Made by a program: the position numbers and the translations under genes. DNA of 64,000 nt from Loripinus fragilis (taxonomy: Eukaryota > Mollusca > Bivalvia > Lucinida > Lucinidae), in the NCBI GenBank assembly GCA_964019695.1, contig OZ026524.1, positions 19,833,509 to 19,897,508 of the forward strand, in the 5' to 3' direction. Under the pieces are notes generated by a model that worked only from the letters and a program-made list of their open reading frames with translations, did not search any database and had not been told where the DNA came from. Each line of letters starts with the position of its first letter. Position 1 is the first letter of the stretch. This document shows, in pieces, positions 1 to 64,000 of the stretch.

Positions 1-190
1 CAGAGATGTCATATTTGTACATAAAGATAGTGCATTCTTATATAGAGATAGCTGCGCATTCTTTCATAGATATGTCTCATTTTTACATAGAAATGTCGCA
101 TTCTTACATATAGAATGTCATATTCTTACCTTGAAATTTCATATATTTACATATTCGTATATATAGATGACACGTTCATATATACATGTC
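1..190. repeat. Degenerate short tandem repeat at window edge
   Basis: Units of roughly 30 bp built on 'cattcttacatagagatgtc' recur with many substitutions (for example near 30, 60, 90 and 120). The array enters from outside the window, so its true length is unknown. No coding potential is seen. Confidence 0.6.
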
Positions 191-207
191 ACAATCTCAC
201 ATAATTA

Positions 208-425
208 ACAAAAAGCACCTTTTGTTTTAACCAAAATGGTTAGAGCAATACATTATTTGGTGACAAAAAGTACCATTTGGCAGATAGCACCTTTATCTTT
301 AAAGATATAATATAACTTAGTTTTGATAAAAGGTGTTATTTGTCAAGTAGTACCTTTTCAATCAACACATGACCTAAATTTCATTGATTACAAAAGGTGC
401 TATGTAACATATGACACCTTTTCAT
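208..425. repeat. Cluster of alternating AGCACCTTTT motifs (probable small foldback element)
   Basis: At least six copies of AGCACCTTTT, AGTACCTTTT or the reverse complement AAAAGGTGCTA lie at about 214, 265, 285, 328, 350, 391 and 415, in both orientations. The outer copies are inverted, as expected of a miniature inverted-repeat element about 200 bp long. No target-site duplication was resolved. Confidence 0.45.
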
Positions 426-589
426 CCCAAAGAATTGAGAATGTGCTGTACTGTAAAAAGAGCTATCTCCAAATAGGGGGAATAACTCTTTATTTCTAAA
501 CTAAATTGTTTTTGAAACTATACACTCAAACACTATTTTCAATATCAACACCAAACATTTATATTGCAAACCTGATATTTCAGGAGGAT

Positions 590-756
590 GCAAGACTGTG
601 TAAAAGTTGGTTCTGGGTTCGCTGCAGTTTCCAAGATTACCTCGAACAACTGAGGAAAAACGGAAAATTCTCCGCGATTGGGTTCACACTTCAGTTGTTC
701 GAGGTAATCTGGAAAACTGCAGCGAACCCAGAAGAAACTTTTACACAGTCTTGTGC
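590..756. repeat. Long foldback hairpin
   Basis: Two arms of about 64 bp (590-652 and 691-756) are near-perfect reverse complements around a loop of about 40 bp. The arms begin GCAAGACTGTGTAAAAG and end CTTTTACACAGTCTTGTGC. Each arm also contains TTCTGGGTTCGCTGCAG. Open frames on both strands here are by-products of the palindrome. This is probably a foldback/MITE element; no clear target duplication is seen. Confidence 0.75.
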
Positions 757-759
757 AGA

Positions 760-3700
760 AACATATAAGGGTTTTTTTCACTTTACCGCATGAAATTCGA
801 CTTAGTATAACGAAAGTTTTTAAGTATTTTCCTTACCTGTTATGTCCGATTACTGGCTCGTAAAGTCAGTCAGCACCATCAGGCAGACCACGTGATTGGC
901 CACCTTTCAAGGGTACACAGAAGAATAAATATCGTGTATTGTGCATGAGCACGTACGGACCCTAACTTCTGCCAGGGGCAAATGGGCACTGAGCTCTTAT
1001 ATCTCTTTTTATACTATCGTATGGCAAAGGCATGATAATATGGATTCCAATGAAACGACTCAAAAGCCGGCTTGTTGGCATCCATACTATGAAAAAACTG
1101 CTTGTTATAAGGAGAAAAGTGTTACCTGTCCAGATGCCAATCCATAAATAAAACCATAGCTCTTCAGAATTTCCAAACTTTCGAATTTTATACAAATATT
1201 CTTTATATATCCAACATAACAGAATCATCATACGAAATATCATGCGGTTCTCTGGTTGAACAACATACGTAAAAAAAAACTATACTGAAACTTTTATTAA
1301 ACCGGATCAATGCCCACACAGTAACTGGCCATATATAGCCAGGAAAGATAATTTTCTCGGGCAGAAATTTTAATCAAACATTAGGTCTGTTGTGACCCCT
1401 TATGCATCTGGGTAGGTAACTCGGGTTTGTTGATGCTCACGATATATGTACATGCTATGTTAGAAGGGATTCTCTTGTTGTTAACATGATAACCTAGAGT
1501 AATAAAGAATGAAATAAAGAATGAATGAACCATTTACTCACGTCTGCTCTGTAAAGTTATACAGGTAGCCCAAAATGCAACGATCGCCCACCTGAGAGCC
1601 AACAAGTGCAGTCATTAAAATAGTTTGACCAGTTTTTCCAGTAAAAGGAAATTTCTCTAGGGGTCATGTTACTCCAAACTACGATGTTCCATTGTGTCTG
1701 AAATAAAACTCTTCCAATCTGCTACATGTGCTTGTTTGCCTGTCTCTGATACCAGCAACTATGATAATGATCAATAATGGACAAGCTGACACAGAGACAC
1801 CATTGTCACATAATAAGTTTATGAGACATTTTAGATACGTAGAAAAGCTATATTTCCAAAGTCAGAGATTGGATCAAACTCATCCAAGATATTATCTCCT
1901 GTAAGTATCCGATTTCTAATTTTCTGAAATATTCATTTTAACTTTGCTTTTAAATGAAAGTAAACAAATAAGTTAAACGTGTGTGTACCATTTAAACAGT
2001 GTAAATCTTGACGCCGTATCGACTCATTGCCCGGAGTTGCATGTACTCACTTCTACAGTTAATCGCAGGTGTAGCTCCAGTTTTCGTTGAGACAGTCTCC
2101 ATAGGTTGATATTATGTCAGGTAAAAACCCAAAGAGTCTAAGACAACATCTCTAAAATATTGCTGATGGGGACTTAGAGCATCAATGTAAACAAACTACA
2201 AAGCAGGCACGATTTTTGACAGTCGGATGGACAGAGATGGACTAGACGAACGGTCAGATAGAAATAAAAAAAAACAGACAAACATACCTTAAACGCTTTG
2301 TGTTTGTTGTGTTTTCCTCGCACACCATATCGGGATTTCCGCTGTTTTTCTCACATACACGTACCAGTCTGTAGGAAAGATTAAAAAAAACTAACCGCCG
2401 CACGTCGGCCGCATGCTGGCGGCACGTCGATCCGTTAATGTTGTGGGCATATCCCCATTCTCAAATCCATTATGGATATTTTAGGACAACTTTGTTTCGC
2501 ATTCAGGGGGTCCCAATGAACAATTTGGCACCCATAGTCCGTTAGGTGAGACCCTCAAAAATAAGTTTCGTTGCACCCGCTAGGTACCAAGGTTGCTATA
2601 TACCATTTTGAAGGTAATTTTATGCTGAATTCAATAGACATGTTGTCAATCTGACAACCTGTGCAGATATTGTGTAAAGAAGTTTTTGTAGGACAGGGGT
2701 AGGGTAAATCTTTTAACACGATAAAACAACCATACAAAATTTTGATATGTGTTTTCTCTTTAAAGATCTAATCAAACTCTTCTGAAAGATATCCCAGATC
2801 ATTCAAAAGCATAAATGTTAAATATAGCTGGGATAGAAAACAAATGCCACCAAGAATCCTTGTTTTTTCTGTTTATTGATTATGTTACTACATTTATGCT
2901 CATTTTCAAAAGCATGTTGCTTTCAAAAACTGTCTGTCTTAGGAAGAAAGTATTCTCATCACCCCTAATTTAAAATAGCAGTTACCGTATTACAATTTAG
3001 CAAGAATGCATACACTTCTTATACTAATAATATCTGGGTCAAAAGCACAGCATTTATACTTGACAGCTTGTTATCTATGTTACGTAATTGATTTATGCAA
3101 AAATAAGTTCAGCTTAAGTATGGTTAACTAATCATGTTTGTCTTAGGATATAACTGTTTCTAAACATAAAGCTAATAACTATTCCTAATTTTTATAGCTA
3201 AGTGAGGAAGTGGTTGACATAATGTTACATACGTTACAATATCAAGTCAGCAGTAATACATTATTTTGGTCGCAGGTTCTACATGAAGTAATCTAAATTT
3301 TACTAACGAATGCAATGTTCAACTCATTTTACTTCTATGCTATGCTAAAATCAATATTCCAATTCAAAACATATCTTTATTTGAACAAACCCTTCACAAC
3401 AATTCAGTAATTAAATGATGTATGGCTTAACTTGTTACTGGAAAATGTATAAATACCCATAAATACTCATAAAGCCTCGCTGAAATATATAACAGAGTTA
3501 AGCTCTGTTTATGGTCTACTTATAAAGTCTGATCAGATAAGATTTTTAAAAAGATGTATTTAATGTATATTTATGTCTTTAGGCTTAATTTATCATTTCT
3601 CTAAAATACGTTCTTTTCTTGTGCTATCTAATAAGATGATGTTTAAGTCAGCATGAATTAAATTTCTGGACTAGAATGTTAGCATAAGATAAGATATGGA

Positions 3701-3940
3701 AAGGTAGCGGTTGGTATGTATTCATAGGGGCACTGATATCAGTCTATGTTTATGTTTGCCAAAACTACTTCCATGGACATCAACAAAAGTCATTTTAAAA
3801 CATTATTGAATTTGTATAGCAAAATATCATAATTGTAACAACAGTAATTTTATCATGCTCACATCCTTTTTCTCGTTAAAAGTTGAATATCAGCTGCTCC
3901 AATACCGTAATGTCATAAATTCCCGCTGTCTTTTAATATA
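760..3940. other. Intergenic DNA, no gene recognised
   Basis: AT-rich sequence with no convincing exon, RNA gene or intact mobile element. Short frames such as 941-1147 and 2555-2737 have no recognisable domain. Bases 2500-2620 resemble, in opposite orientation, bases 8600-8700 (shared words around 'aacggacta' and 'gggtgcaa'), so at least part is dispersed repeat. Confidence 0.5.
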
Positions 3941-3948
3941 ATTTTGGT

Positions 3949-4100
3949 AGAGCACAGTGGCTCAGTTGGTAAAGCATTAGATCTGGAATCGAAGGGTTGC
4001 TAGTTTGAGACTCACCACCTGTGGAGTCACTGTCTTCTATCCTTGAAAAGGGCGCTTTATCTGCTGCTAAGTACTGGTCCAACCTACGAAAACAGGATAT
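3949..4100 (+). mobile_element. tRNA-headed SINE
   Basis: The head contains an A-box-like AGTGGCTCAGTTGG followed about 40 bp later by a degenerate B-box (GTTTGAGACTC), the internal RNA polymerase III promoter layout of tRNA-derived SINEs. The same head (GCAGTGGCTCAGTGG) starts the better preserved SINE at 48517-48718. The body runs to about 4100 and no clean target duplication was found. It is not a functional tRNA because the acceptor stem does not pair. Confidence 0.6.
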
Positions 4101-5565
4101 TTTCTAGACACAATTGAAAAAATGTTGACTGGGACTTCAAGCATACAAAAAAGCAAAAATAGCTTTTTCGTCATAATACAATATTATGATATCATTAAGA
4201 CTTACTATTCTTATTTTGTTTCCTATCGAAACAGATGCATATATTCTATCTTTTTTGTATGTGTAACGTTATGATATACATAAAGATTACATGGTCAAAG
4301 CATACCTGCACTATAATGCGGTCCAAATGCTTTCTTTCGTTAATATGTAATTCCAGCTCATCTAAATAATTTATAGCTTAAAGCACAATTTATTTGGTAA
4401 AGACAAAGGCCTCAAAACATGTATTGCCTGAACGAACACTACAAGAACATAATCTTGGAATTCAACAGATAAACCGTTTACGTATTAGCAAGTGAAATGA
4501 CATCTTTTTCTAAAGGGAGAAAATAATTATAATGAAATAGAATTTTCATTAGCTAGCATAGAAGTTCTGAATAGTAAAATCACACAAATCTTGAGCCAAT
4601 GGAATGCCAACAGATGTATTCTATTCCTAATCATGTATATAATGCATTTTAACTGGTTTAACAGCTATATCATATATGGGAACACACAGAGATGCATCAT
4701 TGCTCACCAATTATTTTCTTCAATTTTAAAATGATCTATGGATGATTTAGAGACAATGTAATGCTTTTGGCAGTACTATAAACCACATTTCTGTCACATA
4801 CATGACAACTTTAATGTCATAACAACATCAAATTACGATAATGTATACAGCAAGTTAAGTTTATTCAAATTAGTGAATACACCAGAACAAGGATTACAAC
4901 GTTTTTTTAGATAAATGCCATTAGATGTTGTGTTCAAATATCTTGGAACATATAACAATGTGTTTTGAGATCAAGATTAATTCATTGCATTATATGTAAA
5001 TGTGATATATGTAACATTATAGAGTTAGTTTGAATACTTGCGAACGAGGACATTTTAGGAAATTTATAAATGATCTATCATAAAGACACACAGAAAATAA
5101 ATGCATTATCTTACAAGGTTAATCCGTGTTTACATCCACAGGCGTTTTATTAAATTACGTTTCAAAAGAAGACACCAGCTCCAATGACTGAAAATCTGGG
5201 GGATTATTACGATGCATGACTCTAAGGTTTCTTTCGTATTTTGCCAATAAACAAAGTATTGATAAAATTGTATGAAGGCAATACTAAATGAAAGCTATAA
5301 TTGTTCTCATACATCCATAACTTTTTTCTTGACCAGTTGTGGTTAAGATTTGGATAAAAATACAATAATTGTAAAACATGTAACATGATAAAAGTTGTCT
5401 ATATAGCCCCTACTGAACCAGGCAAATGGTAACAGCAAATGGTAACAGTCACCTGGTTTTGTCTGCCATACAGACAAAAATGATCCCCACACCTTAAGGT
5501 AACTTTTGCATGCTGGCGTTATTAACAGGCTCTAGATGAAATAGGGTATACGTTAAAGTAGTAAA
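4101..5565. other. Intergenic DNA, nothing recognised
   Basis: AT-rich sequence without recognised coding, RNA or repeat features other than simple low-complexity stretches. Confidence 0.5.
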
Positions 5566-5569
5566 ATAT

Positions 5570-5800
5570 TTTTACTGACCGTTCCAAGGTGGTGCTTCTT
5601 TTATAGATCATTTGTGTTATTTATGTCTTGTGTTTGTTATGCTTTCGTGTCTGTTCATTCCTGCCTTGTGTTCACCTGCTGGACAAGAGTTGACCTCTTG
5701 GCTCTCGTTTATGATGTTTTATTGTACATTTGTCACTTTCCCATGTGGTGTCCTGGGTCAGGTGTTGTTCTTTATTGTATCGATTCTTGATTTTGCCACC
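5570..5800 (+). repeat. Dispersed repeat, family shared with 33229-33470
   Basis: The segment beginning ACTGACCGTTCCAAGG and ending near 'cttactt' aligns over about 230 bp with 33229-33470, sharing GACCTCTTGGCTCTCG and GTATCGATTC. A partial reverse copy lies at about 15385-15480. The open frame at 5612-5824 follows the repeat and is not treated as a gene. Confidence 0.7.
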
Positions 5801-6320
5801 TTTCTTACTTTAATCAGCCAGTAATTGTAAATATATGACCATCCTAAGATGGTACGTTTGCTGTGTGTTTTTTTTATATTGGTCGTTTTGGTGTCAGATT
5901 CTTTGCTATTTTCACCTATGTATCAAGACATTATTATAAAATGTAGTAAGGTTTAAGTAGCCAAGTGGTCAACTTTTGGGAAAGGTGCTGACTTGATTAT
6001 CATCCTCTTTGTGTTATTATTATGTCTATTTGCAATCTCAGTCCTATCACAATTTAGTTTTGAGGGCAGAAATTTGATTCTGATTGAACCAGTTCCCGGC
6101 CATCGCTTTTCTTTAAGCTTTTCTAGTATGACAGGCTAACTGAGATGAGTGTACAGTTGTGTTACAGAATAACAGATAATATTTAAATCTAAAAAAAACA
6201 ATTATCCACTTCATTTCAAATAAATGTCACAGTGTTTGTTTGGGAGTATTAGTTGTTTTGAATTAATGAGCTAAATATACATATTTTATTTAAATGCTTT
6301 GTTACATAATATATACTTAA

Positions 6321-7456
6321 AGAATATAGAAACGCAACAAAAACTTCGAGTCATTGTAAGCATACAATATGATGCAAAATTTTAGTACAAATGATATTTA
6401 TCCATAGGAGCAGTATGTGCCCGTCAAATTACAGCACGTTCAACGCAATTATCGATTACGTAATCATTTTGGTACGCGCGTTTCCAGCCTGACCCCCCCC
6501 CCCCCCCCGTAGTAAACTGCTGAAACAGGGTCAATAAAAGCAAAGTTTGAATCAACCATCGGTTTATTGTTTAAAAAGTCTTGGCATAGATTGCGGATAA
6601 AAGAAATGATCAAATGGCGACGTTTTCTGTGGATTCTGAAACGGCTTAACGTCACTAACGTCAACTCTGAATACTGCGTGAAACGCGTAAACTTTCTTTT
6701 CTGCTTGAGAGTTTTTACATTACAAGGACGTTTTGTTCAAGAATTATGACTTGAGATCTTCAGACGTCAAAAATACTCAATTCTGACGTCAAAATTCGAT
6801 ATCCTACGTTTTAATGGTTTCTATGATGCGTATGTGTTTTTCTAATGATAAAAAGGTCCAGTGACAAAGTTTAGGTTACAGTTAACAAGTTTGGTGTTCA
6901 CTCATGGCATGTAATCAGATGTTTTCTCTTGAATTATGCCGTGTTTTGTTTGGCTAACGTCAATATAAACACCTTACCAGCGTATTTCTACGGTATCTGA
7001 AAAGTCAGTTTTCCCAAGAAAGCATGTTCTGATGTTTCTAGGTTTGTATTATCCCGTATATTCACCAGCGACCCAAACTGGACGGCTCTATGTGACGTTT
7101 ATCGTTTATTCACTACCTTTGTGTATCTTGCTATTCAAGTAGCGTGTTTTGACGCAATATTTGACTGCATTACTAATATGATTGGACGTTTGTTTAATTT
7201 GCACATTGTCAAGTCGACGCCAAATAACCAAACATGGAAAAGACGGAGTTTCTTGATCTTTATTCTGACGTTAACGTCACATTTTACGTTTTCATATGTT
7301 TTCATCTTGTAGCGTAAAATGTAGCGTTAAAATGACGTTTTGGTATTTCATCACATGCTTTAAATACTCAATAAGAAATTTCCAAAAGAGATTTCACCAA
7401 AACCGTCATTTAAACACGGAAAAATTATATTTTTGTCTGTTGCGTTTCTATATTCC
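6321..7456. mobile_element. Non-autonomous DNA transposon with TTAA flanks
   Basis: Terminal inverted repeats AGAATATAGAAACGCAACA (left) and the matching TGTTGCGTTTCTATATTCC (right) bound a 1.1-kb segment. TTAA sits immediately outside each end (6317-6320 and 7457-7460), the target duplication expected of the piggyBac superfamily. No transposase is readable inside, so the superfamily call rests only on the TTAA flanks. The interior has a 16-18 bp poly-C tract near 6491 and many GACGTCA/AACGTCA motifs. The short frames at 6464-6749 and 7121-7312 have no recognised domain. Confidence 0.6.
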
Positions 7457-7459
7457 TTA

Positions 7460-8830
7460 AGTTTATTATCAAAATTTGCTACGTAATCCGATGACTTGTT
7501 AAATAAGATTAATTTATATTCATCAATATTTGACACAATTTATCAAAATATTGCAAGTTAACAGTAATACTTTAATAAAAGTAGATCAGGATAAGTATAC
7601 AACAGAACATGTATTAAAGTACATAACAATACTAAGTTTGTTCAGTACAGTCCAATAACATAAGGCTTTTAAGATCTATATTTTTGATTCAGCAAACTAA
7701 TATCCATATATTAATATACGCTATCAAAATATAATCTATTTAACATAAGTAAGTAAGGTAACGTTGATAACTGAAACTGTATTAAATAAGGTGATTCAAT
7801 GCTATGAATTTAGATATGAACGATGAAACATTGTCTTCTATTTTGAAAGATCGATTAAATGACTAAAGGTCTGCATAGTTTTATGTTTGAAGCAGGATCT
7901 TTGCAAACTAAGATTTACTCATACGGTCAATGTGCCATTACAAAGCTTGACAAATGGTTTTCAGAGTGACGTGAGGTTTGCACATGCTGCTGATATATTA
8001 TTTGTCCATTTAGAATTCATGTTTCTGACATACGGAATGAGTGTTAGACATGATATTTCCAAACAGGGTATGTACGCCTTGTTTTTGAACAAGAAAATTA
8101 GGAAAACATGCGCATGGTAATTTACAAATCGTCTTTAACTAAAGGGGGAACATTGTGTTATTGGTGAAAGTTTCGCCATCTTGCTGTTTCTCTGTTAGCT
8201 TTTAATGCTAAATTGTTTTACTGGATAAGCTATGTGCATAAATTTAGCAAAGAACTGTATTTTCCAAATTTCTCGACTTGTATTTTATTTGTGCCGTGGT
8301 GTCAACTACCCCACCCACCAATGGTAAGTGTCATTGTTGTTTACAAGAATAAAGCATAATGCTACTTCCAAGCCATTGTAGGATATCTTTGATGAACACC
8401 TTGCATATATTTACCATCATAACGGTATTTAATAACTTTAAACAAGAAAAATACCTGGTTACCTATATTTGCTGTACACAAAATGAGGAAAACCCTTTCG
8501 CTTATCGTACCTCTCTACTTGCATGTTTACAAATAACTGCACAGGTTTACAGCTTGACAACATCGTGCATCATATTCAGCACACTTTCAGCTTTAAAATG
8601 ATATATATGAACCTTGGTACCAAGGGGGTGCAACCAACTCCTTAATTAGGCCACTTATTCCATTTCATCTAACGGACTACAATGAAAAATTGTCCTTGGG
8701 GTGCAAGGTAACCTTAATTGGATACCTGGGTAATAGTCAATCTCTCGACCAATCGAAGACCACGAATTGTGTATAAAACATTCAATGAAACAGTCATACA
8801 GACAAAGACGGAATTACAGTTGTCTTTGCC
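7460..8830. other. Intergenic DNA, nothing recognised
   Basis: No convincing exon or RNA gene. The open frames at 7887-8120 and 8359-8601 show no recognisable motif and no splice or start context. Confidence 0.45.
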
Positions 8831-9075
8831 CTTAAGGGTCCAAAATTACAATGCGTCCTTAAAGTTAAGTACTACTTTAGTTAAGTATTGATATTTCAAT
8901 ATGGTGGTATTTCAAATGTTTACTTTGCCAGGCACGGTGCAGTACATATGCTCAAATCTGTTATTGTGATACACAAAAAAATGAGATAATTTTTATTTAA
9001 AAAAGTTTGAAACACTACGTTTTGTAATACTTATATTTTAAGGAGGCATTCTAATTTTGGGCCCAAGTCTTTGTC
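8830..9075. repeat. Dispersed repeat, family shared with 38330-40000
   Basis: The ends resemble the flanks of the element at 38.6-39.9 kb: 'ttacaatgcgtccttaaagttaagtac' here matches 'actacaatgcctccttaaagtttagcac' there. At the right, TTTTAAGGAGGCAT and TTGGGCCCA are shared by both. This copy lacks the 1.4-kb insert present at 38557-39940, so it approximates the empty site of that insertion. Confidence 0.6.
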
Positions 9076-9229
9076 CAATTATACGATTTCAGCACAACTT
9101 ATTATCATGTCGCTAAATATGTGGAGTGTCGTATTGCTTTTTATCATATGACGTTGCGTCTGGGTGTGAAATAACGTCAAGCAATTAAAATCGCTAAACC
9201 ACTTAAGAAATACATTCGATTTTTGTTTG

Positions 9230-9700
9230 TTCATGAGATCATGAACACTTCGGATCTCATGCAAAGTAAGGATTTACGTTAACTTTGCAACAGACCCGAA
9301 GTGTTCGGGCTTCGCTTACTTTGCATGAGACCCGAAGTGTTCATGATCTCATGAACAGACAAAAATCGAATTTATTACTTGTATTTATATTTTATATTGT
9401 CTGTCAACTATCAATTTTCAATCTTTATATATAATACACGATATAACGGTGGGTTGTGAACAGCCAAAACGCCGAATTCCTACGTTTAACGTCATGACGA
9501 TACGCGCTAGACGTCAGACAAACGTCAGTAAACAAACAACGTTATTGGATGCCATTGACTTTGGTCCACTTAAACAGCATGGCTTAAATAGATCTGTTCA
9601 TGAAGCTTTGAACAACATCTCAAAAGTTAAGGTTCATTTTAAGACCCGTAGTGAAAATGTAAATATTAGTGGACACTAGTAGAAATGTACAAAATCTGAA
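9230..9700 (+). repeat. Composite repeat: hairpin plus GC-richer arm, copy 1 of 3
   Basis: A palindrome (GACCCGAAGTGTTCATGA and its complement, 9235-9362) is followed by a GC-richer arm (9445-9680). The arm carries AAACGTCAGTAAACAAACAA and ACGTTATTGGATG. Related copies lie at 12060-12540 (reverse orientation) and 30295-30780. The open frame 9449-9679 contains NVSKQTTLLDA, also partly open in the second copy (VSKQTTLLDG) but broken by stops in the third. Function is unknown. Confidence 0.65.
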
Positions 9701-9899
9701 ACTGTGCAAATTTACTTAGGTCTTATGGTTTGAACATTTCTCGCGAGTCTAACAGCAATACAGAACTATAACATGCTTTTGATTATAGTAAGCACTTCAT
9801 TTTTACACATTTCGTCATTCCATTCATTGCCGGTTAATTGGGAAAGTACATTGGGATTTGCGCTGTTCATTTGATTAAAAAGGCAAATCATATAAACTA

Positions 9900-10081
9900 T
9901 TGTCGTGCCAACCAAGAGTGACAGTGACGTAAGTTAAGTAAAACATTAACTTGTACATTCCACTTGAGCTAACGCGAATCGATAGATCATGATAGGATTA
10001 ATACACACGTGGTCCATCAATTATAAGTCCCTGATAGATTTGTAAACAAAACATTACGTCACTGTCACTATTGGCTGGCAA
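9900..10081. mobile_element. TA-type MITE, family A, copy 1
   Basis: Inverted ends TGCCAACCAAGAGTGACAGT and ACTGTCACTATTGGCTGGCA enclose about 120 bp. The next motif inward on each side is GACGTAA/TTACGTC followed by TTTACAAA-like sequence. Other members are at 10105-10405, 14632-14735 (left half), 37572-37796 and 53660-54452. Where both boundaries are clear (53660-54452) the ends abut TA, fitting Tc1/mariner-derived MITEs. Confidence 0.7.
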
Positions 10082-10104
10082 GAGAGAAGATATCAGCTAT
10101 CATT

Positions 10105-10405
10105 CTGCCAGCCAAGAGTAGAAGTGACGTCATGTTTTGGTTTACAAAGTTATGGGACTTACCTTACATGACATGATTAATACACAATTGATCTATCGAT
10201 TCGAGTGAGTTGAAGCGGTAGCGAGGAGGATTACTAAAGCACAAAGAATTTTTTAGGTTCGAATCTCACTGGCTGCTCTTTTTTATTCATTTTTTTTTCA
10301 TTTTTGTTTTTCGGGGGAGATCAACTGTGTATTAATCCTGATATGAAAGGTAAGTCTCATAACTTTGTAAACAAACATGACGTCACTTCTACTCTTGGCT
10401 GGCAG
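10105..10405. mobile_element. TA-type MITE, family A, copy 2 with tRNA-like insert
   Basis: Ends CTGCCAGCCAAGAGTAGAAG and its complement (CTTCTACTCTTGGCTGGCAG) form nearly perfect inverted repeats extending inward through GTGACGTCATGTTTTG. The interior (10205-10275) holds a tRNA-like tract with a B-box match GGTTCGAATCTC, which the plain copies lack, so it is probably an insertion or captured SINE head. Confidence 0.7.
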
Positions 10406-11024
10406 AATAATACTAGGCATTCTAACATGACGTTTTGGTGGGAAAACTAAGCCGCGTTTTGTATCTTTGTCAGGTTTCCAGTAAATGGTATTTTCACATT
10501 TTGACTCCAACTCTTAATTTGTGCACCTCCATGTTTTTTTATCAGATTTATTTGCTAATATTTACATTTCCACTGCGACTACTACAACTACGAATCTGCC
10601 AATTTAGCATTATACAATTGATGCATTCTTTTGAGGTCAACATTGGGATTCGTCAACCAGAGACAAACGATGTACTGTTCACCAAGCGAAGCCGCGGTGA
10701 ACATCACTTTCGAGGGTTGACTAAGTCTGATGTTAACCGAAAAAGAGTGCACCAATTGTTTTGTAATATGGCACTGTATTTATTTTCCAAGTTTTATATC
10801 AAGTCTTTTTAATTTATAAATTTAATCAAGCCAGATGTTCTAAGTGCATATAAAAAGATTATTTCACAATTGCTTTTCAAGTTTCTACAACTCTTATGAG
10901 ATGTGCAAAATAATTGCATTTTTTTTAAGTAATTGTTCTCATAAATAAACACGTTCTTAACTCAAAGCAGTGACTTTTGAAATATATATAAGAAAGCAAG
11001 CTATCTCTTGGGTCAGTTTTTCCA

Positions 11025-11178
11025 ATATCTATTTTTAGCTGGCAGGCAGCAGTGAAAAAACTTAATGTCTACCTGTTCAAGGTTAAATGTAGCTCAATCT
11101 ATTTTTGGCTGTCTGTCAGCACTGACAAACTAAAATGTCTACTTGTCCTAGGCTCAATTTAGCTCATCACTGTTGCAA
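11025..11178 (+). repeat. Two-unit tandem repeat, about 77 bp each
   Basis: Two adjacent units share CTATTTTTAGCTGGCAG / CTATTTTTGGCTGTCTG, then CAGCA-TGA-AAAC, TGTCTAC-TGT and TAGCTCA. The units have diverged by roughly one fifth of positions. Confidence 0.65.
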
Positions 11179-11871
11179 ATAGAGATCTGTCACAAGCAGT
11201 GAAAGCTGGTGTCAGCCAATCAGATGAGGTCTTTTATAGGAGTCATATAGCAATTCATGATGCTGAAAACTCACAAGATAAGCTGTCAATGACATAAAAT
11301 TTGCAGTCTATTATTGTCACCAAACTGCACGAAAAAGTGAATATTTCACCATACTAATTTCACTAAAACAATTAATATAAATGAGCAGTTTGTAAAAAGA
11401 AAGAGTTAATGGAGTAAATTCTCTAATTTGTTGACTAAATGTTGTCGGTATATGTTGTAATTGCCTCCATGAGACAATTCCAACATGTGCAACAACATAT
11501 GATTCAGAAAATATAAGGAAAATCATTTTGAAATTGACGCTTTTCAGGCATCATGTTCATTGTCTACGCTACTTTACAACATGCCAACCTGTCACTATAC
11601 GACGAATTATGTATATTTAAATGACAGTTTTATCATCGAATTTGATTTCAAGAACTACCATTATGTTAAACCGGTGCTTGTACAGCTGTAAATGAACGTG
11701 TACATTTGGCGTAAACATATTGTAGTCATTCTCAAGAATACAGTATTCAACGCACAATAATTTAACAAGACATGTGAATGTAAAGGCGTAAGCTTAAATG
11801 AGTCATCTGCTAAAAGGTGGTATGATGTTCGATACAATGTGTGTTATTGGAATGAACAAAATGTATATGCA

Positions 11872-11875
<4 letters not shown>

Positions 11876-11914
<39 letters not shown>
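11876..11914. repeat. (GA)n microsatellite
   Basis: About 19 uninterrupted GA dinucleotides followed by a short poly-G run. Confidence 0.95.
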
Positions 11915-11923
<9 letters not shown>

Positions 11924-12059
11924 TAAATGGTTAACACATCCTAGATTTTAACAATTATCGGCTAGACGTTGTGATTTACCTGCTGGATTGCTAGGGGCCT
12001 CAATGATCTCGACACAATGCGTACATTGTTTCAGGGTCATCACGACGACCTGGTCATAC

Positions 12060-12540
12060 ATCAGAGAGAGAATGCTTGACTGATATCCTGTAACAGGCAA
12101 AAAACGTTGAGTTTAGGATGTCCTTCATACATGTACCAATTTGAGCCACAAGCGGGTCGAATTAAGCCACGCCCACATACGTTACATTTGGGCAGACCGA
12201 CGTCAACGCCATCCAATAACGTTGTTTGTTTACTGACGTTTGCGTGACCTTGAACACGTATCGCCATTACGTTAAGCGTGAGACTTTTTAGCGTTTTGCC
12301 TATTCCGAAACATCCGTTATGTCTGATTTAATTCAAAATATTAGGAAAACCAGCTTAGTTAGCTAACTTGACTGATAATATAACATGTAAGTATAAGTGA
12401 TAAATTCAATTTTAGGTCTGTTCGTGTAATCATGAATACTTCGGATCTCTTGCAAAGTTAATTTGAAGCCCGGGCTACACTTGTTTTGCAAGAGACCCGA
12501 AGCGTTTATGATTCCATGAACAGAACAGAAACAGAAATTA
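12060..12540 (-). repeat. Composite repeat, copy 2 of 3
   Basis: Reverse-orientation relative of 9230-9700. The arm at 12180-12300 contains the complement of AACGTCAGTAAACAAACAAC, and the hairpin at 12416-12530 has GACCCGAAGCGTTTATGATTC. The minus-strand frame 12061-12267 contains NVSKQTTLLDG, matching the frame in copy 1, then diverges. The shared frame hints at a coding ancestor but no family is recognised. Confidence 0.6.
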
Positions 12541-13044
12541 TTTCTTAATTTTGTGAGAGATGATATACATTGTCACTACTGACAAAAATAACCATAACTC
12601 TTGCATGACTATACACTATTCGCCTTATAACTTCAATACGTGTTGCCGTATTGACCTGAAACCTACTGAGATAAATGGAATTGGTATGCCAGGCGCAATT
12701 ATGGCGAATTAAACAATCTACATATTTCAGCAAGAGTTACTGTCTCCGATTATTATTTTACCATATGCATTGAAAACTGCAGTAAATTGAGTCAAAGCTC
12801 AATAACTTGAAAACTTATTTTCTAAATTGGGTGAAAGTTGTTATGAACCAGTACAATGTCAAACTGTAGACAAGAGGTTGCTTCTGTCACATTTTTTTCA
12901 AACATGAGCCCCTTAATTCCAATATTTACATTGAAAACGGGTCAAAAATCAAATTTTCTCCAAAAGCTTGCTTAATGATGATCAGATTGCAGTAAAAGCA
13001 TATACAATATATATGTGGTTTGATACATCTTTACATCTGCTAAC

Positions 13045-13414
13045 TTAAAGCTGCATAGTCTGTAACTTTTGATCTTTTGATTTTAGAAATAGTGTTTCTA
13101 TTTTTCAAGAACACAGTAAAAAAAACTAAAAATCAGGTATACATTTTACCAATTTCGTAAATCTTAACAACTTATCAGTATCAAAACAACGGTATTTATG
13201 TTAAAATTAGCTGTCTATAATTATTGGAGGGACGCAAATAATTAAAAACACACTTGTTTTTATAAGATAAATCACTTTCCTGTGCAGTTTTCAGCTATAG
13301 TGAACAGATTTATTGTGAAAACATAACTTAATTCTACTTGTACAAATTATTTAAAAAGAACATAAAAAAAAATTCGAAAAATGTTCATAGTTGCAGACCT
13401 AGTCTCTTTTTAAA
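13045..13414. mobile_element. MITE family B, copy 1
   Basis: The left end TTAAAGCTGCATAGTCTGTA is shared with 22957-23333 and 40240-40614. The best preserved right end (third copy) is its complement, TATGCAGCTTTAA. Length is about 370 bp and the interior is conserved between copies (TTATTGGAGGGACG, GTGAAAACATAACTTAATTCT). TTAA-like ends suggest insertion at TTAA or TA. The right end of this copy is degenerate. Confidence 0.75.
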
Positions 13415-13527
13415 AATGATCAAAAATATGCATCAATTCACTAATGCAAATGGTCTGACAGCAACAACTTGATACAGATCGCACATACCTGGATCGAATC
13501 TTGGTAAAAAAACGTTTGTATCCTTTG

Positions 13528-14093
13528 ACTTTTCGCTTACTGTAAAGGCGGCGACTCATGAATGCGTAATTAGGGCTGGCAAACCTTCGACATAGGTAAA
13601 AGCTGAAAATGAGGCGTGGTTTTATTCAAAAGTAACTGTATCATCTTGCGCCATCATATCAGTATAGACGTAAAACACATTATTTAGTCCTTAAAACGCC
13701 AGCAAAATAACTGCATCTGAAATTGTCTATTTAACATAAGCATAGAGGCAAACATTTTGGAGCCAGACCAGAGGAACCAGACCAGTCTGCTCCTACAGGA
13801 GCAGTCCGATCTGGGTCCACCTTGTTTGTCTATGAGACTTTAAATATTTTAGTGGACGACAAAACATACATTTGGTGATTATACGCTTTAAGTGTTAATA
13901 AATGTGAGTTCAGTATGTATACGGTTAGGATTTTCATGAAATGCACGCACGTTTGCGCGGCCCAAACAGCTTAATACTATTTCTTCATTAAATTATAAAT
14001 AAAGCCTGATTTCCCTTGTTTAGCGGATGAAATAGCCGAACCACGCCCATATATGAATATTAAAGTTGCCGCCTTTACAATAAGCGAAAAGTC
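13528..14093. mobile_element. MITE family C, copy 1, with internal CAGATC hairpin
   Basis: Inverted ends ACTTTTCGCTTACTGTAAAG and CTTTACAATAAGCGAAAAGT flank 566 bp. A second copy is at 58202-58946. Both contain ATGAGACTTTAAATATTTTAG-like sequence and a hairpin (13775-13840) built from CAGTCTGCTCCTACAGGAGC, the same hairpin seen alone at 62330-62400. Short frames on either strand are not conserved between copies. Confidence 0.8.
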
Positions 14094-14214
14094 GATTAAT
14101 ATAATTGACAAATGTATCTAGATTGTTCATATATTTTATGTCATCACATCTTTTCATTTGTATTTAGCCGTCTTTGTATTCATTATTGTCCAGGTTTCCT
14201 CACGGGTGTTTAAT

Positions 14215-14385
14215 AACTCTTTCCTTGCCAGCGACGACTTTTGTTGTCTACTGATAAGCTTTGCAAACAGTTTGTATCCAGATCAGTACCGACAGAATGT
14301 TGGTCCTGATCTGGATATAGACTGTATCACACTTTGATAGTGTTACTGAAAGAGTTTTGGGGAAAAAATGAAAAAAAAATCGCAG
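14215..14385. repeat. CAGATC hairpin repeat
   Basis: Palindrome with arms TATCCAGATCAG.ACCGACA and TGTCGG/TGTTGG.CTGATCTGGATA, in sequence context (AAACAGTTTG, CTGATAAGC) shared with 36060-36125, 42820-42890, 59560-59625 and 60700-60775. Confidence 0.7.
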
Positions 14386-14631
14386 AAGACAAAAAAGTAT
14401 TAAAATTACCCATTGTGCAAAGACTTAATTACATGTGACTTATTTAAATCATTCACAGTGCTACGTGTGTACTTGATGCATACATGCATACCAGATTCAT
14501 ATTTGAATATCTATTTATGCACACAATTAAGAGAAAAGACGAACAAACGAACAAATAACCCTTACCCACCACGACATAACAGCATAATACAAACACTGTA
14601 TATGCGTATATGAATTGAGTTCATTTTATTA

Positions 14632-14735
14632 CTACTGTCGTGCCAACCAAGAATGACAGTTGATTAATATTTTGTTTACAATTGTTAAGTAACATTAACT
14701 TGTACACTCCACTTGAGCTAACGCGAATCGATAGA
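14632..14735. mobile_element. TA-type MITE, family A, truncated copy
   Basis: Begins CTGTCGTGCCAACCAAGAAT and follows the family to GAATCGATAGATCACTTGTG, after which the sequence departs. The right inverted end is missing. Confidence 0.65.
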
Positions 14736-14739
14736 TCAC

Positions 14740-15990
14740 TTGTGTGTGAATCCTATCTTGCGGATAAGATTTTCTAACCCAGGGTAAAATCTCATATGCC
14801 CCTATCCGGTGTGCAAGAATAACTGTTAGGTAATGAGGTTAGATAACTTTTCAGTCTCAGTTAAGTTTTTATCTACGTCACTACTTTGTGTGTCCGAGCA
14901 GCAATGGAACTGACGAGACTGCGCGCATGCACAGACTCGACTGAGCATTGGGTGCTCGCCGATGCGATTAAGTATCAAATTATCAGGTTCTGGTCCATGG
15001 TAATTAAGGTTCTGTCAGGTGGGTTTGCTCTCCCGTTGTTAGCAAACAACAAAACCAGGTTTTCTCTCAAACCTAGGGTTGATAGCGTACTTGACCCGAA
15101 TGGGGTGCATATAAAGTTAACATTTTGCTAGTACATGTATTATCATACTACTTACTATGTCAAAGGAGAAGGAAGATTCCAAATAAGGTTAAAGATAAGA
15201 CGGACTTATAGGTCATACTGATTGAGAAAAGATGCATCCATCGGCAGCACACCAGTAAGTAATGCCTACGTATATGTAGCTATCTTAGAGATTACTTTTA
15301 TTTGGAATCCAACATTTAATTATAAATTTGGAGTATCCTTATTTTTAACAGATGGTAAAAGTAAGTAAGGGTGCAAAGATCAGGAATCGATATAATCAAG
15401 TACCACACCTGACCCAGGATACCAATGGGAAAGTGATAAACTCACAGTTAGACACCAACTAACCATCAAACAAACAAAAATCAGATTGTTGGCCCTTAAA
15501 GCAGGCGACACATCCGATTCTTGGCATTCTGGCTTAAGAAGAAATCCCGAATGTTGCTGTGTGGATACATCTTGGGGTCGTGGAGTGTCGTGTACTGTTT
15601 TCGGTTCACTGTGGTATTGCCCTTGACCTCTATCTCCAGTTTTAGAAAAGTTAACCCGGAGCATATCTCCTATATTATTTGAGATAGGAGTCCAAAGTTA
15701 CAAATTCCACTGTCATTGATTTTTATCAGTGGCATTTGTCACATTTTTACACAAATCTTGTACAGCAGTAGCTGGCCAAATTGAAAATGATTGTAATAAA
15801 TGACAAAAACAACTCAAGCTAGCCAACATCTAAATTCATTTTGAAACTAGCCAATATATAACATGTTCCCATGATAACTGACAAGTTCAAATTGAGCCGT
15901 TGCAGCTGTAACTACATCATTGTCGTTAATCGAATATGATGTGTCCTCGACTAATCAGACAACGTGAACTTACCATGACAAGATCAGTGC
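14740..15990. other. Upstream region of the VWDE-like gene
   Basis: Holds the end of a truncated MITE, an unrecognised repeat-like segment around 14886-15131 and, at 15385-15480, a reverse fragment of the repeat family at 5570 and 33229. The open frames 14886-15131 (+) and 15380-15664 (-) have no recognised domain and lie in repeat sequence. No upstream exon was identified. Confidence 0.45.
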
Positions 15991-15997
15991 AATAAGG

Positions 15998-16004
15998 TAT
16001 ATAA
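15998..16004 (+). promoter_or_regulatory. Candidate TATA box
   Basis: TATATAA lies 102 bp upstream of the signal-peptide ATG at 16106. Transcription would be expected to start about 25-35 bp downstream (around 16025-16035), leaving a 5' UTR of roughly 75 nt. This is inferred from position and sequence only; TATA-like strings are common in such AT-rich DNA. Confidence 0.45.
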
Positions 16005-16105
16005 CAGAGATAAAGATATAGATTACAGATGTGCTGTCTTATGTCTTTGGGTCGTTGGTACCTAAGTTGGAAATCAAGGACACACTTTCAGCATTATCTA
16101 TAATC

Positions 16106-16154
16106 ATGTCGCTCGTTCTGTGGGGCCTGGTGCTGCTCTGCCTCTCACAATCAG
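16106..16154 (+). CDS. VWDE: VWDE-like gene exon 1: start codon and signal peptide
   Basis: The ATG opens 16 codons encoding MSLVLWGLVLLCLSQS, a typical secretory signal peptide with a hydrophobic core and small/polar residues near the cleavage region. The exon ends on one base of a codon (G) before a GTTGGT donor, which is a weaker donor than later ones. The split codon completes with the TC that begins exon 2, giving Val17 and joining the signal directly to LSLDPC. The phase match plus the candidate TATA box about 100 bp upstream support this as the true first coding exon. A short unseen upstream noncoding exon cannot be excluded. Confidence 0.8.
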
Positions 16155-16370
16155 GTTGGTGGGTTTGATTCTTACATAAGCTATCAAGTGCATTGGGTAA
16201 CACATTAAACTGGCATTTTCTGGAATAACTTCATATATCTTCTGTGAAATAGTCAAGATAGCATTACGGTAATAAAACGTTTGCAACAGAAAGCATTTAC
16301 TAATAAAATAAACTCGACTTGATACACACATTTATGCTTACATTTCAGGCATGTGATTAAACGTGCGTAA

Positions 16371-16515
16371 CAGAAAAATCATTTTCTTATTTCTCAACCG
16401 AAACATATGTTGTGTGTATTCAAAAGAACTGTCTCAATGAGACGTTTTTGAGCACCCAAAACATAAGCTTAAATGTATGGGTAAGAAAATATTTACAATT
16501 TTACGCTGAAATGTT
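16371..16515 (+). repeat. GTCTCAATGAGAC palindrome repeat, copy 1
   Basis: Contains a self-complementary core AGAACTGTCTCAATGAGACG flanked by TATTTCTCAACC on the left and GAGCACCCAAAAC on the right. Other copies: 34785-34895, 35495-35605 (inside a transposon), 61765-61870 (same transposon, inverted) and 62778-62935. Confidence 0.75.
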
Positions 16516-16859
16516 TTGTTTATCTAAACATGTGCATCTTCAAAGCATTCCTTTAATGAAACTTCAAATTATTGCAACCATTCTAAACCCATAACCAAAC
16601 ACCTAAAGACAGCGCTAACTAATCTTCAAAGAATTGGTTCGCCAATAGTTGCAATGTAACTGTGATTGACAGCGAGCCCACATCTAGCCCCACGAATATA
16701 AAACGTTTTTCATGCTCAACTTAACTGAACATGAACTTTCAACTCCTCATTAAATCTAAAGTGCTAAAATATTGAAATCTCTTGCTTAAGAGCTCCCAAG
16801 TGTTGTTGTTTTTTTACTAACAAATGTTTTGCTAACAATTGCTAACACTACAGACATCT

Positions 16860-17394
16860 ATCTGCTCGCAAACCAAATACGGTGCGACAACCAGGACGCC
16901 TCGGGGGGGGGGACTCAAGCGAGAACTGTCGCTAGAATGCCAATGAGCCAATGATAAAGAATGAGCCAATGCTAAAGGTGGGCGGAGTGATTTGAGCGCC
17001 TGCATAAGGTTGCGTTGCAATAAAATACTGGCCTGATCCGTCACTGGTCCAGTTGAAGGACACAGCGAGCCAGTCAACACAGAGATGGTCATCAATAAGG
17101 CCAATGGTAGAAGTGATCAGAAGTGATCTTAACAAAACAGCGTGTTTGCTAGTTTTTATCGCCGAGATGCTAGAGCCTGCTTACGTAAATGGTACAGATG
17201 GGAAGCATGGCCTAATTGAGGTCATCATTCTTGAGGGCCAGATCCCTCCTGACCGAAAGATTAGCTACATTGTTAGATTGCACAAAAGCAAAGAAGATTC
17301 ACTAAACGGAGTAAACTTTGGGGGCTTAAATTGGTTCACTAAAGGGCAACCATTAATAATTGCAGACGACGAAGACAATGGTGCTTTTTTTTAA
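16860..17394. other. Coding-like segment of unknown identity
   Basis: The + strand is open from 17053 to 17394 (113 codons, including GLIEVIILEGQIPPDRKISY). The − strand is open across 16932-17135 and reads VDWLAVSFNWTSDGSGQYF, which faintly resembles a YWTD propeller repeat (pattern V-D-W-x-A...W-T). Neither strand has suitable splice boundaries in phase with the VWDE-like gene. It may be a remnant of an unrelated gene or mobile element. The identity is unresolved. Confidence 0.25.
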
Positions 17395-17559
17395 TTTCTG
17401 ACTGTCTGTGAGTGAAGAGCTTTTTTATATTTGTTTCACCATGGTTGTTTATCAAATTAGATTGTTTCTCCGTGATGATGCATTACATAAGTTAGGTCCG
17501 GAAACCTCCATACGAGCCGATGTTGTCAGCTCCTGTCCGTTCTAAGGTGATGATTCTGC

Positions 17560-17720
17560 TGTCGTTTATTAAATCATGCGCCTATCCAGAAAGCTGTCAG
17601 AGGGGGACAATTTCTCCTAGTTGATGAGGAGATTTGAGAGGATCCAAATGGCACTAAAAGCGGGTCATTATCGGCCCACCAGCGAAATGCCATTTAGATG
17701 GCGCTTCGCTGGCTGGCCGA
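17560..17720 (+). repeat. Dispersed repeat, family D
   Basis: The block from GTCAGAGGGGG through GAGGATCCAAAT to GCGGGTCAT..CG.CCC.CCAGCGAAA recurs at 22630-22785 (+) and in reverse at about 22010-22170. The three copies differ by many substitutions, and the middle copy has a longer spacer. Confidence 0.65.
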
Positions 17721-17999
17721 TGATGGCCAAACATTGTTTACTGGCGTGGTAGCTTTGATATTTTCCAGGAGATCAAGCAGGACCAGTATTGCTAAGGAAT
17801 CCTATATCTTGTGATATTCCAGGGGATTCGGACTCCCTGAACACCCCCTCCCCTTCTGGATCAACACATGTCAATTATTCAACTCTTTGTTCGTGTTTTG
17901 CTCCCATTGAATGCGGGAGCTTTGAGTTGGGTCCATGTTTTGTGGTTAAGATCATAGTGTTCTTTCTCGATTGGCAATTATGTTGCTGAAGAAGAAAGA

Positions 18000-18200
18000 G
18001 TTTGTTGCTTTACTTTAATGGTCTTCTTGCTGTGTTGCGATTATTTGTTTGTTTTGTCCCTTCCTCGTGGTGCCATTGGGTTGGTCTGTGATTGTGGCAT
18101 TTTCTTGTCATACTGACTTGCTTTTTGACCAAGTGATGGTGCTGAAGCGTGCTGCAGAGGGTCTGATGTGACAGAAAGCTGGTATCAATAAGATGCAGTT
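18000..18200 (+). repeat. Dispersed repeat, family shared with 45330-45510
   Basis: Both copies share, in order, GGGTTGGTCTG, GTGATTGT, CATTTTCTTGTCAT / CATTTCCTAGTCAT and ACTTGCTTTTTGAC / ACTTACTTTTTGAC. Long minus-strand open frames at 18010-18470 follow from repeat composition and are not called as genes. Confidence 0.55.
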
Positions 18201-18739
18201 TGGTGTCATGCAAGCCTATAGTTCTTCTACTCCCCTGAGCGACTCTACCACCTTGCCGTGGTATCTTGGGCACACTTCACACTGGGGACGATATTGATTG
18301 TAATACTCGTCCCTTCTGGGAGTGCCAAGAGTAGGGTCCAACAAGTTTGCAATGGGTGGCTTTCTCGGTAATTCGAAGGGGATGGCCTGGAGAACGAGAA
18401 CATACAGAATGTGGACGTTATGAATTATGTATGACTGATCACGTCTCTTTGGCTCTTTGACGGGGTACAAACAGGTGGAAACAGGGCTGGGTGTTTCTAA
18501 TCGGCTTTGTCATGCTGAGCCCCAGCATGCTGAAAGTGTAAGAAAAAATACTTCTTTCTATAGTACCTTTCTGATGCCAACCATGTGTCCATTATCTTAT
18601 ATTTTCTTTCTTTTATAAAATAATCCTGGAAGGCAGTGGCTAAACGGGTCAATTGTGCAGATTCTATTTGTGCAAGTATATCTTCTATGTATCACTAGCA
18701 CTGGAGGTCGGAAATCCACTCCATTAAAGTGCTCCCTTG

Positions 18740-19515
18740 TTGGTCTCCACGGTGGGTGGGAAGCATGGAAGATTAATCTTTCAACTAAACTACATGGCTA
18801 AACATTCAGAAAAAACCTCACATAGTAAATTCAGATTCTGACTCTGAAAAATCGTACCTAGCTTCTCAACCAACTAAATCAAGTTCGTTTACCTTAACAA
18901 AGAAAACCTTATGTACCCAGATTTTTAATAATCCATTCAGATAAAAAGGAGAGAATATTTCTTCTCTTTCTCCGTTTGTTGTACATAAAAGAATAATGAG
19001 CATTGCAGGAGAACCAAAGAGCATAAAAACCTAAGGTCTGGTGATCTTTTGATCCAACATGCTAAAGAGTCACACGAAAAAGTCTACTACAGAGGGAAGA
19101 CAGTTTGTGGTCTAAAAGGGTATGTATTGGTCGCTGTCCAGCCTTAAGCAGAGTCACAAATGATGATATCAAGGAAGGCATGGCTGAACAGCGAGTTATG
19201 GATGTTCGTAGAATCACTGTACATCGTGATGGTATTAAACCAACTAACACATTTGTTATAACATTTACAATCAGAAGGCTAAAAAGTCGTTATAAGAATT
19301 ATCAACAAGTTTATACTGATGGGTCAAAAGAAGACTCAAAGGTTGGTTGTGTTGTTATATCAGGCAACCATAGTAATATGCAACGTATACCTGACGATTC
19401 ATCAATTTTCACTGCTGAAGCCAAAGCATTTGATCTAGCTTTATATTTCATAAGAACTTGTGACACTAACAATAGACTCATTATATTTTCTGAATTGCTT
19501 TCAGTATTGTAAGCT
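18740..19515 (+). pseudogene. Internally deleted Jockey-type non-LTR retrotransposon (ORF1 fragment joined to RNase H)
   Basis: Frames across 18740-19105, broken by stops and shifts, read SDSDSEKSYLASQPTK, then LSPFVVHKRIMSIAGEPKSI, then a QHAKESHEKS-like stretch. This is the layout of the gag-like ORF1 of Jockey-clade elements. It continues in the open frame 19105-19512 with VRRITVHRDGIKPTNTFVIT, also ORF1. That frame then passes directly into YTDGSKEDSKVG and FTAEAKAFDLAL, an RNase H domain with its DG and E motifs, which normally lies at the end of ORF2. Endonuclease and reverse transcriptase are absent, so several kb were deleted internally. It sits in intron 1, just 5' of exon 2. Confidence 0.75.
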
Positions 19516-19571
19516 ATGAACCATACCAGTTCAAAGCTTCCACATTTGTTTTTTCGATCTTATGTTTTCAG

Positions 19572-19718
19572 TCCTGTCACTCGATCCATGTACAAATTAC
19601 CTAGACATCAATGAACCATTGAGGAGTGTAAATTATATAGCGAGTAGCAAGGACTATGATCATTTCATCTGTGACAGACTTCTGGCACCGGCCTGGTACA
19701 GATTCACCAGTGGAGCAG
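19572..19718 (+). CDS. VWDE: VWDE-like gene exon 2: first half of D8C-like module
   Basis: After a TTTTCAG acceptor the frame encodes LSLDPCTNYLDINEPLRS, then CDRLLAPAWYRFTSGAG. DPC-NY, the N-region and 'PAWYRF-SGAG' are hallmarks of the D8C/uromodulin-like module found at the N terminus of VWDE and in uromodulin/GP2-type proteins. The exon spans residues 17-66 and carries two cysteines. It ends GCAG|GTATGT on phase 1 and joins exon 3 through a split Gly codon. The protein family indicates a secreted or extracellular-matrix product. Confidence 0.9.
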
Positions 19719-19879
19719 GTATGTCTAAATATACCGAGCCGGTATCCAGCACTAGGCACAAGTTGATATGCGCGTACAGCAAAGATTCAAATCAGTCTGG
19801 GAATATACGTATTCTGCTAAATGTCTTCGCCGTCCGTATGAATAATCTTTGGGACATTGGTTACCCAATGAGTGCCTAT

Positions 19880-19930
19880 CGAAGACTCTGATCAGACTGC
19901 GCTGATGCGCAGTCTGATCTGAATCATCGC
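19880..19930. repeat. TGATCAGACTGCGC hairpin
   Basis: A palindrome GATCAGACTGCGC-(TGAT)-GCGCAGTCTGATC. Related hairpins occur at 21766-21815 and 33590-33650, there inside a longer shared repeat. Confidence 0.7.
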
Positions 19931-20086
19931 TGGACGCACATAATTATTACTTATTACATAAACATAGCAAAATGCAATCGTACAGGATATTATAATTTTG
20001 CTATTTTATGAAGTTTAACCAGTTTAAAGGAAGTATCCTTTCTTGATCCTCAACCACAGACACGCCTAACTAAGCAGCAGTATGAC

Positions 20087-20567
20087 ACTGGCGCACTTCG
20101 AATCGAACTATAGTCCCTACTATAGTAACTAAAGTTTGATTCGAACACCTATAGTCTCTACTAGGGTGACGTCGTGAACCTACTAAAGATCAACGGCGGG
20201 TCGGAGTAGATAGGCTGGTTCCCTACTCTGGACCTATCTAGCACGATGGGTTCAAGATCTAGCACGATGGGTTCAAGATCGGTCAGTAGCCTCAAATTGA
20301 TATGTTTTTGTAAAATAAACCTAGCTGAGCATAATTTTTGGTCCCACTTATTCGTAATTGATTATTAAAAAGCGCTGTGCAGTTTATAACATCCTTTTTG
20401 TCTACGATGAAGAATTGAAGTGGAGCATACAGGGCTATTATTTTTGTTCACTTTAACCAACTAAAAGTTCCAACTTTAGCCGTTCGGGTGTAAACGTGCG
20501 TGCGCATCTATTACGTAAGAACTATAGTAGGAATTTTAGTTAGATTCGAAGTGCGCCACTGTTGTTT
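20087..20567. mobile_element. MITE with GGCGCACTTCGAATC ends
   Basis: Left end GGCGCACTTCGAATCGAACT and right end AGTTAGATTCGAAGTGCGCC are inverted repeats enclosing about 440 bp. Inside, CTATAGT-rich palindromic words and a direct duplication of TAGCACGATGGGTTCAAGATC-like sequence (20246-20280) are visible. No transposase frame is present. The target duplication is unclear. Confidence 0.7.
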
Positions 20568-20869
20568 AACGTCATCAAGCTTCGCATTCATAGGTCCTAG
20601 GACTGCTTATATATTGCTTTAGTGTGTTGATATACATGTATTGCACCATTCAATCAATCACAGTGCTGTTACATGTAACTGCCTTGTTGGCAGGGGCTAG
20701 TGCAAACTTTCGATGAAATTCCCAGATACTTTTCTTAGAAGGAAGCTTTAAGTGATGTAATAAAACAACATTTTTCACATCAATAATTTTGAGGAAAAAA
20801 AACAGAACGGCGGGGCCACTAGGCATAAAGTAGCTCGTGTGTAGTATGGTAGTATACCTAGAGGATCGT

Positions 20870-21195
20870 ACATGAGTGTTCGTGTTTTATTGAATTTATT
20901 AAACCAAGAGGAAAAAAGATAAAATGCGAGGTTTTCTGAGCATTTTTATCTCTTTATCTCGTTATCGCAACGAGTTTAATAAAACCAATAATACAGGAGC
21001 ACGAATGTTAGATTCTGTTATCACGTGACATTAAAATTAGATAAAAATCACATTTTCGGCGTGAAAACGTCAAGATTTTGACATGTTCAATGCAACTTTG
21101 TAATGAACGTTATCACGTGACGTTACGAAATCTGTAAACCACTAGTGGTTTATCTATTTTATTGCATGACGTTATATCACTCCCAGACGCGACAT
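20870..21195. repeat. Dispersed repeat, family E copy 1
   Basis: Contains the palindrome GATAAAATGCGAG...GAGCATTTTTATCTC, then AATAATACAGGAGCACGAATG, TCACGTGAC, AACGTCA and TCTGTAAACCA. The same order occurs at 47350-48185, where the copy is interrupted by about 450 bp of other repeat sequence. Confidence 0.7.
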
Positions 21196-21369
21196 CATCT
21201 TTATCTTGCATATTCTGTTACACAAAATCAAATTATTATACGAGTCAAATTAATAGATGAATGGGATACGAATCAATTCAAGTAGATTGTCTTCTGAATC
21301 CCATTTGTATGCTTATTGTATTTATATAATTATTGTATTACTGTAATATAAGCTGTTTGACCCAAATAG

Positions 21370-21606
21370 GTGGAGACCTGCCAACAGCATGTCCTGCTCA
21401 GTACCACTGTGGCACACATGTACCAATATGGATGAGTGGTTCCTTTCCTTCGGTTGCTGATGGGATAGTCACTAGAAAAGTATGCGGGAACCGGCCATCA
21501 CTCGGATGCTGTGGTTACACAGACACAATAGAAGTGAAAAATTGTGGGACATTTTATGTGTATAATCTCAAACCATTGAGAGGTTGTTCCATGGCCTACT
21601 GTGCAG
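21370..21606 (+). CDS. VWDE: VWDE-like gene exon 3: second half of D8C-like module
   Basis: Residues 67-144 read GGDLPTACPAQYHCGTHVPI, then SVADGIVTRKVCGN, then NCGTFYVYNLKPLRGCSMAYC. 'CGTH-P-W--G--PSVADG-V-R-VC' is the diagnostic D8C core. Eight cysteines are present here, ten with exon 2, consistent with a disulfide-rich extracellular module. The acceptor is AAATAG and the donor GCAG|GTAAGA; both ends are split after the first base of Gly codons, so exons 2-4 share phase-1 boundaries. Confidence 0.93.
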
Positions 21607-21666
21607 GTAAGATAATGAGCCGTGGCATGAGATTTCCAACAAAGTGGCATTTTGATAAGTGTAGAC

Positions 21667-21870
21667 TCAGATGAGCCTGTGTAGCCTCCTTTTAAGCTTA
21701 GAAACTCCAAATGATGTTCCATCAGTAGCTTAGCACTCATAAAATATTCAAACGACTAGCAAAGGCTCTGATCAGACTGCGCATATGCGCAGGCTGATCT
21801 GAGGTTTTGCTGGTCGCACATACCGCATTGTTGGAAATCTCATGTTGCGTCTCAAATATCTTTGATCAAC
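21667..21870 (+). repeat. Dispersed repeat, family shared with 33505-33705
   Basis: About 190 bp shared: GTAGCCTCCTTTTAAG/GGAGCCTCCTTTTAAG, GTAGCTTA, AAAGGCTCTGATCAGA, ATGCGCAGGCTG, ATTGTTGG/TTTGTTGG. Contains the TGATCAGACTGCGC hairpin. Confidence 0.75.
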
Positions 21871-22009
21871 CCATAATTCATTGTCCGCTATTAATGACTT
21901 ATGTTATTGCAAGCAGTTTGGACCAATGAACTCGCATGCGCGAACCTCCCCCCTACCCCTGGAAAATCACACCTTTATAGGGTTCTCTATCAATACTGGT
22001 CCGTATCCC

Positions 22010-22790
22010 ATGGAAACGCACAAAGCTTCCAGGGCAGCATTTTAAATGGCGTTTCGCTGGTGGTGCGATATCGCTTTTAGAGTTATTTGGATCCTTTCCT
22101 CCCCTAATCAACATCATCAGCTAAAAATAGCAAAAAACGTCAGAGTTGGACTCCCTCTGACCAGTAACATTTATTAGATAAATTAGATATGGGGGATTAT
22201 AATATTTGTCACTGCTCTGACAAAGGTAAATTGATCCGTCCAAGACTCACCTGCCTGTGCTTTGCTTCAGAAATCAATTTATTCGTCAGTCTAACGATAC
22301 TAGATTTGAATTGAACCAGGGTATCCCAAATTAATAACCATTCATCCTAAATATCCTTTGACAACTGGCCGAGATGACAGTACAATAGTACAGTATGTCC
22401 ATATAATCTGGAAAACGGATCATTTTTCTCCAAATATTTTACCATGTACATAATTTTGTCCATCTACAGCACAGCCACAGGCTTTGCAAACGAGACATTC
22501 CTGGTTTAAATATATTGGTACCTACTGTAGGTAAAAATTTGGCAGTTCAACTACAGAGTCATTTGTCCTTACAACAAGTTATATGGTATATGATGGCGAA
22601 CATAGTTGCCTGATACTTGTTTGTAGGACCTCCGTGCGCGGATCCAGAAAGTTTTGTCAGAGGGGGTCGAACTAGAACGTTTTTTTTTGTTTTTTTTAAG
22701 CAGTGAAGACGGGGTGGGGGGGATCCAAATACCACTATTAGCGGGTCATCATCGACCCGCCAGCGAAACGCCATATATGATAATTATGAC
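22010..22790. repeat. Two further family D repeats in opposite orientation
   Basis: 22010-22170 is a reverse copy (GGCGTTTCGCTGGTGG..., GGATCCTTTCCTCCCC, CCCTCTGACCAG) and 22630-22785 a forward copy (GTCAGAGGGGGTCG, GGGGATCCAAATACC, CGCCAGCGAAACGCC). The stretch between them has no recognised feature. Open frames at 22559-22848 follow the repeat. Confidence 0.6.
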
Positions 22791-22956
22791 ACACCAAACT
22801 CTTTGTGTTACTCTGCCTAAATCGGGAAAGCCCGGAACAATTCGATAATCGAATCAAGCCTCGGATGTACGTAAAGCGTGTTACGAACAGTACTCTGTAC
22901 GAAAAAACTCCATTTTGTTAGAAGGAAAATTTGTTCTGTAGCATGTGGGTTTAATT

Positions 22957-23333
22957 ATTAAAGCTGCATAGTCTGTAACTTTTGATCTTCTAATTTTAGA
23001 AATAATGTTTCTGTTTTTCAAGAACACAGTAAAACTACTCAAATCCAGGTAAAAATTTTACCATTTTCATTAATCTTAACAAATTATCACCATCAAAACA
23101 ACAGCATTTATGTTAAAAATCAACTGACTAGAATTATTGGAGGGACGTAAATAATTACCAATAAAAGAAAAAACCATCTGTATTATAAGATAATTCACTT
23201 TTCCATGCAGTTTTCAGCTGTACTGACCATATTTATTGTGAAAACATAACTTAATTCTATTTTTACAAGTGATTTAAAAAGAAAAGAAAATTTTTCGAAA
23301 AAAGTTCATAGTTACAGACTTAATCTCTTTAAA
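22957..23333. mobile_element. MITE family B, copy 2
   Basis: Starts TTAAAGCTGCATAGTCTGTA and runs colinearly with the other copies to AGTTCATAGTTACAGACTTA. Inserted in intron 3. Confidence 0.75.
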
Positions 23334-24480
23334 ATCCATTTTTCTGCTTACCCAAAAAGTTTAATGAGCAGAATAAATGAAGTTTATGTATTTTTCAATT
23401 GCGATGATTTATTGAAAAATCATAAACTCCATTTAGAGGCTGACGCAACACTTGGATAGCAGCTTTAATATATGTCTCACAAAAGAAGGTAAAACGACCA
23501 TTTTGGTTGTATGTTATTGAGTGTTTATTTGTTAGTCACACATAAAAAATTAGTACAATGAAAATCAATACATAAAGGTCAATTGTTTCAGTTGATAAAA
23601 TGTTATTAGTGAATGATTCCCTACGTCTTTAAATTAAGAAACACGAACGGTATCAAATTCGTGTCATGGACTTCGTTAGTAATCGAGGAATCACTCTCAT
23701 ATTGTTTGGCAGGTATGCGATACAGCCCATTGGCTTCTTTGACGTTTGTCTGTTTGTACCCTTTTATTCGCTGGCTTAAAGTCTCCTCTACATAAGAAAT
23801 GTTTCAGTGACCTTAATTCATATGAAGCAATAAAGTGACCAGATGTAGTTGTACAATTAATACTAAAGTGTTTGCTGATGAAACCAACTATTGATGGCAT
23901 TATCGAAGCAAAGGAAGTTTACATTCAACTGTCTTTTGGAAGATATAAAGGGAAGTTAGTGTTGCGTAATTAAAGTCCGTCAGTATAAAACGGTTTGTTT
24001 TGCAGCAATCACACTTGTTATTATGTTGGCATGTTTTTTGTGACGTCAACGCAACGCGTCACGTTATCAAAGAGGCTGTTCAGATTGCCAACTCCCTGTT
24101 ATTTCTGGTTTTGGCTTCAAATCGTTTATATACTGTGAATTATGTCAAAATTTGAGCTCCATTCAAGATGGATACCCGATATAAAACAAAATTGAATAGA
24201 AAAATATTTCAATCCTCATTTGCAAATAAATTTATCAGCTTTTCCTAGATTTGGAAACACACACGGATTCAGAATATTTCACAGCAGGAAAAGACAGTGA
24301 CAAAATTTGAAAAGGTCATCTGCTGTCTTTAAGAGAATGAAGTTGACATTTAACTCTGTGTATGCCTGGTAATTTTTCATGGTTTTGTTGTTATCTACTG
24401 ACTTGTCGATGGCAGAACACTGAAAAAGTTACTACTGGATCAAGCATGATTCTCTTCAGTTGTGTCCCTTTTCAAAATGG
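23334..24480. other. Intron 3 sequence, nothing recognised
   Basis: AT-rich intronic DNA. The overlapping frames at 23613-23900 on both strands have no recognised domain. Confidence 0.5.
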
Positions 24481-24493
24481 AACTTCTCTCAAA

Positions 24494-24536
24494 GGAAAGA
24501 ATTTGCTCCTAGAGGGAGCAAATTCTTTCCTTTAAG
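24494..24536. repeat. Perfect hairpin in intron 3
   Basis: AAAGGAAAGAATTTGCTCC-(tagag)-GGAGCAAATTCTTTCCTTT: 19-bp arms without mismatch around a 5-nt loop. No T-tract or RNA gene context was recognised. Confidence 0.85.
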
Positions 24537-24762
24537 ATCAGTTCCTTATTGCATTGAAAATCACTTTTACCACATAAGGTGACCTCCCTTGAATGTTACT
24601 ATTTTTATTACGCACGTGCGTAAATGCGTAATGGGAGCTACGTCAATGTTGGATTTCAAAAATGATTTTTTTTTTCAAAATATTCTTTCAGGAATACTAT
24701 TAAAGTGTCAGACGTTTTGTCTACAGGCCTTACTCAATTGATTTCTTTTATTCTCCTTACAG

Positions 24763-24825
24763 GCTCAAGGGCCCCTTGTGCGCCTGACAAATGGTCAGCC
24801 ACAGGATTCGAACCAGGTTGTGTAG
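24763..24825 (+). CDS. VWDE: VWDE-like gene exon 4: short linker exon
   Basis: A 63-bp exon between CTTACAG and G|GTATGT encodes SRAPCAPDKWSATGFEPGCV (residues 146-165) plus two split codons (Gly145 and Asp166). VWDE proteins have a comparable short C...W...GC segment directly after the D8C-like module. Phase 1 on both sides matches exons 3 and 5. The exon has no start codon of its own; it is supported by splice signals, phase and family pattern. Confidence 0.82.
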   Translation, partial: AQGPLVRLTNGQPQDSNQVV

Positions 24826-27724
24826 GTATGTACAAGTTTAACTTTAAACTTTTTTTCAGAATAGTGTTATGCTGCATATCAAATTAAAGGGATTGACGGA
24901 TAAAATGACATGCTAGCTTATTTTGCTCTTAAACACTTCCTTGACCCAATGGATTGGGGTCAAAAAAGTCTTTTTTTTCTTTTCTGAAATTAGCAATGTT
25001 GCATATTAAATGAATGAGAATGAAAATAAAACACCTTGCAAGCAAATATTCAGCGCTTTTTCAGCCTCATTTTCCGGATGAGGTCAAAAGGTCAAAACAA
25101 TTTTCTTCTGAAGGTGGTTGCATATTTTGCTCTTGCACACTCCCTTGACCCCTTGAGTGGAGCTTGACCCCTACCCAAGGGGTCAAAAAGTATTTTTTTC
25201 TGAAAGTAGCCATGTTGCATACCAAATTAAAGGAATAGAAGTGTAGAGCACTATAGGCCACTGGCTGGATATGGTTTACCTCCCCCCCAGGGGGAATTTT
25301 GTAGACCATATTTTTCTTAAAGCCCAATGTCTTGCAAGGATTTTGCAACATGTTAGCCCTCTGACAATGGCAGCGTTAAGCTGTAACAGCCTGTTACATA
25401 CGTTACCCTACAAAATATTTGATAATTAAAATTCTTTTTAAGACTTCAGAAAAGTGCAAAAGATGAGGTAAGATTACCAAATTGGTTATATTTTCTAAGT
25501 AAGCTATTACTAGGCCACAGATTTTGACATTTGAAAACAAATATAGTCACCCCGGATGTAGTGTATGTTACATTTTTTTAATTGAAGCCCCTTTTAAATG
25601 ATAAATGCATCTAATGTAGTTTGTCTTAAATTTTATTGAAACCAGTTTATGTTCATTAATTTGGTATCATATTAAAGAATTTTTAATAACCTTTTCAAAA
25701 CTGCAAACATTACTTTTCTATCTTATATACTTTTTGAGTTATTAGATGTTGAACATGGTACCCCCATATCACACAAAAATGTAAAATGTAATTCTCTAGG
25801 CCTCGCGCTGGCTATAGACCCCACCTCCCCCAGGGGGAATTTCGTACATTATAATTTCTAAATACTACATTATAAAGGCCACAAAATGAAATATGTTAGC
25901 CCTCTGAGAGTGGCAGCGTTAGCGGGTAACATCATGTTACGTACGTTACTCACAAAATAACATTAAATTTTCCTGAAAATGCCTCCAACATGACATATTC
26001 AGACCTTTTTTGAAGTCTGGCACAGGTTTAAGAACTTCTTATAACAAGTTACATAATTTCAGCATTTATTTTATAAATTTTTTGAGTTTTTGCCGTTGTA
26101 TATGTTACTTAGTGTTTCATATGTTATTTCCAAGTATCAGTATGGCAGTTATTGACTATACATGTATTACATTCATCAGTGAATGTAGTAAATCTATAAG
26201 GCTGCTATTCAAATGAATTAAAGTTCCTTATTATGGTGTCTTACACTATTTTACAGCCCAGGTTACATACGTTACTCTCTGAATACCATTAAACGTTTAA
26301 GATATGGTCTCCAACACGACCTGCTGGTACGTATTGGCATGCTGGCACAGGTCCATGTACTTCTTTTTACTCTGGCTCATTTGCTGGGGAAATAACTCAA
26401 AACATAAACTACCATAAACCCTCTTTTCTTTTATAGAGACATCAAATATAGTTAACATAATACTCATGGAAAGTTTGTAACATACAGTGCAATATGCGAG
26501 TAACAACTTAAAAGATCACAGAAACCCCATCAGGTAGAAGTTATAGAGCAAATCTTTGTATATTATCCAAGTGTTTAAAGAATTCTAAACAGCATATTAA
26601 TCCTCTATCAGATTCATCTTGCAAGGATTTTGCAATATGCTAGCATTCTGGTAATGGCACCATTACCTTGTAACAGCCAATTATATATATTACCCATCAA
26701 CATCTTTGATAGTTTTAGTAAATGACATGACATCTGAAAAGTGCAAACTATAAGGTAAGATTTACAAATTGGCTATATCATCCACATAAGCTATTTTTGC
26801 ATCACAGATATGGACCTTTGAAAACAAATATTCAACCCAAAGTGTTACGTATGTTACTTTTTTTCATTATTCCTATAGAAATGATTTATGAAACTAATAT
26901 ATTTTGATATTTTTTTAAATGTGAACGTGCTTACTAACTCATTTTGTATCAAAGTATGTTAACGTACCTTTTGGAAACTGCAAATATTATTTTTCTATCT
27001 TTTATATGGTTTGAGTTGTTGAGTTTTGAACATGGTAACCCCATATCACACAAAATGTAAAATATAATTATGTGGCTCTTTTGTTAGGGTACAATCAAGT
27101 TTTCTTTCACCCAGAGGTACTTGATTTCCTTCCCATTTATTTTACACACATTTTGTCCATATCTGAATAGGCTTACTTGTTTTCATGGGAAAGACTTGAT
27201 AGTTCAATCTCTGTATGTACATCTTAAGGACAGAAAAGAAGGGTGGAGGTAATCTCATTTTCATGCCATTTGAAATAGTAAGTATATGTGTATGGCTTTG
27301 GTACTCTTTTCAGAAACATGTCGTACTGCAGCTTATTCACAATTACATAAATAGCACATGTTAGGGCTTCATATCACCGATGAGTGCCTAGAGCAGTTCT
27401 TTATTTGTTTTCCTACCCTGCTTAGAATGTTGATGAACTAGTGGGGGAGGGGTTCTCTATCCGTTTGGTAGGAACAACCTTTCTGTGGTACTAACACATC
27501 GGCACATTGGTAGTGTCACAATCTGTTAAACAGTGTATTACTGTAGATCTCTTCCCCCATATCCTTGCCAATGTTGTTGACATTCAGAAGGTGCACCTTT
27601 TGTTGCATACACCAGTGTTGAACAAAACACCCAGGTAATGATAGTTCTCTATCAGTATATGTGTACATGGAGATGTTAGCCCTCTGAGAGTGGCAGCGTT
27701 AACGTGTAACATTTGTTTCCTTCC

Positions 27725-28066
27725 CATTTATACTGATAGAGAACCCCTCCCCCCCCACTAGAAATTTAAGACTTTATAGACTGCTGCCATTTATACTGAT
27801 AGAGAACCCATCCCCCCCACTAGAAATTTAAGACTTTATAGACTGCTGCCATTTATACTGATAGAGAACCCATCCCCCCCACTAGAAATTTAAGACTTTA
27901 TAGACTGCTGCCATTTATACTGATAGAGAACCCATCCCCCCCACTAGAAATTTAAGACTTTATAGACTGCTGCCATTTATACTGATAGAGAACCCCTCCC
28001 CCCCACTAGAAATTTAAGACTTTATAGACTGCTGCAATTTATACTGATAGAGAACCCATCCCCCAC
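27725..28066 (+). repeat. Tandem array, 62-bp unit, about 5.5 copies
   Basis: Units begin CATTTATACTGATAGAGAAC at 27725, 27788, 27850, 27912, 27974 and 28035 and contain a C-tract followed by ACTAGAAATTTAAGACTTTA. Spacings are 63, 62, 62, 62 and 61, with nearly identical sequence, indicating recent amplification. Single unit-like fragments (TACTGATAGAGAAC / ATCAGTATA) also occur outside the array near 27645. Confidence 0.95.
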
Positions 28067-28112
28067 TTGAATGTTTCTAAGACGTTTCTGAGACTTTAAA
28101 GACTGCTGCTAT

Positions 28113-28382
28113 TTATAAGTGACAAAACCAACATGCCCTGCCTTTAGTGCCTGGTTGAATATTGGTGCCATCAGATCCTTGAAGGTGACAGGAAAAGCTA
28201 TTATGCTCTGTAGTTATGGCATTAACATCATAGTTATGTGCAGCACTACATGGCCAATCTAATGTTGGTTCAATGTGTGATTGCAAGCCATGCAGAAGTT
28301 TGGACTTGGCAGTTTTGTTGGAAATTCTATCAGGAGTTGACAGTGACCATGATACAGGTCCCAGAAGGAACCGAAGTGTCAA
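28113..28382 (-). pseudogene. Coding remnant of unidentified (probably mobile) element, part 1
   Basis: The minus strand is open for 89 codons and reads SWSLSTPDRISNKTAKSKLL and then CSAAHNYDVNAITTEH. The 'G.VSWSLSTPDG...KTAKSKLL' pattern resembles, from memory, a family of transposon-associated proteins seen in invertebrate genomes; I cannot name it precisely. It lies in the repeat cluster of intron 4, antisense to the host gene. Confidence 0.35.
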
Positions 28383-28755
28383 CTCAAGGTCAACAATATG
28401 TCCAATAGAAAGACGTCATGCTGACCAAAGACGCTCCTTTAAGCCAGCCCTTAGCTGCTGGCTGTTTATGTTTTGCAAATTGGACAATATCTTCTTGCTT
28501 GACCTCGCAAACCTCAAAACTTTATTAGCTTGTAGCATTTTATGGGGTTGTGAAAGACAGATTTTTTAACTAAAAGTGGTTCAATGCAGTCTGCAACAGC
28601 CTTCCTGCCAATGTCATCAGCCTCAATAAGATATTAGCTATGCCAGGCTTATCACCGAAAGACAAAAAAGCACAGTTCATTGTCTTCAAAACTAGAACTA
28701 AAAGGATTGGTGAAGCCTGAAACTGCCTCTAGTATTCGTATTTCATTTCAGTGCA

Positions 28756-28995
28756 TTAAAGAGTTGTTTCAATATATTGAGCTCTGATGTGATGAGTAAT
28801 ACACCATTCCATCTGTAGTACGAAGCGTAGTTCTAGTTGCTGAAGCCTATAATACCTCTTTATTGTTTGCCTCATAGCTATCTCAAAAGCATTTCTCAAG
28901 CAACGAACCAATGGTCGTGTCACAACAAACCCATTTTGTTCGAGAAGTTCTTTGCATCTGCGATGTGTATCAGATAAATTTATATGTGTAATCAG
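28756..28995 (-). pseudogene. Coding remnant of unidentified (probably mobile) element, part 2
   Basis: An open minus-strand stretch of 79 codons without ATG context reads INLSDTHRRCKELLEQNGF, then TRPLVRCLRNAFEIAMRQT and YYRLQQLELRFVLQMEW. The composition (balanced charged residues, no low complexity) looks protein-coding. It lies upstream, in the minus direction, of the 28113-28382 remnant, so the two may be parts of one decayed open frame separated by stops. No family is recognised. Confidence 0.35.
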
Positions 28996-30294
28996 TTACA
29001 CAGGTACATATTGAGCGTATCTGTTGTGATTGTTTGCAATTAACATTGGGAACAATGCATACAGATAGAGCTGACATGCAATTCACAGTTGTTTTCTTTG
29101 TAGCCCTAATCAGTGTGAACACCATCTGAATTATATCCATATACCCTGCCCAGAACTGAGCTGTCCATTTCTTAGATTCTCTGACAGACTTTATACATGT
29201 ATAGTCAACAACTGCTATACAGATACTCAGAATAGCTTATGTATCATTTGGTAACACACATAACAGTTAAAGCTCGGGGCATTTATTAAATGAATACTTA
29301 AAATAGGTAAACCTTGTTAGAAGAAGTACATAAACCTGTGCCAGCATGCAAATAAGTATAAACAGGGCTTGTGAGAGACATTAACTAGAATGTTTAATGC
29401 TATTTTGAAGGTAACATACATAACATGGGCCTGAAAAATAGTGAAAGCGACCATAATAAAGAACTTAAATCATTTAAGTAGCAGTCTTATAGATTAAATA
29501 TATTCTGTGACAGATGTAATACAAGTATATTCAATAAATACCATACCGATACTCGGAAATAACGCAGGAAACATTAAGTAACGTATATAACGGTAATAGC
29601 TCAAGATATTTATAAAATTGATACGAAAAATATGTAACTGTGTTATAAGAAGATCATAAACCTGTGTCAGCATGCAAATATGTACGAACATGTCATGGTT
29701 GAGACATTATCAGGGACATTTAATGCTATTTTGGGGGGTAGCGTATATAACGTGATGTTTCACGTTAACGCTGCCACTCTCAGAGGGCTAACATCTTTTA
29801 TTTTGTGTCTTATATAATGTAGTTTTAGAAAAGCATAGTGTACAAAATTCCCCCTGGGGGGGGGGGGGGAGGGGGGTCTATAGCCAGCTCAAGGCCTACT
29901 ATGCCCGTAAAATGTTTTACATTATGCACACCCTGACCTTTTGGGTTGAGTAAAATTGAAGTGCGATTCGACACCTAAACATTGGATGTATTACATACTT
30001 GATATGCTTTAGTTTTGATCTAAGTGATTCCCGATATGGACTTAGGTGTTGAAGAAATGGGAATTAGACTTTATGGTAAACATCCTCTCCTCATGACAAG
30101 AAGTCAGGTGAGCGATCCAGGGTCCAAAGGCCCACTTGTTTAATAGAGATGCTTCATGTTTTGTACATTGATTGTCAATATTAATTTTAAGTCGAAGGTC
30201 AAGGTCAAATCTATAAAAAAAATCAGGCTGTTTGGTTTCAAATGCCAATTTTTTTCACTTTTTTGGCAGATGGTATTTATTTAAGAAATGAATT

Positions 30295-30780
30295 CGATTT
30301 TTGGTCTGTTCATGGAATCATGAACACTTAGGGTCTTTGCAAAGTAAATGAAGCCGGAAGGGGTTCTCGTTAACTTTGCAAGAGACCCGAAGTATTCATG
30401 ATTCCATGAAAAACCCAAAACTTGAATTTATTACCTATATTTACATTTTATATTATCAGTCAAGAATTTTTTTTATTTTCACTTTATTTGCCTGGTTTTC
30501 CGTACATTTTGGATTATATCAGACATAACGGAGGTTTCGGAATGGCCACAACGCCAAGTTTTCGCGCTTAGCGTCATGGGGATACGTGTTCAACGTCACG
30601 CAAACGTCAGTAAACAAACAACGTTATAGGATGGCGTTGACGTTGGCCGCCCAAATGGCGCGTATGTGGGCGTAGCTTAAATTTATCTGTTCGTGAAGGT
30701 ATGAACGACATCTCCAATGTAAAGATTCATTTAAAGACTCGCAGTGGAAATGTAAATTTACTTGAAACAATGGGGTGTGT
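30295..30780 (+). repeat. Composite repeat, copy 3 of 3
   Basis: Hairpin 30305-30415 (GACCCGAAGTATTCATGATT and its complement) is followed by the GC-richer arm with AAACGTCAGTAAACAAACAA and GTTGACGTTGGCCG. The frame open in the first two copies has stops here. Confidence 0.7.
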
Positions 30781-31318
30781 AGATGACAATAATTTCTTTG
30801 TGTTCCTGGTATTGCTCTTGAGTCAAAGGTCAAGGTCAAAATAATTACTTTTTGATGTATGGCTTGTAAAGTCAATAACTTTTTCATGTTTAGATGTAGG
30901 TGGTTCATATTTAGCATACTAAGGTATGTAGATGTAAACAAAGGTTTCGAACTGCTGATATGATTTTTATTCAAAGGTCAAGGTCAAAATACTTAAAATC
31001 TGACTTTATAACTTGTAACGTCTATAATTTACTAAGTGTTTCATATTGGGGATACTGATTGTTCATGGTTTTTCAATGATAACAACGGTTTTAATTGCTG
31101 GTAAGACCTTTTGTCAGTTACTTCTCATATTAACGACATTGCTGACGTTGCCTCATAAACATTGTCTATCTCACGGCATGTGCCTTTATCAGGTTGTGAT
31201 GACGATGCACTTTTTGAATGATGTCGCTAACGACGCTGAATTAACACAAAAATCGAAAAAAACGTCATAATCGCTAGTTTGGAGAGTGAAACAAGGGGTA
31301 CACTGTCAAATAGAATAC

Positions 31319-31449
31319 CAGGTTTGCGTCTTTTGAGATTATGTTTACCAGGCTAGGCTTTGAAAACGCATGTTGAATCGCTCGGCAAGCCTCGCGATGT
31401 CAACAAGCGTTATCAAAGCCTTGCCTGGTAAACTTGATATCAAAAGACA
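31319..31449. repeat. Inverted repeat flanking GCTCGGCAAGCC
   Basis: Arms TCTTTTGAG.TTATGTTTACCAGGC and GCCTGGTAAACTTGATATCAAAAGA are complementary with small gaps. Adjacent poly-A of 16 bases at about 31458. Confidence 0.65.
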
Positions 31450-31530
31450 CTCATCTAAAAAAAAAAAAAAAACTCCAGCTGATAAGTTTTTAGACCTAAT
31501 TTTTCGCAATAATTTTTTTGTCTTCAATTT

Positions 31531-32171
31531 TAGCAAAATGTGTTCGCGATGAAAGTTGTAGAGAAGAATTTCCGCCAACTTCTCCAAAAGGTCTTGTGCT
31601 TGTGGCGCAAACAGATTTTTGTGTATATAGATGAAGAATTTGCAGTAAATTGAATTTGTCCTAAATTTCTAAGTCTTTTATTGACAGGTATAATTCGTAT
31701 AGGCGTGACAGAAAGGGGTAGTTTCAAAAATATTCGGAAGCGATGCATATTCTTCAAAGGATGTGCATAACATCATACTCAGAATTTTTCACGCATATTC
31801 ATAATCAACTTAAAGCAGGCTCATTTGTAAGAACAAAGGCTAGGTTATCGCATGCTGTGATTTTTTCTCTGATGCAAGTGCTATGAAATGAACGGTTTTG
31901 AGATGACCCTACAAGTTTAACGCACGAGCGAATCAGGCGCGATTTCTATTATATTTGAACAAGCCATCCATCGCTTTAGTAATTGAATTAGGGCGGTGCA
32001 ATGTAACTTTTTGACTGACATCTTGGACTTGGTTGATTTGTGCTTTGCTTAAAATGTTCAAAGAGTGCATCTAAGCACAGAGGAACCTGCATCATCTAGG
32101 ATGTTGGAACCATTTGGAGAAGTTGGCGGAGATGTTCCTGAATACTTTTCATCGCGAACCCACTTTGCTAA
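31531..32171. mobile_element. Foldback-type DNA element, about 640 bp
   Basis: Left arm TAGCAAAATGTGTTCGCGAT..GAA..CCGCCAACTTCTCC and right arm GGAGAAGTTGGCGGAGATGT..CATCGCGAACCCACTTTGCTA are imperfect inverted repeats of about 55 bp. The interior carries no recognised coding. The paired 'MEKLAE' starts on opposite strands arise from these arms. Confidence 0.65.
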
Positions 32172-32395
32172 GTGTATGTTTTGGTGTGTTAAAGAAGCGT
32201 CTCCTTGAGAGAGACGTTTCTTTTGTACACCATAAACATAGGTTTGATAAGAAGAAAAAACTGATGATAATCATTGTTAGGCATATGTTTTTATACCTAC
32301 CTCCCTATAATTCGAACTACTGATAATTCGATGTAAAACCTCTAGCCACGACTTCGAATAAACAAGATTAGACTGTATGTTCGTTCATTTTCCAG

Positions 32396-32631
32396 ATGCG
32401 TATCCAAAGATTACCACCAGTCCATCCTTATCATATCCGATTGTGAAGCCCACAACGTTCGAGTTCAAATGTACCGTGAACTTTGACAAGACTAGGAGGG
32501 ATGTTGGTTTTGATGTCACGTGGTTGTTTGACGGTCAACCCGACCCAAACGTACCAAAGGACCACATTAAAGGACCCGCCAGGGAATCCACAATTGACCA
32601 GAAATATCTAGTTGGTCATCTTGGAAAAAGT
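32396..32631 (+). CDS. VWDE: VWDE-like gene exon 5: beta-rich linker domain
   Basis: The exon starts after TTTCCAG and ends GGA AAA AGT|GTGAGA. Residues 167-244 read AYPKITTSPSLSYPIVKPTT, then FKCTVNFDKTRRDVGFDVTW and FDGQPDPN. The C...F-V-W-FDG pattern matches the immunoglobulin-like segment that follows the D8C-like module in VWDE. The chosen donor gives phase 0, exactly what exon 6 requires; an alternative GT two bases upstream would break the frame. Confidence 0.88.
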
Positions 32632-32825
32632 GTGAGACCTTAATTTTTCATCTTATTATCTCGAAAGAAGATATTGCTTCGAGTTATTATTCAATGTACT
32701 ATGACTTAACATTCGTGCGAGAAGCAAGTTAGTATAGCAGTTTGCTACATGAATGAGACGCGGTATGAGATTTATAGCACAGTTTATGTGTATACCGCTA
32801 TAATTATCAATCGCCTATCGGTTAC

Positions 32826-32925
32826 CTGAGTGGCTCAGTGGGTAGAACACGTGGATATATTACATTTATATTTTTAAGCACTGCGTTGTTAGTTCGAATC
32901 CCAAACGCGAAATTTATCATTGTAA
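32826..32925 (+). mobile_element. tRNA-like SINE head
   Basis: A-box GAGTGGCTCAGTGGG and B-box AGTTCGAATCCC are spaced about 70 bp apart because of an AT-rich insertion (TATATTACATTTATATTTTT). Stem pairing expected of a working tRNA is absent. Confidence 0.5.
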
Positions 32926-33228
32926 CTATTTTTTTCAGTTTTTTTTTCTCCTTTTTGCAATATCGTTTCTCCATTTTATTCAATTTGATCTGTTTGGTGA
33001 CAACAACATTCTCACGTCGGATCCGTAACACTAGCTTTAACTCTGGCATGTCACCTCTTCAGTTTGCGACATGAGATTTCTGGATTTATATGTTTTAGGA
33101 GATGATGCATTGATAAGTTAGGGGTCTTTCATGCAAACCAAATATCTATGTGTCTTGATCCACATCTGAATTAAGGGTGAGGTTGGCGCCGTTAAACCGG
33201 TTTAAGCCCTCCAGTAAAATATTTTACT

Positions 33229-33470
33229 GACCGTTCCAAGGCGGTACTTCTTTTGTGGATCTTTTATGTTTTTGTTCTGCCTTGTGTTTGCTATGTCTTT
33301 GTGCGCGTCTGTTTATATGTGCTATGTGGTCACCTGCTGGGAAAGGGCTGACCTCTTGGCTCTCGTTTGTGGCGTCTACTGTGAGTTTGTCAATTTCCCT
33401 TTGGTATCCTGGGTCAGGTGTGGTACTTGATTGTATCGATTCCTGATCTTTGCATCCTTACTTACTTCCT
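33229..33470 (+). repeat. Dispersed repeat, second copy of the 5570-5800 family
   Basis: Starts ACTGACCGTTCCAAGG and shares the order of blocks with the first copy up to GTATCGATTCCTGAT. The copies differ by small indels. Confidence 0.75.
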
Positions 33471-33504
33471 ACAATGTGGCGTTTTGACATGAATAGACAC
33501 AGGT

Positions 33505-33705
33505 GAGTATGTGGAGCCTCCTTTTAAGAATAGAAACTCTAAATGCTGTTCATCTGTAGCTTACCAGGCATCGAATATTCAAGCGATTAGCAAAGGCTCT
33601 GATCAGAGTGTACGTATGCGCAGGCTGGTAATGGCCTTTGCATATCGCACACACCAATTTGTTGGCAATTTCATAGTGTGGCTCATAAATGGACCTCCTT
33701 GAAGC
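33505..33705 (+). repeat. Dispersed repeat, second copy of the 21667-21870 family
   Basis: Shares GAGCCTCCTTTTAAG, AAAGGCTCTGATCAGA, TATGCGCAGGCTGG and TTTGTTGGCAATTTCAT. The hairpin core is degenerate here. Confidence 0.7.
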
Positions 33706-33763
33706 TCTTTATAGAAACGCTCGGGCGAGCTATAACTGATTTATTTGCTTTGGAGCCAAGAGT

Positions 33764-33798
33764 AGGGGTGTTTGTTTGTTTGTTTGTTTGTTTGTTTT
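33764..33798. repeat. (GTTT)n microsatellite
   Basis: Eight tandem GTTT units in intron 5. Confidence 0.9.
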
Positions 33799-33939
33799 AA
33801 GGCATATTCGCAAACTAAATTCTAACTCCCGGCCCAAGAAGTTTTCATTCATTACGTTATCAAAGAAAGCGTGAACTTACAAAGTCTTGTCTTTCAGTGC
33901 ATTTCTTTAACAAAGTAAAAATGAAATTAAAAAAAATAG

Positions 33940-34015
33940 TGGGGTCAGACAGGATTCGAACCCCTAATTTACGTATTTGGAGTTATGTTGACTAACCACA
34001 CGTCTACGGTGGAAA
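33940..34015 (-). mobile_element. tRNA-like segment (minus strand)
   Basis: On the minus strand a B-box GGTTCGAATCC lies downstream of GTGTGGTTAGTC, an A-box-like word. The acceptor stems do not pair well, so this is treated as a tRNA-derived SINE fragment rather than a tRNA gene. Confidence 0.4.
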
Positions 34016-34784
34016 GTACAATGTTTTTGAGTTATCGACGGATACTATAGCAATTGCACCAATACGTATATTTCCGTACTTGCTCGAAATATACCGATTA
34101 AACACGATCCATCACGAAAAAATATATATTCAGTGTTATAACTGTAATAATTTATTCATGCATAAAGGTCAGGATCAGGTTAATATTGTAGAGGTATACC
34201 AAAACATAGTATGGCCTCACTGCAAGAATCTCCTTGTTTAATAGTAATGTACGCATTCGGCGATCAATATAGCGAACTGAAGAGGTCATTACTTTAGAAA
34301 TTAATTCATTTTAATAAGCTAAAAATACGCGTCTTTACCTAATGGTCCGATGCTCTATCGTAAAACAATCAGCTCATTCAATATATGGATCAGCTCAAAC
34401 CTATTTTTGAGATTTTCAATACTGGTTATTGAATCTGATTTAACACAAATTGCTGTATAGACCTAAATTCTTAGACTATAAAAGTGGTATCACTGCCTGA
34501 GGGCTATTCCAGACAGATCACAGACTAATCTCTATGAGGTGATTATGAGTTATGAGGTAAATCCCCTTGGAGCCCCTTTAATCCATTGAGATACTGAAGC
34601 TATCCATTATCAGTTAATCCGTTTATGATCTCTATTGGACAGGAAAATAGGTATTTAAGCTTGCTTAATTTTTCGAGACCAAGCTGCTCTATGTTGCTGA
34701 GAATGAAACGTTTATAAAAGTGTGTGTTAAATTTCACGCCTCCAGATAAAAGTGCGTACTGGTAATTTATTTTTATATATCAAC

Positions 34785-34895
34785 CAAACCATATGATGTG
34801 GGTACTCAAAAGAACCGTCTCAATGAGACGGTTCTTTTGAGCACCCAAAACTCAAGTTTAAATTAATTGGTAAGGAAATAAATAAATTTCATGTT
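34785..34895 (+). repeat. GTCTCAATGAGAC palindrome repeat, copy 2
   Basis: A perfect palindromic core: AAAAGAACCGTCTCA and TGAGACGGTTCTTTT are adjacent, giving 15-bp arms, then GAGCACCCAAAAC. Confidence 0.85.
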
Positions 34896-34941
34896 CAGAA
34901 ATCATCCTTATCTGTACCGATGGACTGTTTCTTTTTTTCAG

Positions 34942-35031
34942 ATATCTTGTAAAGTGGACAGCCATTTCCTGACCTCGCCAGGACGAAAAAGCCCGGGTAT
35001 TGCAAGTAAGGGCTACTGGATGGGGATAAAG
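34942..35031 (+). CDS. VWDE: VWDE-like gene exon 6
   Basis: After TTTTTTCAG, 30 codons (residues 245-274) read ISCKVDSHFLTSPGRKSPGI, then ASKGYWMGIK, ending AAAG|GTAATA on phase 0. 'I-CKV' with the C of exon 5 makes the expected second cysteine of an Ig-like fold, so exons 5 and 6 together form one beta-sandwich module. The exon lacks any other indicator, but frame continuity on both sides supports it. Confidence 0.83.
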
Positions 35032-35202
35032 GTAATACCATAAAGGGTCCTCACTATAGTTGTTGGTTTATGATGATGCTTTACGTCCTGATTAACACAT
35101 ATTGTCATTCATTATGCACTCTGAGAAGTTACATGTCACTGTGTCCACCTATAAAAAAAAGAGTTTACGTGTCTCTCTATCTATATGTCAAAAAGATATT
35201 AT

Positions 35203-36714
35203 AGTGTTTCCAGGACTTAAGTGACCCCCGTTTTTTGCTAATTATTCTTTAATGGCGGTTTAAATTGAAAAATTAATTAGAGAAATGAATTTAGATATAT
35301 ACCACGTAATTGAATTGATTTTTTCCAAATAAATATGAGTTTTTGTATAGGCTGGGAATATTTAGAACGTTGGTGTGTTTTTGCTGCTCCTCTTTGAATT
35401 AGTCCCCAAGTGAACCTTGCGATATAAATAAAATATGGCTTTTACAGGTCAGTGGAGGTAATTCGTCAGGCCCACGGATAAGAGTGCGTAACAGCGAATT
35501 ATTTTTCCTATTTCTCAACCCAAAAATATGTTGTGTGTACTCAAAACAACCGTCTCGATGATTAGGTTCTTTTGAGCATCCAAAGCACGTGTTTAAACTG
35601 ATGAAGACAAACGCAACTTCACGCAAAAATTGCTTAACTGGCCCAATCTTCGTGCATTAAGCTATGATTCACTGCTTATACTGACTCACAATCTTCACTG
35701 TACATCTAAAGCCGATGCATTGAAAAGGCCTGTGTTTAAAAACGATTCAAGTAACAGTATTGTCTAAACCTTAAATAATGGCTGAATTTTCTTTCGAGAT
35801 AATTGTTTCCTAAAAACATGTCTTTCAGGAATACAAGTAGGTTATCAAAAGTATAGATCCATATAATGCTCAACATTTTAACCTGAACTCGACTTCGGCT
35901 GTTGACACAGTTAACCAGCGAAATAGCTTTAGCAGGCAATTATTTGATGCTCTTTAAGTTTAATGTATATCCTCAATTCGCTATTTCTCGTCAACTCTCT
36001 AATTTGCTTGAATTGTCGTCATAAACTCTTTACTTACTAGTGTTGCTGCTGATTACATTTGCAAACAATTTGGACCCAGATCAGGACCGACAAAACGTCG
36101 GGCATGATCTGGATCCAAATTGCTTGTCATTCTACTGATATTCCCGAAAGATCATTTTAGAAAAAACAACAAGAAACAAACTGATTTTGAAAAGAAATAT
36201 CAGCAGACGACAAAACCATGACAAATTACCTAGAAGGCAAAAAGAGTCAATGAATTGAATTGGAAGGTGCTACATGTCCATGCATGTTTCATGCTTAAGC
36301 CTCATATTTGCCTGCTTTCAAAACGACATGGTCTAGGAACCCTATAGACCTTTACAATTGCGTATGTGCGTGCGTGTGTGTGTCAAAATGATGACGAGTG
36401 AGGTTTGTGGAATAGATTTTCGTGGAATCATTGGATATAGATATTCATGTAGGCTAGTACAGATCATCATAGCAATGCAAATATGCCACGTGTATCTATT
36501 AGGTACACATAGGTATATTCACAGGGAAAAACAACTAAGTTGTTCTTTTGTACAGGGGAATGGGGCTTCAGTTACAAATAAGGGCGTCTCCCAAAAATAA
36601 GTTTTAGTTACGCGGTGTGCATTTAAATCCAAGTGCTAAATGCCGTTCTTCTAAGTCCAATTTAAAGCTGTTTAAAAAAAGAAAAACGCGGGTCACTTAT
36701 AACCTGGAAACACA
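35203..36714 (+). mobile_element. 1.5-kb DNA transposon, copy 1 (uninterrupted)
   Basis: Inverted ends AGTGTTTCCAGGACTTAAGT and CTTATAACCTGGAAACAC, extending inward through GACCCCCGTTTTT-like sequence, bound 1512 bp. A second copy in opposite orientation is at 58962-62150; after removing its nested insert it is about 1500 bp, so the pair is full length. The interior contains a GTCTCAATGAGAC palindrome repeat, two CAGATC hairpins and a (GT)-rich stretch, but no readable transposase. The short frame at 35399-35626 recurs in the other copy yet contains nothing like a known protein. It lies in intron 6. Confidence 0.8.
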
Positions 36715-36864
36715 TTAATGCCAGTAGAGACGTGCAGCGCTTTACAATATTTTTGGCCCCTTTGTTTGATTTCTCAGCACAAGTGCTCAGCGTGGAGACT
36801 ATTTTACTCGGCTTTACCGCTTATACGACTTGAAATCTTGCTTTAGCTGGGGGATTTAGTAGGT

Positions 36865-37095
36865 ATTTTGTTGCTGTTTGTTGTTGTTGCTGCTGCTGCT
36901 GTTGTTGTTCTTGTTGGGGGTTGTTGTTGTCTTTTTGTCTTTTTTTTTTGGGGGGGGGGGGTTGTTTTGAGGTTTCCTTTACTGTTTTCTTTTGTTCGTG
37001 TTTTGTACACGGTTTTTGGGGGTTGTGTTTTTTTTTGTTGTTGTTTTTTTTGTCTTGTTTTGTTAATATGTTATTATGTTGTTGATTTGTTATTA
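36865..37095. repeat. T/G-rich low-complexity tract
   Basis: GTT, GCT and GTTT microsatellite runs with poly-T and poly-G of up to 12 bases. Long open frames on both strands (polyglutamine-like on minus, Val/Phe-rich on plus) follow from composition. Confidence 0.9.
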
Positions 37096-37379
37096 TTCTT
37101 TTGTCTGCAGTGAGAAGCATACAGCATCGATTACGTTATGATTGTTTTGTTCATCACCACTTCAGAAGAAACCCTTGTCTGCTTTTGCCGACTGTTAAAA
37201 ATGTTTCAGAATCTTCATCTCCAAATGGTGTAGACTCAGATCAGACTGCTCCTGTCTGCTTCTTTACTTACACTAGTCAAATGATGTTGGCAAAACATGC
37301 AGCAGATGACTAAAGCAAACGGCAATGTCATATAATTTAGCAGGCTATTTAATGGTTAAAATTAATGCACTATTTTCAG

Positions 37380-37515
37380 CTGTCAGAATCGCGGTTGGTA
37401 GTAGGAGAACACGAGCAACCAAAGGAGGTCAAGATGATATCTACCGTCCCCATTGTGTGTGCTGGAGCTGCGGCTCAGGGCTGCCATCTTGAAGTTTATT
37501 TGGAACCCAATAACC
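37380..37515 (+). CDS. VWDE: VWDE-like gene exon 7
   Basis: After ATTTTCAG, residues 275-319 read LSESRLVVGEHEQPKEVKMI, then STVPIVCAGAAAQGCHLEVY. The exon ends AACC|GTATGT on phase 1; the split codon is completed by AT of exon 8 (His320). 'P-VC....GC-L-VY' fits the region just before the vWD domain in VWDE, where paired cysteines recur. The exon has no ATG near its start and would be missed by simple frame searching. Confidence 0.8.
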
Positions 37516-37571
37516 GTATGTTACATGTAATGAGCTAAATGGTTTAAACTAAATGTGCAGTAGATGACGTG

Positions 37572-37796
37572 CTTCGTGCCAACCAAGAGTGATAGTGACG
37601 TAATACTTTGTTTACAATTGCTAAATAAAACACTAACGTGTACACTTTCTTTGAGCATACGCGAATCGATACATCACTTGTGTATCAATCCTATCTTTTT
37701 GATAGGATTGATACACAAGTGATGTATCGATTCTAAGTCCCTGATATCTTTGTAAACAAAAACATGACGTCACTGTCACTCTTGGTTGGCAGGACA
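37572..37796. mobile_element. TA-type MITE, family A, near-palindromic copy
   Basis: Ends CGTGCCAACCAAGAGTGATA and CACTCTTGGTTGGCAGGACAG are inverted. The centre is a second palindrome, TGTGTATCAATCCTATC / GATAGGATTGATACACA, so most of the 225 bp can fold on itself. Confidence 0.8.
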
Positions 37797-37799
37797 GTA

Positions 37800-38330
37800 C
37801 ATGTATTCACGTTATAAACAAAAAACGCCAAATATGATATCGCGAAATACAGTTTCGAATTCATTTACACAATAAGCAATAAAATGGACAAACATTTTTA
37901 GTATGCTGGTATCTTTATCGATAAACCAACTTTTCAATGGAAGAGTATGTTTCAACACGTCTTAAAAGGAAAGTTGCAAGCGAAAGTATATGCATGAAGT
38001 ACTGGTTAACCGCTAAGTGAAGCTTGCCCCGGGAAAAATGTGGTTAAGTATACTGGTCGTCTTGACATGACCATATCTGTTGACTGAGCTGTAGAGAATC
38101 ATAACAAGGCAAAATTAAAGGAAAGAATATGCTCAACATTTGAAGCATATTTAAAATTCCTTCAGGAGTAGCCCTAATGAGAATAGAATATAATTTTAAA
38201 GGGCATTAATTTGAAAACCTTCCAAAATTAAACTACGCCAATATATCAGTCTTTTAAAATCTCCAAATTTTGATGCCAAGAAGTGTTTTACAGAAGTACA
38301 AAAATGGCTGTCTGTGCAGTAGTGGTAGGC
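37800..38330. other. Intron 7 sequence, nothing recognised
   Basis: AT-rich intronic DNA with no recognised element. Confidence 0.5.
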
Positions 38331-38556
38331 ATTAGTTTGCTATTATCTAAGACCAAGACCAACACTACAATGCCTCCTTAAAGTTTAGCACTGCATTAAT
38401 TGAGTATTGATTTTAAGGGTATGGAACTTATTTAAATAAAAAAATGTTTTATGTATCTGTAGATCTTAATAAAATCTTTGATCATATGTATTGCACTAAG
38501 CCTGGCAAATTATTAAATATTCAAAACGTCATGTTGAAAAATAGACACTTAACTAA

Positions 38557-39940
38557 TGCTTAGTTCACACCAACGGCGCTTAAAGCGGCGTGCAAAGCGG
38601 CACCAAAGCGTAACAAAGCTTGATTAAAGCGGCAGGGTCGTAATAGATCGTGGGGAAGCTTGGAGTAAAGCAGGACATTCGGCAAGAGCGCCATACTTTT
38701 TTGAACTGTTTAAAAATTTTGGGCGCTCTGTCACGAATTGATTAAAGCGCCGAGAGCGTATCAAAGCTTAACAAAGCGTAACAAAGCGCAGCAAAGCTTG
38801 ACTCAAAGCGTAGGAAAGCTTAACAGAGCTTGGTTCAAAGCGGGGACCCCAGTCTTCACGGTCTGTCACCACTTGACATGCTTCGTTAAGATGTCTCAAG
38901 ATTTGCTACGATCTGGCATGAAGATCTGACACGAGGTCAGACGCTTTCATCAAGATCTGATACGCTTTGTTACGCTTTCATGAAGGACTCTCACGCTTTC
39001 ACACGAATTGAGACGCTTTGATTAAGGATTGACACGTTTTGTTAGGCTTTGTTACGCTTGGCAAGCTTCCTCACGCTCTCTCACGCTCTTTCACTCTCTC
39101 CTCCGCCTCAAGGGCTATGATGTAGTTATACAGCAGGGAGGCAAACATCATGTCTTCTTCAGATAGATCATGCTCTGGTTCATCTGGAATTTCTGGATCT
39201 TGTTGTTCTGCCATCGTGTTCTGGAATCAAAGATGCAATGATTTTGTGGATCTGCTGCATCTTTATTTATAGCTCTGGATCAAAAGCGGCATGAAATCGG
39301 CGATCTTGACATTTTCCAATGCGTTACAGAGCTGAACAGAGCGTAACAATGCACAACAGAGCTTGATAATCATATCAGAAATAGTAAATGAGTATGATCA
39401 GGAAATACCACAATCACAAACTGCAGACAACCCCGTGGCATCATAAGGAAGAGCCGCTCAACCACACGAGACACCAGGAAGACAAATTAAGCAAAGCAAT
39501 CAGCTCTCTCTTCCCCATCAAGATGATTGCAATACTAAAATGGACATAAAGTAACGTACAACAAAACATAGAACAATTACAGACTCCCACAATGGGAGTA
39601 ACAATAAACAGAAAGTCAACAACAACAGAACCACCGCCTTAGAACGGACAGAGCCTTATTTAAAGCGTCATAATCGCATCAAAGCGTAATAAAGCTTATC
39701 AAAGCTTATCAAAGCGTGATTTCAAGCGTAACATAGCCTCATCATAGTGGGATCAAATCGTGAGGAAACGTAACAAGTCGGGCAATAATTCGTCCCCCAA
39801 TTCGTATCAGAGCGTATCAGAGCTTATCAGAGCGTAACATTACCTAGGAGATCGTGATATTTTTGGAAAAGTTAATAAAAATGATGGCGCTTTGCTCGCT
39901 GATTTAAATCGCGGCATTCGCCGTTGGTGTGAACCAGATA
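38557..39940. mobile_element. 1.4-kb non-autonomous DNA transposon with AAAGCG subterminal arrays (Harbinger-like)
   Basis: Inverted ends TTAGTTCACACCAACGGCG and CGCCGTTGGTGTGAACCAGA bound the element, which is inserted into a repeat whose near-empty version is at 8830-9075. Dozens of short motifs AAAGCG(T/G), AAAGCTT and their complements fill both flanks: forward at 38577-38840, reverse at 38885-39105, forward again at 39310-39365 and 39655-39850. A 47-codon minus-strand frame (39071-39214) resembles the start of a transposase-associated frame. The exact target duplication was not resolved. Confidence 0.7.
39071..39214 (-). pseudogene. Truncated N-terminal fragment of a possible Harbinger-type transposase
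   Basis: ATG at 39214 opens MAEQQDPEIPDEPEHDLSEE followed by DMMFASLLYNYIIALEAEE and RVKERERA, stop at 39071. An acidic start followed by a hydrophobic helix and an Arg/Glu-rich run is how many HARBI1-like nucleases of invertebrate Harbinger elements begin; this is a resemblance only. The frame ends where the AAAGCG-type repeat array begins, so the repeats appear to have replaced the rest of the gene. Confidence 0.35.
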
Positions 39941-40239
39941 TAAGTTAGTACTTAATTTAAAGGAGGCATCTTAAATTGGGCCCAGAGCATTATAGTTCCA
40001 TGTTGAAATAGCCCCTAAAGCACACAAATTGACTGCAGCAAGAGACAAGCGTTTCGATAGTCTATCTTGAATTACAGTGGAAATAAGGCTTTACATTAAA
40101 CGTGAATCTGCTAACAGAAGTTTCACAAGAAACACCAAACCATATGACGTCTCATTATAAAGGAACTCTAGCGATAAGGCGTGTATGTTCCCTAGTTGAA
40201 CACGATAACAAGCACAAATTTTTCAAACTGTCCAAATGC

Positions 40240-40614
40240 TTAAAGCTGCATAGTCTGTAACTTTTGATCTTCTAATTTTAAAAATATTTTTTTTATTTTT
40301 CAAGAACACAGTAAAAATACTCAAATTCACGTAAACATTTTACCATTTTCGTAAATCTTAACAAGTTATCACTATCAAAACAACTGCATTTATGTTAAAA
40401 TCCAACGGTCTAGAATTATTGGAGGGACGCAAATAATTACCAACAGTAGAATTAAACACCTATTTGATAAGATCATTCACTTTTCCATGCAGTTTTCAGC
40501 TGTACTGAACATTTTTATTGTGAAAACATAGCTTAATTCTACTTTTACAAATGATTTAAAAAGAACATAAAAATTTTCGAAAAATTTTCATAGTTACAGA
40601 GTATGCAGCTTTAA
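40240..40614. mobile_element. MITE family B, copy 3 (best preserved ends)
   Basis: TTAAAGCTGCATAGTCTGTA at the left and TTACAGAGTATGCAGCTTTAA at the right form clear inverted ends of about 23 bp. Length 375 bp. Confidence 0.85.
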
Positions 40615-40619
40615 TATAA

Positions 40620-42180
40620 AAGTCACGCATTATAGAAGTAAAATATTATTTCGTATTTTTAAAGCAGCGAAAACTTGCGATTCCCACTGACACCCCTCAT
40701 TTTACACCTTCATACTGGGTACCGTTTTGATCAAATCATGAGTAACCACATTGACACTTTTCACGAATTAAACAAAAAAAACAGAATTGACATTCAATTC
40801 AAAAAATTGATATATTCATACAGCGTGTGCGTACGTAATATGCATGAAGACATGACTTTTGTCATTGGAAAGTTGAATTTTGTGTCATATCAAAATATCG
40901 CTACATACATACATACACAACATATGTAAATGGCATCTTAGGTATTGTGGGGACATTGTTGTAAAGGCTAAAGACTAACAAACATCAACCGCTTTGTAAA
41001 ACGCACCTTTTTTCTAATTTAGGCACCAACTGTACAAATAATTATAATCAACGGTTTTATGCATGGTAGAACAACTGTTAACCCTGAGTTATAGGTAGTT
41101 TTCTCATGTATATAAATGATAATGGCGCGTAGAGTACGTGCTCAAAATGAATTTTCATTCTAAACGAGGCAGAGTAATTCCCTTTTTATATTTGAAATAT
41201 TGGATGAGTGCAATAACGACTGGTCTATATGTCTTTGATGAATATAGAACAGAACAGAACAGACGTTATTTTAACAAATAAAGTAAACGTCTCATTTAGG
41301 GAAACAGTCGGCCTAATCGCTAAAAATCCGCAGCAAATTTAGAAAATGTTGTTAGGTGTCGTCTTTGTAATTTCACCTGCTGCAGTTGTACATGGCGGTT
41401 AGATGGTTAATTCCAGTTTAATTATAATTTTAAAATGTTCGAGCATGACTTCATTGGCATTATGGCTCGCCACTGTTTGCCAATAGCCCTTAATCAGACA
41501 GCTGTTAATCAAATTATGATGAAAGTCCTTGTTTGTTTGTTTTGATTCTTTGCGTCTCAGTCAACAGCTATGGCCATGTTGAGACTGTCAGTTCACGAAA
41601 CCACACTTTTTTTCTTGGCAAGCTTGACCAAGCAGTTAACCAGTTCTTGGTGCACATACTTTTGCTTGTACCGACAACAACCTTTCTTAAATCAGTAGAA
41701 GGAGGAGAATGACTGTAGAAATTATTTCATGATCAATCACTCCGAAAGTATGAGACAGGTCTAAGGTCAAATTTGTACTACCTGGATCTGTAGTCAGACA
41801 CGTGACTGACTGCGCTACGAGCCAGGTTAATTGGCAACACTTTTATTATTTAATATTGCTGGTCACCAATAGCTATCATAGTGCCAAAGTAGAATGAGCT
41901 TGCTAAAATACATGTTGCATCACTCTCTCAATGCAACTAGCAACACTTATATGCTGACCAGAATACCATGGTGAGCTGTGCCTTGGTACTTTTAAATACT
42001 CCAAACATAGGACGTCTTGGTGGTGTGCTTGTATGAAACCTCCGTATACCTGGTGACTGTGGAAATAATGTGTTAAGAGTTAAATTTTAGGTCAAGTTTG
42101 CATGTATACCATGTCAATCTGAGCTTCGGTAGTTCAAACCTTCCAAATATACTTCGATCTCTTTTATTATATCATTTCTT
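40620..42180. other. Intron 7 remainder, nothing recognised
   Basis: AT-rich intron. The open frame 40675-40929 has no recognised domain. A partial tRNA-like word (TAGCGCAGTCAGT on the minus strand, 41800-41825) lacks a B-box partner. Confidence 0.45.
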
Positions 42181-42185
42181 TATAG

Positions 42186-42394
42186 ATGATTTTAAAACAA
42201 CCACAGCGTGTACAGTGACGCTCAAGCCAACCGACTGGAACCCTCTGACCCATCAAGCTGTGGCGAAATTTGATGTGTTGGCAGAGAGAGACTTCAAAAA
42301 TGACAAAGACAAGAATCTAGTTATGCATTTCAGTAAAATATTCAGTGTCGATTCACCTCCTATCTTCAACAATTATCAGATCCCCTATTTGCAG
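42186..42394 (+). CDS. VWDE: VWDE-like gene exon 8: region before the vWD domain
   Basis: Starts after TCTTTATAG and ends TTG CAG|GTATGT on phase 0. Residues 321-389 read DFKTTTACTVTLKPTDWNPL, then AVAKFDVLAERDFKNDKDKN and VMHFSKIFSVDSPPIFNNYQ. A similar 'C-V-LKPTDWNP..H--A' passage followed by a conserved hydrophobic/acidic stretch precedes the vWD domain in VWDE. Strong continuous frame and good splice signals at both ends. Confidence 0.9.
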
Positions 42395-43100
42395 GTATGT
42401 TTGTGATTTTGTCTGTTTACCGTTTGTATTCTGGAAACCCCCAAACGTGTACTTTTACAAACAGTGAAAGCCCAGATGAAATGCCCCAAAATGCGACATT
42501 TAATCAGTGTCTACACAGTCTGTTAGGGTTAAAATGACCTTCAGAAACAGAAATACATTTTATCAGAATCATAACCTGACACCCCTAGACAAGTACAAAG
42601 GGCCGTTCCAAGTTTATTGTATAAAACCAGAAGAAATAATATATTAGTATACAAAAGGCTAAAATGCCTATGTTTTAAACAGCTCTAGATAACTTGAAAA
42701 CACATTTTTACCAAAATGGCGACGCTCATCTTATTAATTTACATAAACACTAATTGTGATGCTCATAAGTTGTGGCGTAGGGAGTACATTATCTCATAGC
42801 CAAATTTTGTCTTCTGCTAATAACCTTTGCAAACAGTTTGGATCCGGATCAGAACGAAAAAATGTCGGGCCTGATCTTGACTCCAACCCTTTTGGCTCAT
42901 GGAGATTTATTACTGAAAATGTGAATGCTTTTTATATCTCTAAGTTTGCATATTCCTGGCTTGCTAACCAAGTTAAAAAAACACAAGTCATAACCACTGA
43001 TAAATTCCAGGAATTCAGTCTTGGACAGCCTTCTATAGAGCCCGTTTACATTCCAAGTAAGAACTTTAAGATGCTGTTCTTGACCCTTTATTTTGTTGCA
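42395..43100. repeat. Intron 8 start with CAGATC hairpin
   Basis: A palindrome at about 42826-42890 (AACAGTTTGGATCC.GATCAG and CTGATCTTGACTCC) belongs to the CAGATC hairpin family. The open frame 42756-43106 spans it and is not considered a gene. Confidence 0.55.
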
Positions 43101-43102
43101 TT

Positions 43103-43554
43103 TTGAGATCTTGTTGTTTTTGCTCCTGTTCAGTTTTGTACTCTAGGCCATTTATGAATAACTTCTTGCTTTCCAGCTTTACCGTTTTGTCATTTTTCTT
43201 CTCTTTGTTCATTACCAGATATAACGCTTTTCTCGCTTCTCTCACTTACTGTGGCCATTGCATATCAACGTCAACATTGTGCAGTGCCACTAATTCTGCC
43301 TACTCGTATGATGCCTTTCACATAGCTTCCCTTTTTGTAAAAAAAGTAAAATTTAGAAACTATAAGTCTATGTGCGTTCTGTTTCTATACCCAACCTTGT
43401 GCACTCTCTCGAATATTAGGGTTTTTGATGCCATCTTTAAATGCTCATCACAGAGCTTTTTCACTAAGAAATCGCAAACTTCTTCCCCATCAGATTCTGG
43501 GATGTCGTAAGTTATCTCTAATTGACCTGCTCTGATGATCCGTAATTTTGTCAA
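43103..43554 (-). pseudogene. L1-type retrotransposon ORF1 remnant
   Basis: Minus strand: a frame starting at 43554 reads SDGEEVCDFLVKKLCDEHL and IFERVHKVGYRNRTHIDL, followed after stops/shifts by VREARKALYLVMNKEKKN and DKTVKLESKKLFINGLEY. 'FERVHR-G-', 'VREARKALYPVM' and 'NDKTVKL--DKL-INGK-Y' are successive signatures of the ORF1 RNA-binding protein (transposase_22/RRM type) of L1/Tx1-like LINEs. Reverse transcriptase is not present. It is antisense to the host gene within intron 8. Confidence 0.75.
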
Positions 43555-43774
43555 AATATTTTATGGAAGAGTCCTCCGAATCTTTACATCACTCTTTCAA
43601 TGAATTAATCCCACTTTTTGCTTTCTCTATTTCTTTCCTTCCATCATCACTATTATTAATGATAGGAATTACTATATATGTTTGGCATCGTCTGTCAGAT
43701 CAGCGCCCAACTTGGGGGGTTAGGGCTGCAGGCTTGTGTTTGGGCATAATAAACATATGCATCTGCTTTGACTG

Positions 43775-43905
43775 AAATGTTAGTAAATGTGGGTGGAATG
43801 TTAGTAAATGTGGGTGGAATGTTAGTAAATGTGGGTGGAATGTTAGTAAATGTGGGTGGAATGTTAGTAAATGTGGGTTAAATCTTAGTAAATGTGGTGG
43901 AAGTC
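43775..43905 (+). repeat. 21-bp tandem repeat, about 6 copies
   Basis: Unit GAATGTTAGTAAATGTGGGTG repeats with almost no change; the last copies are altered. Confidence 0.95.
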
Positions 43906-44730
43906 TGTGACACCACCGCGCTTATGTTGGGGCTGAGACATGTGAAACCCATTTTCTGTGATAAATTCATTATGGGGGACTCTTTTTGAGCTGTAGGAAT
44001 CATATAAGTAAAAAAATGTCACTGCTTGTACCAGAGCCACTTGTGTCTTTGTTGACAGCACTCACCCCACCTGCATGTGCGTTAGCCTGTGCACAATGGC
44101 TGCCTTTGAATTCATTCAGGATATCAATGGTGAACTTGCCTTTTGCTTTGTCATTTTCTTTTTGCAAGATGGTATCTCTTTTTTATCAAATCCAGTTGCC
44201 GAAACGAAGCTGAATAACTCTTTTTATCATATCCACTTTTTTCCATAAAAGATGTAAAACTATTTTATTAAGTTATTTTTACTGAGCGATCCAAAATACG
44301 CCTTCACTCATTAAAAGTCAATATATGAAAAATATGGAAGAAAGACCAATGATCAAAATTCACACTTCAAACTTCTCAGTTCTGACTTTGCATTTCATAT
44401 TTTTTTATATAAATGAAGGAAAAAGACCAATATTGACTTCAAAATTCACAGTTTAAGTTTCACACTTCACAGTCCCTACTTTATATTTAAACAACATATT
44501 TCACACTTCATTGCTAATTGCTCAATTCAAATGTCAACTTCACAATGTATGCTTCAAGCTTCTTGTTTTAATGATGCCATATTCAATTGGAACAACGAAA
44601 TACCTGGATATATTCTTGTTTCTTTATATTCTGTTCAAAATAAATGGTATTTAATATATTATAAAACATATAGTATGCAGTTGATCGATAATAACAGAAG
44701 ATAGTTAGTTATCCAAAACCTTTCTGTTTC
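43906..44730. other. Intron 8 remainder
   Basis: AT-rich. Bases 44340-44530 contain irregular repeats of TTCACACTTCA/TTCACAGTT. No gene is recognised; the open frame at 43986-44213 has no recognised domain. Confidence 0.5.
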
Positions 44731-44735
44731 AATAG

Positions 44736-44827
44736 GTTCTCACAAAAGACAAGAAAACCTCAAGATGTTACTGTACAGGGGATCCTCACTGTGTAACCCT
44801 TGACCGAAATAATGATCCAGCCCACAG
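44736..44827 (+). CDS. VWDE: VWDE-like gene exon 9: start of the vWD domain
   Basis: After CAATAG, residues 390-419 read VLTKDKKTSRCYCTGDPHCV, then TLDRNNDPAH, ending CACAG|GTAGGC on phase 2. CxCxGDPH-xTxD is the defining start of a von Willebrand factor type D domain (disulfide and Ca2+-binding acidic residues; GDPH at about 404-407). The phase-2 end is met by the single leading G of both exon 10a and exon 10b. No stop or shift is present. Confidence 0.92.
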
Positions 44828-45262
44828 GTAGGCTTTCTGATTACATATCAAACTTCCTAAGCATTATGGTTGTCCTAAATGATCATAATTGAGTCGCAGC
44901 ATTGGAAAACAACAATGTGTTTGTGTGTACGAGAAGACTCAGATCAGATCAATTAAGCTAAGTTAAGCTTTCAGTGGCTTTGGATGCTGTCCATTCTAAG
45001 GCAGCGAGTCTGTTGTTGTCTACTGTAAATTTAGAAATATTCGCGAGAATTTTATTTGCGTGAAAGGCGTTAGAACACATATTTGCGACGTTGAAAATTT
45101 GCGACAAATGCATGATTTACCTATATCAGTAATCGATATAGTGATTTCGCCAATTCGAGAGTATTGTATTTTTTACGAAACTTCGCATATGCGAAGTTTC
45201 GCGAAAATAAAACCCTCGCGAATATTTCCGAATTTGCAGTAATCTTTGTTGATTTATGCTCC

Positions 45263-45265
<3 letters not shown>

Positions 45266-45309
<44 letters not shown>
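45266..45309. repeat. (GT)n microsatellite
   Basis: About 22 GT dinucleotides in intron 9. Confidence 0.95.
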
Positions 45310-45312
<3 letters not shown>

Positions 45313-45329
45313 CTGTTTTGTTATGCAGT

Positions 45330-45510
45330 GTTGTGTGTGCTTTCTAGTTTTACAAGCATCTCCTTGGGGAAGAGAGAGCTGGTTGCTTTACCCTTATCGT
45401 ATTCTTGCTGCCATTTGGCTGCTCTTCCTCACGGTGCGGTGGGTTGGTCTGCCGTGTGTGATTGTCTCATTTCCTAGTCATAGTCACTTACTTTTTGACA
45501 TCCGCTCAGT
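45330..45510 (+). repeat. Dispersed repeat, second copy of the 18000-18200 family
   Basis: Shares GGTGGGTTGGTCTG-like, TGATTGT, CATTTCCTAGTCAT and TACTTTTTGACA. Overlapping plus-strand frames come from the neighbouring (GT)n and this repeat. Confidence 0.55.
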
Positions 45511-45998
45511 CTGAACAGTCTTCCCTGTCTGCATTGAAAAAACTTGGATCAAATTTTCCCAATGAACCCACAGTGAAAACTGATCAGAATTGGCGGATGC
45601 CCAGTTTGATCTGAGTCTTAGCTGAATGTACACTTGTTGGTTGGATTCGTCATATAATAGGATACAGTTATTTTATGCTTGTTTTTGTAAAGTCAAAAGT
45701 ATTGCTTCGAGGAGTCCTGGAAGACCTGATGCACTATTGCATGAGGCCGAAGGTGATCAGCTAATGATAAGACCAGCCTGTGTATCATCGTACTCTCATC
45801 AGATCTCGAGCTGTAATGTTTGCCTAAATCTCACCACATTTGAGCAATACTTAAACTGAACAACCTTCGCTGTCTGCGATTTTACTACGACACCTACAAG
45901 ACAGGTACAAATGCAAAAACCAAATATAAATAATCTTGGAGACAGTTTAATTATTGCATTGTACCGAATTGCAGATAATTGATTTGACCTTTATTAGC

Positions 45999-46266
45999 CA
46001 ATATAGGGGAGAGAAGCCGCCATGGTGTAGGGGATAAACCTATGTCTTGTAAACCAAGGGTCGCAGGTCTGATTCCCGGCTTCTCCCAGTCTGTCGGATG
46101 AGACTTTAAGCCGTTGCCCCGTCTTCTGAGACGCTTTAAAACCAGAACCACTGCCGGTTGAGCCTTCGGGAGTTCCTGGACATAGAACCACAAAAAGCAT
46201 AAACCCACCCGGACAGTACTGGTACAGCCAAGGAACACGGCCACAAAAACAATATAGGGGAGAGAA
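45999..46266 (+). mobile_element. tRNA-derived SINE with perfect 17-bp target-site duplication
   Basis: CAATATAGGGGAGAGAA occurs exactly at 45999-46015 and again at 46250-46266. Between them (46016-46249) is a tRNA-like head with A-box TGGTGTAGGGG and B-box GGTCTGATTCCC. A body containing GTCGGATGAGACTTTAAGCC follows, which resembles a central domain shared by several molluscan SINE families. The perfect duplication indicates a recent LINE-mediated insertion. It lies in intron 9. Confidence 0.92.
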
Positions 46267-46361
46267 CCTATCTTCAAGACAGTTCACTGTTCATGTTGAA
46301 TAGAATAGACCGCGGCACATCGACACAATAACCGATAATAATAAAAGAATAAAATATAATA

Positions 46362-47044
46362 GGCCAAAAAAGAAACGCCGCATATAAAGATAAAAAATAG
46401 TGTGCGTTAAATGAGGTTACAAAACTTCATCTGCTATCTATGTTTCGCTACTATTCCTGACACACATTATTCCCATTGTTTTATCGAGCTCAGTCAACCC
46501 AAACGGGGGCATTGGCTGCCTTTTTATTTTCAGGTATTCACGTGCACATTCATTTCATTTAGCTTTACACATGTAATAACTACTGATATCACTAGTCTAA
46601 TATCAAATTTGCTTGAAAACTTTTTAAAACTTTAAAATTTTAAGTTACACATTGCTAATTTACGATGCCAAAACAGACACGTGTTAAACGCGAAAAGGCG
46701 ATAAGAAGTTACAAGCTAATGTGACGCCGCCGGTGATAGCCCAAAAAATTTCGATGCCATGCAAGGATGATTGAACGTCTTAGGAAACGTTTCTGACAAA
46801 TTGGAACAATGTCAGACCGTGCGCATTTATGACGTCAACGCCTTATGACGCGACGTCAAGAGCGATAAAAACGTAGGTTTAAACTGCTGAATCAATTTCG
46901 TCTGGTAACAATGATAGCCAGGACAACCCCGAAACTCATAATCCAAGAATCAGCGCCCAAGCTGTGACAAATCGTTTGCGAGAGATTGGTGAAATACCAC
47001 CCATATACAATGTATGTTTTATATGCGGCGTTTCTTTTTTGACC
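46362..47044 (+). mobile_element. Decayed Tc1-like transposon with TA target site
   Basis: Inverted ends GGCCAAAAAAGAAACGCCGC and GCGGCGTTTCTTTTTTGACC are each flanked outside by TA, as in Tc1/mariner elements. Plus-strand pieces from 46752 read ARMIERLRKRF, QIGTMSDRA, RLMTRRQER and, after a frameshift, HNPRISAQAVTNRLREIGE. These match the helix-turn-helix region of Tc1-type transposases, where 'NPRISAQTVRNRLRE.G' is typical. At least three in-frame stops and one shift are present and the catalytic DDE part is missing, so the element cannot move itself. Confidence 0.85.
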
Positions 47045-47208
47045 TAGTATATACTATTAAAGCTTCCCATATAGGTAAGTAGAAAGAGTTTGAGATAAAA
47101 ACAAAGATAAAGATTCCCACTGTATTGCTGTACATGCTTCTTAAAATAGATTTTTCACATATACGACATAAGTACAAATTTCTCTTTAGTTGGCGGATAT
47201 CATTTTAG

Positions 47209-47275
47209 GAGACATTACAACTACTATAAAGTTGGAGAGTTCTTAATGTACAAGAGCACAACAAGACCGTTTGAA
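47209..47275 (+). CDS. VWDE: VWDE-like gene exon 10a: vWD domain segment, first alternative
   Basis: 67 bp between ATTTTAG and GAA|GTAAGT. With AG from exon 9 the first G completes Arg420, then RHYNYYKVGEFLMYKSTTRP and FE (residues 421-442). 'YNYYKVGEFLMYKS' is the beta-strand block that follows GDPH in VWDE-type vWD domains. An alternative AG at 47188-47189 would add GGYHF but has the wrong phase for exon 9. A near-identical exon (10b) lies 6.2 kb downstream with the same length and phases, so the two appear to be alternatives. Confidence 0.85.
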
Positions 47276-47349
47276 GTAAGTGGCACAAGCCAAGGTCCCA
47301 CAGAGTTTGCTTGGTCTACCATCATTGTTTTTGTTGTGTTTTAATGTTG

Positions 47350-48185
47350 ATCTAACAAGAGTGCTCACGTTTTATTGAATTTATAAAACAAGTTAAAGAA
47401 AAGAGATAAAATGCGAGCCTCGCCGAGCATTTTATCTCTTTTTCGCAACGAGCTTAATAAATTCAATAATACAGGAGCACGAATGTAAGATTCTATTATC
47501 ACATGACTTTTAAATTATTTAAAATCGCATGATTGGTGTGAAAACGTCAGTAGTTTGCCATCTTCTACGCAACGTTATAATGGACGTCATTACGTTACGC
47601 AGCTAATCTGTAAACCATTAAAGGTATCACACATGTTTTTTTCATGCATTAACATTTGCTGGGTCCCAAAGAAGCTGTTTGAACATGGGGCCGTGAGGTG
47701 GAGTGTTCAAACATCGTCCGAGGGACCCGGCAAGTGTTAATGCAATGAAACAAACATGTGCGATCGTTATTCTTGCATATTTTACCTGATTTCAGCATAA
47801 ACCGCGCTGAATACGTCGCTTAAATATTAGATAGCCCTTTTCTTACACTTGATTTCTCAAAACAAAATGGATTCAGCGTCAAACTTTCGAACGTCATAAC
47901 GTCGCAACAACGTCATATATACGCGTGTAACGTTTTTGCGATCGAAAGCATCGGCAAAATGATCAGTCACGGCCGCAACGCTTTCCATTGTTGTGTCATG
48001 CATGTTTAGGCTTTTTCAAGTAAAAGCCATGTTCAAACAGCACATGAATCTCATGATTTGAACATGGATTTTGCGGCTTCAAACAGCTTCGCGTAACGAA
48101 TTCCCACGTAAGAATAGTGGTTTATCGATTGTATTGCATTTCGTTATATCACTACCAGAGGCGACGTCATGTGATATAATGAAAT
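47350..48185. repeat. Dispersed repeat family E, copy 2, interrupted by foldback sequence
   Basis: Family E sequence (GATAAAATGCGAGCC / GAGCATTTTATCTC, ACAGGAGCACGAATG) runs to about 47620 and resumes near 48118 (GTGGTTTATCGATT, CGTTATATCACT). The interrupting segment has GCTGTTTGAACATGG at one side and TTCAAACAGC / GATTTGAACATGG at the other, suggesting a separate inverted-repeat insertion. Confidence 0.6.
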
Positions 48186-48502
48186 CATTTCTGTGCAAGC
48201 TGTCATCATGATAACACAACAGATACATTTGCTTCGCTTACAACAAAACAACCAGGAGGTATGGCTATGATTGTGTGTCACTGTTTCCTTTGCCTGCGAT
48301 TTTTGCTTCTGCTGGGACGCTCTAGCTTTGAGCTTTTACTTTCAGCATCTGACAATTCCCGCTCGGCTTTATAAAGTCTTCGTCTCTTGGACTGCTAAGA
48401 TTCATCATACGAATCAGGCATCTAAACATACGGTCTGCTTTGCTGCTGCTATCTTCTTTTGGCCCACCTTTAGGCCTGTTGATGGTAAACACTTTCAACG
48501 CT

Positions 48503-48732
48503 TGTTGTGAAATGATTTTGTTTTTGTTTGATTTGATTTTTTACGTCCCATCAACAATCTTTCAGTTATACAGGGACGGGTCTTCCTGGATTGAACCTGT
48601 ACTAAGCTAGGATAATGTGTCTTGCTCAAGGACTACAACGCAGTGATGCCAGTGAGGCTCAAACCCGCGATCCTTCGGTCTCGAGTCAAGCACTCTACCA
48701 CTGAGCCACTGCGCTCCCTGTTGTGAAATGAT
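48503..48732 (-). mobile_element. Full-length tRNA-derived SINE with 14-bp target-site duplication
   Basis: TGTTGTGAAATGAT is duplicated at 48503-48516 and 48719-48732. Between them, on the minus strand, GGGAGCGCAGTGGCTCAGTGG (A-box) leads to a B-box GGGTTTGAGCCTC, a body with TTGAGCAAGACACAT and GGTTCAATCCAGG, and an AAATCAAATCAAACAAAAAC tail. Length is about 202 bp. Same head family as 3949-4100. It lies in the intron between exons 10a and 10b. Confidence 0.92.
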
Positions 48733-49231
48733 GTCAGGATGCCAAGATAACTTTTGTTGAAGCAGTCGCTGATAAAAGTAAGTTGAGGCTAGTCTTTTGA
48801 GCCTATACAAAAGACTAACTGCAACTTATTTGGACCAGTGGCAAAGAATTTTTAGAAGTTGCTGAATGGTCGCAGACAAATTTCCAATCAAGCGCCCAAG
48901 ATTTCAGAGCCAAAGTGTTGATGAAATTAATCGGTGAATGAACGGCAACTTGTCTGCGATCAATCAGCAACTTCTAGAAAACCTTTGCAACCAGTTGCCA
49001 ATCCAAATCATCAGTTGTGGCTAGTCTTTTTTGCATTCTCTAAAGATTGGCCGCGACTGATATTTATCGGAGACCGCTTGGCGACCATGTTGCCACCTTT
49101 GTAAACCCTCCCCTCGAATTCTGCATCCTCTCTGCGATTGTCATTTTTTTAGTCTGCTGTATAAATTATGCCGACTCAAAAATAATTAATTTATTTTTTC
49201 TTTTCAAACTTCTATTTCCTCTTTTGAAAAA

Positions 49232-49289
49232 CAGTGTATATCCAGATCAGCTGGCTTCTTACGAAGCCAGCTGATCAGGATATACACTT
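49232..49289. repeat. Near-perfect hairpin GTATATCC.GATCAGCTGGCTTC
   Basis: Arms of about 26 bp, GATCAGCTGGCTTC-(TTAC)-GAAGCCAGCTGATC plus flanking GTATATCC/GGATATAC. Similar in style to the CAGATC hairpins. Confidence 0.9.
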
Positions 49290-52130
49290 TCATCCACGCG
49301 ATAAATCCTTACTTGTAGCAAACATATATCGTATTGAATACACTAGAATAATCTAACTTTTCTATCGTTTCTTTTTGAGTCAGTATAGCTGTACATTACA
49401 AGAGATTTTTCGTGTTCATTTGAACAAATTTGAAAATGCCGTTACTCATTTATTTCTCAATAAATTTGGTAATAATTGATTTCCATGTGTTAGTCTGATC
49501 TCCAGAAATACGCAGTCATCAAGAAAACAGTTCTTCATTTTTATTTTCTGGTTCACAACAGTGTCTGAAAATGATTAGTCAAATTTTAAGCTTTTAAAAA
49601 TGCTGAATGAAACGAAAGGTACTTAATATTTCTCGAACAATTTCTCTAAAAGATATGAAGGTATTCTCTTGGAACCATTTATATATAGTACATAAATAAT
49701 TAAAGTTTGATCTGTTAGAAAATAAAGCATCTCATTTGGATATTTACTTTTTGGAAGCAACTTGAACATCAAAGGACGTGTAACGGTTTGGCCGTTTATT
49801 GGCCCACGATGGATTTGGCTAAAATTTAAATATATGGTGGTTTGATCTTTGCCCTTTCACATGATTATGTTTTTGAATTAACGACGGCATATGCAGTCAC
49901 ACGAACTAAAGTTTCTCACTAGTGTGTATAAACAGAGGTTTTTTCATGAATGTGGATATTTTTTAAAGCTGCGACAAGCAAGCTGACCTCAAACATAATA
50001 CCAAACATGCGTGTGTTTATACTCGTCATGTCTATGTCGTAATTTGAGCTAACACTACCATCATTAATGAGAAATTATGCTAAAACTTGGCTTAATACTG
50101 TGTTTACGAATACCTTGGTGATATGTTGTTTTTTAATGTAATATATATTGAACATTAAGTGTTTTATCGCCTTATCCAGTTTATCAATAGCTCAAACAAG
50201 CCTATTCCGGTTTATTCATATCAATATAATCAGTAAGACATGTACACAAGCGTGCATGTAACATGTTAAACGCGGCATTACATGCGCAACCTTTTTTTTG
50301 CTGGATTGGTATGAAACATGGATATAAATAGTTATAAAGCTACAGAAATGATAATGGAAACTTTGAACTCTCTTTATTTCTCACAGCCACAATTATTAAA
50401 TAGATACATGTGAGTGTCGTATATATTTGTATGTTCATCTGTCTGTCAGTCCGTCTATATGTCACACTTTTGTGTCTGTGACGTATCTTCCAAACGCCTG
50501 GTTCGTTTATAAGCTTAATTCACAAAACTGTGCACCTTTGTGGATGAACATGCAGAATAAATGAATACTTTAAGGCCATGTCAAAGCAGGCGGTCATAGG
50601 TTACATGTACAGAATGCATATCTGCTCCATATTTTACGCATGTCCCAGCTCAGATATCCAACAGTCGTTATAGCTCTGTGGTCTATGTTACTTACCTATA
50701 ACCTTACTTGTGACTAAGGGGTCGCAGTTCACAATCCCCAAAGAAACATATGTTTTGTGTCATTTTGCAAGACCCTTCATCTTTATTGCGTAATACATGT
50801 TCAACCGAAGAAACGTCATGACTGAAATATGGTTCACTGTATCGTAGAGCAATGACGTAGAGCATTAAAACACTTAGTCATGTTTCAAGCATTTGTGGTG
50901 CAGACATCTATTTCAAGGGTGACAACTTCCCTCAAAGCAGGGATTTCAGAACTGTTTGAACAACCTACATTGTGTTTTGATAAAGGTGAATGAACATCTA
51001 AAATAGAGTATTTCGATCCTTGAATATTAAATGTATGTGTTTGTTGGTACCAGTGACTATTTACCATCTGCAGAAAAGTGGTTGTTGTATATATACTGCA
51101 TTATTTTAGCAAACACTTTACGAGAGCGTTTTCATTGAGGAAACAAACAGTTTAGCACAGATAGTGTGTACATGTAAGCTTGAAAAGCGCATTACACTCA
51201 ATATGAATAAAATGCTTATGGCGTTCGCATTCAGGCCACTGGCTGTTTTTATACATGCTTTCTTACTTAAATAACAATGAATTGAAAAGAACAAAACTAA
51301 ATCAAAGCGTTACATTGGTTTATTTGCGACAATATCTGCGCCACCTATATACATCATATACGTACATGAGAAGTTACGAACTTCAAAAAATATAGATAGG
51401 TGTTAGCTTTGAGGATCAGTTACAATTTATGTTGAGAGTGTGCATTTGTATACATCACAGCAGCTCCTTTTTGTTCAAATAACCTAACGTTAATAATATT
51501 ACGAATAACCTGACACAGTTCTATCAAAATTTTGGAATCATATCAAATGATTCCAATATCTTGGCTGTGAAGTAGCTTTTTGCTCTACCTTATGAACCGC
51601 TAGATTAATTTTATCGAAACTTGCACAGATACTTATCTGGGACAGCCAAAACGAATTATAATATTTTGGTGACCTCAACCTTATTTACAAGGTCATCAGG
51701 GACATATATTAAAATAGTGGCTTGTCTGTACTCTATCTTCCTAACCAATGACCAGATTTTGACCAAACTGACACAGATAATTCATTGGGAAGACCTTAAT
51801 GAATGACAAGAATTCGGTAGTATTGACCTTAATTCCAAGATCACCAGCGTCACATAACTTCTTTAAGTGGGCACCTAATGTTATATACTTTCCATTCCTA
51901 ACTACTCTAGTATGGCCATATTAAACAGTGTCTGACCTGTAAGTTGAGAATACCAATAATTGATTATTTTTTCCTCATGCTCCAAAGAATTATCCACATA
52001 ATTTGCCATTTTTGACAATCTTATTTCAAAGCAATGGGCCATGCCAAATAAAAGTGGCGGTGAGCTGTCTTTTTAAAAGCAGATTGCACCAAAGAACTGT
52101 CTCCAGAAATCTATGTATCAGTTAAAGAAG
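49290..52130. other. Intron 10 sequence, little recognised
   Basis: AT-rich intron. A tRNA-like tract at 50665-50745 has an A-box TATAGCTCTGTGG and a B-box-like GCAGTTCACAATCCC and is probably a SINE fragment. No exon-like segment was found. Confidence 0.45.
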
Positions 52131-52139
52131 GGGCACATC

Positions 52140-52171
52140 AAACTCTCTCCTTGCACCTTCTCTCTCCTTGC

Positions 52172-52210
<39 letters not shown>
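52140..52210. repeat. (CT)n microsatellite with CTCTCCTTGCAC direct repeat
   Basis: CTCTCTCCTTGCACC is repeated twice, then about 16 CT dinucleotides. Confidence 0.9.
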
Positions 52211-52213
<3 letters not shown>

Positions 52214-53430
52214 AAGACTCGCATTTACTGAAATGTTGTTGCATTTGCTTTTCAAACGCAATATATCCGAAGACTGTTTGTAAGAAATAATATTGATACG
52301 AGCTTGCTAATATGTACATTGTATTCCATTTTTGGACGGGAATCTTACGTCTCTCCAGTAATTTTAGTACTCTTAGTGCTTTGATAAGTATGAATTGAAT
52401 AGTACATTTCAGGATAAAATTTGCAGAAAAAGTTTTTTTACGGTATTTGCCGCATGCGGAACCGACTCAGAGTTACCATTTTATGGTGTTATATTATATG
52501 CACAATAAAATGAGAAATATTTTTATCCGGTTCCGCATGTGGACATGTATGTAATTGAGTCACGAAGTACACGAGGGTGTTTGGTTTTACCATAGACTTA
52601 GCGTTAAGTGTGGTTGATAGGGCATGCATTTAACCCCAAAATTTATCATAAAAATACATTTTAATGAAGAAAATAAATTGTGGACATTAAACTAGATACT
52701 CTTAGGTATCATTTGGTAATATTTTGGAGGGATTTCTTTACAATCGAATTTTTACTGTATAAGTGGGCCATTTGTAATACAAAACCGTTACACGTCATTT
52801 TAGGGTTTACAGTTTCCTTTGCAACACGAAATTTTATGAAAAATACTCAAATGCAATATTTGGTATCAGTTTTATCGGCAATAGATAATTAAAATATCTA
52901 AGAAATTGAGTCGGCTGTAAAGTTTCGAAAATTTGTTTTTCAAAATTCTTCCAAGACACATTTTATATATAAGATACCCATTTGGGCACTTGTAGGGAAG
53001 AACTTATCAAATGTAGTTTCCAAGCGAAAACAGGCACACATAGGCTGTTAGTTATTTGAATAATAGACAGAATGTCTCTCTAAACTAAAATAAAATCTCA
53101 AACTTAAATACGTATTTCTTAGAAGATACACGCGTTTTAGCTCTTAAAATCAGTGAAAGGGGTAGGGGATTTATCTAGGGCCCCTGTGTTATTGCTATGC
53201 TTTAAATTGCCATCTTTTTTATTTGACAATAACAGGGACATGCACGTTATGCACGAACAAGCAATTTTTTTGTTTTATTTATATGCAACCGCAAAAAGTG
53301 AAATTCAAATCTGTTCAAATAAACATGAAACAGGTCTCGTATATATTGTAGTCCAATTGCTGGCATAATGCCAGTAGCTTACAGAACTCCTCAAATCCAC
53401 GTTTTTTTCTGACATAAGTCATATACATGC
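52210..53430. other. Intron sequence upstream of exon 10b
   Basis: AT-rich. Open frames at 52680-52892 and 53153-53368 have no recognised motif or splice signal in phase. Confidence 0.5.
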
Positions 53431-53441
53431 AATTATTTTAG

Positions 53442-53508
53442 GCTATACTACAATTACTATAAAGTTGGAGAGTTTGTTATGTACAAGAGTACTAAAAGGC
53501 CTTTCGAG
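53442..53508 (+). CDS. VWDE: VWDE-like gene exon 10b: vWD domain segment, second alternative
   Basis: 67 bp between ATTTTAG and GAG|GTAAGT, encoding LYYNYYKVGEFVMYKSTKRP and FE after the split Arg codon. It differs from exon 10a at residues 1, 2, 12 and 18 (Arg/Leu, His/Tyr, Leu/Val, Thr/Lys) and has eight silent codon changes, so both copies appear to be maintained as protein. Introns around the two do not align except for a few bases at the donor. A donor-like echo (TGAG|GTAAGTGGCATAAAA) at about 53624 may be a relic of further duplication. Confidence 0.85.
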
Positions 53509-53659
53509 GTAAGTGACATAAAACAGTCATAATTACACTAAGACATAATAGAAAATCAGTATTGATTCTGCTGTTTGAGTTAAAACATGATTAAGTATAT
53601 TTATATAAGATATGGCCCTAAAATGTCTGAGGTAAGTGGCATAAAAACATTACAAACTA

Positions 53660-54452
53660 CTGTCCTGCCAGCTAATAGTGACAGTGATACAAAGTTATCC
53701 GGGACTTGTTATCAATAGGTCACTTGTGTATTTATCTGATCCACAGGATAGGATTAATACATCAGTGATCTATCCATTTGCGTAAGCTCAAGTGGAGTGT
53801 TCAAGTTAATGTTTACTTAACAATTATAAACAAAATATACTAGCCAAAAGTTCTAACCCGCCACCTGCATTTCATTAATTTTCTTCAAAATGTAAAATGA
53901 CATGACTACATTTTTCGCACCTCGAAATAGCCACACGTGTCATGTACAGTAGACAGTAAAGATATTGACAACATGTTCAACAGTACATGCAGGATGCCCA
54001 TTTGAATAGTGGTACCCCCATTTTTAAAATTCGCATTTTGGCTCAATTAGTAAGACATGATTTTTTGAAATATCCCACTTTCACGCGCTAAACGTTTTCA
54101 TTTCAAAAGCCAAACTCATATTGAACACGATCGTGCTGAAATGAACACTTCATCTGCATGAGACTCGTTGTTATTGGCCAAAGTGTTGAAAATTACCCCA
54201 CCATCCAATACAAAATCGTGTGAATTTTAAAACTGTGGGTATGTGTATTCGGAAAAGCCTCCCAGATACAATTTTAAGAATTTTGCTAAGCCGTTTTCTG
54301 GTACCATTTACTAATTGGCTGGCCTATTCGGAAATGAAAATGGAATCAATATTGTGCATAAAACTTTTTAGAAAATCGATAAAAACACACGTGGTCGGTT
54401 AAAACTTTTGACAAGTATATTACCTCACATTCACTTTTGGTTGGCACGACAG
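53660..54452. mobile_element. TA-type MITE, family A, enlarged copy
   Basis: CTGTCCTGCCAGCTAATAGT at the left and TTTTGGTTGGCACGACAG at the right, each abutting TA. The left family sequence runs to about 53845 (TAACAATTATAAACAAAATA). The following 580 bp are not family sequence and probably represent another insertion. Confidence 0.7.
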
Positions 54453-54670
54453 TACTTTCAATATAACAGTTAATCAGTTGTGATTCTGTTGTATAAATTC
54501 AAATATGATTAAGTTAAGTTTTACATAACCTGGTCTTTGAAAAACTTAATTCTGTTAAAGAAAAAACACTATTTTCACTTTCTTTTAAGTACAATGTTAA
54601 CAAACACGCATCAATCATAGAAATGTATTTTGACCGCAAGCCAGTCTGGTACATAATACGCATGAATTAT

Positions 54671-55170
54671 CTTAGAAATGAAATTTAATCACAGTTTATA
54701 GGCTTGGCAAAATTATAAACATACACAGTAATCTTAGAAATGATATTTAATCACACTTCATTGGCTTGGCAAATTCATAAACACACACAGTAACCTTAGA
54801 AATGTCATTTAATCACAGTTCATTGGCTTCGCAAAATTCATAAACACACACAGCAAACTTAGAAATGACATTTAATCACAGTTCATTGGCTTGGCGAATT
54901 CATAAACACACACAGCAATCTAATGACATTTAATCACAGTTCATAGGCTTGGCAAATTCATAAAGACACACAGAAATCTTAGAAATGACATTTAATTACA
55001 GTGCATTGGCTTGGCAAAGTCATAAACACACACAGTAACCTTAGAAATGACATATAATCACAGTTCATTGGCTTGGCAAATTCATAAACATACACGGTAA
55101 TCTTAGAAATGACATTTAATCACAGTCCATTGGCTTGGCAAATTCATAAACACACACAGTAATCTAAGAA
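54671..55170 (+). repeat. Tandem satellite, 62-bp unit, about 8 copies
   Basis: Units begin CTTAGAAATGACATTTAATC, contain TTCATTGGCTTGGCAAATTC and end CATAAACACACACAGTAAT. Starts at about 54671, 54733, 54795, 54858, 54919, 54978, 55040, 55102 and 55163 (spacing 59-63). Diverged single units continue to about 55365. Located in intron 10. Confidence 0.95.
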
Positions 55171-55369
55171 ATGATTGTTTAACATAAACTGACAAGTGTA
55201 CTTTGCATATTTAAAAGCACATATCAATCTAAGAAATGACATTTTAACCACCAGTCAGTCTGATTTATTCATAATCATTAAAAAATCACTAAGTAATCTT
55301 AAAAAATCATTTCAACTACGTCCACCCGTTGAATTTCTAAAGTAAGTGGTTATCTTAGAAATGTCGCTT

Positions 55370-57940
55370 TAACATACCTGGTCCCAGGTTATATAACTTT
55401 TTCATGCTCAATTTAACATTTATTAGCAGGATGAATAAAACATCTAAGAGTTTGAAAGACAGAAAATTCTTTATTTTTCAGCATTTTAGTTTTAATGAGC
55501 AGTTGAAATTTCATGCTCAGTTCATTTGAGTATGAAAAAGATTTCACAACCTCTAGACCTGGTAAATTAATTCGCAGTATTTAATAACTGTTTCTATCAT
55601 TGAGCCCTTAAAGCACTTATTATGACCACAACAGATGACTAATAATCAAATCCAATCTGGTGATATAGCTGTTATGTTGATATAACTACCATGCAACTAC
55701 CATAGTTCATGAAACCAAATTTGGTGATATAGCTGTCATGTAAATATAAACAATTTGCCATATAGTGACAGGTATTTTAATACTGTTTGGCAGTTTGAGA
55801 TGTCTAAGGAGGCAAAGCCATGGACATGATACTTGTTTAGTGAATATTTCAAAATAAGTGTCCTTAATTCAGTAACATACGAGGGACGTGTTTCATGTTC
55901 GTAGAAAGGTATATTTTATGAAAACGGCGAAAGTAAATGCATACATCATGCATATATTTGGAAAGATTGGGCTTTTATCTATACATGCAACCTAAAATTA
56001 TTTCAAAATATATTACTTTAATGACTTCTAAGAGGCAGAGACATACCTATATATCGCACACTGGAAATATGGTAGAAATATGACATTTATGGACTTAGTC
56101 TCTGACTGAACGTTAGAAACAGTTGCATGAAAATGGGTCCATAGCCATACACAGCTTCTGAAAATATGGCTGCAGATCAAGGACACCTAGTGCTACAATA
56201 TTATATAAACATTAAAGAAAATGCACAGCAATTATAGGATACGGAAGATTTGTTTTGAACCTCAGCAAATTTAACAGTATGCATATAAACGTTTATGGTA
56301 AAAAGTTGACACAAGTGGAAGTTGGATACGGGCTTTTGAATGTGGCTTAATATGTTAGCTGTAAAGTAGTATTAAAATTTTTCTTGTTTATATGGTAGAT
56401 GGAAGTGTTATGGTAACTTTCATTTCAAAACAAGGTTAACACTTTTGTTTTATTAGAAATGAACTGCAAAATAAATAGCCTAGGGGGTGCTAAAATCCCA
56501 TATTTTGTATATAAATGACGTCATGGAGCGTTGCTATATTTAGAAAATACATTAAAACTGTTTTTTATGCATTTTAACAGGTTTTGAGTTAACTGCAATA
56601 AGAAAATTATGCAGATCCGATTGTTATTGTGTTTTCTACGCGGGGTTGATTTACCCCACCCACTTTTTATAGCATGGGGGTATGCCAGTTCCGGAAGTTG
56701 CCAGTTATTCGCTTAAACCGATACATCAATATAACTGCTGACGAATGATTGAGTATATTATGTGCTATGCAAAACCAGAAGAAATTTTAAAATGTGTTCC
56801 GAGTCGTAATTTTAACAGATATAATAACTAGAACTTGACTGTGATTATTTTGGTATATTAATGGGTGTTTTAAAATTGTTATAGAAGAGCAGACAACATG
56901 CTTATAGTTTTGCTGCACTTGTCTACGATCAGCGTTTGAATAATTGATTTTGATGGTGCAAAGAAAAAATCGGCTTGAAAAATTCGTATTTCACCATAGC
57001 GAATGGAACTTAACAGCGTCTAATGTCCTAATGGTTGCGCCGTTAAAATGACAAGACTTTCGGCCAGTGTCCTTTTTACGCCCTATTCAAAGCTATATAT
57101 CTTGACCGAACCAAGCGCTGATGATGTAAAATTTATATCAAGTGATAGACAGGAGCTAGACCATTCAAAATATATATAGTTATGGTACCGTAAATTCTAT
57201 ATTTGTAGAGATACAGCCCGATTCTACGAACATAAAAAATGACCCTCGTATGTAGAGGCAATTCCAATGTGCACCTACAACATATGTCCATTCAATAAAT
57301 GTGTGTTTTCACCATGAAACAGTTTTATCACAAACTTCTCAACCACTTTTTATGTTTCAGTGTAATGAGCATGTAGAAATTCATAAGTTTTTGTGTAGTT
57401 TGGCATGTACCTGGATGACAATTATAATAGATAGTCAATTTTATTTTATTGACAGCTTATCTTTAGAGGTTTCATTGCAATGAAATTCTAACTTGGCGGT
57501 TGCCTGGTTGTAACAATTCACCAAATAGTGGCATCTATTTTCATACTGATCAACAGCTTGTGATGTTCTAAAGAGGCAAATACTTTATATTATATAATTG
57601 ATAAGTGTAATTTTCAAATGGGTTTCCTTATTATATTAGCAACAGATGTTCTATAAAACATTTAAGTTGCCTCATAGAGGCAATTTAAATGTGTCCTCAA
57701 AATATATTATGCAGTTTAATGAAAGAAATCTTTCGCCATGAGTTTTCTTTCACTAACTTCCTAACTACATGTACTTAAATTGTTTCAGTGATACTAAAAT
57801 GTAGAAATGAACAAGTTTTCATGTCAGTTTGTACACACCTGGATGAAATATATATATTTCCAATTTTATGTTATTGACAGCTTATATTGTGAGTATCCAC
57901 TTGCATGAAATGCCTAATTGGTACTTGCGCATTTGTAAAG
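55370..57940. other. Intron 10 sequence, nothing recognised
   Basis: AT-rich. Two loosely similar segments around 57300-57480 and 57700-57900 (both with CACCATGA/CGCCATGA, GTAGAAAT, ATTGACAGCTTAT) suggest an old duplication. No gene is recognised. Confidence 0.5.
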
Positions 57941-57947
57941 CACTAAA

Positions 57948-58051
57948 TAATAGTTATGCCTGTGCCATGGCTTGTTTGCCTGTACGTGGAGATAATCCAC
58001 GGGCTTTATTGGATTATCTTACCCACAGGTGGACAATCATGGTATAACTAT
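57948..58051. repeat. Foldback hairpin
   Basis: TAGTTATGCC...CCATGG...GATAATCCA and TGGATTATCTT...CCATGG-like...GTATAACTA pair over about 100 bp with short gaps. Confidence 0.75.
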
Positions 58052-58201
58052 TTTATATCACCTACATTAGTTTGGATCTTGCAAATATTGAGATATTCTT
58101 TGCCAAAGTTAGTAAGGATGGTACAATAAAGACCATATCAGTTGGCATAATATGTAAAACAAATTCTTTATTTTTGTCAAATCAAGAGATGCAAAATTGG
58201 T

Positions 58202-58946
58202 TACTGTATAGGCGGCCCCTCACGAATGCGTAATTTGGACTGGTCAACCTCAGACATAGGTAAAAGCTGAAAGTGAGGCGTGGTTTTATTCAAAAGTAAC
58301 TGTTTCATCTTGCGCCATTACATCAGTATAGACGCGAACACATTATTTAGTCCTTAAAACGCCAGCAAATTAACTGCATCTGAAAATGTCTATTTAACAT
58401 AAGCATAGAGGCGAAGATTGTGGACCCAGATCAGACTGCTCTTATAGGAGCAGTCTGATCTAGGTCCACACTGTTTGTCTATGAGGCTTCAAATATTTTA
58501 GTTGACGAAAAAAACATACATTTTGTGAATATGCGCTTTAAGGATTAATAAATGTGTTTTCAGTGTGTATACGGATAGAATTTTCATGAAATGCACGCAC
58601 GTTTGCGAGGCCCAAAAAGATTGTAAACTCTTTGCCAAATTATAAATATAACCTGATTTCCCTTCCTTATAGTACTTTCAAAGATAGATGAGAATCGATG
58701 TAAACAAACACTGACAAGTTTACCTTGATTTGGGGCGTGCAGGTAACCTCAGTTTACAGTTATATTGAACCTACCACAGATTATTGCATATGCGCGTAGC
58801 AGTGAAAAGTCATGCTTTACCTGTTTATAAGAAAAATAGAATAGCCTCATTACTATGCATCTTTGAAATTACAATAGCAGATGAAATAGCCGAACCACGC
58901 CCAGATATGAATATTAAAGTTGCCGCCTTTACGGTAAACGAAAAGT
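58202..58946. mobile_element. MITE family C, copy 2
   Basis: Follows copy 1 (13528-14093) from TACTGTATAGGCGGC to GTTGCCGCCTTTACGGTAAA, including the hairpin CAGATCAGACTGCTCTTATAG. An extra 180 bp at about 58670-58860 is absent from copy 1 and is a likely insertion. It abuts the next transposon directly. Confidence 0.8.
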
Positions 58947-59921
58947 TCATTTTTAAAAAAAAGTGTTTCCAGGTTATAAGTGACCCCCGTTTTTCTTTTT
59001 TTTAAACAGCTTTAAATTTAACTTAGAAGAGCGGCACTTAGCATGTGGATTTAAATGCACACCGCGTAACTAAAACTTATTTTTGGGAGACACACTTATT
59101 TGTAACAGAAGCCCCAGTCCCCTATACAAAAGAATAACTTAGTTGTTTTTCCCTGTGAATATACCTATGTTTACCCCCAATAGATACACGTGATATATTT
59201 GCATTGCTGTGATGATATGTTCTAGCCTACAGGACTATCTATATCCGATGATTCAACGAAAATCTATCCCGCAAACCTCACTCGTCATCATTTTGACACA
59301 CACACGCACGCACGCAATTGTAAAGGTCTATAGGGGTCCTAGACCGTGCTGTATTGAAAGCAGGCAAATATAAGGCTTAAGCATGAAACATGCGTGTACA
59401 TGTAGCACCTTCCATTTCAATTCATTGACTCGTTTTGCCAACGAGGTAATTTGTCATGATTTTGTCGTCTGCTAATATTTTTTTCAAAATCAGTTTGTTT
59501 CTTGTTGTTGCTTTTTCTAAAATGATCTTTCGGGAATATCAGTAGAGTGCCAAGCAGTTTAGATCCAGATCATGCTCGACGTTTTGTCGGGCCTGATCTG
59601 GGTCCAAATTGTTTGCAAAGGTAATCAGCAGACGGCACTAGTAAGTAAAGAGTTTATGACGACAATTCAAGTTTAGAGAGTTTGGGATATACATTAAACT
59701 TAAAGAGCATCAAACATTTGCCTGCTAAAGCTATTTCGCTGATAAACTTTGTCAACAGCTGAAGGCAAGTTCAGGTTAAAATGTTGGGCATTATCTGGAT
59801 CCATACTGTTTGATAACCTACTTGTATTCCTGAAAGACATATTTTTAGGAAACAATGATCTCGAAAGAAAATTCAGCCATTATTTAAGGTTCAGACAATA
59901 CTGTTACTTGAATCGTTTTTT

Positions 59922-61609
59922 CACAGTATGTAAACTGAAATAAACATCCTGTACCCGTTCCACCCAGCTCTCGCCTTATAAACATGAATAACAGCACTCG
60001 TGCGTAACCAGTAGTCGGTTAAATGCGTGTATTGTTTGTCAAAATTGACCCGAGACATATGAATATTCAATGACCTTTTACTTACTCTTCGTAAATCTTC
60101 GTAAAAGTGCGCTTTAGCTTGTTGTACAATTACTAATCTGAATGAAATAAATAAAAAAAAATCCCCGATAGCCTAGTGGATAGTCGAGTGTTTTAGCACT
60201 CAAAAGATGTGGGTTCGAGTCCAGAAGCATTGAAGTATTTATTTATTTTTTTTAAAAAAATCGATGTGCTACTGATCTACCAAAAGCTTTGAAGCGTGAC
60301 TCTTTTTACAATATCGATGTGTTGTTCTAGAAAAAGGGGTTTCAGGCATTTATTTACATTTATTATAAAAGCTTTGACATACACATATGTTCCATCCAGA
60401 CTGGCTCATTTTACGCATTCTGCATCAATCGTTTGAAATAGAAAGACCCAAAGGTCATTGGTCAGAGGTCAAGGTACATCTATAGTTTCTTTGTCTTTAT
60501 TCTTGATTTTGTGCATAACTGGATCTATTTATTTGAATTTGCATGCGTTTATGTAACAAATACACAGGTAGCACCGTGAATAGTTTCAATAAGCCAACAT
60601 GTGATTAACTCTGTACGCTGAATATTTTTGAGACTATTGTTATCATCTGCTGACTTTAAATCAAAGGTAACTTTTTCAAAAATTCTTACGGGAACACTAT
60701 CAGAGTGTCAAATAGCCTGTATCTAGGTTAGAACCGACGTTCTGTTGGTACTGAACTGGGACCAAACTATTTGCAAATGTTATCAGCTGACAAGGAAAGA
60801 GTGAGGAACTTAGGAACTTAGAGAACAATGAATACAAAAGCGGCTAAATACAAATGAAAGATGTAAAGCTCATAATGATGTAAAATATACGAACAATATT
60901 TAGAATACTTTAAAATAAAGCAATTTGACAATTATATATAAAAAGAGTTCCTTCCAAGTTTCGATCCAGGTATGTTTGGTTTGTAAGTAGTCAACTAACC
61001 ACTAGGCTATCAGACCATTTGCATTACCGAATTGACATTATCTTCATAATCTCTGTAAAAGCATGACCAAGGTCGGAGTACTCCACGAAAACGCACGAGT
61101 ATCACGAAGATTTTGGCGAAAATTAATCAGTCTAAGGTCAATTTTGGCAGACTATATTTAGGTACATGCACACGTTTCGATTTATATTGTTAGCGATACA
61201 GACAATACACATTCAAACAAGGTAAGAAAAGCCATTTTATCTATTTTATTCCGTTTTATTCCATGGTTTTAACGGTTTCCGTCTTTGCATTTTGCTTTGT
61301 TAAAAAACGACTTGCTCACAATCAGAGCCGTTCTGTGTCGAAAATGAACTTAAATGCCAGTTTGCATGGGTTTTTTTGGAATTGACAATCATATGTATAC
61401 ATGAGTACATGGTTGTAACTGTAACAGTTACTAAGATCTATGGAAAAAATGAATTTTAAAAGGTGAGCCCTCGCAATTACAGCTGTACCAACAACTCTCA
61501 CATCACGATTTCCGACAACTGGTTACGCACGAGTGCTGTAATTCATAATGTATAAGGCGAGAGCTAGGAGGAACGGGTACAGGATGTTTTTTTCAGTTAA
61601 CATACTGTG
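59922..61609. mobile_element. Nested 1.7-kb DNA transposon with 100-bp inverted ends and tRNA-like motifs
   Basis: Left CACAGTATGTAAACTGAAAT and right GTTAACATACTGTG continue as near-complementary arms for about 100 bp (CATCCTGTACCCGTTCC, AGCTCTCGCCTTATA, GCACTCGTGCGTAACCAG). The target GTTTTTT appears on both sides, a 7-8 bp duplication as in hAT-type elements; copy 1 of the host transposon has the undisrupted site near 35735. About 240 bp inside the left end and 600 bp inside the right end are tRNA-like words in opposite orientation (GATAGCCTAGTGGATAG at 60168; complement CTAACCACTAGGCTATC near 60995). No transposase is recognised. Confidence 0.75.
60166..60235 (+). mobile_element. tRNA-like SINE head inside nested transposon
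   Basis: A-box-like TAGCCTAGTGG, B-box GGTTCGAGTCC, 40 bp apart. The ends (CCCCGATA and AGAAGCATT) do not form an acceptor stem, so this is not called as a tRNA gene. Confidence 0.45.
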
Positions 61610-62329
61610 TGTTTTTTAACACAGACCATTTCAATGCATCGCCTTTAGATGTACAGTGAAGTTAATGAGTCAGTATAAGCAGTGAAGCATAGCTTAATGC
61701 ACGAGGATTGGGCCAGTTAAGCAATTTTAGCGTGAAGTTGCGATTGCTTTTTATCAGTTTAAACACGTGTTTTGGGTGCTCAAAAGAACCATATCATCGA
61801 GACGGTTGTTTTGAGTACACACAACATATTTTTTGGTTGAGAAATAGGAAAAATAATTCTCTGTTACGCACTCTTATCTGTGGGACTGACGAATTACCTC
61901 CACTGACCTGTATAAGCCATGTTTTATTAATATTGTTAGGTTCACTTGGGAACTAATTCAAAGAAGAGCAGCAAAAACACACCAAAATTCCATCTAATCC
62001 CAACCTATACAAAACTCAAATTTATGTGGAAAAAATAAATTCAATTACGCGGTATATATCTAAATTCATTTCTCTAATCAATTTTTCAATTAAAATCACC
62101 ATTTCAGAATAATTAGCAAAAACGGGGGTCACTTAAGTCCTGGAAACACTATTAATACATAATATGTTTATATTCTTTTCTGGCCTAGGCTGGGGAAGGA
62201 GGGGACGCTTCATACTTTTGGGCGACTCATATTTACCTTTGTATTCAATGTTTAATCCTTAATCGCCAATCGCAACAAAAGTCGTCTGCTTTTCGCGTCT
62301 GCTGTAATGTTTAAGAAGCCTCTATGGTA

Positions 62330-62400
62330 AACAGTGTGGGCCCAGATCAGACTGCTCCTTTAGGAGCAGTCTGTTCTGGGTCCACGCTGTTTGCTTCTAT
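62330..62400. repeat. CAGATC hairpin repeat, clear copy
   Basis: GGGCCCAGATCAGACTGCTC-(CTTTAG)-GAGCAGTCTGTTCTGGGTCC: 20-bp arms with one or two mismatches. Others: 13775-13840, 58425-58480, 63075-63130; relatives with the CGACA loop: 14270-14325, 36065-36120, 42826-42890, 59560-59620, 60700-60770. Confidence 0.85.
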
Positions 62401-62510
62401 ACTAAATTCGTCAGTAATAATAGGCAATTATTTGCAGCAGACGACTTCAGCAGACGACATTTTCAGATGCATTTTTGGCGTTTTAAGGGTTAATCTCGAT
62501 TGCATGGCAG

Positions 62511-62729
62511 GTTCAAGCAAGAACATGGCAATGTGGCGCGGTGTCGTGTAACTGTGGTGTCGTGGCTAGAGAGGGCAATGATGTCGTACGGATAGACATG
62601 TGTCACGGCACATATGGTCGTACCTTTCCTAAAGTGACCATCCCAAACAAGGGGAGCTTCTCACAAGGAACCGTTATTCAGAACCAGACAGTCGTCGTTC
62701 AGAAACACCCACATGGAACTAGATACGTG
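62511..62729 (+). CDS. VWDE: VWDE-like gene exon 11: vWD domain core
   Basis: After CATGGCAG the frame encodes residues 443-515: VQARTWQCGAVSCNCGVVAR, then EGNDVVRIDMCHGTYGRTFP, then QNQTVVVQKHPHGTRYV. 'WxCG...SCNCG-VA-EGND----DMC' is highly characteristic of VWDE vWD domains. The exon ends GTG|GTACGT on phase 0; a second GT four bases later is a weaker option and changes the phase. The domain is not complete here; later strands and the EGF repeats of VWDE must lie beyond the window. Confidence 0.92.
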
Positions 62730-63785
62730 GTACGTACACTGCAATAAAGTGTCCATACAATTTATTAGGAGTACACAACAGAAAAATAATTTTCTTATCT
62801 CTCAACCAAACCCTATGTTGTGGGTACTCAAAAGAACTGTCTCGATGAAACGGTTCGTTGAGCACCAAAAACAAATGCTAAAATAAGGGTAAGAAAAAAA
62901 GTGATAATTTTGCTCTAAAATATTTTGTTTTTCTGAGCCTTTGGTGACACTTAACACCAAATTTGATGGCATCTGAATAGCCATTAGTCTTAGAAGTATT
63001 ACAACAAAATTCGTCTGCTTCTATCGTCTGCTAAATTGCTTTATCAACTTTTCCAAAAACGAAACACGGTGTAGACATATACCAGACTGTGTCTATAAGA
63101 GCAGTCGGATATGGGTTCACACTGTTTGTTTCTATACTGAAATTTGCTAAATAATGTTAGCAAAGACTTGCAGCAGACGACAACAGCAGGCGGAATTTTC
63201 AAATGGTGTTTTTGCTGGCGTTTAATATTAAAGCAGATGTTTTTGCTTTTTTATGTTGATGGTTTACGTCTTAGTAAACACGTTGTCAGTCACGTCAGGG
63301 CGACTTCCTGTCTCCCTGCTTCGAACCAGTATGAGACAAATGTTAAAAAGTATTTGTCCAGAAACACAGCGCAACGTCTCTGGAGAGTCTAAAACATGCA
63401 ACACCTCAGTCCCAAGTCTAACATTCTACCGTTGTGAAGCTGCGCTCTATTTGTAAGATAGTAATTTCTGTGTAATTCTTTAGAATGGTATTAATAATGT
63501 TAAACGCCTTGCCTATAGAGTCAATGCTAAAAAAAGTGTGATATATCAAACAATAGTTCACAGTTTTGAAAGCGCGAGGAAAGTGCGTGCTAGCTGACGT
63601 CATTTGCTGCTGGAAAATTACGTCATTCATGGCATTAGTTACGCTTGAAAGCCGTTACAAATACACATAAACGAATGCGTCGTAGCCTTAGTATGGGCGA
63701 GAGTTCTTCAGTGCAATGGCGGAAAGTTGGAAGAAGATGAAGACTTTAAACGTGTTTTCGCTGTTTATTTTGTGATAGAATCGAA
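62730..63785. other. Start of intron 11
   Basis: Holds a GTCTCAATGAGAC-type repeat (62778-62935, core CGATGAAACGGTTCGTTGAGC degraded) and a CAGATC hairpin (63075-63130). Open frames at 63144-63456 overlap on shifted frames and have no recognised domain or phase-compatible splice sites. Confidence 0.5.
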
Positions 63786-63787
63786 AT

Positions 63788-63948
63788 AGATCAGCTCTGG
63801 TGCGTGGATTTTTGAGTAATAATTCACTGTTTGTCGTCAGTTGTACGAAGATAAATCACTCGTGTTGCGCGCTCGTGATTTGGTGTTCTTTACAACTGAC
63901 CTCCAAACAGTGAATTATTACCCATCAATTCATTGCTAGAGCTGATCT
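63788..63948. repeat. Foldback MITE near the window end
   Basis: GATCAGCTCTGG...GAGTAATAATTCACTGTTTG pairs with CAAACAGTGAATTATTACCC...CTAGAGCTGATC. Total about 160 bp with arms of about 55 bp. Confidence 0.85.
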
Positions 63949-64000
63949 TTTCCTTAAGTAGAACTGTTATACATTTAACAGCTGCCACATCTTTTGGTGT

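What the first reader, a model, noticed from the sequence alone, without database searches (positions are those of the whole stretch)
47209..53508. Candidate mutually exclusive exons 10a/10b inside the vWD domain of a VWDE-like gene
Seen: exons 47209-47275 and 53442-53508 are both 67 bp, both begin with one base completing the exon 9 codon, both end on phase 0 with GTAAGT donors, and encode homologous 22-residue segments. Of 22 codons, 8 differ silently and 4 change the amino acid, so both are under protein-level constraint while the surrounding introns have diverged. Reading exon 10b after 10a (or the reverse) hits TAA at the seventh codon, and joining exon 9 to exon 11 directly hits TAG within 30 codons. 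Only one exon can be used for an open product. Family knowledge: mutually exclusive exons typically swap a short, surface-determining segment. Inference: the gene makes two vWD variants (Arg-His...Leu...Thr versus Leu-Tyr...Val...Lys). I know of no description of this for VWDE.
Basis: partly seen in the sequence, partly recalled or inferred. Interest (0 to 1): 0.85.

Follow-up and report, generated by a model that had tools for sequence, protein, structure and literature searches.

The report
Paired swappable exons in bivalve gene
A gene that looks like a bivalve gene for a large secreted protein carries two old, intact copies of one 67-base exon, and only messages with exactly one copy can be read through, so it probably makes two slightly different versions of one protein domain; this is a known kind of arrangement, and no RNA evidence was seen here.

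Summary
Window 47209-47275 and 53442-53508 are homologous 67-bp exons (15 bases differ; 8 silent and 4 replacing codons of 22) between the same neighbours in a bivalve VWDE-like gene that is open as far as the window shows. Either copy alone gives an open product; both, or neither, gives a stop. No second copy of any other recognised exon was found. Silent sites are saturated (10 of 11.5) while 5 of 54.5 replacement sites differ, so both copies were kept as protein code for most of their history. Best reading: mutually exclusive exons policed by reading frame, as in human U2AF1 exons Ab/3, also two 67-nt exons. Exon 10a has an equally scored acceptor AG 19 nt upstream leading straight to a stop, so 10a may be weakly used or dying. 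A copy of the exon 10b donor region lies 123 bp downstream. Flank pairing was tested only in part, without clear support. No RNA and no second genome could be examined. New member of a known kind; modest interest.

The parts
19562..19718 (+). first recognised coding exon of the VWDE-like gene (start not determined; a TTTTCAG acceptor-like site lies just downstream of 19562, so a signal exon may precede)
   Evidence: tblastn of four relatives; donor CAG|GTATGT chosen over 19709, the other open join
21370..21606 (+). exon coding the D8C (uromodulin-like) domain; its acceptor also has another AG 17 nt upstream
   Evidence: Pfam PF23283 E 4e-15; tblastn; splice scan
24763..24825 (+). small coding exon
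   Evidence: tblastn and open joined frame
32396..32631 (+). Ig-like exon
   Evidence: tblastn, Pfam Ig_VWDE below its cut-off, open joined frame
34942..35031 (+). coding exon
   Evidence: tblastn, open joined frame
37380..37515 (+). coding exon
   Evidence: tblastn, open joined frame
   Evidence: tblastn, open joined frame
44736..44827 (+). upstream neighbour exon (exon 9), ends with two bases of a split codon
   Evidence: tblastn; frame
47188..47189 (+). competing acceptor AG, 19 nt upstream of the exon 10a acceptor; its use gives the peptide SWRISF then a stop
   Evidence: score -1.4 against -1.2 for the in-frame site, recalled weight matrix
47209..47275 (+). exon 10a, 67 bp, donor GAA|GTAAGT
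53442..53508 (+). exon 10b, 67 bp, donor GAG|GTAAGT, branch-point-like CTGAC 30 nt upstream
53594..53685 (+). degraded copy, offset 123 bp, of the exon 10b donor and following intron, possibly with the 3' half of the exon; donor-like GAGGTAAGTGGCATAAAA at 53629-53646
   Evidence: whole stretch scores 53 against a maximum of 42 in 407 control pieces and 47 in 300 shuffles; the exon part alone is not significant (166 of 300 shuffles as high)
62511..62729 (+). downstream neighbour exon (exon 11); relatives indicate that the gene continues beyond the window
   Evidence: tblastn, frame

Best explanation
An old tandem duplication of one internal exon gave this bivalve VWDE-like gene two alternative exons, 10a and 10b, of which one is spliced between exons 9 and 11. 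Each exon is 67 bp (3n+1), so messages with both or with neither shift frame, stop early and are expected to be removed by nonsense-mediated decay. What survives makes one of two proteins differing at four residues (R/L, H/Y, L/V, T/K) in the early part of the VWD domain. Shown here: anatomy, reading frames, protein-level constraint on the pair, and no second copy of the other recognised exons. Inferred: that both are spliced in living tissue, the decay step, any tissue bias and any functional difference. Exon 10b has the better donor and branch-point-like sequence and is probably the default; 10a is probably the minor or regulated form.
For: Same length, phase, donor and homology, with only single inclusion open. 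Silent sites saturated (10 of 11.5) while 5 of 54.5 replacement sites differ; Fisher P 7e-7 on rounded counts. In simulation the exact observed pattern (8 silent, 4 replaced codons, no stop) arose in 604, 405 and 106 of 25000 runs (omega 0.05, 0.10, 0.20) when both copies stayed constrained, against 0, 2 and 1 of 25000 when one copy was neutral throughout. No indel separates the two exons over 67 bp although 150-nt intron flanks show no similarity beyond controls. No second copy of the other recognised exons, which argues against a gene-cluster artefact.
Against: No RNA seen. Exon 10a's acceptor competes with an AG 19 nt upstream of equal score that would give an immediate stop. Recent loss of one copy is not excluded: with one branch neutral for its last 10% the pattern still arose in 321, 161 and 35 of 25000 runs (omega 0.05, 0.10, 0.20). 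Both acceptors score weakly (-1.2, -2.1), though the D8C acceptor of the same gene scores -1.1. No relative was shown to have both exons. Frame alone may not be the whole story: in human, reads joining both exons were found for only 83 of 377 clusters with exons not divisible by three, so its authors infer tight splicing control for most (PMC5740500 section 7).
Confidence: 0.66

Rival explanations
1. Only exon 10b makes protein. Exon 10a is a formerly used copy whose acceptor has recently been captured by an upstream AG, so its inclusion is unproductive; it is on the way to decay or serves only as an off switch.
For: Competing AG at 47188-47189, scoring -1.4 against -1.2; the two best branch-point-like sequences for the in-frame site lie upstream of that AG. 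Using it gives a stop after six codons. Exon 10b has the stronger donor (8.0 against 4.0) and branch-point-like sequence. Neutrality for the last 10% of a branch is only about 2 to 3 times less likely than full constraint.
Against: The D8C exon of the same gene also has an AG 17 nt upstream of its acceptor, so this layout need not disable an exon. The coding part of 10a is intact, and long neutrality is disfavoured.
Confidence: 0.23
2. The two copies belong to two tandem genes, or to alternative first or last exons, and only look like alternatives of one gene.
For: Three Mercenaria relatives are each listed with the same longest-contig length, 88078429, so gene clusters may exist; duplicated gene clusters are a recognised source of false predictions (PMC3228551 passages).
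Against: No second copy of six other exon peptides (D8C, Ig, 7, 8, 9, 11) at E up to 20; the two exons are internal and phase-matched to the same neighbours.
Confidence: 0.04
3. Both exons are used one at a time, but the choice is enforced by intron RNA structures or bound factors rather than mainly by frame and decay. This overlaps with the best explanation on what is made and differs on how.
For: Known for other genes (PMC5740500 section 7; PMC7969005 abstract). Inverted repeats with one arm near each exon exist: 46348-46388/47018-47058 upstream of 10a, 47350-47414/47427-47491 downstream of 10a, 49397-49434/53304-53341 upstream of 10b; they were not followed up. One of 15 flank pairs (10b upstream with 10b downstream) exceeded all 12 of its shuffles, by 1.9 standard deviations.
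Against: None of the 15 pairs of 400-nt flanks exceeded 2 shuffle standard deviations, and one pair beating 12 shuffles is about what chance gives. The 10a-10b intron is 6166 nt, too long for steric blocking, and an AG 23 nt upstream of the 10b acceptor argues against a distant branch point. Both donors are GTAAGT.
Confidence: 0.15

Closest known systems
Human U2AF1 exons Ab and 3 (PMC5224494, introduction read in full; passages)
   Same: Two tandem duplicated 67-nt exons; isoforms differ in few residues (seven there, four here) inside one domain; transcripts including or excluding both contain stop codons. There they are reported as downregulated by NMD.
   Different: Unrelated gene and domain (UHM there, VWD here); RNA, protein and decay evidence exist there and not here.
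Mutually exclusive exons predicted by length, frame and homology (WebScipio; PMC3228551, passages)
   Same: Meets the three published criteria: about the same length, conserved splice pattern and frame, sequence similarity.
   Different: One case read from raw sequence in a bivalve gene, without transcripts.
Frame-incompatible human exon clusters (PMC5740500, section 7 read)
   Same: 377 (60%) of 629 human clusters contain exons with lengths not divisible by three, as here.
   Different: Human clusters were validated by splice-junction reads; joining reads were seen for only 83 of the 377.
OGDH exons 4a/4b (PMC7969005, abstract)
   Same: Two mutually exclusive exons of one gene.
   Different: Enforced there by distant branch points in a size-restricted intron; here the intron is 6.2 kb and an AG lies 23 nt upstream of the 10b acceptor, so that mechanism is unlikely.

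Membership tests
Mutually exclusive exons | similar length | tested here: met
   67 and 67 bp
Mutually exclusive exons | compatible splice sites and same reading frame | tested here: met
   AG and GTAAGT in both, same phase; note the extra AG upstream of 10a
Mutually exclusive exons | sequence homology of the encoded peptides | tested here: met
   18 of 22 residues identical; 52 of 67 bases
Mutually exclusive exons | internal exons of one gene with the same neighbours | tested here: met
Mutually exclusive exons | splice-junction reads from each exon to the flanking exons | not testable with these tools
   no RNA reads available
Mutually exclusive exons | double inclusion or skipping gives no functional product | tested here: met
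   stops in the three double or skipped joins tested
VWDE-like gene | D8C domain, Ig-like VWDE domain, then VWD domain | tested here: inconclusive
   D8C met (56 bits, cut-off 27); Ig_VWDE 21.9 bits, below its cut-off of 28.1; VWD not detected in the truncated window product but present in relative P0006, to which the exons align
VWDE-like gene | homology to annotated VWDE-like proteins | tested here: met
   P0003 (Mya, named VWDE-like) E 6.7e-66 and P0001 E 2.7e-131; P0006 E 2.2e-72 over the VWD region
Docking/selector-controlled exon cluster | complementary intron elements near the alternatives | tested here: inconclusive
   15 pairs of 400-nt flanks, none beyond 2 standard deviations, one beyond all 12 shuffles; more distant inverted repeats not tested

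The most novel reading that the evidence does not exclude
The locus is a three-state switch: productive 10b, productive 10a, and an unproductive 10a made with the upstream AG, so that choice between two acceptors 19 nt apart tunes both which VWD variant is made and how much protein is made; and the silent-site saturation means this has been kept for a very long time in bivalves.
Probability: 0.1. Interest if true: 0.5.

Novelty: new member of a known kind. Interest (0 to 1): 0.32.

Why it matters
If both exons are used, a bivalve makes two versions of a secreted VWD-containing protein from one gene, and the pair is a parallel, even in length, to the U2AF1 case. It would be a place to watch how a duplicated exon is kept, tuned and lost, since the intact pair and a degraded donor copy lie within about 6.5 kb. 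The arrangement itself is well known.

Tried and rejected
Own-genome search (genome search, the same request each time) did not complete. Other copies in the assembly could not be sought.

Structure: one AlphaFold job on a Mercenaria relative (P0002) with six sequences gave mean pLDDT 36.4 and was not used.

Pairing between 400-nt intron flanks: 15 pairs, 12 shuffles each, none beyond 2 standard deviations; one pair (10b upstream/downstream) beat all 12. The longer-range inverted repeats were not tested.

Degraded copy near 53594 as an internal control for decay: weaker than it first looked. The whole stretch is significant, but its exon part alone is not (166 of 300 shuffles as high), nor is its match to the 10a region (51 of 300). 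The donor pattern was written after seeing the copies. I therefore do not count it as evidence for constraint on 10a.

A weak minus-strand match of the exon 10 peptide at 15757-15801 (E 0.002; 30 of 45 bases) is treated as chance.

The four variable residues against relatives (P0001, P0002, P0003, P0006, P0007, P0008): at L/V one relative has L and one V; at H/Y two have Y and none H; at T/K one has T and none K; at R/L none has either. This does not tell which copy is older.

The third protein search gave 9 proteins, 7 of them labelled ena and most looking like single-exon open frames; only the distant P0016 covers the exon 10 segment.

Papers (listings): 0 with VWDE and 'mutually exclusive exons'; 14 with 'mutually exclusive exons' and bivalve; 5 with VWDE and bivalve; 8 with 'mutually exclusive', 'exon duplication' and mollus-; 0 with the four VWDE/splicing/mollusc terms. 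No bivalve paper was opened.

tRNA and Rfam scans of the window gave nothing.

Full report
What is there. The window carries the first part of a VWDE-like gene on the + strand. tblastn with four relatives and splice-site joining give coding exons at 19562-19718, 21370-21606, 24763-24825, 32396-32631, 34942-35031, 37380-37515, 42186-42394 and 44736-44827, then the pair 47209-47275 and 53442-53508, then 62511-62729. Joined with 10b they give an open 502-residue product; two joins passed, 19718 being preferred over 19709 for its donor, and the start of the first exon is not settled. From exon 9 to 11 the frame is equally open with 10a. Relatives of about 1120 residues indicate that the gene continues past the window. 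An early exon codes a D8C domain (Pfam E 4e-15). The VWD domain is not scored by Pfam in the truncated window product, but the relative P0006 has it at residues 396-559, and exon 10 aligns to about 417-440 of P0006.

Relatives. The five hits of the first search include a hypothetical protein of Potamilus streckersoni (51% identity over the whole query), a Mercenaria mercenaria protein labelled isoform X2, a Mya arenaria VWDE-like protein, a Crassostrea virginica protein and one unnamed. The second gave two more Mercenaria proteins and one unnamed. The lineages of Potamilus, Mercenaria and Mya were looked up and are bivalves; that Crassostrea is one is recalled. No species could be assigned to the window.

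The pair. Both copies are 67 bp, begin with the third base of a codon split from exon 9 and end in phase 0 with GTAAGT. 15 bases differ; 8 codons differ silently, 4 change the residue, 10 are identical. The similarity stops near the exon edges. Splicing both, in either order, or neither, runs into a stop. The stop met in double inclusion is read from the shifted Tyr-Lys codons TAT AAA of the segment (sequences). The other recognised exons have no second copy in the window.

Constraint. By the Nei-Gojobori count, 10 of 11.5 synonymous sites and 5 of 54.5 nonsynonymous sites differ; silent change is saturated and dN is 0.098. Three simulations were run. One search, conditioned on 7-9 silent codons, found at most 4 replacements in 6 of 158 and 2 of 125 runs with one neutral copy (the other at omega 0.05 and 0.1), 169 of 1439 with one copy at omega 0.5, 2101 of 4096 with both at omega 0.1, and 0 of 16 with both neutral. 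One search, conditioned on 8 silent codons, gave 3 of 56 and 4 of 70 for a fully neutral copy against 3191 of 4170 and 1833 of 4669 for two constrained ones. One search asked for the exact pattern, unconditioned, in 25000 runs per setting. Both constrained: 604 (omega 0.05), 405 (0.10), 106 (0.20). One copy neutral for the last tenth of its branch: 321, 161, 35. Last quarter: 86, 49, 22. Last half: 14, 18, 2. Whole branch: 0, 2, 1. Long neutrality is disfavoured; recent loss is not.

A degraded neighbour. Offset by 123 bp from exon 10b lies a degraded copy (53594-53685) of its donor and following intron, with a donor-like 18-mer at 53629-53646. Its alignment score, 53, exceeds the best of 407 control pieces, 42, and of 300 shuffles, 47. 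The part that would match the exon is not significant alone (166 of 300 shuffles as high), so it may be a donor and intron duplication rather than a dead exon. It could act as a decoy donor.

Splice sites. With a weight matrix recalled from vertebrate consensus, 10b has the better donor (8.0 against 4.0) and a CTGAC branch-point-like sequence 30 nt upstream; the acceptors of 10a and 10b score -1.2 and -2.1, and only rank in the top 18% and 25% of 3443 plus-strand AGs, so the matrix discriminates poorly. Exon 10a has another AG 19 nt upstream scoring -1.4; using it adds 19 bases and gives SWRISF and a stop. This is the strongest point against equal use. The D8C exon of the same gene has an AG 17 nt upstream of its own acceptor, which scores -1.1, so the layout is not disabling by itself.

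Mechanism. The reading frame alone would make surviving messages carry one exon. The 6166-nt intron makes steric blocking unlikely, and an AG 23 nt upstream of the 10b acceptor argues against a distant branch point. Fifteen pairs of 400-nt flanks showed no pairing beyond 2 standard deviations, one beating all 12 shuffles; longer-range inverted repeats were not tested, so structural control stays open. The layout is that of U2AF1, where two tandem 67-nt exons give transcripts with stops when both or neither are included, downregulated by decay (PMC5224494 introduction). [quoted passage not shown] The published criteria for predicting such exons are met (PMC3228551 passages). Annotated tandem duplicated exon events in human are mostly ancient (PMC9741552 passages).

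Verdict. Mutually exclusive, frame-policed exons are probable (0.66) but rest on sequence alone; a dying exon 10a is the main rival (0.23), and control by splicing itself overlaps with the first (0.15). It is a new member of a well-known kind.

Noticed in passing
window 53594-53685: Degraded copy, offset 123 bp, of the exon 10b donor and following intron, with an intact donor-like 18-mer; could act as a decoy donor.
   Followed up: yes
window 47188-47189: Competing acceptor AG 19 nt upstream of exon 10a; its use gives an early stop.
   Followed up: partly
window 62511-62729: Exon 11 carries seven extra residues (near TVIQNQTVVVQKHP) compared with the Potamilus and Mercenaria relatives aligned.
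   Followed up: no
window 54669-55174 and 27724-28064: Two minisatellites with different consensus units that both have a 62-bp period (8.2 copies at 88% and 5.5 copies at 98% matches).
   Followed up: no
window 43776-43902: 21-bp tandem array, 6.1 copies, in the intron before exon 9.
   Followed up: no
window 46348-46388/47018-47058, 47350-47414/47427-47491, 49397-49434/53304-53341: Inverted repeats with arms near exons 10a and 10b; may be mobile-element remnants or pairing elements.
   Followed up: no
window 58402-58490/62315-62403 and 59922-60018/61512-61609: Long inverted repeats in the intron between exon 10b and exon 11, possibly from mobile elements.
   Followed up: no
Mercenaria proteins P0002, P0006, P0008: Three VWDE-like relatives are listed with the same longest-contig length, 88078429, which suggests a gene cluster; P0002 is labelled isoform X2.
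   Followed up: no
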